This document shows, piece by piece, positions 1 to 42,657 of a stretch of DNA of 42,657 nucleotides (positions within the stretch are counted from its first letter, which is position 1; each line of letters starts with the position of its first letter). The position numbers and the translations under genes were made by a program. The notes under the pieces were generated by a model that was not told the origin of the DNA, did no database searches, and saw only the letters and a list, made by a program, of their open reading frames with translations. The stretch is from an uncultured Mollicutes bacterium (GTDB lineage: Bacteria; Bacillota_I; Bacilli_A; Acholeplasmatales; Anaeroplasmataceae). The stretch lies in NCBI GenBank assembly GCA_947174785.1, contig CAMWKG010000015.1:1-42657 (forward strand), given 5' to 3'.

Positions 1-140
1 GAATCGTATCAAATATAGAAGATAAATCTATTATACGTATCCTATAAAATGATTTATCTAGTTTTTTATGATTTAAAAGTTTTAGTTAGACTTGAAATAA
101 TTACATTATTTTTAAATATAAATGAAATCGAGGAAATAAT

Positions 141-1295
141 ATGAAAAAAATATCTATCCTGCTTACAAATCGAAATCAAGGGAATAAAGTATTCTCTTCT
201 ATGGAAAACATAGTAAAACAAACTTATCCTAATCTTGAAATACTTATCCTTAATGCTGGATATAAAAACGAAGGCATTGAATATATAAGAGAACTTCAAG
301 CCCAGTATAATAACATCTTTGTATATGAAAAAAAATATGCTTCCCTAAACAGTTTAAGAAAATTAGGCTTATCTAAGGCAACTGGAGATTATGTATTGTT
401 TCTTTTGCCTGATGATATCCTAAATTTAAATGCTGTTTCTGTTCTTGCAGAATGTATAGAAAAAGAGAATGCAGATATCGCTGTTGGAAGCTTCTTCCAT
501 CCTTACTATAATCACTATTTAGAAAATAGTTGTTATGAATTTGATGAAAGGAAAAGCTTTATTTTTTATGAACGAGATATATTTTCTAATGCTATGCTTA
601 CAGGAAAGCTTTACAAGAAAAGCTTATTTAAGGATGTGCAATTTAAGGATATTTTCTTAAATGAATCCTTAATCAATCTGCAAGTTTTAAAAAAGACAAA
701 TAAAATTATTACAACTGAAAAAATTTTATTTGTCTGTAAAGAACATTATACTCTTTTCGAAACCTCAAGATTTTGGGAAAACAAGCAAAGCTTTTGGTAT
801 AAATGCCAGCCTGCCTTAGAATACTCTATTAAAATTTTTAACAGGAATAAAAAGCTTTTTACAAGCCTCATTGGACCTGAAGCAATTTATTTACATGCTT
901 TAGACTACCTTCTATGGGAACTATTAGTGTACGCCATTCATTCAGCTTCTATAGAATCTCTAACTATGGAGCTTTATCAGGTTTTAGAGGACTCTTTCTT
1001 TTTATCCTGTTTAGAGAAAATACCTTTAGAAGGATTGATGAGGAAAAAACTCAATCAAGATGAGACTTTAGCAAATTGTATATTATATGCAGATTTGCTT
1101 ATTAAAAACATTTCTTCTTTGCAAGAAAGAATCTCCCAAATTTCTATATTAAAGGTATGCTATATGATTTTTTTAAAGCTTTTTTATCGTCAAGTGAATG
1201 CACTCAACACAAATTATTTTTTATGTAGTATACGCGAAGAGTTAAACTTAAACGAATCAAAGGAAGCTAAATATGTAAATAGTCTGAACTTATAG
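141..1295 (+). CDS. Family 2 glycosyltransferase
   Basis: The N-terminal 100 or so residues read as a GT-A nucleotide-sugar-binding fold: MKKISILLTNRNQ, then QTYPNLEILILNAG, an alternating strand/helix pattern, and LLPDD where GT2 enzymes carry the DXD-like metal site. The usual DGS after the second strand is NAG here. The protein would transfer a sugar from an activated donor to an unknown acceptor, probably in cell-envelope glycan or teichoic-acid synthesis; that role is inferred. The 280-residue C-terminal part is helical and I do not recognise it. The start is supported by a GAGGAAATAAT ribosome site. The gene converges on spmB with 1 nt between the stop codons and I see no hairpin terminator there. 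Family confident, substrate unknown. Confidence 0.8.
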   Translation: MKKISILLTNRNQGNKVFSSMENIVKQTYPNLEILILNAGYKNEGIEYIRELQAQYNNIFVYEKKYASLNSLRKLGLSKATGDYVLFLLPDDILNLNAVSVLAECIEKENADIAVGSFFHPYYNHYLENSCYEFDERKSFIFYERDIFSNAMLTGKLYKKSLFKDVQFKDIFLNESLINLQVLKKTNKIITTEKILFVCKEHYTLFETSRFWENKQSFWYKCQPALEYSIKIFNRNKKLFTSLIGPEAIYLHALDYLLWELLVYAIHSASIESLTMELYQVLEDSFFLSCLEKIPLEGLMRKKLNQDETLANCILYADLLIKNISSLQERISQISILKVCYMIFLKLFYRQVNALNTNYFLCSIREELNLNESKEAKYVNSLNL

Positions 1296-1296
1296 T

Positions 1297-1797
1297 CTAT
1301 TTTAAAAAATATAAGAAAAGGACTAAACAGCATAGGAAACAGATACAATCACTAATGAGACCTACAAAATAGGCATGCCGTGTTTTACGTATACCTACAC
1401 TACCAAAATAAAGTCCCATCACATACACAGTAGTATCACTTCCACCCTGTAAAATGGAGGAGGTCATCCCCGCTTTACTATCCGGTCCATAATCCTTAAA
1501 TATTTGTAGCATAATGGACATACTTGCATGAGAGGATGCTGGTCTAAACGCACCTTGAACAAAAAGCTCATTAGGTATAGTTACTGTTCGAATGAGATCA
1601 TTTAATATGCCACTCGCCTTAAAAACATTTACTGCTACAAGCATACAAAGAAGGTAAGGAAAAATTGTGATACCCTCCTTCATTTGATAAACTGCTCCAT
1701 CAATAAAAGAATCATACACATTAGTTCTTTTTATGAAGCCAAATACAAGAATAATCAAAATAAAACCTATGATAAAATAATAACTAATGTTTTCCAA
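1297..1797 (-). CDS. spmB: Spore maturation protein B-like (nucleoside-recognition/Gate domain)
   Basis: This is a 166-residue polytopic membrane protein. It carries SpmB hallmarks: an RPASSHAS motif, GPDSKAGMTSSILQGGSDTT and YFGSVGIRKTRHA. In Bacillus, SpmA and SpmB are needed for dehydration of the spore core; the pair has the nucleoside-recognition 'Gate' fold, and the transported species is not established. The start is TTG, preceded by GGTGAG. The first codons overlap the 3' end of spmA by 14 nt, so the two are probably translationally coupled. Related proteins occur in some non-sporulating bacteria, so presence alone does not prove sporulation. Confidence 0.88.
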   Translation of the reverse strand: MENISYYFIIGFILIILVFGFIKRTNVYDSFIDGAVYQMKEGITIFPYLLCMLVAVNVFKASGILNDLIRTVTIPNELFVQGAFRPASSHASMSIMLQIFKDYGPDSKAGMTSSILQGGSDTTVYVMGLYFGSVGIRKTRHAYFVGLISDCICFLCCLVLFLYFLK

Positions 1798-2365
1798 ATT
1801 TTCTCACCAGCCTATCCATCACAATAGAAAAAATTGTGGTTATTGTTGATACAATCAAAACATAAGGAATAATACTTACTGGATTTTGACTGCCATATTC
1901 TTTTCTTAAAGAAATTAAAACTGTTGGTATCAAGCATAATCCAGAGGTGTTGATTAACAAAAATGTTATCATTTCATCAGAGGCCACTTGGGAATTCCCG
2001 TTTAAATCATCTAGACTTTTCATGGCCTTTAAGCCAAAGGGGGTTGCTGCAGAACCCATAGAAAGTAAATTAGCAACTAAATTTAAGCTAATGTACTGCA
2101 TAGCCTCACTCTTACGATCTAGCTTCTTAAATAAAGGATGAATAATAAAAGAAACATAGTTTGTGATTACCTGTAAAAGACCACTATTTTTGCATATTTC
2201 GAGCATACCACCCCAAAATATGAGTAATGCATAAATATCCGCAAATAAAAATAATGCATCCTTTGGGGTTGCAAGCATTGCTTCTACTACTACTCCAACT
2301 CTACCTGTAAAGCAAGCATAAATCATGCCAACTAAAAAAATAAAAACAAAGATGATGTTAATCAT
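1784..2365 (-). CDS. spmA: Spore maturation protein A-like (nucleoside-recognition/Gate domain)
   Basis: This is a membrane protein of 193 residues with the SpmA signature region NLVANLLSMGSAATPFGLKAM and the downstream INTSGLCLIPT motif. The start is placed at 2365 (MINIIFVF). It has an AGGTGAT ribosome site, a TATAAT -10 box lies just upstream at 2384-2389, and SpmA proteins begin with this hydrophobic segment. An open frame extends to 2479, but it would run through the divergent promoter and into the aminopeptidase start. The gene is first in a two-gene operon with spmB and divergent from the aminopeptidase. Confidence 0.88.
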   Translation of the reverse strand: MINIIFVFIFLVGMIYACFTGRVGVVVEAMLATPKDALFLFADIYALLIFWGGMLEICKNSGLLQVITNYVSFIIHPLFKKLDRKSEAMQYISLNLVANLLSMGSAATPFGLKAMKSLDDLNGNSQVASDEMITFLLINTSGLCLIPTVLISLRKEYGSQNPVSIIPYVLIVSTITTIFSIVMDRLVRKFGKH

Positions 2366-2417
2366 AAAGGTATCACCTAAACCATTATATGAAATAAATA
2401 TTTTTTTTATGTTTTCT

Positions 2418-2446
2418 TTGATAGTTGTTCCATTCTGTGGTAAAAT
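2418..2446 (+). promoter_or_regulatory. Sigma-A-type promoter of the M18 aminopeptidase
   Basis: The -35 box is TTGATA (2418-2423), followed by a 17-nt spacer and the -10 box TAAAAT (2441-2446). The strong ribosome site AAGGAGG follows at 2458-2464, before the ATG at 2471. On the opposite strand the spmA -10 box TATAAT lies at 2384-2389, so the two transcription units diverge from about 60 bp. Confidence 0.7.
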
Positions 2447-2470
2447 AATTTTTAATAAGGAGGAAAAATT

Positions 2471-3838
2471 ATGTATCAAGAATATGCATGGAAAAAATAT
2501 AATGGAAAAACTTTAGAAAAATTAAATAAGTTTGCAGAGGATTATAAAAGCTTTATCAGTGAATGTAAAACAGAACGCTTATGTGTTTCAAGAAGCATTG
2601 CACTATGTAAAGCTGCAGGTTTTAAGGATTTAAAAGAGGTGAAAGCTCTTCAGCCTGGAGATAAGGTATATGCAATAAACAAGAATAAAAACATTGCAGC
2701 ATTTGTAATAGGAGATGAGCCACTTACAAGTGGTCTTGCTATCCTAGGTGCTCATATCGACTCTCCGAGAATGGATTTAAAACAGAACCCTCTTTATGAA
2801 AGTGAGACACTAGCTTACTTTGATACGCACTACTATGGTGGGATTATCAAATATCAATGGGTTACCATTCCACTAGCCTTATATGGTGTGGTAGTAAAAA
2901 AGGATGGCTCTACTGTTTCCATTTCTATTGGAGATGAAGAAAATGATCCTGTAGTTGGAATTACTGATCTTCTTCCACATCTAGGAGCAGAGAAAATGCA
3001 AAAGGTTGCAGCTAAGGTCATTGAAGGGGAAGGCTTAGACCTTCTTATTGGATCTATTCCAGTTGCTGATGAGGAAAAGGATCCTTCTAAAAAAGCAATT
3101 TTAAATTTATTAAAAGATAAGTATGGAATTGAGGAAGAGGATTTTGTTTCTGCAGAAATCGAGGTTGTCCCTGCTGGTAAGGCAAGAGATTTTGGCCTAG
3201 ACCGTTCAATGATTGCAGGCTATGGCCACGATGATAGAGTTTGTGCTTATACTTCTTTGATGGCACTATTAGACACACCAAAATGTAAAAAGACTACATG
3301 TGCAGTTTTAGTAGATAAGGAAGAGGTTGGCTCAATTGGTGCTACTGGCGCTGCTTCTAAGTGGTTTGAAAATACGATTGCAGAAATTATCTCTTTAACT
3401 GAAGACTATTCAGATTTAAAGCTTAGAAAGGCTCTAACAAACTCTGAAATGCTATCTAGTGATGTTTCGGCTGCCCTAGATCCACTTTATGCTTCTGTAA
3501 TGGAACGCAAGAATTCAGCATTTATGGGAAAAGGTATCTGCTTCAATAAATATACTGGTTCTAGAGGCAAGAGTGGTTGTAATGATGCTCAGCCAGAATT
3601 TATTGCTAAATTAAGAAAAATGATGGATGAAAATGAAGTCAATTATCAAACCTCAGAGCTTGGCAAGGTAGATCAAGGTGGAGGCGGTACAATTGCTTAT
3701 ATTCTAGCAAACTACAATATGAGCGTAATAGATGCTGGTGTACCTGTTCTATCTATGCACGCCCCTATGGAAATTGTTTCTAAGGCAGATGTTTACGAAG
3801 CTTACCTAGCTTATAAAACTTTCTTAAAAAATGCATAA
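2471..3838 (+). CDS. M18 family aminopeptidase
   Basis: This 455-residue cytosolic metallo-aminopeptidase would remove N-terminal residues from peptides with two bound metal ions. Family M18 motifs are present in order: GAHIDSPRMD (metal His and Asp), GHDDRVCA (bridging Asp), DKEEVGS (catalytic Glu and metal ligand), GCNDAQPE and near the C-terminus SMHAPMEIVSKAD (metal His). Length is normal for the family. It is preceded by a strong promoter and AAGGAGG. Its last 28 codons exist a second time at 5970-6053 with only synonymous differences, so the 3' end of this gene may have been replaced during a later insertion (see findings). Confidence 0.93.
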   Translation: MYQEYAWKKYNGKTLEKLNKFAEDYKSFISECKTERLCVSRSIALCKAAGFKDLKEVKALQPGDKVYAINKNKNIAAFVIGDEPLTSGLAILGAHIDSPRMDLKQNPLYESETLAYFDTHYYGGIIKYQWVTIPLALYGVVVKKDGSTVSISIGDEENDPVVGITDLLPHLGAEKMQKVAAKVIEGEGLDLLIGSIPVADEEKDPSKKAILNLLKDKYGIEEEDFVSAEIEVVPAGKARDFGLDRSMIAGYGHDDRVCAYTSLMALLDTPKCKKTTCAVLVDKEEVGSIGATGAASKWFENTIAEIISLTEDYSDLKLRKALTNSEMLSSDVSAALDPLYASVMERKNSAFMGKGICFNKYTGSRGKSGCNDAQPEFIAKLRKMMDENEVNYQTSELGKVDQGGGGTIAYILANYNMSVIDAGVPVLSMHAPMEIVSKADVYEAYLAYKTFLKNA

Positions 3839-3843
3839 AAAAT

Positions 3844-3867
3844 AAGAGCTGAAATTAATCAGCTCTT
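3844..3867. terminator. Bidirectional hairpin terminator between convergent genes
   Basis: AAGAGCTG at 3844-3851 pairs with CAGCTCTT at 3860-3867 around an 8-nt loop. A-rich sequence precedes the stem and TTTTCTTTTG follows it, so it can serve both strands. The right half lies within the last codons of the leftward membrane-protein gene. In the second copy of this locus the hairpin position is occupied by the IS1182-like element. Confidence 0.7.
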
Positions 3868-4400
3868 TTCTTTTGTCTTAACTCTTTCCAATAAAGTAGG
3901 ATAAACATCAAACTTAATCCAAAGGATATTATCCAGTTAAAATATATAGCCGTACTACTCTTCATAGCGACACCTAATGCTTGTTTCTCTACTTTATATC
4001 GAGTGAATTGATAAACACAAGGGAAAATTAATTTCACTCTAATTGTTGTATCAAACGAACTCCACATTTTTAAACTACTAATTCCAATAAAAGTCATTGA
4101 AGCCAACCATGAAGCAATTAGTAAAAGAATAAACAAATTCCATTTCGTTTTATTTTTACTGAAAAAACAAGAATAAATCAAAGCTACACCAAGAAATACT
4201 GCTACTATTATCAATTCAACAAAAATATAAGAAAAATCTACACTCAATAAAATACATTCTATACTTGAAATGACTAAAGCTACAATTGAAATAAGCATCA
4301 TTATGAAAAACTTTGATTGTGGTTTATCTTTTGTCTTTTCAAGCTCTACACTTCTACTACTAATTTTCTCATTTGCAAATTCAGATATACTTTTTTCCAT
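3855..4400 (-). CDS. Small four-helix membrane protein, copy 1 (unknown function)
   Basis: This is a 181-residue protein with a charged N-terminus (about 30 residues) followed by hydrophobic segments near residues 31-50, 57-78, 87-107 and 153-173. I do not recognise a family. The ATG is preceded by CTAGGAG and lies 1 nt after the stop of the secreted peptidase-like gene, so the two form an operon and are probably translationally coupled. The whole gene (3867-4406) is repeated without a mismatch at 7850-8389. The C-terminus here (KKRAD) is encoded within the terminator hairpin shared with the aminopeptidase gene. Confidence 0.75.
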   Translation of the reverse strand: MEKSISEFANEKISSRSVELEKTKDKPQSKFFIMMLISIVALVISSIECILLSVDFSYIFVELIIVAVFLGVALIYSCFFSKNKTKWNLFILLLIASWLASMTFIGISSLKMWSSFDTTIRVKLIFPCVYQFTRYKVEKQALGVAMKSSTAIYFNWIISFGLSLMFILLYWKELRQKKRAD

Positions 4401-4406
4401 TTTATT
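3867..4406. repeat. 540-bp direct repeat, copy 1
   Basis: Positions 3867-4406 and 7850-8389 appear identical over 540 bp, at a constant offset of 3983. They cover the complete small membrane-protein gene and stop within its ribosome-binding region. Beyond the left edge, one copy has the native-looking hairpin and the other the IS right end. Beyond the right edge, one runs into the peptidase-like gene and the other into a separate promoter region. Perfect identity means a recent duplication or gene conversion. Confidence 0.9.
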
Positions 4407-5835
4407 CTCCTAGTAAGTCAAGTGAATTTTTAAAGCCACATTTTCTACAAACTTGAAAAGCATTAGGCCTTATTATTTCTTCACCGATTGTATAAAAATC
4501 ATGTTTTTCATAATAACTATAATCACATAATTTACAGTAAACTAAGTGATTTTTTACATAACTTTTATAACATAAATCGTGATTATATACATCACGAATA
4601 TAACCACAACCACAAATATTTCTATATAAACAACCATAATTCATATATATATTTTCGGAATGAACATGTTCGCCTACATAGTCAATTGCATAAAAGCCAT
4701 AAATAACAGCGTTGCTTATGATAACTTTCGTATATTCTGTTGACTCAGGACTCCACCCCATATGCACCAAAAATGTATCATCTTTATACCCATAAGCAAC
4801 AACATCATGATACTGCTGTTTTTTATCTGTAACAGTACTTTGATAACTTTCTAGAACTAAAATGGTTGGAACTCCATTGCAAATGTATTCTTTAGGTCTT
4901 TGATGCGTAAAAAATACATTTCCACTTCTTATTTTCACTTTTTCTTTTAAGGATGGACAATTTTCATCCATATAGTCATTAATTGTTTTCTTTAATTCTT
5001 CATCTAGCATAGGATATCCCTTTTCATCATCTTTTATTAAATATGTGTGTAAATAGTTGTCAAACAAATAATCTCTTAATGCATGTGTAGGACCTGGCAT
5101 ATAATCCCAAAATCCGAATTCATATGAAGAATTTTCGGAAAAAGTCAGTCTTGCTTTTTTTAGCAAAGGTTCTTCAACGGAATAATCATAGACCCACTTA
5201 TTTGATTCAACTTTATAATATTTTCCTTCATATTTTAAATTATTAGGTATAAAATTATCATTATGAAAAGTATCTAAATATCCTAATAGCATTGAAAGTG
5301 CTACAAGCCCACAATCTCCAAAATAGTTGTAGGGAAAAGTGATAAGTTTTTCAAAATAAAGAGAATCTTTAATGGTAATAAATCCATCTGTATTAATTGT
5401 TGTTAAATTTGGATTAGGTTCTGGGTCTGCACTATACGTTGAAGCTGAAAGAGGTAATTTAAAACTATAATCAACATCTTTGATATTAATTGAATCAGAC
5501 GTTATTATATTTACTGCAGTTGATCCATCAGCATAGTAGTATTCTCCTGGTCCTAAATAATAAAGACTTGAAGTTAAATAATTATAAAAAGGTGAATTGG
5601 ACTCAAATGATCCTTCAATAAATATTTCTTCATCATCAATAACTGAATATATTGCATAACCATCTTTCAATTCATAAAGAATAAACTCATTATTCGAAAA
5701 ATCTTGTAATTCTTTTCTAAAAATTATTTCTTTGCTAGAAGAAAAATCACAAAAATTTTTTGTATGATTGGCTGAAGCATATAGTGGAGTAGACATAAGC
5801 AACAAAAAAATAATTAGCAAGCAAATTTTTTTCAT
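4402..5835 (-). CDS. Secreted papain-like/C39-like cysteine peptidase with Cys-rich tail
   Basis: This is a 477-residue protein. The start at 5835 (MKKICLLIIFLLLMS) has a GAAAAGGT ribosome site and gives a typical signal peptide ending near PLYASA; the longer open frame has no such support. The central domain has the layout of a papain-fold peptidase: GDCGLVALSMLLGY (candidate nucleophile Cys175), YHDVVAYGY (candidate His343) and then VHMGWSPE. The last 70 residues contain clustered Cys and His (NICGCGY, YCKLCDY, QVCRKCGFK), resembling a zinc-ribbon-like or surface-protein tail. The protein is probably exported; its target is unknown. It is first in an operon with the small membrane protein, which might be an immunity or anchoring partner; that is speculation. 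Confidence 0.65.
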   Translation of the reverse strand: MKKICLLIIFLLLMSTPLYASANHTKNFCDFSSSKEIIFRKELQDFSNNEFILYELKDGYAIYSVIDDEEIFIEGSFESNSPFYNYLTSSLYYLGPGEYYYADGSTAVNIITSDSINIKDVDYSFKLPLSASTYSADPEPNPNLTTINTDGFITIKDSLYFEKLITFPYNYFGDCGLVALSMLLGYLDTFHNDNFIPNNLKYEGKYYKVESNKWVYDYSVEEPLLKKARLTFSENSSYEFGFWDYMPGPTHALRDYLFDNYLHTYLIKDDEKGYPMLDEELKKTINDYMDENCPSLKEKVKIRSGNVFFTHQRPKEYICNGVPTILVLESYQSTVTDKKQQYHDVVAYGYKDDTFLVHMGWSPESTEYTKVIISNAVIYGFYAIDYVGEHVHSENIYMNYGCLYRNICGCGYIRDVYNHDLCYKSYVKNHLVYCKLCDYSYYEKHDFYTIGEEIIRPNAFQVCRKCGFKNSLDLLGE

Positions 5836-5879
5836 ATATTTACCTTTTCTTTCTACAATTTTATTTATAAATATATTAT

Positions 5880-5908
5880 ATGATACCACAAATTTTTTTC
5901 CATAACAA
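5880..5908 (-). promoter_or_regulatory. Promoter of the secreted peptidase-like operon
   Basis: Reading leftward, the -35 box is TTGTTA (complement of 5903-5908), then a 17-nt spacer and the -10 box TATCAT (complement of 5880-5885). It lies about 45 bp upstream of the chosen start. The boxes are moderate matches to consensus. Confidence 0.45.
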
Positions 5909-5959
5909 GAAAAATGTTTCGACAAAATCTAACATTTTTTTTAATAGCCTCGCTTAATT

Positions 5960-6053
5960 TGTTCTATCAATGCATGCCCCTATGGAAATTGTTTCTAAGG
6001 CAGATGTGTATGAGGCTTACTTAGCCTATAAGACCTTCTTGAAAAATGCATAA
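5960..6053 (+). pseudogene. Displaced 3' end of the M18 aminopeptidase gene
   Basis: Codons from 5970 through the TAA at 6051-6053 encode the same last 28 residues as the aminopeptidase (3755-3838), starting MHAPMEIVSKADV. There are ten base differences including the preceding Ser codon, and all are synonymous. A 32-nt block is identical (5976-6007 versus 3761-3792). Similarity begins abruptly at TGTTCTATC (5960 versus 3745). There is no start region and no upstream coding sequence, so this is a gene tail. The purely synonymous divergence shows it came from a functional, separately evolved allele rather than a decaying local copy. Confidence 0.85.
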
Positions 6054-6060
6054 AAAAATA

Positions 6061-6099
6061 GGGGCTGTTAAGAAACTAAAAAGTTTCTAACAGCTCTTT
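6061..6099 (+). repeat. IS left terminal inverted repeat with inward terminator
   Basis: The 29-bp repeat (6061-6089) contains the hairpin GCTGTTAAGAAACT / AGTTTCTAACAGC followed by TCTTTTT (to about 6100). This is a rho-independent terminator for transcripts entering the element from the aminopeptidase side. The mirror-image repeat at 7821-7849 has the same design on the minus strand. Confidence 0.75.
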
Positions 6100-6106
6100 T
6101 TGCTTT

Positions 6107-6153
6107 AAAAGGCACCTTTTTTGATACAATTTAAGTATCTGGAGGTGCTTTTT
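6107..6153 (+). promoter_or_regulatory. Hairpin that can hide the transposase ribosome-binding site
   Basis: AAAAGGCACCT (6107-6117) can pair over 11 bp, with one G-U pair, with AGGTGCTTTTT (6143-6153). The right arm includes the transposase ribosome site GGAGGTG (6141-6147). A -10-like TACAAT at 6125-6130 lies in the loop, so RNA from the element's own promoter would start near 6137 and lack the left arm. Only read-through RNA from outside would form the block. The -35 match is poor. Confidence 0.5.
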
Positions 6154-7823
6154 ATGCCGTTCTTTACCATCTTTCAAGACCAATTATTTCCTACCGCTGA
6201 ACTTAGTCGAGGGGAAAGAGAAAAAATTGATTCTTTTCTACAGGTATTAGAAGAATCTGGTGTAGGTGAGATTATATATTGTGAGACAAAAAAAGATAAA
6301 AGCTTAGGAGGAAGAAACTCATATAATCCATATAGATTATTTGCTGCTATTATCTATGCCTTTTCAAAACACTCAGGTAGTTTAAGAAAAATTGAAGAAA
6401 GTATTAAATTTGATTTGAGATTTATTTACATCTTAAATCAAGAGACCCCATCTTATGTTACTATTTCTAAGTTTCTTAACAACATAGTTGTTAAGCATTT
6501 CGAATCTATCTTTGCTGCCATCACTAAAACTATTCTTTTTAAATATAATCTTTGCGTGGATGATTGTTTTATTGATGGTACTAAAATTGAAGCTAATGCT
6601 AATAAATATAAATTCGTATATAAACCTACTACTTTTAAAATAAAGTTTTTTGATAAGATTAAACATCTCCTTATTCAATATTTTTCTATCTCTGATAATA
6701 AAAATACTTTTGTTTCTAAAGAAGTGGCTATCTATGTTTCTTTAATGATTGAACTATTAAAAAATCAAAATATAGATGTCAATACTTTAAAAACTGGCAG
6801 AGGTTCTCGTAATCCTAAAATTGTTTCTGATTATCTTTTACTTTCTACTTATTTAATCAAGCTTTTAGATTATGAAGAAAAAGATAAAATTTGTGGTCCT
6901 AATCGAAATTCATATTATAAAACAGATCATGATGCCACTGCTATGTGTCTTAAAGAGGATTACTATTCTGGCTTGGGTAGTAATACTCATGCTGCCTATA
7001 ACTTCCAAATTATTGTATCTAAAGGCTTAATTTTATCCTTTTATGTCTCTCAGGATAGAACAGATCAATATACTTTGATTCCCTCTTTGTTAAAGTTTCA
7101 TCATTTATATGGTTTTTTCCCAAAAAGACTTTGTGGGGATGCTGGATATGGTTCTTTGAAAAACTATTCTTTTCTTCAAGAGAATAATATTGAAAACTAT
7201 ATTAAGTTTTCGGACTGGTCTAGAGTTGTTTCAGGGGATACCTATGACTAGTTTTCTTTAATCAAAATGAAGATCTTTTTTGTTTGAATAATAAATTAGC
7301 TCTTAAAACCAGATTCTTTGAGAATCGTTATGCTCACAAAGGCTCCTTCCTTTATGTGATTCAGTCTTGTTCCTACTGTAGATTGAAAAAGTACTGTCAG
7401 GCTAATCTTAAAGAAATTAAAAATTATCGTATCTTTGATGTTAATTATAATTATTCAATTATTAAGAAAAATGTAACTCAAAATCTTTTATCTCCTAAAG
7501 GTATTGAAATGAGAGTTAATCGCTCTTCTCAAGTAGAAGGTGCTTTCGGTGTTATTAAACAAGATATGGATTATGACAGAACTAGACGTCGTGGACTTCT
7601 AAATGTTTCTTTAGAGTTTATGCTTATTTGTCTTGGTTACAATATTAGAAAACTTTTCTCCTTAATCGAAGGTAAAGCTAAAACTGATTATTGGATTCCT
7701 CCTGCGGATTTGAATCCTGAATCTATTCCTGTTGTTGACTATGAAAAAATTCTTAAAAAAAGAAATAAAGGTCTCAATGAGTCTCTTCGAAAATCCTATA
7801 AACATAAAAAAAGAAGCTGCTAG
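6154..7823 (+). pseudogene. IS1182-family transposase, frameshifted
   Basis: The start at 6154 (MPFFTIFQ) has GGAGGTG seven bases upstream; an earlier in-frame TTG at 6121 has no ribosome site. The first part runs to a stop at 7249-7251 and contains FIDGTKIEANANKYK (first catalytic Asp) and LCGDAGYGS (second Asp). The reading then continues one base back from about 7248 (LVFFNQNEDLFCLNNK), through a Cys-rich patch (CSYCRLKKYC), to VEGAFGVIKQDMDYDRTRRRG (catalytic Glu). Together the parts make a full-length transposase of about 555 residues. There is no slippery heptamer at the junction, so a one-base deletion or a sequencing error is more likely than programmed frameshifting. The C-terminal codons overlap the right inverted repeat. 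Confidence 0.85.
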
Positions 7824-8383
7824 AAACTTTTTAGTTTCTTAACAGCCCCTTTCTTTTGTCTTAACTCTTTCCAATAAAGTAGGATAAACATCAAACTTAA
7901 TCCAAAGGATATTATCCAGTTAAAATATATAGCCGTACTACTCTTCATAGCGACACCTAATGCTTGTTTCTCTACTTTATATCGAGTGAATTGATAAACA
8001 CAAGGGAAAATTAATTTCACTCTAATTGTTGTATCAAACGAACTCCACATTTTTAAACTACTAATTCCAATAAAAGTCATTGAAGCCAACCATGAAGCAA
8101 TTAGTAAAAGAATAAACAAATTCCATTTCGTTTTATTTTTACTGAAAAAACAAGAATAAATCAAAGCTACACCAAGAAATACTGCTACTATTATCAATTC
8201 AACAAAAATATAAGAAAAATCTACACTCAATAAAATACATTCTATACTTGAAATGACTAAAGCTACAATTGAAATAAGCATCATTATGAAAAACTTTGAT
8301 TGTGGTTTATCTTTTGTCTTTTCAAGCTCTACACTTCTACTACTAATTTTCTCATTTGCAAATTCAGATATACTTTTTTCCAT
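7820..8383 (-). CDS. Small four-helix membrane protein, copy 2
   Basis: This is identical to the protein encoded at 3855-4400 for about 177 residues. Here the IS right end replaces the native C-terminus, changing it to GAVKKLKSF, and the stop codon lies inside the IS inverted repeat. Unlike copy 1 it has its own promoter and a different, stronger ribosome site (GGGAGGAAATAAAATG), and no peptidase gene precedes it. It is probably expressed alone. Function unknown. Confidence 0.7.
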   Translation of the reverse strand: MEKSISEFANEKISSRSVELEKTKDKPQSKFFIMMLISIVALVISSIECILLSVDFSYIFVELIIVAVFLGVALIYSCFFSKNKTKWNLFILLLIASWLASMTFIGISSLKMWSSFDTTIRVKLIFPCVYQFTRYKVEKQALGVAMKSSTAIYFNWIISFGLSLMFILLYWKELRQKKGAVKKLKSF

Positions 8384-8389
8384 TTTATT
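7850..8389. repeat. 540-bp direct repeat, copy 2
   Basis: This is the second copy of the segment at 3867-4406. The left edge abuts the IS right terminal repeat. The right edge lies in the ribosome-binding region of the membrane-protein gene, after which the flanks are unrelated. Confidence 0.9.
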
Positions 8390-8437
8390 TCCTCCCGTTA
8401 ATTTCTTAAAAATTTATTTTCTTATGTTCCTATAAAT

Positions 8438-8466
8438 ATCATACCATGAAAGCCTTTACATTGCAA
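8438..8466 (-). promoter_or_regulatory. Promoter of membrane-protein copy 2
   Basis: On the minus strand TTGCAA (8461-8466) and TATGAT (complement of 8438-8443) are separated by 17 nt, about 55 bp upstream of the ATG. The rest of the 8390-8584 gap is AT-rich; I see no gene in it. Confidence 0.55.
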
Positions 8467-8584
8467 GTATAACTATTTTTCTAGAAAATAATTTCTATAT
8501 CAATAATAATATTTTGTACTACTATACTATATTCTATTCTGTGTGATTTATTGATGAGTTATTGATAATTTTTTGAAAAAAACA

Positions 8585-9337
8585 TTATTTATAATTTTTT
8601 AGTTTAATCCATTCATCTGCAAAATCCACCCATCTAGCAATATAAGGACTTTCCTTATCTTTTATTCCTTCACTAGAGGAAGAGTTTGCTACGGATAGAC
8701 CATGTGCTCCAAATGGAAATAGATGGTATTCCACATTTCCTTCTGCCTTTTTGTAGGCTTCAATTAACATTAAGGAATTTTCTACCACTACAGACTGATC
8801 TGTATAGGTTCCCCATAAAAATAAATCTACTGCATTATCTTTAGTGACTTGTGTTTCTAAGGAAAGATAATCTCTTAAGCTTTTCTTATCTACATTTTCC
8901 TGCAATAAAATTTCAAAAGAACCAAGATGTGCATAAGCTTTATCTGCAGTAATGACAGGATATCCTAAAATGAGTAAATCAGGTTTTACTTTACTTGAAT
9001 AGTCATTATAATGTAAAGTATATTCTAATATACAATGTCCACCTGCAGAAAAACCTAAACCTATAATTTTTCCTACCCTAAGATCCTTTTTGATTTCTTC
9101 TAGGGCTTTACCTAAATAGGTACCTGGCATTGGATAGGCTTCTAAGGTTTCTCTATAATGCAAGATAACTACATGATAGCCTCGCTTTAAAAATTCTTCT
9201 GCCACTGGTTCTGCCTCTCTTGGAGAGGTATATTTATAGCCTCCACCGGGACAGATAAACAATGTTGGTCTAGTGGTAGAATCTATAAAGTAAGTAGAAT
9301 AATAATTTTTAGTTTCTAGTAAATAGTGCTTTTCCAT
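8585..9337 (-). CDS. Alpha/beta-hydrolase, acetylesterase/BD-FAE-like
   Basis: This 250-residue cytoplasmic serine esterase has PGGGYKYTSPREAEPVA (oxyanion-hole glycine run), GFSAGGH (nucleophile elbow GxSxG), LFLWGTYTDQSV (candidate Asp) and FGAHGLS (catalytic His). There is no signal peptide. Relatives deacetylate or de-esterify sugars such as xylan fragments, so it may act on imported plant-derived oligosaccharides. It is the last gene of the glyQS-dnaG-rpoD-trmK operon; its ATG follows the trmK stop by 3 nt and its ribosome site GAGGGAT lies within the end of trmK. In many Bacillota a Nif3-family gene follows trmK, so the esterase is an unusual neighbour. Confidence 0.8.
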   Translation of the reverse strand: MEKHYLLETKNYYSTYFIDSTTRPTLFICPGGGYKYTSPREAEPVAEEFLKRGYHVVILHYRETLEAYPMPGTYLGKALEEIKKDLRVGKIIGLGFSAGGHCILEYTLHYNDYSSKVKPDLLILGYPVITADKAYAHLGSFEILLQENVDKKSLRDYLSLETQVTKDNAVDLFLWGTYTDQSVVVENSLMLIEAYKKAEGNVEYHLFPFGAHGLSVANSSSSEGIKDKESPYIARWVDFADEWIKLKNYK

Positions 9338-9340
9338 AAA

Positions 9341-9994
9341 CTATCCCTCTAATATACTTTCAATTTCTTTATATAAGCTTAACTTTTCTTCTTTTTCTTT
9401 CTCATCCTTGATTTGAAGAAGTATAGAGGAAAGTAGGTCGAGCTTCTTTTGATAGTATTTTATGAATGCTTGAGGCTTTGTTCTTCTAAGGTGAGGTCCA
9501 TATAGAATATCTAAAGTATCATAGCAAGAATTACCTTCTTCAAACACAAGAATTTCATAATACTTCCCATGATCATATAAGGCATCTTCTTCAACAATAT
9601 AAAAGCCATATGATGATAAAAGCTTTCTAATTCTATAAGTATCACTATTTGCCTCAATAATTAGTCTTTTCCCCTTTATTTTAGGAAGACCTCTTTTTAA
9701 AATTTCACACATCAAAATACCGCCCATACCAGCAAGTATTGCTGTGTCAAAATCAGAACCAGATATAGCATCAAAGCCATCCGAAAGGATGGTCTTAATT
9801 TGCGTATCTAAATGATACTCTTCTATTGTTTTTTTTGCATTTAAAAGTGGTCCTTCTGCAATATCAGCTGCGATTCCTCTTTCTACACCATGCTCCTTAA
9901 TAGCAAGCATTAGGGCATAAGCATGGTCACAGCCAATATCACAAACCACCTTACTTCCTTCACAAAAGGAAGCGATTCGTTTGATGCGGTCCAT
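9341..9994 (-). CDS. trmK: tRNA (adenine(22)-N1)-methyltransferase
   Basis: This 217-residue SAM-dependent enzyme methylates N1 of A22 in the D-loop region of tRNAs. The SAM motif VCDIGCDHAYA is near the N-terminus, then IAADIAEGPL and the TrmK-typical DTAILAGMGG. The C-terminal 60 residues look like the family's coiled coil (KYYQKKLDLLSSILLQIKDEK). The start codon lies 1 nt after the rpoD stop, the conserved sigA-trmK arrangement. Confidence 0.93.
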   Translation of the reverse strand: MDRIKRIASFCEGSKVVCDIGCDHAYALMLAIKEHGVERGIAADIAEGPLLNAKKTIEEYHLDTQIKTILSDGFDAISGSDFDTAILAGMGGILMCEILKRGLPKIKGKRLIIEANSDTYRIRKLLSSYGFYIVEEDALYDHGKYYEILVFEEGNSCYDTLDILYGPHLRRTKPQAFIKYYQKKLDLLSSILLQIKDEKEKEEKLSLYKEIESILEG

Positions 9995-9995
9995 A

Positions 9996-11180
9996 TTAAT
10001 GCTTTGTCATGAAATCCTTAAGCTTACGACTACGAGATGGATGCTTTAGCTTACGTAAAGCTTTTGCTTCAATTTGTCTTATACGCTCTCTTGTGACATT
10101 GAACTCTTTGCCTACCTCTTCAAGTGTTCTTTGTCTTCCATCTACCAAACCAAAGCGCAAACGTAACACACGTTCCTCACGCTCTGTAAGAGTAGCTAAT
10201 ACATCATCAAGCTCCTCACGCAATTTCATTTTAGCAGTATACTCATAAGGATCTAGGGCATAAGGGTCTTTTACGAAATCACCTAAATTAGAATCCTCTT
10301 CTTCACCTACTGGAGATTCTAAAGATATTGGTTCTTGAGCAATCTTTTGAATTTGTTGAACCTTCTCTACGGAAATACCCATACGCTCAGCAACCTCCTG
10401 AGGAGATGGCTCTCTTGATAATTCCTGAACCAATTGACGCTGAATACGAACGAGCTTATTGATTGTTTCCACCATATGTACAGGAATACGGATGGTTCTA
10501 GCTTGGTCTGCAACAGCTCTTGTAATTGCCTGACGAATCCACCATGTTGCATAAGTAGAAAATTTGAATCCCTTCTGATGATCGAATTTATCTACTGCCT
10601 TAATCAAACCCATATTTCCTTCTTGAATCAAATCTAGGAATTGTAAGCCTCTTCCTAAATAACGCTTAGCGATAGAAACTACTAATCTTAAATTGGCATT
10701 AACAAGCTTATCCTTTGCTTCATCTGCTGCCTCACTAATTTCAAGAAGCTTTTCATATTCTTCAACAGAAATAGTATTTTGGTCATCTGCTTCAATTTCT
10801 GCAAGACGAGCCTTAGCTTCACGACCATCTACTACCTGTCTAGCATAGATTGTTTCTTCATCTAAAGATAACAAAGGAATTTTACCAATATCCTTTAGAT
10901 ACATACGTACAGGGTCATCAACCTTAACAGATGCAGGAAGCTGATCAAAGGTTGAAACATCAATTTCCTCAATATCATTTAGATTTGTTGGTTCTTTAAC
11001 ATCAAAGTCATCTAGAGAAATATCCTCATCAATATTGATTTCTTCCTTTGTTAATTCCTTCACAATGTTATCATATTCTTCTGATTCAATAGAATAGTAT
11101 TTCATAATTTCTTTAGATTGAACAGATCCTGTTCTCTTTCCTAATTCTATTAATTCCTTTAAAATTTGTTCATATTCCAT
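9996..11180 (-). CDS. rpoD: Primary RNA polymerase sigma factor
   Basis: This is the housekeeping sigma factor, 394 residues. Region 1.2 begins at [11 protein letters not shown] (about 89-99). Region 2 is [20 protein letters not shown] with [19 protein letters not shown] for -10 recognition and melting. Region 3 follows, and region 4 ([24 protein letters not shown]) reads the -35 box. Region 1.1 is short and acidic. The ATG is preceded by AGGAGGAAGTAAAAC and lies 3 nt after dnaG. The clean TTGACA/TATAAT promoters throughout the window match its expected specificity. Confidence 0.97.
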
Positions 11181-11183
11181 GTT

Positions 11184-12989
11184 TTACTTCCTCCTGTTAA
11201 GCATAGACTTTTTCTTATTATTAAACTTTTCAGCAAGTTTTGATTTCTTAATTTCTGTATCATTCGTATTTTCAATAACTTTTGTCAAGTTCTGATTTAA
11301 AACCTTGTAATGATTTTCTTTCATCTTTTCAATGATGCATTCTAAATCTTCATCACTATAGGGCTCAACGGATCCCCTTAAAATATCTAAATTATTCAAA
11401 TAGGTGGTTTTCTGTTCCTCTGTTAATAAAGAACAAAATAATGTATCATCAAATTCTTCATACATCGCATAGTAATTATTTACAAGCTGAATCCAAATAT
11501 CTTGGTTTATAGGACTAAATGCATCAATATAATCACCTAATTTTTTATCAATTTTCAAAGCTCTTTCCTTAGAATTTCTTGCATAAAGGAATAATCTCAA
11601 TTCATAATTTCGATATTTCTTTTCCTCCTCAATCGGCTTTAAAAAGATAGGTTCTTCCTCATAAGTATCTTCATAAGGCTGTTGATAAGGGCTAGCTGTT
11701 TTAGTATAGACCTCATAATCTGCAAGAATTGCATTTAAAGAACCATTAATACGGTTGGCTAAAAGTTCTAAATATTTTTCCTTAGCCGTCTGGCTTGGCA
11801 TATTTTGAATCTGTTCAAATACTGTAGTTTTTACAGTTTCTACCACAAAAGAATCCTTTAAATTTACATTTAAAAATGCAGTCTCAAATGTATATTCCAA
11901 TTCATCTAAAATATGTGATTCAAAATATTTAACATATTCTTCTTCCCCATAGGTATGTACATATTCATCTGGATCCATTCCATCTGGGAGTAGGACTAGA
12001 TGCACCTGCATTCCTGCCTTCTTAAAAATACCAATTGCTTTTTTAGAGGCATTGATACCCGCCTTATCTCCATCATAACAAATGATGGCCTGATTGGCAT
12101 ATCTTTTTAAGACATAGGCCTGATCTAAAGTTAAGGCAGTTCCCATAGTACAAATGCTTTCCTTTAATCCTGCAAAGGTTGATGCAATAACATCCATTTG
12201 TCCTTCATGTAATATACATCTTTTCTTTCGTAAAATTTCCGTTTTTGCTTGATCTAAATGATATAAGATATTTCCTTTATGGTATAGGAAGGTATCTCTA
12301 GTGTTGATATATTTCGGCTGTGTCTTATCAGGATTATCAAAGATTCTAGCACTAAAGCCTACGACATGGCCTTGTTCATCTGTAATAGGAAAGGTAATTC
12401 TCCTAGAAAAAATGTCATAGTAGCCTTGATCATTATGATCGACTAAGCCTAAATCCATCATATTAATTTCTAAATAATTTGCATCCTTTAAGACTTTATA
12501 TAACGCATCCTTAGTAGCTGGTGCTAAACCAATTTGGAATGTCTGAATCGTTTCATCATCAATACCGCGTTGGTATAGATAATTTAAAGCACCTTTTCCC
12601 GACTTTGTTAAGGTTAAATTTTGATGATAAAACTTAGCAGCTGTAGACATCATTTCATAGTATAAGGTATTATCCTGTTTTTGTGTCTTAGGCTGATACT
12701 CATCCTTAAGCTCTATTCCATTTTTCTTGGCAAGCTCTGTGAGAGCCTCAGGAAAGGAGATTAGTTTAATGTCCATTAAAAACTGAATTGGATTTCCGCC
12801 CTTCCCACAGCCAAAGCAATGGGCTAAATGCTTATCCTGAGATACAACAAAGGAGGGTGTATCCTCATTATGAAAAGGACATAGCCCCTTATAATTTTTC
12901 CCTTGCTTCGTTAATTTAACATAAGGGGATACGAGCTCAACCATATCGGTACTCTCAATGATTTTAGTAATTTCTTCTTGAGTTGCCAT
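11184..12989 (-). CDS. dnaG: DNA primase
   Basis: This 601-residue enzyme makes RNA primers at the replication fork. The CHC2 zinc finger has ligands near C37, H40, C58 and C61 (CPFH ... HCFGCGKGG). The catalytic TOPRIM domain has EGQMDVIAS and ICYDGDKAGINA with the metal-binding acidic residues. The C-terminal 150 residues are the less conserved helicase-binding region, ending in a Lys-rich tail. The upstream ribosome site is GGAGGGGATAAA. It sits between glyQS (22 nt upstream) and rpoD. Confidence 0.96.
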   Translation of the reverse strand: MATQEEITKIIESTDMVELVSPYVKLTKQGKNYKGLCPFHNEDTPSFVVSQDKHLAHCFGCGKGGNPIQFLMDIKLISFPEALTELAKKNGIELKDEYQPKTQKQDNTLYYEMMSTAAKFYHQNLTLTKSGKGALNYLYQRGIDDETIQTFQIGLAPATKDALYKVLKDANYLEINMMDLGLVDHNDQGYYDIFSRRITFPITDEQGHVVGFSARIFDNPDKTQPKYINTRDTFLYHKGNILYHLDQAKTEILRKKRCILHEGQMDVIASTFAGLKESICTMGTALTLDQAYVLKRYANQAIICYDGDKAGINASKKAIGIFKKAGMQVHLVLLPDGMDPDEYVHTYGEEEYVKYFESHILDELEYTFETAFLNVNLKDSFVVETVKTTVFEQIQNMPSQTAKEKYLELLANRINGSLNAILADYEVYTKTASPYQQPYEDTYEEEPIFLKPIEEEKKYRNYELRLFLYARNSKERALKIDKKLGDYIDAFSPINQDIWIQLVNNYYAMYEEFDDTLFCSLLTEEQKTTYLNNLDILRGSVEPYSDEDLECIIEKMKENHYKVLNQNLTKVIENTNDTEIKKSKLAEKFNNKKKSMLNRRK

Positions 12990-13011
12990 TTTATCCCCTC
13001 CTTAAATTTGT

Positions 13012-14391
13012 TTAAAACTTTAATTTCTCTTCAATATAAGGTATTACCTCTTCTATCTTTAAGGTAATTTGTTCCATTGTATCTCTATCTCTTAAGGTAA
13101 CAGTACCTGAAGAAAGAGTATTGTCATCAATAGTTACACAGTATGGTGTACCTATAGCATCCTGTCTTCTATAGCGTTTACCAATATTAGCTGTTTCATC
13201 ATAAACTGCACTAAAATGTTCATTATAAAGCTCAAATATTTCATTTGCCTTTTCACTATGCGTCTTTTTGATTAGAGGTAATACTGCCACCTTGTATGGA
13301 GCCAAAACTGGAGATAAACGAAGTACAACACGCTTTTCTCCCTTTTCATTTACCTCTTCATCATAGGAACTGAAAAGTACAGACAATAGAATACGACCTA
13401 CACCAACAGATGGTTCAACCACATAAGGAAGATATTTCTCATTTGTTTCAGGATCTAGGTATTCTAGATTCTCACGAGAATGCTCCTGATGCGCATTTAA
13501 GTCATAATTGGTACGTGATGCAATTCCCCAAAGCTCTCCAAAGCCCCAAGGAAATTCAAACTCTATATCGGTTGTTCCATTAGAATAGAAAGATAATTCT
13601 TCCTTTGAATGATCACGATATCTAAGCTTATCCTTATCAACACCTAGACGAACTAAGAAATCCATACAAAAGCTTCTCCAGTAGGAAAACCATTCAAGCT
13701 CTGTCCCAGGTTTACAGAAAAATTCTAATTCCATTTGTTCAAATTCACGTGTTCTAAAAATAAAGTTACCAGGTGTAATTTCATTTCTAAAGCTTTTACC
13801 AATCTGACCAATACCAAATGGTAGCTTCTTTCTTGATGTTCTTAAAACATTCTTAAAATTTACAAAAATACCTTGCGCTGTTTCAGGACGAAGATAAACC
13901 TCATTTTTACTATCCTCTACTACTCCCTGATGTGTCTTAAACATTAAGTTAAACTTACGGATATCCGTATACTCTAAGCCACCACAGCTTGGGCAAGTAA
14001 TTTTATGATCATAGATGAATTTCAATAAATCCTCATTAGACATACCATCTCCGGTAAGCTCTCCATGAGTAAAATCCTCAATGAGCTTATCTGCACGGTA
14101 TCTTGCATGACATTTTTTACAGTCAATTAAAGGATCACTAAAGGATCCAATATGACCAGAAGCAACCCATACCTCTTTATTCATTAATATTGCTGAATCT
14201 AAACCAACATTATAGCGGTTGTTCTTCACGAATTTTTTCCACCATGCGTTCTTAATGTTATTCATTAATTCTACACCAAGTGGGCCATAATCCCAGGCGT
14301 TTGCAAGTCCGCCATAGATTTCACTTCCTTGAAAAACAAATCCTTGTTCTTTTAGATATGCAACTAGTTGTTCTAACGTAATTTTTTGCAT
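13012..14391 (-). CDS. glyQS: Glycyl-tRNA synthetase, homodimeric type
   Basis: This 459-residue class II enzyme charges tRNA-Gly. Visible are the N-terminal [15 protein letters not shown] (motif 1 region), a zinc site between CKKCHARY and [27 protein letters not shown] (motif 2), SVGVGRILL (motif 3) and the C-terminal anticodon-binding domain from about residue 355 ([12 protein letters not shown]). It has a strong promoter of its own and a GGAGGGA ribosome site. It heads an operon with dnaG, rpoD, trmK and an esterase. Confidence 0.96.
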
Positions 14392-14426
14392 TTCAATCCC
14401 TCCAAACGACTAAATTCCATTCTATA

Positions 14427-14455
14427 AGTATAACAAACATTTTTAAAGTTGTCAA
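14427..14455 (-). promoter_or_regulatory. Sigma-A promoter of the glyQS-dnaG-rpoD operon
   Basis: TTGACA (complement of 14450-14455), a 17-nt spacer and TATACT (complement of 14427-14432) give a near-consensus promoter about 35 bp upstream of glyQS. The leader is too short for a T-box and no T-box motif is visible. Confidence 0.85.
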
Positions 14456-14556
14456 TCTGTATACGTAATAGAATGCTGTTTTTTGAAGAAAAATTATATT
14501 TTTTTTAGAAAAGAAAATATAATCTTAACATCAAGAGAAATCTAGGGAAAGAAAAT

Positions 14557-14589
14557 AAAAAAATAAGTGCCATCTTTAGTGGCACTTAT
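14557..14589 (-). terminator. Terminator of the MacB-like ABC operon
   Basis: ATAAGTGCCA (14563-14572) and TGGCACTTAT (14580-14589) form a perfect 10-bp stem with a 7-nt loop. On the minus strand the stem is followed by a run of T residues (complement of 14557-14562). It lies just beyond the permease stop codon. Confidence 0.88.
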
Positions 14590-14605
14590 GTCATTTTCTA
14601 CACTT

Positions 14606-16906
14606 CTATTCTACTGATTTTAAAGATTCCACCATTTCAACACGATTTGTCAAAAAGGCAAAAAATAAATTAATGAGTAAGCTGCTTCCACAGGTAATAA
14701 GAATTGTGAAGAAATAGGATAATAGATGAATATGATAGATGTAACTGATTAAAGGATTTTCATTAATAGATAAAACCGCAACTAAAAGTGGATATCCAAG
14801 GGTTAAACCAACTAAGGCACCAACAAAGGTTAAAAAAATGATTTCAATCATAAAGGAGGAGGCCACCTCAAATTTAGAAAATCCCAACACCTTAAGTGTA
14901 GCGATATCCTTAATTCGCTCCTTAAAATTAAGTAAAGCTAGATTATATAAGACAACTACTGCCAAAAGAATGGCAAAAATCTTGATGGTCCAAGTCATAA
15001 CCTTTATAGAGCCTATAACCTCATCTGCATGAGCACGCATACTTTTAATCGTCTGAGTAGAGGAAATACCATCCATTTCTGCAATCGCAGCTGCAACAGA
15101 AGCATTATACATCTCATCTTCTGTTTTTATCCAAGCCTGATTTGGATGAAATTCCTCTTCTGAAACTGAAGATTTGCTTAAGAACACACCCTGAGATATA
15201 CAAAAATCAACAACTTCTGTTACCACAAAACTATATTTATTTCCGTAATAAACAAATCGAAGCTCATCTCCAACTTTTGCCCCAATTTCCTCAGATATTC
15301 TTCTTGAAATAATGCAGCTATCCTTTTGATATTCAATTTGAAGAATATGTGCTTCTTCTGGAAGTAAAAATAAGTAAGAAGAAACTAAATTCTTAGATTC
15401 CACATTGATAGGATATTTACCATACTCATCAACATGTTTCACATGCTCAAGACTAGAGAAGGCTTCTTCTTTTTCTGTATAAGTACTATAAGTGACAGAT
15501 ACATCATAAGGAATTAGTTCATTCAATTCTAAATCTAGTCCATAATTAATGGTATCCTCAATACCAAATCCACATGCCAAAAGAGCACTACAGCCAAGGA
15601 CTCCAATGATAACCATGATTGTACGGCTCCATTTTCTTTTCATATTACGAAAGGCCATTAAAATTGGTAGGGGAATCTTCTTAATAAAGGATAAGTGATT
15701 TAAAATTGATAGCTTCATTGGAACAGCATTGTCGCCTCTTAAACAGCTAGCTGGAACTTGATTCATTGCTCCATAACAAGCAAAAATACTGGTCAAGGCA
15801 GTGATGACAATTAAGATAGCAACACTTATTAAATATTCCCATCTGAAAAATGGTAGGCTAATTTTAGGTAGCTGATATAAAATATTATACTTATTTCCCA
15901 TAACATTTGGAACAATGATAGGGCCTAAAATAATACCAAGAATAGATCCAATCACACTTAAAACGATAAAAATCTTCATATAATGGAACAAAATTTCTGC
16001 TTTAGAAAAACCTAAAGCCTTCATTATACCAATATTCTTTCCTTCTCTATTAATTAACTGCGAAATAGAGGTTAAAATAATCAAGACTGCAACTAAATAG
16101 AAAATTACAGGGAAAATATAGATAAGCTGTTTTGCTTGTTCCACATCTGCATCTACTGTCATATTTGAAGGAAGCTCACTTCTTTTTAAAGAGTAAATAA
16201 AATTCTCATCTTCCATATACTTTTCTTTTACTTCAGTAAATAAGCTTTCCTCAGCCTGAACTAAAAATTGATTATAATAATTTCCTATAAGTCCTTCTAT
16301 TACTTCCTTGGGAAAGGAATATTTATTTGAAATAGCCTCTAATAAAGCATCATAGCCTACATAGACAAAGGAAGGATTATAGGTTGAATTTTCTAAAGAT
16401 TCTGGATGTGTCATTGTTCCAGAGATTAGAAAATCTAAATTCATTGTAAAGTTAGCCAAAGGAATGTCTACATGAAATGTATCGCCAATTTCTTTATTTG
16501 TTCTAGTTAAAAATTTCTCATCCACCAAGACCATAGTAGAGCTAACACTTTCCTCTAAGGATGTTTTGAAGGGAAGATTCATTTTAGAATCCTTTGTGAA
16601 GCTTGCCAAATATAAATCTACATTTCCAGTTGTCGCAAGGACATATAGACGTTTTTCATACGTTGCATTTTTTTCTTTTAAATCGTCTTCTATTTCTTCA
16701 TTATAGGTATTTGTCATAATGATGCCATCACACATATTAGCCTCTTGATAAATATAATCTAGGCGATCATTAAAATTTTTATAATTTGCAAAAATACCAG
16801 TAAAAAGAGTGACTGCAAGGGTTGCAATTAAAATAACGGATAAATAAGTTTTAAAATTATTCTTTATTTCTCTTACAACCTTGATATTTAATACATTTCT
16901 CACCAC
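14606..16906 (-). CDS. ABC transporter permease with two FtsX-like domains (MacB/LolE type)
   Basis: This 766-residue membrane protein has a transmembrane helix near residues 18-38, a large extracytoplasmic domain, three helices near 258-380, then a second copy of the same plan ending in three helices near 640-750. This is the layout of fused FtsX-domain permeases that work by mechanotransmission, exporting or releasing peptides, drugs or lipids rather than importing solutes. The GTG start at 16906 overlaps the ATPase stop by 7 nt (GTGGTGA), implying translational coupling. Its substrate cannot be read from sequence; such pairs often handle antimicrobial peptides. Confidence 0.88.
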   Translation of the reverse strand: MVRNVLNIKVVREIKNNFKTYLSVILIATLAVTLFTGIFANYKNFNDRLDYIYQEANMCDGIIMTNTYNEEIEDDLKEKNATYEKRLYVLATTGNVDLYLASFTKDSKMNLPFKTSLEESVSSTMVLVDEKFLTRTNKEIGDTFHVDIPLANFTMNLDFLISGTMTHPESLENSTYNPSFVYVGYDALLEAISNKYSFPKEVIEGLIGNYYNQFLVQAEESLFTEVKEKYMEDENFIYSLKRSELPSNMTVDADVEQAKQLIYIFPVIFYLVAVLIILTSISQLINREGKNIGIMKALGFSKAEILFHYMKIFIVLSVIGSILGIILGPIIVPNVMGNKYNILYQLPKISLPFFRWEYLISVAILIVITALTSIFACYGAMNQVPASCLRGDNAVPMKLSILNHLSFIKKIPLPILMAFRNMKRKWSRTIMVIIGVLGCSALLACGFGIEDTINYGLDLELNELIPYDVSVTYSTYTEKEEAFSSLEHVKHVDEYGKYPINVESKNLVSSYLFLLPEEAHILQIEYQKDSCIISRRISEEIGAKVGDELRFVYYGNKYSFVVTEVVDFCISQGVFLSKSSVSEEEFHPNQAWIKTEDEMYNASVAAAIAEMDGISSTQTIKSMRAHADEVIGSIKVMTWTIKIFAILLAVVVLYNLALLNFKERIKDIATLKVLGFSKFEVASSFMIEIIFLTFVGALVGLTLGYPLLVAVLSINENPLISYIYHIHLLSYFFTILITCGSSLLINLFFAFLTNRVEMVESLKSVE

Positions 16907-17601
16907 TGAATATCCTCAATATCAAGAGGCGTTTGATTCTTTTCATCCTTTATGATTTTACCATCGCTCAAATGAATAACACGATCAGCAATTAAGGCTA
17001 TATTCGCATTATGCGTAACGACAATCACACTTTGATTTTCTGTTTGACTTAGGCTCTTTAATAGCTTTAGGATACTCTTACCTGTCTTACTATCTAAGGC
17101 TCCTGTTGGCTCATCACATAATAAGATGTCAGGCTTTTTCACTATAGCTCTTGCAATACTTACTCGCTGTTGTTCTCCACCAGATAAATTGGATGGAAAG
17201 TTGTTCATTCTATTTTCTAAACCCACCATTTTTAAGGCTTCCTTAGGATCAATATAATCCTTTGTATGGGTAATAGAAAGCTTCACATTTTCATAGGCAG
17301 TTAAATTAGGCATTAGATTATAGAATTGAAAAACAAAGCCTACATGATTTCTTCTAAATAAAGCCAAATCCTTGTCTTTATAGTTAGTGACATCTTTACC
17401 GTTTACAAGATATGTTCCACTACTAGCAAAATCCATACCACCTAATAAATTTAATAATGTAGATTTACCAGCACCACTTGCACCAAGTATCACAACAAAT
17501 TCCTTTTGTTCAAGTTCAAAGGATACTCCATCTAAAGCTACAATCGTAGTATCCTTCATACCATATACTTTTTTTAAATCCTTTACCTCAATAAAAGCCA
17601 T
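16900..17601 (-). CDS. ABC transporter ATP-binding protein (MacB/LolD type)
   Basis: This ATPase of about 233 residues has Walker A GASGAGKST, a Q-loop in VFQFYNLMPNLTAYENV, signature LSGGEQQRVSIARA, Walker B ILLCDEPTGALDS and an H-loop VVTHN. The QFYNL segment and the GALD D-loop are typical of the MacB/LolD group. The start at 17601 (MAFIEVKDLKKVYG) fits the family. Earlier in-frame codons (TTG 17622, ATG 17616) lie very near the predicted transcription start. It forms a two-gene operon with the permease. Confidence 0.9.
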   Translation of the reverse strand: MAFIEVKDLKKVYGMKDTTIVALDGVSFELEQKEFVVILGASGAGKSTLLNLLGGMDFASSGTYLVNGKDVTNYKDKDLALFRRNHVGFVFQFYNLMPNLTAYENVKLSITHTKDYIDPKEALKMVGLENRMNNFPSNLSGGEQQRVSIARAIVKKPDILLCDEPTGALDSKTGKSILKLLKSLSQTENQSVIVVTHNANIALIADRVIHLSDGKIIKDEKNQTPLDIEDIQW

Positions 17602-17635
17602 GTCACTCACATCCATTACCAACTAGTTTAGAATT

Positions 17636-17665
17636 ATTATAACATTATCTTTAAGCTTTTGACAA
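17636..17665 (-). promoter_or_regulatory. Promoter of the ABC exporter operon
   Basis: TTGTCA (complement of 17660-17665), an 18-nt spacer and TATAAT (complement of 17636-17641). Upstream the region diverges to the HD-domain gene. Confidence 0.75.
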
Positions 17666-17740
17666 TTAATTTTTCTTTTTTCTTTATACCAACAAATTTA
17701 TCCTCTTTTTAAAACGAAAAAATAAGAGTATAATATAGAT

Positions 17741-18244
17741 ATGAAAGCAAAATTTAGATTACCAAAAGAGGAACAAGACTTCTTCTTTCAAACCATAAAA
17801 GAAATTATATATACGCAAGATTTTCTTAGACTAAAGCAATTTAGACATCATGGAAATATTTCGACCTATACTCATGTGATTAAGGTCGCCTATCTTTCCT
17901 TTTGTCATGCAATCAAGAAACATAAAAGGATCAACAAAAAAGAATTAATCCGTTCAGCACTTTTGCATGACTTATATTTTTATGACTGGCATGATAAGCA
18001 TAACGGAGTTCACTTACATGGACTTTTTCATCCGAAAAAAGCAGTTCAAAATGCGAAACGTCTTTATAGTATCACAAAAAGAGAGCAACGTCATATGGCA
18101 CATCATATGTTTCCTCTTACCTTAATACCACCTACCACTAGGGAAGGCTGGATCATTTGTATATTTGATAAGCTTGCAGCTAGATCGGATTATAAAGCAA
18201 TCAAATTAAAGAAAAAGGCATTAAAAAAAGCATCTTTAAAATAG
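17741..18244 (+). CDS. HD-domain phosphohydrolase family protein
   Basis: This 167-residue cytoplasmic protein has His/Asp metal-site features: the RHHGNISTYTHVIKVAYLS helix, SALLHDLYFYDW (the HD pair), HLHGLFHPKKA, and HHMFPLTL further on. HD enzymes hydrolyse phosphate esters of nucleotides or act on similar substrates; this one has no partner domain to reveal its substrate. A TATAAT box ends only 7 nt before the ATG (near 17728-17733), so the transcript may be leaderless or nearly so, although the -35 box is weak. The stop codon lies inside the terminator hairpin. Confidence 0.75.
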   Translation: MKAKFRLPKEEQDFFFQTIKEIIYTQDFLRLKQFRHHGNISTYTHVIKVAYLSFCHAIKKHKRINKKELIRSALLHDLYFYDWHDKHNGVHLHGLFHPKKAVQNAKRLYSITKREQRHMAHHMFPLTLIPPTTREGWIICIFDKLAARSDYKAIKLKKKALKKASLK

Positions 18245-18255
18245 ATGCTTTTTTT
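18228..18255. terminator. Bidirectional terminator after the HD gene
   Basis: AAGCATCT (18228-18235) pairs with AGATGCTT (18243-18250) around a 7-nt loop. An A-run lies before it and a T-run after it, so it can stop both the HD gene (plus strand) and the convergent DUF697-operon (minus strand). Confidence 0.85.
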
Positions 18256-18271
18256 ATCGTTATGAAAGAAA

Positions 18272-18733
18272 CTATAGTCTGAAATTTAAAGTCTCAGGAA
18301 GAATATCTTGAACTTCTTCATCTGTTATGATGATTTGACCAATATTCGCAAACTGGAATAAATCTCCCTTTAAATATAAACTTGCTTCTGCACGTGCTTT
18401 ATCTATAGAGCGGATAGGAACTGGACAGATAACAGGAATATAATTTTTTTCTTTAGCAGCCCTAGCAAAGCCTATTCTTAGTTTATCATTCTTTGGCATA
18501 AAATATGGATAAATACAAGGAATAACAGCAATGGCATATTTTTCATCCTGCTTCTTTGCCTCTATGTTTGGGAAAACATTTAATTCATTTTGAATTCCTG
18601 TAATCTCATAACCTCTTCCTTTTAATATGTTTTCTAAAACATAATGCATACACAAATTCAAAACACTTTTAGGTTCTAGTTTATCCTTTTCTTCTATTTT
18701 TTCAGGAATGCCATCTGCCCAAATAGATTCCAT
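18272..18733 (-). CDS. Conserved hypothetical protein, partner of a DUF697-like protein
   Basis: This is a 153-residue soluble protein that I do not recognise. The start at 18733 (MESIWADG) is chosen because AGGAGAATAAA precedes it; the ATG is 1 nt after the stop of the upstream gene, so they are coupled. An open frame extends seven codons further but lacks a ribosome site. The pattern ENILKGRGYEITGIQNELNV then NIEAKKQDEKYAIAVIP loosely recalls a PD-(D/E)XK nuclease-like core; that is a guess from pattern only. Confidence 0.6.
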   Translation of the reverse strand: MESIWADGIPEKIEEKDKLEPKSVLNLCMHYVLENILKGRGYEITGIQNELNVFPNIEAKKQDEKYAIAVIPCIYPYFMPKNDKLRIGFARAAKEKNYIPVICPVPIRSIDKARAEASLYLKGDLFQFANIGQIIITDEEVQDILPETLNFRL

Positions 18734-18734
18734 T

Positions 18735-19697
18735 TTATTCTCCTGCCCCATCAAATTCTTCCTCCTCTTTTACTTTTCTTCTATTTGTGAAGAACTTTAC
18801 GATACGTTTAGGGAAAAAGGAAATTGTATCTGCAACTACCATTGGTAATAGCTTCAATGTTTCCTTGTAAGCTTGTTTTCTAATATCTTCCTTTGTGATC
18901 ACTGAGCCATCACTAAATAAATATCTTCTACAAACACAACCAATTCTAAGAGTCATTAAAGCATTTGCAGCGCCTTGAATGACACTTTCTAGAACAACAC
19001 CTAAATAAGGCATATTATTTAAAAAATCTAAAGAGCTTTTTGGCATAATATCTTCTAGCTTTAAATTTTCTAAGCCTTCAGCAATTAAAGCTGTACCAAA
19101 AACATTAATGGTTAATTTGCTTAAGTTTTTCATGGAAGGACGAAATCCACACTGAACTACAAGCTCTTTAACCATCTTCACATTCACTGCAAAAACTGTA
19201 ATCATATCAAAACGTGCACTTTGACAGATTGCAGTCGAAATCATAACTGTTTTCGCATCATGTATGATGATGCGATTCAATTGTCCCTTAACTGTTTTTT
19301 CAAAAACGTATTGTAAATTATATAAAAGCTCTTCTTTGTTTTTATATTGTGTTAAAAGAATTTTTTCTTCTTCAGGAAGCTCATTACTTTTAACAATATT
19401 CTTAGCTACTTTTTTATAAATAGCTACTGCCTTAGGATTATTTTGATCCAATGAGGTAGCTATAGATAAGGATGGCGATTTTAAAATAATGATGATAGGC
19501 TGTAAAATGATAAAATAAAATAGTAACACAACTAAACCATAAAAGCCGTATTCTAAATAAACAGAAATATTTCTTAGTTTTTCTCCAATATCCAATAAAG
19601 AACTGATTAAGATAATTAGAAATAAAAGCAATACTCCTACCGCAATGACATAATAGACATATTTGGATTTATCCTTTTTCACTTTAACTTTTTTCAT
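18735..19697 (-). CDS. DUF697-like membrane protein
   Basis: This 320-residue protein has a Lys-rich N-terminus, two adjacent transmembrane helices (about 12-35 and 44-68), and a C-terminal segment typical of DUF697 (YcjF-like) proteins: GTALIAEGLENL, then LESVIQGAANALMTLRIGCVCRRYL. DUF697 is often fused to or paired with GTPase domains; no GTPase motif is visible here. The ribosome site is AGGAGAGG. It is co-transcribed with the 153-residue protein downstream. Biological role unknown. Confidence 0.7.
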   Translation of the reverse strand: MKKVKVKKDKSKYVYYVIAVGVLLLFLIILISSLLDIGEKLRNISVYLEYGFYGLVVLLFYFIILQPIIIILKSPSLSIATSLDQNNPKAVAIYKKVAKNIVKSNELPEEEKILLTQYKNKEELLYNLQYVFEKTVKGQLNRIIIHDAKTVMISTAICQSARFDMITVFAVNVKMVKELVVQCGFRPSMKNLSKLTINVFGTALIAEGLENLKLEDIMPKSSLDFLNNMPYLGVVLESVIQGAANALMTLRIGCVCRRYLFSDGSVITKEDIRKQAYKETLKLLPMVVADTISFFPKRIVKFFTNRRKVKEEEEFDGAGE

Positions 19698-19709
19698 ACA
19701 AATCCTCTC

Positions 19710-20513
19710 CTATATGATATAATTTCTTTCCAAATGAAGTGTATAATTTGTTGGATCTTCTTCATGCATTTGTTTTAAACATAAATGGACTTCCTTTGGA
19801 ATTGAACAATTTATAAAACTGATTCTTGGTTGAACATGCTTGCGAGTACTTGAGGGATACCATGGTCTTCCTAAATATACTTCCATCCCCTTACCCATAC
19901 TAAAGCTACAATGCTCAAACACAAAGCCTTGTAGGTTTTCTGCGTAAGTGCTTGGAGCAGTGTAATAGGCACTATCTCTTTCATCTGCAAGGGCATGTAT
20001 CTTGCAGCTTTTGAAGATACAGTCAGCACTACCAAAGATAAAATCTACATCTCCAAATATGGTGCATTTTTCTAATCGATTCTCTGTCCCATAATCTATA
20101 TACAAAGTATCCTGATGACTAATAAAGGTACAATCCTTTAAAAAAATATGACTCGTCTCCGATTTGAAGGCAACAGCCTGGGCTTGAATTCTTCCATCTC
20201 TTTTAAAGCTATTCTCAAAAGTGATTCCCATAGCTTTAAAGCCTATTGCCTCTGGTTTAACTAAAACAGTAGCTGAACCAGTCGTTCCATAAGTCGTTTT
20301 CCCATCTCCACCTAAAGAGGCAGGAATAATGTCTTGACTCGTGGCATTAAATACAATTTTTGAATTTTCGGTTCCAATCAAAGTAATATTTGGAGTAGTT
20401 ATTGTAATTTTTTCATTATAGGTTTTATCCTCTAGATAAATAACATCTCCAGCTTTGGCCTCTTTTAAAGCATCATTTAAGGATATTTTCTTTGTTTCTA
20501 AAATAATTTTCAT
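19710..20513 (-). CDS. Pectinesterase (carbohydrate esterase family 8), no signal peptide
   Basis: This 267-residue right-handed beta-helix enzyme would remove methyl esters from galacturonate units of pectin. Family landmarks in order: GITFENSF, QAQAVAF (catalytic-site Gln), CTFISHQDTLY (Gln-Asp, catalytic acid), GDVDFIFG (nucleophile Asp) and LGRPWYP (Arg). It starts at the beta-helix (MKIILETKKISLNDALKEAKAGDVI), has no signal peptide and is somewhat short, so it probably acts in the cytoplasm on imported oligogalacturonides. A TAAAAT -10 lies upstream (complement of 20538-20543) with a weak -35. Together with the GH105-like lipoprotein at 33241 it supports pectin use. Confidence 0.9.
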   Translation of the reverse strand: MKIILETKKISLNDALKEAKAGDVIYLEDKTYNEKITITTPNITLIGTENSKIVFNATSQDIIPASLGGDGKTTYGTTGSATVLVKPEAIGFKAMGITFENSFKRDGRIQAQAVAFKSETSHIFLKDCTFISHQDTLYIDYGTENRLEKCTIFGDVDFIFGSADCIFKSCKIHALADERDSAYYTAPSTYAENLQGFVFEHCSFSMGKGMEVYLGRPWYPSSTRKHVQPRISFINCSIPKEVHLCLKQMHEEDPTNYTLHLERNYII

Positions 20514-20582
20514 ACTGCTTCCTCTTACTTTTACTTTATTTTACCATATTCTTCATTATTTGAATAGAAAAATATAAGAAAT

Positions 20583-20609
20583 ACCTCCAAAGATTTTTTC
20601 TCTGGAGGT
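20583..20609 (-). terminator. Hairpin terminator of the pot operon
   Basis: ACCTCCA (20583-20589) pairs with TGGAGGT (20603-20609). On the minus strand it is followed by a T-rich but interrupted tail. It lies just after the potD stop. Confidence 0.65.
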
Positions 20610-20614
20610 GAAGT

Positions 20615-21733
20615 CTAACTTGTAATTGTAATAAATTTAGATTCAATATAGGCATAAACATCATCGCCTAAATAACGATATACCTCTGGTCTTGAATTTA
20701 AAGAATTGATAATTAAGGTAGGATTATAGGCATCAATCGCAACCACATCCTCCCAATCCTCATCTTCCATGACAAAATCAAAGACATCCTTTAATGTAGG
20801 ACAATAGCCAACAAAGCTAGTGTTTTCTAAGGAGTTTTCATAATCTAGCATAAAATCCATCATCTTATATGCCAGCTCAGGATTTGTAGAAGTCACTGGG
20901 ATTGCCATTCCATCAAAGAAAACATTATTGTGATCTTTAGGGGCATAAATGCTATAATTTTCTAAATTCTGATATTGCAAGGATTCAGAATCTGAATAAT
21001 AAGCATCAAAGAAATCCCCAGAGTAAACTAAGGCTACATCTAAATTTCCTTGGGAAACATCTCGCTTTAGCTCATCTGTTCCATAGTGATCAAAATGTGT
21101 CTTGGCTAGTAAATCAAAGCATTCATCAATTTGACTGATATCAGTAGTATTTAAAGAATATCCTAAATAAAGCTCTGCCGCTGCCAAGGCATCTCTTGAA
21201 ACATTGTACATCCCCACTGTAGAACCAACAGGTAAAAGTTCTTGTTCAAATAATACCTTAAACCCATATTCTAAAACTGCTTCTTCTACACCAGCTTTTC
21301 TTTTTGAATACATTATTCCTAAGGAACCCCAAAAATAAGGAATGTAATATCCCTGATAGCTTTTACAATCATCCGATTGAAGAAGCTCATTGAGTTCAGG
21401 AACAAAAAGCTCTTCAGAATAATGATCCAGCTTAGAATAATCTAGTTCTAAAATCAATCCATCCTCCTTCATCTGATCTAACATATAATCTGAAGGGATA
21501 ACTAAATCATACTCTGCATTTTGATTCATTATATTTTGATACATTTGCTCATTGGAATCTACTGTCACTTCTTTTACTGTCACACCATATTCTTCCTCAA
21601 ATGCTTCTATGATATCAGAAGACATATAGTCTCCCCAGTTTAAAATAATTAAATCTGCGCCCTTACCACTTCCTGTAAAAACGAAAACCAAAACGATAGC
21701 CATAAGTGCTAGAAGTCCAAGATACTTTTTCAT
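20615..21733 (-). CDS. potD: Spermidine/putrescine ABC transporter substrate-binding protein
   Basis: This 372-residue periplasmic-binding-protein fold has the polyamine-binder start of the mature region, LIILNWGDYMSSDIIEAFEEEYG, and later YDLVIPSDYM, PYFWGSLGIMYSK and ALVYSGD. It delivers polyamines to PotBC. The hydrophobic N-terminus ends in FVFTGSGKG, where Gram-positive homologues usually have a lipobox such as LTGCG. The Cys position is Ser (AGT), so the protein is probably held by an uncleaved N-terminal helix instead of a lipid. It overlaps potC by 4 nt (ATGA). Confidence 0.92.
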   Translation of the reverse strand: MKKYLGLLALMAIVLVFVFTGSGKGADLIILNWGDYMSSDIIEAFEEEYGVTVKEVTVDSNEQMYQNIMNQNAEYDLVIPSDYMLDQMKEDGLILELDYSKLDHYSEELFVPELNELLQSDDCKSYQGYYIPYFWGSLGIMYSKRKAGVEEAVLEYGFKVLFEQELLPVGSTVGMYNVSRDALAAAELYLGYSLNTTDISQIDECFDLLAKTHFDHYGTDELKRDVSQGNLDVALVYSGDFFDAYYSDSESLQYQNLENYSIYAPKDHNNVFFDGMAIPVTSTNPELAYKMMDFMLDYENSLENTSFVGYCPTLKDVFDFVMEDEDWEDVVAIDAYNPTLIINSLNSRPEVYRYLGDDVYAYIESKFITITS

Positions 21734-22593
21734 TTCTTGTCCTCCTTTTTACGATTTTTAATAATTTGATATGCAAAGATTCCAACAAATGTAACTACCA
21801 TTAGGATGGTATTATAGGCACAAGCCTGATTCCACTGCCCATTTCTTTGCTGCTTCAAATTACCATATAACCATGTAGAGAAATTTTGATTACTACCACT
21901 CACAAAGTAAGTAATGATAAAATCATCGATACTCATAGTAAATGCAAGTAATGCACCTGAAAATATACCTGTTTTAATGTTAGGTATAATGACCTTTTCT
22001 AATGCTTCTTTTGGACTACAGCCTAAATCTAGAGCCGCATCATATAAATCATTATCCTCTGAAAGCTTAGGAAGAACAGATAGTACTACATATGGAGTTG
22101 AAAACAACACATGAGCAATTAGGGTAGTTAATTTTCCATAAGCAGAAATAATGTTTGTATGTAGGACAATAGAAATACACTGGAAAATGATTAATAGAAA
22201 TGCAGCAGTAACAATATCAGCATTTAAGATAGGTACGTTATTGAGCATAATCATTTTCTTTCTTCTTTTCTTATTTAAAGCATTAATACCGATTGCAGAA
22301 AAAGTTCCAAAAAGCGTTGAAATGATTGTAGAAAGAACTGTAATTTCTAGAGTAAACAATATAGCCTTAAATAGGTTTTTATTTGTGACGAGCATTCCAT
22401 ACCATCTTAAGGTTACACCAGGCATCTGATATCCACTCGTATGGGTGGAAAATGAAGTCAAGCCAATCACTAAAATAGGAATATAGGTCACTGTTAAAAC
22501 ACATACAAAAAATAAGATAATTAAAATTCTTCTTATATTTGATTTTATAATCGTAGATTTAGGAATTTCTACTCGTAGCTTTTCTTCCATCAT
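21730..22593 (-). CDS. potC: Spermidine/putrescine ABC transporter permease PotC
   Basis: This 287-residue inner-membrane permease has six predicted helices and the BPD_transp_1 coupling motif EALEKVIIPNIKTGIFSGALLAF. The segment SIDDFIITYFVSG is characteristic of PotC. It pairs with PotB and overlaps both neighbours by 4 nt, so the operon is translationally coupled. Confidence 0.93.
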   Translation of the reverse strand: MMEEKLRVEIPKSTIIKSNIRRILIILFFVCVLTVTYIPILVIGLTSFSTHTSGYQMPGVTLRWYGMLVTNKNLFKAILFTLEITVLSTIISTLFGTFSAIGINALNKKRRKKMIMLNNVPILNADIVTAAFLLIIFQCISIVLHTNIISAYGKLTTLIAHVLFSTPYVVLSVLPKLSEDNDLYDAALDLGCSPKEALEKVIIPNIKTGIFSGALLAFTMSIDDFIITYFVSGSNQNFSTWLYGNLKQQRNGQWNQACAYNTILMVVTFVGIFAYQIIKNRKKEDKK

Positions 22594-23435
22594 AGTAAAG
22601 TCTCTCCTTCCTCATCAATTTTTGAAATGATATATAAGGAACCCAAGACAAAGATAATGATGATTAAGCTCCACAAGCTTCCCACATTAAAGAAGGTATG
22701 GGAGGATTTAAACTGACGTTCAATCAATTGTCCAACCATTCTATAGTTAGGATCTCCATTCGTAACAATTTGAGGAATGGTAAAGCCCATAGCAGCTGGC
22801 AAAAACACCATCATTATTCCCGAAACTACTCCCTTTAAGCTCAAAGGTAAAGTAATCTTAAGAAAACTTTTACTAGGATTAGCTCCCAAATCATTTGATG
22901 CTTCCACATAAGACTTATCGATTTTTTCTAATACCGTATAGATAGGTAAAATCATAAACGGTAAATAGACTATAGTCATAACCAAAATAATCTTTAAAGC
23001 CTTATAATTTGTTAGGTTGATAGATATATGAAAGACATTAGATAAAAAACTATTCTCTGAAAGTAAATTATTAATTGTTTGAATTCTAAGGAGCATATTT
23101 GTCCACATTGGCATAATAAAGATTAAAAGAATTAAGTATTTATGCTTAAAATGGGAGCTAGAGATAAAATACGCTATCGGATATCCAATTAAAATACATA
23201 ATACAGTTGCAATAAAGGCATATAATATACTTCTTCCAAAGGTTTTTAAGAAAGCTAAATCTGCAAGCTTAGAAAAATTTTGAAATGTAAAATTATATTC
23301 TGCTAGCTCAAAGCTATACACAGAAAAAGTCTCTATTGTAGAAAATGCAAAGATGATCATCAGAAGTAAGGGAATTCCTGTAAAAAGAATCATCCATACA
23401 AAATAAGGAATAGAATATTTCTTGAAGCTATTCAT
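22590..23435 (-). CDS. potB: Spermidine/putrescine ABC transporter permease PotB
   Basis: This 281-residue permease has six helices. The [23 protein letters not shown] region and the coupling loop [22 protein letters not shown] identify PotB. The start overlaps the 3' end of potA by 8 nt and the stop overlaps potC by 4 nt. Confidence 0.93.
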
Positions 23436-24963
23436 TTACCTTCATAAGATGGATTTCGTAAGGGTCAACAGAAAGTCCAATCTTATCTCCTACTTTTGCA
23501 ATTTCATAATCATGGATAACAAACTCCATACCGCATATATCAGCACAGATTTCAAAATGTACTCCCTTAAATACAATATCTGTGACTGTACCAACAAGCT
23601 TAGCCTTAGAAGGATCTAAACGGTCAAAGTCTTCAGGACGAATGACTACATCACATACTTCTCCTACCTCAAAGTTTTCATCAACACATTCAAACACCTG
23701 ATCCATAAATTTTACTTTTTTATCGCCTAAATAGGTTCCACGAATAATGTTAGATTCTCCAATAAAGTTCGCAACAAAGCGATTCTTTGGCTCATTATAA
23801 ATATCCATAGGTGTTCCAATCTGTTGGATAACACCCTTATCCATAACTACAATGGTATCAGACATCGTTAAAGCTTCTTCTTGATCATGCGTAACGAAAA
23901 TAAAGGTAATACCTACCTTTCTTTGAAGCTCCTTGAGCTCATATTGCATTTCCTGGCGGAGCTTTAAATCTAAGGCAGATAGGGATTCATCTAATAATAG
24001 GATTCTAGGACGATTGACTATTGCTCTTGCAATAGCAACTCTTTGTTGCTGTCCACCACTCATTTTATCAATCTTGCGGTCCTCATATCCTTCTAGCTTA
24101 ACCATTTTCAAAGCCTCTAATACCTTTTCTCTTATTTGCTTTTTGTTAAGCATTAAAGACTTGGCAGATTTAATTTCTAAAGCCTTATCCTTTAAGGTCT
24201 GCTTCTTTAGAGCCTCTAGACGTTCAAGCTCACTCCATACTGCAACCTTCTTAAGCTTCTTTAGTTCAGCTTCATATGGCTTTGAGGCTTTAGAATGAGA
24301 TACACCCTGATTGACCTGTTCTTCAATTAAGGCTTCAATCTCCTTTATTCTTTTTTTAGCCTCTTTAACCTCATCATCCTTCTCCCATTCTATATCGATT
24401 TGAGCATCTAGTTCTTCTAAAATTGGAGTATATTTCGTTTCAACTTCTTCAAGCTTTGTTTCAATGAGTTTGTATTTTTCTTGATTAGTTTCTTGCTTAA
24501 TTTGATGCTTAATCTCTTTGAGACGTAGCTTTACTTTAGATTTTTCTTCTTTTGTGATAGAAGGATTTTGAAGCTCAGTTAAGCACTTTGTTCTTTCCTC
24601 CTCATACTTGGAAGCAACACTATTTTTAATATCTGACAAAATTCTACTGAAATTTTTCAAGCCAAAGGCAACATTCTCAAATACATTTAAATGTGGAAAT
24701 AAAGCATATCTTTGAAATACGGTATTGATTGGTCGTTGGTATGCAGGAATATTATTGATGGTTACACCATCTAGAATGATTTGACCATAGTCGGGCGTTT
24801 CAAAACCACCAATCATTCTTAAAATAGTAGTCTTGCCACAACCAGAAGGACCGACTAAGGTAATAAATTCATTTTCATTAACATATAAGGAAAAATCATC
24901 TATAACTACATTCCCATTAAATTCCTTATGAATATTTTTAAGTTCTATCAATTTATTTGCCAT
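23428..24963 (-). CDS. potA: Polyamine ABC transporter ATPase PotA with a large coiled-coil insert
   Basis: This 511-residue ATPase has Walker [10 protein letters not shown] (38-46), Q-loop [23 protein letters not shown] (80-102), signature [14 protein letters not shown] (301-314), Walker [13 protein letters not shown] (Ser replaces the usual Pro), an H-loop VTHDQEEAL and a C-terminal regulatory TOBE-like domain (about 400-511). Usually about 30 residues separate the Q-loop region from the signature. Here there are about 200, with a charged Lys/Glu-rich helical insert around 104-270 that looks like a coiled coil. The start at 24963 ([10 protein letters not shown]) has GAGGTT upstream; an open frame overlapping the regulator gene extends further. 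Confidence 0.92.
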
Positions 24964-24980
24964 ATTTATAACCTCAAATC

Positions 24981-25514
24981 TTAAAAATTTGGTGGTGTGG
25001 AAACCCACACAAGCTTTGCAGGAATATCACTAGCATTTTCTAAATAATGTGTGCTATTAGTAGTGATATAAAAGGATTCTCCTTTTTTACATAGCTTTTT
25101 CATATTTCCATAATGCACTAAAACTTCTCCCTCAATGACATATCCAAATTCCTCTCCAGGGTGTGGATAATCATGAATCGTATTTTTATGTGGTGCAATT
25201 TCTACTAATATTGGTTCTATTGCATGCTCTTGGGATGTTGGAACGAGCCAGGTCTGTTCATATCCTTCAAACTCTTTTGTATATTGTTCTTCTTCACTGA
25301 ATATGATTCTTTGTTCTGCATCCTCGTGAAAGAAATCAGAAAAATTTGTTCCTAAAACATCTAAAATGATTTCTAGGGTTTCAATAGAAGGCGAGACCTT
25401 ATTATTTTCTAGTTGAGATATATATCCCTTTGTCAGCTCACAACGATTGGCTAATTCTTCTTGTGTAAGCATTAAAAGTGTTCTTTTTTCTTTTATCTTC
25501 AAGCCCAAATTCAT
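24981..25514 (-). CDS. XRE-cupin transcriptional regulator of the pot operon (PuuR-like)
   Basis: This 177-residue protein has an N-terminal helix-turn-helix ([32 protein letters not shown]) and a C-terminal cupin sensor domain with [23 protein letters not shown]. This architecture matches PuuR-type regulators of polyamine genes. Being first in the pot operon, it probably controls its own promoter in response to a polyamine or related ligand bound in the cupin. Repeated GTTTAG/CTAAAC elements upstream are its likely operators. Confidence 0.88.
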
Positions 25515-25535
25515 ATCTCTGCACCTTCTTCCTGT

Positions 25536-25621
25536 GTTTAGAATTACTAAACTTTGTGTAAGAAATTCCTAAACAAAAATAATAACAATGCTATTATACA
25601 ATGTTTAGAATTTTTTTTCAA
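25536..25621 (-). promoter_or_regulatory. pot operon promoter with three GTTTAG/CTAAAC operator elements
   Basis: The promoter is TTGAAA (complement of 25616-25621), a 17-nt spacer and TATAAT (complement of 25593-25598). A palindrome GTTTAG-N5-CTAAAC lies at 25536-25552, just upstream of the regulator gene. Half or imperfect sites lie at 25569-25574 and, inside the promoter spacer, at 25603-25608. Their position over the promoter and leader suits repression by the XRE-cupin protein. Confidence 0.75.
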
Positions 25622-25688
25622 TATCTTGCATGATATTCCCTATCTTTTTATGAACTTTTCAAGTATTTCATTTCAAGATTACTAAGTC

Positions 25689-26003
25689 TTATTTCTTAGT
25701 ATTTTTCTTAATCTTTTCTACTTTTTTCTTATCACTATCTGAAAAAAACCATCCTTTCAACTTTGCACCAAAGGTACTTCTATGAGCTTCATCAGGTATA
25801 GGTCTTAAATATGCTTGGCTCTTATTTCCAGACTCTGGATTTTTTTCAAGAGGTATATTTTCCATTTCATCCGTTATTGCAGCATGTGTAATACCTATAA
25901 AAATAAATTTTTTACCTTTTTGAGCATAAATATATGTTGGATGGGCACCAAATTTTTTATCATTGGCTTTTCTAAATTCATTTCTTTTAATTTCCTTTGA
26001 CAT
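25689..26003 (-). CDS. Conserved hypothetical protein, 104 residues, basic C-terminus
   Basis: The start at 26003 (MSKEIKRNEFRKAND) is supported by GGGAGGATTTTAAA; an open frame runs 41 codons further upstream through a candidate RNA gene and has no ribosome site. The protein is soluble, with HPTYIYAQKGKKFIFIGITH and later FGAKLKGWFFSDSDKKKVEKIKK. It has an unusually regular, conserved-looking character, but I cannot name a family. It is transcribed away from the candidate small RNA at 26054-26166, whose -35 box lies only 17 bp from this ATG, so the two units may be co-regulated. Small hairpins overlap its stop codon. Confidence 0.6.
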   Translation of the reverse strand: MSKEIKRNEFRKANDKKFGAHPTYIYAQKGKKFIFIGITHAAITDEMENIPLEKNPESGNKSQAYLRPIPDEAHRSTFGAKLKGWFFSDSDKKKVEKIKKNTKK

Positions 26004-26019
26004 TTTAAAATCCTCCCTG

Positions 26020-26047
26020 TTGACAATAATTTCAATTATGATAAAAT
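26020..26047 (+). promoter_or_regulatory. Promoter of candidate small RNA
   Basis: TTGACA (26020-26025), a 16-nt spacer and TAAAAT (26042-26047). There is no ribosome site or convincing ORF downstream, and a terminator follows about 110 nt later. Confidence 0.65.
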
Positions 26048-26053
26048 ATAAAT

Positions 26054-26166
26054 ATAAAAAGGTTATGCAAAGAACGAACTTATGAGTCGGCTGGTCGATA
26101 TTATCGCAGTGTGTAATCCTGGTCATGTGCGGTTTTTATTCCGAGAGTACCAGGTCCTTTTTTTAT
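26054..26166 (+). ncRNA. Candidate structured small RNA (no family recognised)
   Basis: A near-consensus promoter starts a GC-richer segment of about 110 nt in an AT-rich gap. One hairpin is CTG-GT-CGAT with ATCG-CAG near 26090-26109. A second is CCTGGT (26118-26123) with ACCAGG (26149-26154), with CGG/CCG inside, followed by a T-run at about 26158-26166 that would end the transcript. GGCTGGT upstream can also pair with the ACCAG arm, so alternative folds are possible. A 63-codon plus-strand ORF across it starts without a ribosome site and looks spurious. I could not match it to SRP RNA, 6S, tmRNA or a known riboswitch by eye. Confidence 0.5.
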
Positions 26167-26258
26167 TTATAAGAAATAATTATTTTCCCTTCATATTAAA
26201 TAATTACCAAAAAGGGTTTATTTTTTATATTCAATTTCTAAAGAAGTTAAAAAGGCAT

Positions 26259-26289
26259 AAAAAAAACACCTAAATATTTCATTTAGGTG
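26259..26289 (-). terminator. Terminator of the cupin gene
   Basis: CACCTAAAT (26267-26275) and ATTTAGGTG (26281-26289) form a perfect 9-bp stem with a 5-nt loop. On the minus strand a run of eight T residues follows (complement of 26259-26266). Confidence 0.88.
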
Positions 26290-26311
26290 CAAATTCACTA
26301 TAAATATTATA

Positions 26312-26635
26312 TTAATAAGAGACAATTAATTGCATTTTAAACTGTTCTTCTCCATAAACTGCATGGGGAATATCTTTTGGCATAATAAGAGTTTGACCTT
26401 CAGTTAGGATGAAAACTTGACCACCAACTGTAAATCTCCCCTTACCTTCTAGCACAGTTACCATTGCATCTCCACTGGCTGCATGAGTAGAGATTTCTTC
26501 TCCTTTATCAAAAGAAAATATCGTCATACTCACAGCATCATTTTGGACAAGTGTCTTGCTGACGACTTGACCCTTTTGATAACTCACTAGATTCTTTAAT
26601 TGCAAAACTGTTTGTTTATCTATATTCTTATACAT
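26312..26635 (-). CDS. Single-domain cupin protein
   Basis: This is a 107-residue beta-barrel cupin. Its first motif is ISTHAASGDAMVTVLEGKGRFTVGG (with one His), and the second is EGQTLIMPKDIPHAVYG. It has no DNA-binding or signal segment. Such small cupins bind metals or small metabolites, or act as isomerases or dioxygenases; nothing here chooses between these. Ribosome site AAGGAG. It has its own terminator downstream and no obvious operon partner. Confidence 0.75.
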   Translation of the reverse strand: MYKNIDKQTVLQLKNLVSYQKGQVVSKTLVQNDAVSMTIFSFDKGEEISTHAASGDAMVTVLEGKGRFTVGGQVFILTEGQTLIMPKDIPHAVYGEEQFKMQLIVSY

Positions 26636-26655
26636 TTTTCTTCTCCTTTATTTTA

Positions 26656-26887
26656 TTATAGTCGTTTTACTTTCACTATATAGAAAATCCATGAAAATAA
26701 TAAATAAAATATAAGCATTGGTATAAATGCCATAATAGGAAGCAGGATGCTACCAACTCGCTTTTAAAGAGTAAAACACATAATGATTCCTTAAATTTAT
26801 CGCAAGGATGACCATTATAATTCTATATATTATTGATGCTATAAAAGCAATAATTAAACTCAGTTTTTTAGTTTCTTTATCAATCAT
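26656..26887 (-). pseudogene. Small membrane protein gene interrupted by a frameshift
   Basis: The start at 26887 (MIDKETKKLSLIIAFIASIIYRI) has GGAGAG upstream and overlaps the end of the flavoprotein gene by 8 nt. The first frame ends after ...VFYSLKASW at 26750. In another frame the sequence continues without a start as RVGSILLPIMAFIPMLIFYL, then a second hydrophobic stretch, ending KVKRL at 26656. Removing one A from the AAAA run near 26758 would join them into a two- or three-helix protein of about 76 residues. This is either a recent frameshift or a sequence error. Function unknown. Confidence 0.55.
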
Positions 26888-27512
26888 TTTTTCTCTCCAT
26901 AAAGGAGGTAGATAGATGCGTTTCCTTTTCAGGAAGTCCGTATTCTTTTTTACCAAGTTCAATACTCTTCATCAAAAATATCATATTCTTAGCTAAGGTA
27001 CGCATCGTTTGCAAGCCCTCTAAATCCTTTTCAACATCAGCCCTAGTAAAGCCGTGTACCATATTCCAGTATTGACTAGAAGCAATAGGCATCTGTGTAA
27101 TCGTGAAATATTTGTTTAGTTCATCGAATGTTGCCGTATTTCCACCACGTCTACATGAAACAACTGAAGCTCCTACCTTCATTCTCTTATCAAAGTGAGT
27201 GCTATAAAATAGTCGATCTAAAAAGCTTATTAAAGTTCCATTTGCTGAAGCGTAATAAACAGGGGAACCGATAACTAAACCATCTGCCTCTTCAAATTTT
27301 TTGGCTACTTTGTTCACCTCATCATCAAAAACACATTTTCCTGTTTTATAGCAAGAACCGCATGCAATACAGCCACGGATAGGAAGATTTCCTACTGTTA
27401 CAATTTCTGCTTCTATCCCTTCTTTTTCAAAAACATGAACCATTTCTTCTAAAGCACGATAGACACATCCATTTTTAATATGTGGACTACCATTAATACA
27501 TAATACCTTCAT
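26880..27512 (-). CDS. Flavodoxin-like NAD(P)H-dependent oxidoreductase
   Basis: This 210-residue flavodoxin-fold protein has the FMN phosphate loop INGSPHIKNGC, the second flavin loop GSPVYYASANGTLISFLDR, and CIACGSCYKTGKC (three to four closely spaced Cys). That is the pattern of iron-sulfur-flavoprotein-like or multimeric flavodoxin-2 reductases. It reduces an unknown substrate (quinones, nitro or azo compounds are typical). The ATG at 27512 has proper spacing from AAGGAG; an ATG two codons earlier sits too close. It follows mntP with about 15 nt between, so it may belong to the manganese-linked transcript. Confidence 0.85.
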   Translation of the reverse strand: MKVLCINGSPHIKNGCVYRALEEMVHVFEKEGIEAEIVTVGNLPIRGCIACGSCYKTGKCVFDDEVNKVAKKFEEADGLVIGSPVYYASANGTLISFLDRLFYSTHFDKRMKVGASVVSCRRGGNTATFDELNKYFTITQMPIASSQYWNMVHGFTRADVEKDLEGLQTMRTLAKNMIFLMKSIELGKKEYGLPEKETHLSTSFMERKND

Positions 27513-27527
27513 TTTCATTCTCCTTTT

Positions 27528-28127
27528 CTAAGCATAGAGTTCAATCATTCCACTAATAAATATTTCTAATCCGATTCCAATTAATATTATACCACCAATA
27601 AGTTCTGCATAAGAAGAAAACTTTGAAGAAATCTTTTTTCCAAAAAATAAACCTGCAATGCAAAAGCCTAAAGTCACTACACCGATTATGCTACAAGATA
27701 TTATAGCCTTTATTACATCATATTCTGCGATAGTAAAGCCAACGGATAAAGCATCTATAGAGGTTGCAACACCTTGAATGAGCAAAGCGATACAGCCTAA
27801 AGCTTTTACACTTTCTTTTTCTTCTTCTGGATGCCTTCTACTTTTAATATTTTCATAAATCATCTTACCGCCTATAAAGGCAAGGAGTATGAATGCAATC
27901 CAAGGAATCGCATATCGAAAGACATTAAATTTTTCTACGATTGTATGTACACATAGCCAACCAATCAAAGGCATTCCAAACTGAAAAATTGCAAAGGTAG
28001 AGGCAATACCAACCATCTTTGGTTTTTTCATATTGGGCTCATTTAAACCATCTGCAATAGAAACGCTGAATGCATCCATTGTAAGTCCTATTCCTAAAAG
28101 AATACTATTCAATATAAAAATCCACAT
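27528..28127 (-). CDS. mntP: Manganese efflux pump MntP
   Basis: This 199-residue protein has six helices in two inverted halves. The duplicated metal-site motifs are MDAFSVSIADG near the N-terminus and GVATSIDALSVGFT near residue 120, the MntP signature. It exports Mn2+ to prevent toxicity. It starts 2 nt after the CaCA antiporter stop codon, so both lie downstream of the predicted manganese riboswitch. Confidence 0.9.
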   Translation of the reverse strand: MWIFILNSILLGIGLTMDAFSVSIADGLNEPNMKKPKMVGIASTFAIFQFGMPLIGWLCVHTIVEKFNVFRYAIPWIAFILLAFIGGKMIYENIKSRRHPEEEKESVKALGCIALLIQGVATSIDALSVGFTIAEYDVIKAIISCSIIGVVTLGFCIAGLFFGKKISSKFSSYAELIGGIILIGIGLEIFISGMIELYA

Positions 28128-28129
28128 AA

Positions 28130-29167
28130 CTATATTACCGTTCTACAGATTAAATAGATTAAATATCCAGCATAACAGCCAAGAAGGATTGCCCCACTTT
28201 TACGATTGATTTTACCTAGGAAGCACAAGCCAAAAACGAGTAATGTTGAAATCATCATTACAGCCAAATCAAATACAATTTGATTACCTACAGTCAAAGG
28301 ATTAATCACTCCTGAAAATCCTAATACAAATAAAATATTAAATATATTGGAGCCTATGACATTACCTAATGCCATATCATTTTGTCCCTTCTTAGCAGCT
28401 ACAATACTTGTTACAAGCTCTGGTAAGGATGTACCAACTGCAACAATCGTTAAACCTACTAAAGATTCTACTAAATCATGATTGAGGTGAGCCAAATCAC
28501 CTACACCAACAGCAATACTTTTAGCTCCATATACAACTGCTTCTCCACCAACAGCAATACCTGCCAAGCCTAATATAACAAAAACAATGGATTTCCATGT
28601 AGGCATAAGCTCTATTTCTTCTGCATCTACATCAATTCCTTCTTTCATCATACGCTTTGCATCTAGGACAAGATAAACTACATAAATAAGAATAAGAACT
28701 ACAAAGATAATTCCCTCCCATCTAAGTATTGCATACATTCCATTTAAATTAAAGCATAATCCAAATATTACAAGTAATGCAGTAACAAATAAAAGAATGG
28801 GATATTCCTTTTTACATACAGTCTTCTTAATTATGATTGGGGTAAAAATAGCACTAAAGCCTAATACAAGTAATAGATTGCATATATTAGAACCCACTAC
28901 GTTTCCTATAGCAACATTTGCATTACCACCCTCTAATAAACAGGTTATAGAATCGGAAACAGATACAGCAAGCTCAGGACAGCTTGTCCCAAAGGCTACT
29001 ATAGTTAATCCTATAATCATTTCTGAAATGTGAAATCTTTTAGCGATGGATGAAGATGCATCTACAAATAAATCTGAAAACTTCACTAAAAAGAAAATAC
29101 CCACTGCAAGTAATGCAATGCAAATCAACCAGCTCCACCACTGTAACATATCTAAATCTGGCAACAT
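28130..29167 (-). CDS. Calcium/cation:sodium antiporter, CaCA family (YrbG-like)
   Basis: This 345-residue membrane protein has about ten helices. It shows the two alpha-repeats of the family: GTSCPELAVSVSDS with GNVVGSNICNLLLVLG, and GTSLPELVTSIVAA with GNVIGSNIFNILFVLG. It would exchange Ca2+ or another divalent ion for Na+ or H+. The ribosome site AGGAGGTAG sits directly after the riboswitch terminator. Grouped with mntP behind a yybP-ykoY-like element, Mn2+ is a plausible substrate here; that is inferred from context. Confidence 0.9.
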   Translation of the reverse strand: MLPDLDMLQWWSWLICIALLAVGIFFLVKFSDLFVDASSSIAKRFHISEMIIGLTIVAFGTSCPELAVSVSDSITCLLEGGNANVAIGNVVGSNICNLLLVLGFSAIFTPIIIKKTVCKKEYPILLFVTALLVIFGLCFNLNGMYAILRWEGIIFVVLILIYVVYLVLDAKRMMKEGIDVDAEEIELMPTWKSIVFVILGLAGIAVGGEAVVYGAKSIAVGVGDLAHLNHDLVESLVGLTIVAVGTSLPELVTSIVAAKKGQNDMALGNVIGSNIFNILFVLGFSGVINPLTVGNQIVFDLAVMMISTLLVFGLCFLGKINRKSGAILLGCYAGYLIYLICRTVI

Positions 29168-29181
29168 TTTTTACTACCTCC

Positions 29182-29231
29182 TAAAAAATAAAGACCTATA
29201 CCTATTATATCTCTATAATAAGCATAAGTCT
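29182..29231 (-). terminator. Riboswitch-controlled intrinsic terminator
   Basis: The arms 29192-29209 and 29214-29231 pair over 18 bp with G-U wobbles around a TCTC/GAGA loop, followed on the minus strand by TTATTTTTT (complement of 29183-29191). The 5' arm starts AGACTTATGC and shares bases with the 3' side of the aptamer's closing stem, so ligand-bound aptamer and terminator cannot form together. Confidence 0.8.
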
Positions 29232-29304
29232 CGTTTTTTAAAGTTGAACCTGGATAAACCATGATGTAGGCCAACTACTATTGCTAGCAAACTACTCCCC
29301 TATA
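29224..29304 (-). promoter_or_regulatory. yybP-ykoY-type manganese riboswitch aptamer
   Basis: On the minus strand the aptamer reads ATAGGGGAGTAG at the 5' side and ACGAGACTTAT at the 3' side. That is the conserved GGGGAGUAG and the (G)CAAGACC-like boundary of yybP-ykoY RNAs. AUAGG/CUUAU forms the closing stem with one G-U pair. Internal hairpins include a GCTAGC-centred arm and an arm with TTGGCCTACATCA. Members of this class bind Mn2+ and control MntP- and CaCA-like transporters, which are exactly the two genes downstream. Confidence 0.72.
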
Positions 29305-29325
29305 ACTTGGAATATTTACACAAGT

Positions 29326-29354
29326 ATTTTAGCACATCTTAGAACTATAGGCAA
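29326..29354 (-). promoter_or_regulatory. Promoter of the riboswitch-CaCA-mntP transcript
   Basis: TTGCCT (complement of 29349-29354), a 17-nt spacer and TAAAAT (complement of 29326-29331), ending about 20 bp before the aptamer. Confidence 0.7.
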
Positions 29355-29386
29355 TAATTTTTTTATTTTTGCTATTTAAAATAAAA

Positions 29387-30751
29387 TTATTCCTTCTTCT
29401 TTTCAAACCCATGAATCCAATCACTAAAATGATAATAAGCAAAATAGATAATTGAACTAATCAACCAAGTTAGAGGATAAGCCCAAAATAAATACACAAT
29501 ATTTTGAATGTTATCATAACTAAAAAAATGCATCATTATGGTAATATATAAAACTCTGATACCACACCATACAACAAGCATAACAATCATAGGGATAATT
29601 GCTTTTCCAGCACCTCTACACACTGCAGCAATACAATGAGAAAATGCCAAAAGCCCATAAAACAAAGCTATAGTATGAAATTGTGTTACCCCAATTTGAA
29701 TCACAGAATCATCCTGTATAAATAGTCCAATAAAGAACGGACAGGAAAAATATAAAATCACTCCTATAGTCTCTGCCAATACCACTGAGGTTAAAATACC
29801 AAACCTTGATCCTTTTTTCGCCCTATCATATTCTTTAGCACCAAGATTTTGACCAATAAAGGTTGTAATAGCCATTGTAAAGCAGGTAATAGGTAAGAAA
29901 GCAAAGCCCTCAAGCTTTGAATAGGTACCACAAGCGGCCATTGCATCAGGGCCAAAGGAATTCACATTAGACTGTACAACTACATTGGCAAGGGCAATTA
30001 CTGAATTTTGAACTCCAGCTGGGACACCAAAATGGAAAATGGATTTTAACATATCCTTATGAAATTTTATTTCTTTTATTACTACCTGATAAGTTGTTCC
30101 TTTTTTCATTAAGAAAATCAAGCATAAGCCTGCACTGGCAAGCTGAGATATTGAGGTTGCTGTAGCTGCTGAGCCTACTCCCATATGCAAAGCTCCAACA
30201 AAAAGCCAATCCAAAAAAACATTCAAAATAGAAGAAAATATTAAAAAATACAGAGGAACTCTACTATTTCCGACTGCCTGTAAAATACCACTAAAAATAT
30301 TATATAGAATAACTCCTGTAACTCCGATAAAATAATTTCTAAAATAAGCAATAGAATTTGGAAGTACACTTTCATCTACATTCATCCAACGTAATATTGT
30401 AGGGGTGAGTAAAACACCTAAAATGGTTAAGATGACACTTGAAACTAATCCAAAAGCAATATTGGTGTGAATTGCGCGTCTCATATCTGTATAATTTTTT
30501 TCACCAAAATGCTTTGAAATGACCACTGCGGCACCTTGTGCTGTACCGATAAAAAAACTAGTAAATAAGAAAATCAAATTTCCACTAGAAGATACTGCAG
30601 CTAAGGCCTCTTTTCCCAAATAGTTTCCTACAATTAAGGAGTCCACAGAATTATATAATTGTTGAAAAATATTACTAATTAGAATTGGTACAGCAAAAGC
30701 TATAATGACCTTCCAGGGTGTACCAATCGTCATTTCCTTTGTACTTCTCAT
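29387..30751 (-). CDS. MATE family efflux transporter
   Basis: This 454-residue protein has twelve predicted helices in two halves (MatE repeats). The N-terminus GTPWKVIIAFAVPILISNIFQQLYNSVDSLIVG and the mid-protein GVPAGVQNSVIALANVVVQ are family-typical. It exports drugs or metabolites using an Na+ or H+ gradient. Ribosome site AAGGATAT. The upstream flavoprotein gene ends at a strong terminator, so this gene probably has separate transcription. I see no clear terminator between its end and the riboswitch promoter. Confidence 0.92.
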   Translation of the reverse strand: MRSTKEMTIGTPWKVIIAFAVPILISNIFQQLYNSVDSLIVGNYLGKEALAAVSSSGNLIFLFTSFFIGTAQGAAVVISKHFGEKNYTDMRRAIHTNIAFGLVSSVILTILGVLLTPTILRWMNVDESVLPNSIAYFRNYFIGVTGVILYNIFSGILQAVGNSRVPLYFLIFSSILNVFLDWLFVGALHMGVGSAATATSISQLASAGLCLIFLMKKGTTYQVVIKEIKFHKDMLKSIFHFGVPAGVQNSVIALANVVVQSNVNSFGPDAMAACGTYSKLEGFAFLPITCFTMAITTFIGQNLGAKEYDRAKKGSRFGILTSVVLAETIGVILYFSCPFFIGLFIQDDSVIQIGVTQFHTIALFYGLLAFSHCIAAVCRGAGKAIIPMIVMLVVWCGIRVLYITIMMHFFSYDNIQNIVYLFWAYPLTWLISSIIYFAYYHFSDWIHGFEKKKE

Positions 30752-30784
30752 GTTTTATATATCCTTATAAAAAATCTTCCCCAT

Positions 30785-30815
30785 AAAAAATTGTGCTCAT
30801 CAAAAGGAGCACAAT
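30785..30815 (-). terminator. Terminator after the second flavodoxin-like gene
   Basis: ATTGTGCTC (30790-30798) and GAGCACAAT (30807-30815) form a perfect 9-bp stem. On the minus strand TTTTT follows (complement of 30785-30789). Confidence 0.88.
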
Positions 30816-30884
30816 CTAATTTCTTCTTATATTATAAGTCACTAATAGAAAAAAGTAAAGATAAAATTACTACTTACTCTTCTA

Positions 30885-31430
30885 TTAAATTCTTTCTGCA
30901 AGCTCTATAGCTTTTTGAACACCATTTGTTTTATCAATATCACCAACATTTAGCACACTAGGAATTAACACTTCTCCAACTGACTTCCATTTTAATAATG
31001 CAATCGTTCTTTCATAAGGAATCCGTACACCATCCATAACTGATAAATCATCTTCTTCACAACAGGTAATTAGAGCACACTCCTTGCCTGAAATATCTTT
31101 TCCTGCAACACAGAAGGAAAATAATCTGTCAATAACTCCTTTAATTTGAGCTGGAAAGGAATACCAATAAACTGGCGTTGTAAATACAACCACATCTGCT
31201 TCTAAGATTGCTGGAGCTAGCACGTTAAAATCATCATCAAAGCTACAAGCTTTCCCCGTTTTAAAGCATGTTGTACAAGCATGACATCCTCCAATGTTTT
31301 TCATAGCTGCATCAAATCTTGTTACAGTATGTCCTTTAGCCTCTACAGTTTTAATAAAAGCCTCTGTCATAGCAAAGCTATTTCCATTCTTTCTTGGACT
31401 ACCTGTGATAACTACAATTTTTTTATTCAT
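30885..31430 (-). CDS. Flavodoxin-like NAD(P)H-dependent oxidoreductase
   Basis: This 181-residue flavodoxin-fold protein has the FMN loop TGSPRKNGNSFAM, CHACTTCFKTGKACS (Cys cluster), TTPVYWYSFPAQIKGVIDRLFSF and ITCCEEDD. It is a paralogue of the 26880-27512 protein in type but not closely similar. It is transcribed divergently from an HxlR-type regulator, a common pairing in which the regulator senses electrophiles or oxidants and induces the reductase. Its TTAACA/TATAAT promoter overlaps that of the regulator. Confidence 0.87.
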   Translation of the reverse strand: MNKKIVVITGSPRKNGNSFAMTEAFIKTVEAKGHTVTRFDAAMKNIGGCHACTTCFKTGKACSFDDDFNVLAPAILEADVVVFTTPVYWYSFPAQIKGVIDRLFSFCVAGKDISGKECALITCCEEDDLSVMDGVRIPYERTIALLKWKSVGEVLIPSVLNVGDIDKTNGVQKAIELAERI

Positions 31431-31490
31431 AATTACTGTTCTCCTTAAAATAATAATTTCTGGTCAGCTTTTTTCATATTTCAAGCTTGA

Positions 31491-31552
31491 CAATATAGAT
31501 TATAGTATAGTATGATTATTTTGTTAAGTACGCACATTAAAGTATGATACTT
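31491..31552. promoter_or_regulatory. Overlapping divergent promoters and operator of the HxlR/reductase pair
   Basis: Plus strand: TTGACA near 31487-31492 and TATGAT about 18 nt later. Minus strand: TTAACA, a 17-nt spacer and TATAAT, overlapping the same segment. A palindrome AAGTAT-G-ATACTT lies at 31540-31552, and a half-site AAGTAC lies to its left, near 31526. This arrangement lets one bound regulator dimer affect both genes. Confidence 0.6.
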
Positions 31553-31583
31553 ACCAAAAGTAGAGTGTGAAAGGAGATTACTT

Positions 31584-31925
31584 ATGGAAAACAAAAAATC
31601 AAGATGCATAGCTTCTGAAAGACTGTGTGACACTGGCTTCAGTTATACACTTTCTCTAATCAGTGGAAAATATAAAATGACTATTCTTTATACCCTTATG
31701 GAATTTACAGTTGTTAGATACAATGAATTACAACGTTATATTAAAGGAATATCATATAAAACTTTAACAGTTTCCTTAAAGGAGTTAGAGAATGATGGAT
31801 TAATTATTCGCAAAGAATATCCTCAAATTCCTCCAAAGGTGGAATATAGCTTAACTGAACGAGGAAAATCCTTAATTCCCATACTGGATGGTATGTGTGA
31901 ATGGGGATTTAAAAATAGAGTATAA
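31584..31925 (+). CDS. HxlR-family winged-helix regulator
   Basis: This 113-residue protein shows the family pattern: CDTGFSYTLSLISGKYKMTILYTLM, then RYNELQRYIKGISYKTLTVSLKELENDGLIIRKEY (recognition helix and wing) and VEYSLTERGKSLIPILDGMCEWG. A Cys near the N-terminus (RLCDTGF) is in the position used for redox sensing in several HxlR proteins. It probably controls itself and the divergent flavodoxin-like reductase. Ribosome site AAAGGAGATTACTT. A terminator follows at 31951-31979. Confidence 0.9.
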   Translation: MENKKSRCIASERLCDTGFSYTLSLISGKYKMTILYTLMEFTVVRYNELQRYIKGISYKTLTVSLKELENDGLIIRKEYPQIPPKVEYSLTERGKSLIPILDGMCEWGFKNRV

Positions 31926-31950
31926 GGTTTAAATATCAACAAATACAAAA

Positions 31951-31980
31951 AAGTCCTATCGAATCTAACGATAGGCTTTT
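31951..31980 (+). terminator. Terminator after the HxlR gene
   Basis: CCTATCG (31955-31961) pairs with CGATAGG (31969-31975) around a 7-nt loop, followed by CTTTTT. A-rich sequence on the left may also help the opposite strand. Confidence 0.8.
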
Positions 31981-32017
31981 TATATATCAATCCCTTTAAA
32001 CTATTTTGAAATAATTC

Positions 32018-32494
32018 TTAAATGTTTAAATCTACATTGAAATATTTTTTAAAATAATCTCTAATGGCATCCTTAGGATTATCACTTAAATTTGTAGGGA
32101 TAGTATCTTTGTTGAACCATTTTGCTTGTCTTACCTCACCATCAGTATTATTTAAATCTCCATGATACTTATGGCATACATAAACTATATCTATACAAGA
32201 TACTTCATCACCGTTAGGATAAATATGGTGATATTTTTTTCCAGAATACACACCTAAAAATTCTACTTCATCTAATTCTAAATTCAATTCTTCTTTTATT
32301 TCTCTTTTCGCTGCATCTAAAGTATTTTCATCAACTTCAATTGCACCTCCATGATGGCCCCATTTGCCATCATCTCTTCTTTGTTGTAGTAAAATGTTTC
32401 CTGTACCATCTCCAATGATAACACATGCACAAGGCATAATAATTGTCTCATGGCCAATTTTCTTTCTTAAATTCATTATATATGACATCTTCAT
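32018..32494 (-). CDS. Nudix hydrolase
   Basis: This 158-residue pyrophosphohydrolase has the Nudix box GAIEVDENTLDAAKREIKEE followed by LNL (the usual Gly near the end is Asn). It cleaves a nucleoside diphosphate linked to another group; the substrate cannot be told from sequence. Motifs before the box, ILLQQRRDDGKWGHHGG, are typical of the 'nudix with RRD' subgroup. Two ATGs lie two codons apart after AAGGAG; the first is 3 nt away, the second 9 nt away. It lies 19 bp downstream of the tRNA-Pro gene on the same strand. Confidence 0.88.
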   Translation of the reverse strand: MKMSYIMNLRKKIGHETIIMPCACVIIGDGTGNILLQQRRDDGKWGHHGGAIEVDENTLDAAKREIKEELNLELDEVEFLGVYSGKKYHHIYPNGDEVSCIDIVYVCHKYHGDLNNTDGEVRQAKWFNKDTIPTNLSDNPKDAIRDYFKKYFNVDLNI

Positions 32495-32513
32495 ATTCTC
32501 CTTAATCCTTTTT

Positions 32514-32590
32514 TGGTCGGAAAGATGGGATTTGAACCCACGGTCTCTAGCTCCCGAAGCTAGCGCTTTACCAAGCTAAGCTACTTTCCG
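32514..32590 (-). tRNA. tRNA-Pro (anticodon CGG), CCA encoded
   Basis: The minus strand folds as a 77-nt cloverleaf: acceptor CGGAAAG/CTTTCCG with discriminator A and an encoded CCA, D-arm GCTT/AAGC, anticodon stem CTAGC/GCTAG with loop TTCGGGA (anticodon CGG at 32554-32556) and T-arm with GGTTCAAATCC. CGG reads the Pro codon CCG. A plus-strand ORF across it translates to the usual tRNA-shadow peptide and is not a gene. Confidence 0.95.
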
Positions 32591-32610
32591 ATATAGGCTT
32601 TATCTCCCTT

Positions 32611-33156
32611 TCAATTTTTAATTTTCTCCTTGTGCCAATTTTTTAAGCCAAGAACAATCACTTTATCCTCTATTTGGTTATAAAGAATTTCTACTTCTTT
32701 ATTGTTATATTCATCTAATGGAAAAGACAGAAAAGCATAGCTTGACCACATAGGCCTTGTGTTAGCAGATATATGCTTCCTATCCTCAGTATTAAAACTA
32801 ACTGTATAATAAACACAGCTTCGATAGTTAAAGGAAACATTTGGCTGATTTAAAAACACTTTATATAAAACTGCATGCGAAGAGAATCTAAGAATTTTTT
32901 TATACTCATGAAGCTCATAGATAATAAAAGGCAACAATACACATAAAACAACACCATCAAAGCCTAATGCAGTTAAAAAGCTAATTGCTGCAACTACACC
33001 TATATCCTCATACTTAGTCGCTTCTACTACAAATACGATTAAGGCAAACAGCATACTTAAGGCAACCAAAAAAGCTAATAATCCTAAATGAAATTTTACT
33101 TGTCTTTTACGCCATCTACACTCTAGACACTGCTTCAATTCTTCTTCATTATACAT
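32611..33156 (-). CDS. Hypothetical membrane protein
   Basis: This 181-residue protein has two or three hydrophobic segments near residues 22-45, 52-68 and 69-85 in the N-terminal half and a soluble C-terminal half (KVFLNQPNVSFNYRSCVYYTVSFN...). I recognise no family. It lies 20 bp upstream of tRNA-Pro on the same strand. No clear promoter of its own was found in the 80-bp gap before the GH105-like gene. Confidence 0.6.
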   Translation of the reverse strand: MYNEEELKQCLECRWRKRQVKFHLGLLAFLVALSMLFALIVFVVEATKYEDIGVVAAISFLTALGFDGVVLCVLLPFIIYELHEYKKILRFSSHAVLYKVFLNQPNVSFNYRSCVYYTVSFNTEDRKHISANTRPMWSSYAFLSFPLDEYNNKEVEILYNQIEDKVIVLGLKNWHKEKIKN

Positions 33157-33240
33157 GAATTATTAGCCTTCCTTCTTTATAAAAATACTATATCAACTCC
33201 ATATAGCTGTCTATTCATTATAAAATCTTTAGTAAGCCAT

Positions 33241-34992
33241 TTAATGCTTTTCTTCTATAATTGCATACTCTAAAAAAGCCATAAGGAATGGTCCCACTCC
33301 CTTAGCATCATTTTTACCTACTGGTTCAGCAAGATAATATTCTATAGATCCATCACGTACTTTATTTGAATCTGGACCAAGACCTGCGGTTATACAAATA
33401 TGATTTAAGCTTCCATCTTTGTAGCTATATCCGTAGACCCCTTCAAAAATATCCTCACCAAGCTTCTGATATTCTTTCTTTAAATAGCCTAATCTAGAGC
33501 CCTTCATTAAAGTGTAAGCTATCATAGAGGAACCTGAGGTTTCTAAATAGTTCTTTATAATTGCATCATCTAAGCCATAGGCAGTATTCTTTAATCCATT
33601 TAAATATTCCTTTGAAACTACATAGAGTGTCGGTCCCTTATCTACTAGCTGATAGAACATATTTGTTTTTTCATCCTTATATTGCAAAATGCCCTCTACT
33701 GCTTCTACAAGCAATCCTTTTAAATATTCCTTATTGTCTCCTTCAGGAAAATACTCAATGGCGTCTACTAAAGAAACTAGGAACCACCCATTAGAACGAA
33801 GCCAAAAGTTTTTACTATTTCCTGTAGTTGGATCTGCCCAGAAAATAGATTTTGTTGTATCATGTCCATGGTAATATAATTTCTTTTCTTCATCAAACAT
33901 TGTGCATCTTATATATTCATATTGCATTTTTATCAATAAGAAGGTATTTCTATCCTCTTCCCTCTTCGCATAACGTGCTAAGAATGGTACATACATATAC
34001 ATACCATCTAACCAAACTTGATTCAAATAAGTTTCCTTATGAGAAAAATTATTTGTACCTTCAGCAATAGGCATAGACATTAATTCTGTATAGGTTCTAG
34101 CGATTGCCTTTAGGTATCTTTCATCCTTGGTCATTTCATATGCATCAAACAGTATTCTACTTTCACAAACGCTATCCAATTCTCCTGAACGATATCCATT
34201 TTTTTCACGTGTTTCAGGGTGGATAAAATCACCATTAGAATCAATATAGTAATCAATATATTTAATAAAGAATTCTTTAAGTTTAGGATTATTTGTTTCA
34301 TAATATAAATTGACAATAGAATTTAAAAATACTCCATCAATATAATTCCATCTTCCTTTAAAGCCCTCTTGATTCCAAGCAGGCTTATAACTAGATGTAG
34401 AATCAATTAAGGTATCAATATAATTCTCTAAATTACTTGTTATACTTGAAGCATCAAGCTTTGGTGCGGTATACTCTAAGCTATATTCAAGCTTTGCATA
34501 AAGCTCTACATTCTCTGTAATAGGACTCTTCGTATCAAAGGAGGTTCTATACTCCTTATCCTTATAAAAGCCTTTAAAAGTGAAATCTTGGAAGGAATTT
34601 GTTATGTTTAAAGACTCTAAGCTTTTCCCATTTTCAATTCTATAGGATTGCTTATCCTTAAGAATATTTACTATGATGGTAGAATAATGATCAACAAAGC
34701 TTACCTTAAATACTTTCTTGTACTCTTTTTTATGATAGGTGAAGCTAACAACAAATTCCTGTTCACCTACACTTGCACTACTGCCATCAGCCAAGGCTAT
34801 ATTAAGCTTATCATAAGGTACTTTTTCATCGTTATTAAAAACTGCTATCTTATCTTTAAAATCATAATTAGGAAAATATTCATCAAGCTCAATTGTAATA
34901 TCCTTATCAATCTCAAAACGAATATTTACTTTTTCACTACATGAAAATAATATTCCACAAAAAAGAATTAATAGTAAAACTATTTTTTTCAT
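33241..34992 (-). CDS. GH105/GH88-like unsaturated glucuronyl or rhamnogalacturonyl hydrolase, lipoprotein
   Basis: This is a 583-residue secreted lipoprotein. The start at 34992 (MKKIVLLLILFCGILFSC) has AGGTGAT upstream and a lipobox ending at Cys18. Residues about 100-170 resemble an InlB B-type/List-Bact repeat (SYRIENGKSLESLN ... GFYKDKEY). From about 195 on, the (alpha/alpha)6-barrel enzyme has NQEGFKGRWNYIDGVFLNS, YRSGELDSVCESR, LNQVWLDGMYMY (candidate catalytic Asp329), WLRSNGWFLVSLVDA and SGSSMIAYTLMKG. Such enzymes cleave the terminal 4,5-unsaturated uronic acid left by pectin or glycosaminoglycan lyases. With a membrane anchor it would work at the cell surface. Confidence 0.85.
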   Translation of the reverse strand: MKKIVLLLILFCGILFSCSEKVNIRFEIDKDITIELDEYFPNYDFKDKIAVFNNDEKVPYDKLNIALADGSSASVGEQEFVVSFTYHKKEYKKVFKVSFVDHYSTIIVNILKDKQSYRIENGKSLESLNITNSFQDFTFKGFYKDKEYRTSFDTKSPITENVELYAKLEYSLEYTAPKLDASSITSNLENYIDTLIDSTSSYKPAWNQEGFKGRWNYIDGVFLNSIVNLYYETNNPKLKEFFIKYIDYYIDSNGDFIHPETREKNGYRSGELDSVCESRILFDAYEMTKDERYLKAIARTYTELMSMPIAEGTNNFSHKETYLNQVWLDGMYMYVPFLARYAKREEDRNTFLLIKMQYEYIRCTMFDEEKKLYYHGHDTTKSIFWADPTTGNSKNFWLRSNGWFLVSLVDAIEYFPEGDNKEYLKGLLVEAVEGILQYKDEKTNMFYQLVDKGPTLYVVSKEYLNGLKNTAYGLDDAIIKNYLETSGSSMIAYTLMKGSRLGYLKKEYQKLGEDIFEGVYGYSYKDGSLNHICITAGLGPDSNKVRDGSIEYYLAEPVGKNDAKGVGPFLMAFLEYAIIEEKH

Positions 34993-35085
34993 TCTAAAAT
35001 CACCTGGTTCATTTCTTTGTTTAATTTTATCAAAATTTAAAAGAAAATACAATATTTAGAGAAATATATAAAAAAGGATATATCA

Positions 35086-35125
35086 AGAAGTAAAGGAAGA
35101 GTAAAATTACTCTTCCTTTACTTCT
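35086..35125. repeat. 40-bp near-perfect palindrome at the end of the NCS2 permease gene
   Basis: A 19-bp perfect stem (35086-35104 with 35107-35125) is separated by only AA. The right arm encodes the last codons and stop of the permease. It is followed on the minus strand by TTGATATATCCTTTTTT, so it may act as an imperfect terminator or 3' RNA-stability element. Confidence 0.75.
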
Positions 35126-36564
35126 TCAGCTTCGACTTCTGGTTTTGTAGTTTGATCCAAAACTTTTTCTTTAGGTAAAACTAGATTCATAATAATGCCT
35201 AAAAGCATAGCTACTGCAGTTGCAGAAATAGTGATTGTATTATTTCCTAATACACCACCAAAGCCTAAGGATAATCCACCAATACCAGCAACTAGAATAA
35301 CAGAGGCAATAACTATATTTCTTGTTTTACCAAAATCTATCTTTTCTTTTACAAGCATTTTTACACCACTAGACGCAATAAATCCATAAAGAATTAAGGA
35401 TACGCCACCTGTAATACAAGCAGGAATAGTCTGGAGTAATGTTGTAAGAGGGGCAAAAAAGCCTAAGACAACGGAAAGGATAGCTGCCAAAATAATTACA
35501 GAAACAGAGGCTATCTTAGATACACCCACAACTGCAACATTTTCTCCATAGGTAGTATTAGCAGCTCCACATAAAACTCCAGATACTGCTGTTGCAACAC
35601 CATCACCAATCAAGGTTCTAGTTAATCCAGGCTCCCCATCTAGTAAATCACGATTAATGATATTTCCTAGATTTTTGTGATCCCCAATATGTTCACAAAT
35701 TGTAACTAAAGCTACAGGGATAAATAACAAGGCAACCTGACCAACTGTTTTGATTGTAAAGCTAGCATTTTGAGAAAAAGACTTTACAAATACAAAATCA
35801 ATCGTAATCCAAGAGCCTACATGACTCCAATCCTTGTTAAATACTGTGAAATCCACAATCTTTAACCAATCTACTTTAGCTAAATAGCCAATACCTGTCA
35901 ATATGCAGGCAAGGATATATGCTCCTACCATACCAATAACAAAAGGAATCAAAGTAATATTCTTTCTCTTAGAGGTTGCACAAAAGGCAGTTAAGAAACA
36001 AGCAAATAAAGCAATGACAATAGACATAAAGGTATATTGCCAAGGTAAGCTTTCACCGAAGTGATTAGAATAGAAAATAGAGATACCAGCTGTACCACCT
36101 GTAATATTTCCGATAGCGGAAACAGCAAGACCTAAACCAATAACCATAATGATAGGTCCAATTACAACTGGAGGTAATAGCTTATTTAGCCAACCAGTCC
36201 CTACCTTTTTAATAATCAAGGCAATGATAACATAGACAATACCAACCATAACCATACCTAGCATAACAGCTGCATAATTCATTGTACCATCATCTAAAAC
36301 TCCTAAGGTTAGAGCTGTAGACATTGGTGCTAGGTAAGCAAATGAACTACTTAAAAATACAGGAGATTTACGCTTTGTAGTAAAAATGTAAATCAATGTA
36401 CCACACCCAGCTGCAATAAGGGTAGGACCAATAGGTAATCCTGTAATCAGAGGAACAGTAATACACGCAACTAGCATTGCCAAAATATGCTGAATTGCAA
36501 ACAAAATCCATTGTGACTTCTTCTTTGGGCTTTCTTCTACTTCTAAGACTAATTCTTTTTCCAT
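35107..36564 (-). CDS. NCS2 family nucleobase permease (uracil/xanthine type)
   Basis: This 485-residue protein has about 14 helices and NCS2 landmarks: QHILAMLVACITVPLITG, SSSFAYLAPM, FIPVALVTICEHIGDHKNLG (conserved Glu/His in the substrate site), GEPGLTRTLIGDGVATAVSG and NTTYGENVAVVGVSK. The 'SSSFAYLAPM' and 'EHIGDHKNLG' forms are closest to uracil permeases. No purine or PRPP riboswitch was visible in the leader. It ends in the 40-bp palindrome and a Glu-rich tail (KPEVEAEEVKEE). Confidence 0.9.
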   Translation of the reverse strand: MEKELVLEVEESPKKKSQWILFAIQHILAMLVACITVPLITGLPIGPTLIAAGCGTLIYIFTTKRKSPVFLSSSFAYLAPMSTALTLGVLDDGTMNYAAVMLGMVMVGIVYVIIALIIKKVGTGWLNKLLPPVVIGPIIMVIGLGLAVSAIGNITGGTAGISIFYSNHFGESLPWQYTFMSIVIALFACFLTAFCATSKRKNITLIPFVIGMVGAYILACILTGIGYLAKVDWLKIVDFTVFNKDWSHVGSWITIDFVFVKSFSQNASFTIKTVGQVALLFIPVALVTICEHIGDHKNLGNIINRDLLDGEPGLTRTLIGDGVATAVSGVLCGAANTTYGENVAVVGVSKIASVSVIILAAILSVVLGFFAPLTTLLQTIPACITGGVSLILYGFIASSGVKMLVKEKIDFGKTRNIVIASVILVAGIGGLSLGFGGVLGNNTITISATAVAMLLGIIMNLVLPKEKVLDQTTKPEVEAEEVKEE

Positions 36565-36632
36565 AACTTTACCTTTCTGTTTATTAAATTTTTTAAGTCA
36601 AATTTGTTATGATCAATTTAACTCTAGGTGCC

Positions 36633-36660
36633 ATTATACCACAAAGATTTGAGAAATCAA
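36633..36660 (-). promoter_or_regulatory. Promoter of the NCS2 permease
   Basis: TTGATT (complement of 36655-36660), 16 nt, TATAAT (complement of 36633-36638). The leader is about 60 nt and the ribosome site GAAAGGTAAAG precedes the ATG. Confidence 0.65.
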
Positions 36661-36753
36661 CAAATATAATATATATAATAATTTTTTATAATTTCGGCAT
36701 ATATTATAGATTTTATTTTACATTTTTTTACAAAATGCCTGAAAGCTATAAAT

Positions 36754-36783
36754 AAAAAGCATAAGAAATCACTTATGCTTTTT
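36754..36783. terminator. Terminator after the membrane protein of the XRE operon
   Basis: AAAAAGCATAAG (36754-36765) and CTTATGCTTTTT (36772-36783) form a 12-bp perfect stem with a 6-nt loop. The A/T ends let it act on both strands; on the minus strand it ends the 38374-36826 transcript. Confidence 0.85.
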
Positions 36784-36825
36784 ATAATATCTATCTTTCT
36801 TATAAATTGTTATCTAATATTAAAG

Positions 36826-38175
36826 CTAATCTAAAGACGCTAGATCCTCTTTGTTTTCTAAGCTGGATTCATCCTGGTTATTCTTATTTTCTATATAGCT
36901 TTTTAAGAAAACAATAACTAAAATGATAACTGCCATTTCTAAACAGCTGCAAATAACAAATAAGAATTGTGTCAAATAATTATGCGCTACAACTTTTAAA
37001 ATGACATTTAAGAACCATAGGATGGATAAAACAAACCACCAATTATATTTATTTGTCTTCAAGAAAATCTGATAAGAAATACAAGACAAACAAATACCCA
37101 AGGCAACCCCAAATCCTACTGATAAAATGTCAGAGTATGCATTGAAGGCCTTAATCGTTCCTCTATTAAGATCATAATTGTACATGATGATTAATAACAC
37201 TTCATTATTACATAGAGCAATAACTAACTGCAACAATGCCAAAATCACAAATAATGTGATTAAACGGTCTAAAGGTTTATTTTTATCTTGGTTGCAATAA
37301 GCAAATGTCAAAAGCCAAACAAAGCAAGGCATGTAAAACAAATGAATGTGATTTGCCACACCATATAGCATTCTATAAAATTGCATATTACTAGAATTTA
37401 GATTTCTTTGTAGAAATAAAACTATTAATTGACTAATAAAATAAACAAAATAGATGAATAAGGTTAGTCCTCCCACAATGAGTAAAGCATTATTCTTCTT
37501 TTCATTTACTATACAATCATTAGATACTCTTTCTACAAAAGAAATTAATATATAAATGAATGCTAAGGATAAAAAGGAAACTGCAAAGAATTTAAATATG
37601 TTTAGATAATTATGACCTACTATAACGATATTAAATATCAATGATACAACTAAAAATACAATATGCAAAAGAAATAATTTAAATATATTCCATGCAACTT
37701 TTTTCCAATATATTGTATTGTTTTCCTCTATGAAGCTATAATTAAAATTTATTCTTGCCCTCTTAAAAGAAAAGACTAGAAATAAAAAGCCAAAGGATTC
37801 CAAATGAATAAGTAACGATTGTGATGATATATCCATAAAATGATTATTATATTCAAATGGCAGAGCGATAGCAAAACCTAGCAGCCCTATAGATAAATAA
37901 ACTAAGATTGCTTTTTTATAATATTTGTATCTTTTATAATAGAAAAGCTCATCTTTAATTTTAGTTACCAAATGGAGTTCTCCTATTCCTAAAATCGCTA
38001 TGCTATCTAGCAATAAAACTACTTCTGCAATGATATAAGGAAATTGAAATTCCTTTATACTAGCATAATATATAAATTTTACTATGCATATCATCAAAAT
38101 GATGACAAGTGAAAACAATATGCAATTTCTATAAATTCTTCCACTTTCTTTATTAATTCTTTCATCTTGAAACAT
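36826..38175 (-). CDS. Polytopic membrane protein, partner of an XRE regulator
   Basis: This is a 449-residue protein with about twelve hydrophobic segments and a polar Glu/Asp/Asn-rich C-terminal tail (NNQDESSLENKEDLASLD). The first 45 residues (MFQDERINKESGRIYRNCILFSLVII) resemble the membrane proteins that accompany small XRE regulators in many Bacillota, but the rest is longer than those and unfamiliar. The start at 38175 is chosen because GGAGAGGAG precedes it and the ATG lies 1 nt after the regulator stop codon. No enzyme or transporter signature was recognised. Confidence 0.65.
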   Translation of the reverse strand: MFQDERINKESGRIYRNCILFSLVIILMICIVKFIYYASIKEFQFPYIIAEVVLLLDSIAILGIGELHLVTKIKDELFYYKRYKYYKKAILVYLSIGLLGFAIALPFEYNNHFMDISSQSLLIHLESFGFLFLVFSFKRARINFNYSFIEENNTIYWKKVAWNIFKLFLLHIVFLVVSLIFNIVIVGHNYLNIFKFFAVSFLSLAFIYILISFVERVSNDCIVNEKKNNALLIVGGLTLFIYFVYFISQLIVLFLQRNLNSSNMQFYRMLYGVANHIHLFYMPCFVWLLTFAYCNQDKNKPLDRLITLFVILALLQLVIALCNNEVLLIIMYNYDLNRGTIKAFNAYSDILSVGFGVALGICLSCISYQIFLKTNKYNWWFVLSILWFLNVILKVVAHNYLTQFLFVICSCLEMAVIILVIVFLKSYIENKNNQDESSLENKEDLASLD

Positions 38176-38176
38176 T

Positions 38177-38374
38177 TTAAAACTCCTCTCCAAATAAGTC
38201 ATCTAAATTTTTTCCTAAAGCCTGACATATTTTCCTACATAAGCTTATGGTAGGATTATAGTCATTATTTTCAATCATGTTAATTGTTTGTCTCGAGACA
38301 CCTACAATTTTTGCTAAATCTCCTTGAGATAAATTCAAAGACATTCTTGCATCCTTAAATTTTTGGTTTACCAT
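38177..38374 (-). CDS. Small XRE-family helix-turn-helix regulator
   Basis: The protein is 65 residues, essentially a lone HTH domain: MVNQKFKDARMSLNLSQGDLAKIVGVSRQTINMIENNDYNPTISLCRKICQALGKNLDDLFGEEF. A longer open frame to 38443 would run through the operators and promoter. This type (YgzD/YozG-like) usually represses its own operon. It is coupled to the polytopic membrane gene downstream. Confidence 0.85.
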   Translation of the reverse strand: MVNQKFKDARMSLNLSQGDLAKIVGVSRQTINMIENNDYNPTISLCRKICQALGKNLDDLFGEEF

Positions 38375-38391
38375 ATTTATTATCACATCCT

Positions 38392-38455
38392 TGTCAATTA
38401 TATTTGACAGTAATAGTATATCACTTAATCCAAAAGTTGTCAACTATATTTGACA
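38392..38455 (-). promoter_or_regulatory. XRE operon promoter flanked by two identical-type operators
   Basis: The promoter is TTGACA (complement of 38438-38443), 17 nt, TATACT (complement of 38415-38420). Two palindromes TGTCAA-N6-TTGACA lie at 38392-38409 and 38438-38455. The second overlaps the -35 box and the first covers the transcribed start region, a classic self-repression layout. Confidence 0.85.
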
Positions 38456-38507
38456 GTTTTTTTCAAAAAAACTTTTTATAGCACTTTTTTAAGCATATTT
38501 GTTTTAT

Positions 38508-38537
38508 AAAAAAACAAGTAATTACGAGAATTACTTG
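38508..38537 (-). terminator. Hairpin terminator with T-run
   Basis: CAAGTAATT (38515-38523) and AATTACTTG (38529-38537) with a 5-nt loop. On the minus strand TTTTTTT follows (complement of 38508-38514). It ends RNA coming from the zinc-ribbon gene or from the segment between. Confidence 0.85.
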
Positions 38538-38722
38538 CATTTATTTAAAGGATGTCTTAAGCAAACACTAAAAATACGTACCAAAAACCAAAAGCGAACA
38601 CAAATAATACAAAAATTAGGCAGTTGGAATCCCCTTAACCCTATCAGTAGGGAGTAATTTTGTTGATAAAATTATTTTTTCTTATTATATTTTTATATAT
38701 AAATTACTATAATTTTATAATC
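38538..38722 (-). other. Unexplained intergenic segment, possible structured 3' RNA or gene remnant
   Basis: The segment between the zinc-ribbon gene and the terminator is 185 bp with no plausible ORF start. On the minus strand it has CCCTA/TAGGG (hairpin near 38639-38653) and a possible longer pairing of TTAAGGGgAT with ATCCTTTAA enclosing about 75 nt. A 17-base imperfect direct repeat starts GC(A/G)AACAC on the plus strand. An open hydrophobic frame (RGFQLPNFCIICVRFWFL) runs through it without a start codon or ribosome site. Confidence 0.35.
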
Positions 38723-39232
38723 TTATTCCTTATCAAAATCATTACGCCTTTTAGCATAATAATATATTAGAATAGCGACATTCGGAAGCAACAATGCTAT
38801 CAATATATAATTTATATAATATAATGGATGTTCTTCTGGAAATGAATATGCTATTATTGCATATATGATAAACATCATTATAAATTCAACACCTACAAAA
38901 ATCCATAATTTTGATTTTTTTTTAATACCTTTATATAAAATATAAGGTCCACCCCATATGAAGCAGAAAATCCATTTAAAGATTAAAATTAAAAACTTAC
39001 CTAAAATCAATCCAATTTGAGAATCACCTTTTGAAGAATCCTCATTTGATTTTTTAGCTTGAGATTGCTTTTTTAACAACTTATTTTGTTCTTTTAATAA
39101 TTTAGTTTGTTTTTCTTGTTCTAAACAACTAGCACAAACAGCACCACTATTACCTACGTTCCAGCCTTTATTTAATCCAGTAGATACAGCACCACATCTA
39201 TCACATATATAATGTCCATTTTTATACCCCAT
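38723..39232 (-). CDS. Zinc-ribbon membrane protein
   Basis: This 169-residue protein has an N-terminal CDRCGAVSTG ... CASCL four-Cys ribbon (about residues 10-36), a Lys/Gln/Glu coiled coil (38-70), then hydrophobic segments near 75-98, 108-128 and 140-160. The arrangement suggests a cytoplasmic zinc-ribbon head on a membrane base; the function is unknown. Start ATG after AAAGGAGAAAAG. The gene leads into the unexplained segment and terminator at 38508-38722. The 168-bp gap to the next gene holds no other feature that I can see. Confidence 0.6.
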   Translation of the reverse strand: MGYKNGHYICDRCGAVSTGLNKGWNVGNSGAVCASCLEQEKQTKLLKEQNKLLKKQSQAKKSNEDSSKGDSQIGLILGKFLILIFKWIFCFIWGGPYILYKGIKKKSKLWIFVGVEFIMMFIIYAIIAYSFPEEHPLYYINYILIALLLPNVAILIYYYAKRRNDFDKE

Positions 39233-39400
39233 TTTCTTTTCTCCTTTTATCTTTATTATTTAATTCATTGTTTATATAATATATAAAAGATTTCTTTATT
39301 TTTAAAAATCCTTATCTGTAGCTGCTTTAAGGCTATCTATATTTTCATTTAAATCACTCCTTGTCACTTTTAATTCCACCTCTTATCAAGCTTTGTTTTA

Positions 39401-40198
39401 TTATTCATTTTTCATATAGCTATTTTCAAATTCATATAAGACTTCTAAGAATTCATCATTAAGATAATATTTTAAAACTATCTCTCTCATCTTTGAGGGA
39501 ATACCATAATACGCTTGCGCAATACTTCCTGTAATTGCCGCTATAGTATCACTATCTCCACCTATAGATATTGCATTCCTCATTGCATCTTCAAAGTTTT
39601 TCGATTCTAAAAATGCTTCTATTGCTTGAGGAACACTTCCTTGACAAGTAATATCAAAATCATAAGTTTCTCGTATATCATCCAATGTGAAATTTAAAGC
39701 ATAATAATTTTTATTAATATATTCTCTTATTTCTAAAATTGAATAGCCTGTCCTTGCAAGATAAATTGCAACTGCAGTTGCTTCAGCACCTTTGATTCCT
39801 TCTGAATGATTATGTGTTACTTTTGTAACTAATCTAGAAAGTACTTTTGCTTCTTCTAAAGATTTGGCAGCAAATCCGCAGGCTGATACTCTCATTGCTG
39901 CTCCATTACCAAAGCTATTATATGGCTTTGGTTTTTTTGAAAAAAGCCATTTAAAAAACTGAATTCCATAACCACAATTCCAATATTTACGACCAAAATA
40001 TCTCATATAATAGATTGCCTTTTCGCTTAAGTTACTCCTATCAGATTTACTGCTTAAAATAGCCTTTGCAATAGCAACTGTCATTACAGAATCATCTGTA
40101 AAAAAGCTATCCATTGTAACTAATTGAAAATCCTTCGACTTAAAATTGGATACTTGAAATCTCGACCCTATAATATCTCCTATAATTGCTCCTAGCAT
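39401..40198 (-). CDS. ADP-ribosylglycohydrolase family protein
   Basis: This 265-residue all-helical enzyme has metal-binding motifs typical of DraG/ARH proteins: MLGAIIGDIIGSRF (conserved Gly/Asp/Ile/Gly), FFTDDSVMTVA (Thr-Asp-Asp ligands near 34-37), NGAAMRV and, near the C-terminus, ISIGGDSDTIAAITG (the second Asp-rich motif). It removes ADP-ribose from proteins or nucleic acids or hydrolyses related molecules. The start at 40198 has GGAGGAAGAGAAA upstream; an in-frame ATG five codons earlier lacks this. It follows the Sel1 gene by about 75 bp and may be co-transcribed. Confidence 0.88.
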   Translation of the reverse strand: MLGAIIGDIIGSRFQVSNFKSKDFQLVTMDSFFTDDSVMTVAIAKAILSSKSDRSNLSEKAIYYMRYFGRKYWNCGYGIQFFKWLFSKKPKPYNSFGNGAAMRVSACGFAAKSLEEAKVLSRLVTKVTHNHSEGIKGAEATAVAIYLARTGYSILEIREYINKNYYALNFTLDDIRETYDFDITCQGSVPQAIEAFLESKNFEDAMRNAISIGGDSDTIAAITGSIAQAYYGIPSKMREIVLKYYLNDEFLEVLYEFENSYMKNE

Positions 40199-40275
40199 TT
40201 TCTCTTCCTCCAATCATATTTGTTGTTATTATCCCTTCCATCTGATATTTTCTCATGAATGTATTGAAAATTCAT

Positions 40276-42291
40276 TTATTCGCAGAGTCTTAGTTTCTTG
40301 GCAATTGCAGTTTCTGCTTTTTTATACCACTTTATTGATTTCTCATAAGATTGTTCTACTCCCTCACCTTTATAATAGCAATATCCCAACATGAATTGCG
40401 GATATTCTATTCCATATTGTGAATATTCACCCTCTTTTAAAGCAGCTTCTTTATACCATTTAGCTGCCTCTATATAATTTCTTTCAATTCCTATTCCATT
40501 ATAATAAATATAAGCTAATTCAACCTGTGATTCAACATCCCCTTGATTTGCTGCCATTTTTAACCACTTAATGCCTTCTTTTGTATCTTGATACCAATCA
40601 TACAAAGACTTTTGTGCTAAAAAACTCCCTTGAAGAGCAGCATGTTTCCACCAATCTAAAGCAACATTCTTATTTTTTTTAACACCATATCCATAAAAAT
40701 AACAATTCCCTACAGCAAACTGTGCTTTGGGACTACCTTGTGCAGCAGCTGTCTTAATCCATTTGACTGCGCATTCATTGTCATTGTCAATTATGCAATA
40801 TTCATTATCATTGTCATCATTCACCAGATCATAAGCATATCTGCTATCTCCATACATATCTAGCCAAGAAGGTTCATCTTTTTGATTATATAAATAATAA
40901 TAGCCAAATCTAATTTGAGCAATAGGATTGCCATTAAATGCTGCTAACTTAAGCCATTTATAAAATTCTTCTTTATTCTCTTCTTGTCCGCATCTATAAT
41001 ATTCACTTAAATTATATTGAGCATCAGCATTTCCTTGCTCTGCTGCTAACCTATACCATTTCAGTGCTTCGTCTCGATCATGCTCAAATTCTTCTAGATC
41101 ATGTCCAAATCCTCCTAACTCCTGTTGGTAACAATACCCTAGGATATTTTGAGCAACAGGATTACCTTCTGGAGCCATTTTTTTAGAAAACTCAATTATT
41201 TCTTCAACACTCTTTACCTCCAGATTATGTTTGCATTGTTCTAGATTATACTTAGCAAAAGGATTTGCATCATCAAAGGCTTTTCTGAAACATTTGATTG
41301 CTTCTTCTTTATTTTTTTTGACCCCTAACCCTTTATAGTAACAGTACCCTAAGGCACATTGAGCAGTTGAAGAATAGAAACTACATTCCTTATACAGAGT
41401 CACAGCCAATTCAAGATTTTTGTCCGTTCCTAAACCATAAAAATAACATTTGGCTAACTCCTCTTTTGCAATCATGCTATTCTCAGATGCCTTAAGAAAC
41501 CATTTGAAAGCTTCCTCATAGGATTGTTCTACTACTTTTCCATAAAAATAATAATGTCCTAATTGATATTGAACATCTTCATGCCCGTTCTTAGCAGCTA
41601 GCCTAAGTAATTTTATTCCTTCTTCTTTATTTTTTTCACACCCTCTAAACCCAGTTAAGTAGAAATGGCCTAAGATAGATTGAGCGTTGAGATTTCCATT
41701 TTCAGATGCCAATTTGTACCATTTAATACCTTCTTCTAATTTTTCTTCACACCCCATTAAGCCATAAAAGTAATACTCACCTAGGACATATTGAGCAAAA
41801 GTATTTCCATTCTTAGCAGCTAACTTAAGCCATTTAATGGATTCCTCATCGTTTTCTTCAATGTAATAATAATGGCTTAAATTATATTGAGCATCAGCGT
41901 TTCCTCGATATGCTGCCAAACTATACCATTTACCTGATTCATTATAAAAAGAAGACATTGGATTATCTTTATAATAAAAATCTCCAAGTCTATTTTGGGC
42001 TTCAACATTTCCTTGTTCTGCTGCCAACCTATATAATTTAATTGCTGCTTCTTTACCTTGATTTAATTTTTTATAATGGTAGCAATGCCATAATATATAT
42101 TGATCTTCTATACTAGATTTATCTGCTACTTTTTCATACCAATGTAACTGTTCATTTTCTTCTCCATACAAAGCATCATTAAAAAAGCAATTTCCCATTT
42201 GATATAGAAATTCCGAATCACAATATTCGGCACCATCTATATTATTCCTAATCTCATAATCTGAAAGCCTCTTTATATTTTGCAATGACAT
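40276..42291 (-). CDS. Large Sel1-like repeat protein
   Basis: This is a 671-residue protein built from about 15 Sel1/TPR-like repeats of around 36 residues, each with the pattern A-x-KW-x-LAA-x-x-GN-x-x-AQ-x-x-LG-x-x-YYxG. Examples are AIKLYRLAAEQGNVEAQ, ALKWYRLAAEQGNADAQ and GIKWLKMAANQGDVESQ. It has no signal peptide, no catalytic domain and no transmembrane helix, so it is probably a cytoplasmic scaffold. The first 80 and the last 10 residues are non-repeat. Ribosome site AAGGAGGATAAGG. Its partner is unknown; the adjacent ADP-ribosylglycohydrolase is a candidate by position only. Confidence 0.88.
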   Translation of the reverse strand: MSLQNIKRLSDYEIRNNIDGAEYCDSEFLYQMGNCFFNDALYGEENEQLHWYEKVADKSSIEDQYILWHCYHYKKLNQGKEAAIKLYRLAAEQGNVEAQNRLGDFYYKDNPMSSFYNESGKWYSLAAYRGNADAQYNLSHYYYIEENDEESIKWLKLAAKNGNTFAQYVLGEYYFYGLMGCEEKLEEGIKWYKLASENGNLNAQSILGHFYLTGFRGCEKNKEEGIKLLRLAAKNGHEDVQYQLGHYYFYGKVVEQSYEEAFKWFLKASENSMIAKEELAKCYFYGLGTDKNLELAVTLYKECSFYSSTAQCALGYCYYKGLGVKKNKEEAIKCFRKAFDDANPFAKYNLEQCKHNLEVKSVEEIIEFSKKMAPEGNPVAQNILGYCYQQELGGFGHDLEEFEHDRDEALKWYRLAAEQGNADAQYNLSEYYRCGQEENKEEFYKWLKLAAFNGNPIAQIRFGYYYLYNQKDEPSWLDMYGDSRYAYDLVNDDNDNEYCIIDNDNECAVKWIKTAAAQGSPKAQFAVGNCYFYGYGVKKNKNVALDWWKHAALQGSFLAQKSLYDWYQDTKEGIKWLKMAANQGDVESQVELAYIYYNGIGIERNYIEAAKWYKEAALKEGEYSQYGIEYPQFMLGYCYYKGEGVEQSYEKSIKWYKKAETAIAKKLRLCE

Positions 42292-42383
42292 TTTCCTTAT
42301 CCTCCTTATAATCTTAAATAATTTATTGATGCTTTAATTATACTGATTTAAGAGAAATACATTGTCCCTTTTTTGGTGCAAAC

Positions 42384-42412
42384 AAAAAAGCTCAACACAT
42401 ATGTGTCAAGCT
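42384..42412 (-). terminator. Terminator of the partial gene at the right edge
   Basis: AGCTCAACACAT (42389-42400) pairs with ATGTGTCAAGCT (42401-42412), with two G-U pairs and ACACATATGTGT at the centre. On the minus strand TTTTTT follows (complement of 42383-42388). Confidence 0.85.
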
Positions 42413-42417
42413 CGTTC

Positions 42418-42657
42418 TCAACTTTTATTTTGATAACAAATTTTTTTAAATGATTCAATAAATTCTGTATTGCCACAATTTTTTAAAGATCTATTATAGC
42501 TATTATTCTTATTAAGAATTACTAGTCTTCCATCACTTTCAAGTCTTTTAATGCAATCTTTTTTCGTTTCATTTCCTTGTTTTAATGCAGCATAGATATA
42601 CTCCTTCCATATTGCACCCCATATTAATATAATCCTTCTATCTTTCTTTTCTTCAGT
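42418..42657 (-). CDS. Unknown protein, C-terminal 79 residues only
   Basis: The gene enters from the right edge with an open frame to the TGA at 42418-42420. The visible part (TEEKKDRRIILIWGAIWKEY ... ESFKKICYQNKS) is charged and soluble, with a Trp-rich helix near its start. The family was not recognised. The reading frame and terminator support a real gene; the start lies outside the window. Confidence 0.65.
   Translation of the reverse strand, partial: TEEKKDRRIILIWGAIWKEYIYAALKQGNETKKDCIKRLESDGRLVILNKNNSYNRSLKNCGNTEFIESFKKICYQNKS

Follow-up and report, generated by a model that had tools for sequence, protein, structure and literature searches.

A small RNA and a MazF-fold protein of a gut Mollicutes bacterium that look like part of an unrecognised toxin family restrained by RNA

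Introduction

A short RNA with a near-consensus promoter, placed back to back with the gene of a small protein that matches no known family, raises the question of what the two are to each other. Such a pair lies in the window, the stretch of 42,657 nucleotides analysed here, which belongs to the 1.84-Mb draft genome (G000:C15) of an uncultured Mollicutes bacterium from the gut. An earlier note made from the letters of the window had reported the RNA as a candidate of unrecognised class, divergent from an orphan protein of 104 residues. The pair now looks like part of an unrecognised toxin family restrained by RNA, in which about 30 relatives of the protein have the same kind of RNA partner. 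We regard it as moderately probable that RNA and protein form a type III-like toxin–antitoxin module with a new protein family, a single-unit RNA and an opposite-strand layout. Our search of the open-access literature found no description of the family.

The locus

The features of the locus are as follows.

25689..26003, minus strand: gene of the 104-aa MazF-fold protein, probable endoribonuclease toxin (from dN/dS, AlphaFold2 and Foldseek)
26010..26017, minus strand: ribosome-binding site GGGAGGAT of the protein gene (from the sequence)
26020..26047, plus strand: RNA promoter, with −35 box TTGACA at 26020-26025, a 16-nt spacer, TG at 26039-26040 and −10 box TAAAAT at 26042-26047
26054..26166, plus strand: small RNA of about 110 nt and proposed antitoxin; the promoter gives its probable start and the U-tract its probable end
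26054..26110, plus strand: variable 5' domain of the RNA, in its long form in the window
26111..26168, plus strand: conserved 3' domain and terminator, with P1, P2 and U-tract (covariance-model matches)
26118-26123 / 26149-26154, plus strand: P1 stem of the 3' domain, CCTGGT / ACCAGG
26130-26132 / 26141-26143, plus strand: P2 stem of the 3' domain, CGG / CCG
26118-26164, plus strand: U-tract terminator hairpin, U-tract at 26158-26164
26056..26162, plus strand: possible closing helix, AAAAAGG 26056-26062 / CCTTTTT 26156-26162, present in the minimum-energy fold and in the alignment consensus

The TTGACA-16-TAAAAT promoter of the earlier note is borne out: it carries 11 of the 12 consensus bases and a TG extension, and is joint best among the seven promoter-like sites of the region. 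Its −35 box indeed lies 17 bp from the ATG of the protein, at 26003 on the minus strand. The RNA had also been described as a complete unit with a T-run terminator and no credible ORF. The U-tract hairpin ends it as proposed, and it holds no conserved ORF, a 1-nt loop indel changing the frame between the window and the closest copy and the ATG being absent from the short forms described below. No Rfam family matches it, in agreement with an unrecognised class; an RprA-like match (E 2.5, far under the gathering score) is ascribed to chance. No tandem array was found in it past AAATAT repeated 2.5 times. The possible closing helix has a counterpart in the RNAs of distant homologues and is imperfect in one of the close copies (G007b). 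The folding energy is no better than that of shuffled sequences (z = −0.12), and the case for the RNA therefore rests on comparison.

On our own reading of the sequences, the two neighbours of the protein gene are of cupin type: downstream lies an XRE-cupin gene, and upstream a gene for a 107-aa cupin that has its own terminator. No MazE-type antitoxin gene stands next to it, and the XRE neighbour also occurs where the protein is absent. Since no promoter was found close to the start of the protein gene, the 5' leader of its mRNA may be antisense to the RNA. An inverted repeat, TACTAAG/CTTAGTA (25678-25705), spans the stop codon of the protein; it occurs in the window only, being absent from L002 and L003, and is probably a plain terminator.

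Conservation and linkage in the genus

The covariance search suggested by the earlier note returned exactly five copies of the RNA in 160 genomes of the order (E 1e-13 to 1e-19) and nothing else above chance. The copies belong to four species of the genus, namely G000 (the window), G007 with two (G007a and G007b), G009 and G006. The co-occurrence of RNA and protein, which the note had also proposed to check, is borne out: four copies adjoin an intact protein gene, those of G007 forming two tandem pairs, and the promoter is kept in all four; the fifth, in G006, lies beside the remnant of a deleted protein gene and its promoter has decayed (TGCCAA...TAAAAA). The remaining genomes of the genus have neither RNA nor protein. 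The site is accessory, as G004 and G005 have xre directly beside mntP and G002 has another gene there. The covariance model also gave a weak, chance-level match in G004 (E 0.018), at the terminator following glyA (L092:1500-1550, G004:C9; AATCCTGGTTATGTACGG...CATACCAGGTTTTTT). This terminator resembles the 3' domain of the window RNA and has no family protein nearby.

The 5' domain exists in a long form (window and G007a) and a short form (G007b, G009 and G006), and a four-pair stem within it is kept in four of the five copies. The switchable fold once suspected, in which GGCTGGT would compete with CCTGGT for ACCAGG, does not withstand this comparison: GGCTGGT is confined to the long form, that is to the window and one copy, all three short forms lack it, and CCTGGT/ACCAGG is kept. 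Compared with its G009 counterpart, the 3' domain of the window RNA (26111-26168) is identical at 56 of 56 positions, gaps aside, against 66-74% identity in the promoter region, the 5' domain and the spacer that follows the RNA, and beside a dS of 1.54 for the protein gene. In G006, a C-G pair of P2 has become U-A. Covariation within the clade is modest: pairing holds in 93% of cells, both bases have changed in two of the pairs, and 10 of 500 shuffles reach the score, for five sequences only; it is supportive of a conserved structure, from few sequences.

These data bear on the simplest account of the locus, that the RNA is a plain terminator or an unrelated small RNA whose closeness to the protein is coincidental. 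The ordinary folding energy and the small clade of five copies would suit such an account. An ordinary terminator needs no conserved loop or flank, but here loop and flank are conserved along with the stem, and above the neutral level. Together with the co-occurrence of RNA and protein and the family-wide association presented below, this makes coincidence highly improbable.

A predicted MazF fold

The protein had been called conserved-looking and orphan, and both descriptions stand: it is under purifying selection (dN/dS 0.10-0.29) and has no match in Pfam, NCBIfam, PHROG or PADLOC, nor to the PF02452 profile. Plasmid records, phage records and viral contigs contain no relatives of it. Its AlphaFold2 model (pLDDT 86) was compared with the PDB by Foldseek, and the best 50 matches listed all belong to the MazF family (S. 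aureus, B. subtilis, M. tuberculosis), the best with E 6.5e-4 and TMq 0.63. A paralogue encoded in the same genome (G000:C23), about 25% identical, likewise gives MazF with AlphaFold and Foldseek, and matches in a viral library are PemK-like/endoribonuclease. Profile comparison by hhalign with the true MazF of the order was not significant (probability 0.2), though in the expected register, and homology to MazF therefore rests on the fold. In that register H21-P22 falls at Arg25-Pro of MazF and T39-H40 at Thr48 (HP...TH on RP...TS). Arg25 and Thr48 form the catalytic pair of MazF (PMC7354611); among 32 family members the His at the Arg25 position is invariant and the Thr at least 90% conserved. 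As modelled, the protein is a probable MazF-fold endoribonuclease toxin.

Because His stands in place of the catalytic Arg, the protein may instead be a non-catalytic RNA binder. One could then imagine a non-toxic RNA-binding or RNA-processing protein that matures the RNA or uses it to regulate other genes, a role that the very strongly conserved 3' domain would fit as well. We hold it to be improbable. The patchy accessory distribution, the tandem copies, and the cases of degradation and loss resemble selfish or defence modules; the RNA sequences differ between clades, so that there would be no common target; and the conserved 21-mer of the RNA, searched for base-pairing targets, has no other match in the genome on either strand with up to three mismatches.

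Homologues and their opposite-strand RNAs

Searches of the order and the phylum gave about 30 further family members, often in tandem or scattered copies and present in 27 of 392 phylum genomes, the genomes compared being mostly drafts or MAGs. A long-looped hairpin stands at the 3' end of the gene in 19 of 30 members, against 10 of 103 control gene ends. It was at first thought to be a 3'-UTR hairpin on the toxin mRNA, an idea dropped as promoter and U-tract lie on the opposite strand. The homologues have a small RNA on that strand, usually convergent at the 3' end of the gene; this family-wide pairing, like the MazF fold, had escaped the earlier note. A near-consensus promoter (TTGACA-17-TATAAT in L044, TTGACA-17-TAGAAT in L020) is followed by an RNA that begins with a closing stem, contains one or two inner hairpins and ends in a U-tract, such as UUUUUUUAUUU, which is the antisense of the A-rich gene end with its stop codon (...AAATAAAAA).

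The combination of opposite-strand promoter, closing helix and T-run was found at the 3' ends of 25 of 30 homologues. Of 109 control gene ends 8 had it as well (p 5.7e-16 by Fisher's test), and two of these eight proved to be further family members; the controls were ORFs with a length of 110 codons or more from the same loci, with some from other loci. A promoter score of 10 or more, taken alone, is reached by 19 of 33 against 4 of 104 controls (p 5e-11). The true MazF genes of the order showed no such RNA at their ends. The closing stems of the homologues have changed on both sides with pairing kept, in alignments of only three or four sequences. In a search of 160 genomes, one RNA type and its protein proved to be paired one-to-one, two chance-level matches aside; matches of the R2 covariance model at E 0.02-0.06 were at chance level. 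RNAs of different clades have a common architecture and no common sequence. At L047:496-1812 (G380:C12) and just beyond, three tandem family genes each have their own opposite-strand RNA, and a fourth RNA (GCTTAGCG/CGCTAAGC stem) lies by a decayed gene end, having outlived its gene like that of G006.

The window RNA fits this architecture loosely, being longer and divergent; its span and the imperfect closing helix cause the automated family criterion to miss it. The RNA of the window clade is divergently oriented at the 5' side of the protein, and no convincing RNA of the family kind was found at the protein 3' end, where an automated match in two copies is AT-rich and falls on the promoter region of the regulator. 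It may have moved to the 5' side, or it may descend from a tandem array in which one gene was lost. With a chance that we put slightly above even, the family is a widespread unnamed class in Anaeroplasmataceae and their relatives: MazF-fold proteins of about 100 aa with an invariant His for the catalytic Arg, each partnered by a structured RNA of a single unit, which is encoded on the opposite strand and takes its U-tract from the antisense of the A-rich gene end and stop codon, the window clade being a divergent version.

The opposite-strand position, common to every clade, could also mean that the RNA is a type I-like antisense repressor of the toxin mRNA, through 3'-end overlap in most homologues and through a long 5' leader in the window, provided that the mRNA start lies on the far side of the RNA gene; the failure to find a protein promoter near the start agrees with the latter. 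Type I antitoxins that overlap the toxin gene 3' end exist, and yonT/SR6 of B. subtilis, whose opposite-strand RNA also has its own promoter, is the nearest antisense parallel (PMC5848175). Its toxin, however, is of another kind, and the window-clade RNA, with its conserved structure, has no overlap with the gene and cannot reach the 3' end of the mRNA. Antisense pairing needs neither a near-perfect looped 3' domain nor compensatory stem changes. Most of the type I toxins known are small peptides of hydrophobic character, unlike MazF folds. An antisense repressor therefore seems rather improbable to us.

Proposed mechanism and comparison with known systems

Direct binding of the RNA to the protein is preferred over antisense action because the position of the RNA relative to the mRNA varies by clade and its structured nature is constant. 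A MazF fold without a protein antitoxin, a strongly promoted RNA alongside in many species, the patchy accessory distribution, the tandem copies and the decay of the protein in G006, where the RNA can still be recognised, together suggest that the RNA neutralises the toxin. That RNA antitoxins can accompany toxins of MazF fold is well established (PMC5086642). In the module that we propose, the 104-aa protein would be a toxic MazF-fold endoribonuclease, and the RNA, which its near-consensus promoter would supply in excess, would fold compactly, end in the terminator hairpin and keep the protein inactive by binding to it directly, in the way that ToxI acts on ToxN. Should the supply of RNA stop through locus loss, infection or stress, the more stable protein would be freed and cleave RNA. 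In the wider family the RNA gene would work from the opposite strand at the toxin gene 3' end, with the antisense of the gene end as U-tract; the window clade would be a divergent case at the 5' end.

Type III systems (ToxIN/AbiQ, CptIN, TenpIN) share with the pair a MazF/Kid-fold toxin (here predicted with AlphaFold2 and Foldseek for two members), a small structured RNA beside the gene in place of a protein antitoxin, and an RNA apparently promoted more strongly than the toxin. Known type III antitoxins consist of repeats upstream of the toxin gene on the same strand, under one promoter and with a terminator before the toxin gene (PMC5086642). In contrast, the window RNA is a single unit free of tandem repeats, lies on the other strand under a promoter of its own and displays no demonstrated pseudoknot; the protein falls outside ToxN, CptN and TenpN, with no match to a Pfam toxin, NCBIfam or PADLOC, and the RNA is not an Rfam antitoxin. 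The module would thus work like type III and is not a member of it as defined, because repeats, common promoter, same-strand order and a known toxin or RNA family are all missing.

In AbiF-RCd22 of Clostridioides difficile the associated RNA neutralises the toxin by direct binding (PMC12373285), and the binding of a neighbouring RNA proposed here would be analogous. AbiF, however, belongs to the Abi_2 family and has structural links to Cas13, not a MazF fold, whereas the 104-aa protein has no Pfam match. MazEF/PemIK of type II resemble the pair in predicted fold and in the H-P and T-H that the alignment places at the Arg25-Pro and Thr48 positions; they differ in that the module has no MazE/PemI gene and no PF02452 match, and has His for the catalytic Arg.

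If the proposal is correct, RNA antitoxins would pair with MazF-fold proteins far more divergent than ToxN, CptN and TenpN, and a search that looks for tandem repeats on the same strand would overlook the genetic layout. A MazF-fold gene with an opposite-strand promoter and a terminator at its stop codon could serve as a search rule, and the RNA–protein pairs offer a natural series for the study of co-evolution.

Other conserved stretches beside family genes

Three further observations concern sequences upstream of family genes. A conserved stretch of about 170 nt on the gene strand precedes the G000:C23 and G009:C43 paralogues (L021 ~1822-2020, L020 ~1831-2030), between a ybaK-like and the toxin-like gene; it contains a TATAAT box and a hairpin with T after it (AGCGTGATTG...CATCACGCTTTTT), and the L021 copy has no Rfam match. 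The stretch may serve the paralogue as leader or attenuator. Upstream of position 1821 in L018, the G002:C20 paralogue has several repeats of the TACCTGG / CCAGGTA type, unlike its relatives. In L013 and L016, about 170 nt are conserved upstream of position 1432, between an integrase and a family gene; this stretch carries a promoter-like TTTGACA and may represent a leader or else a second RNA.
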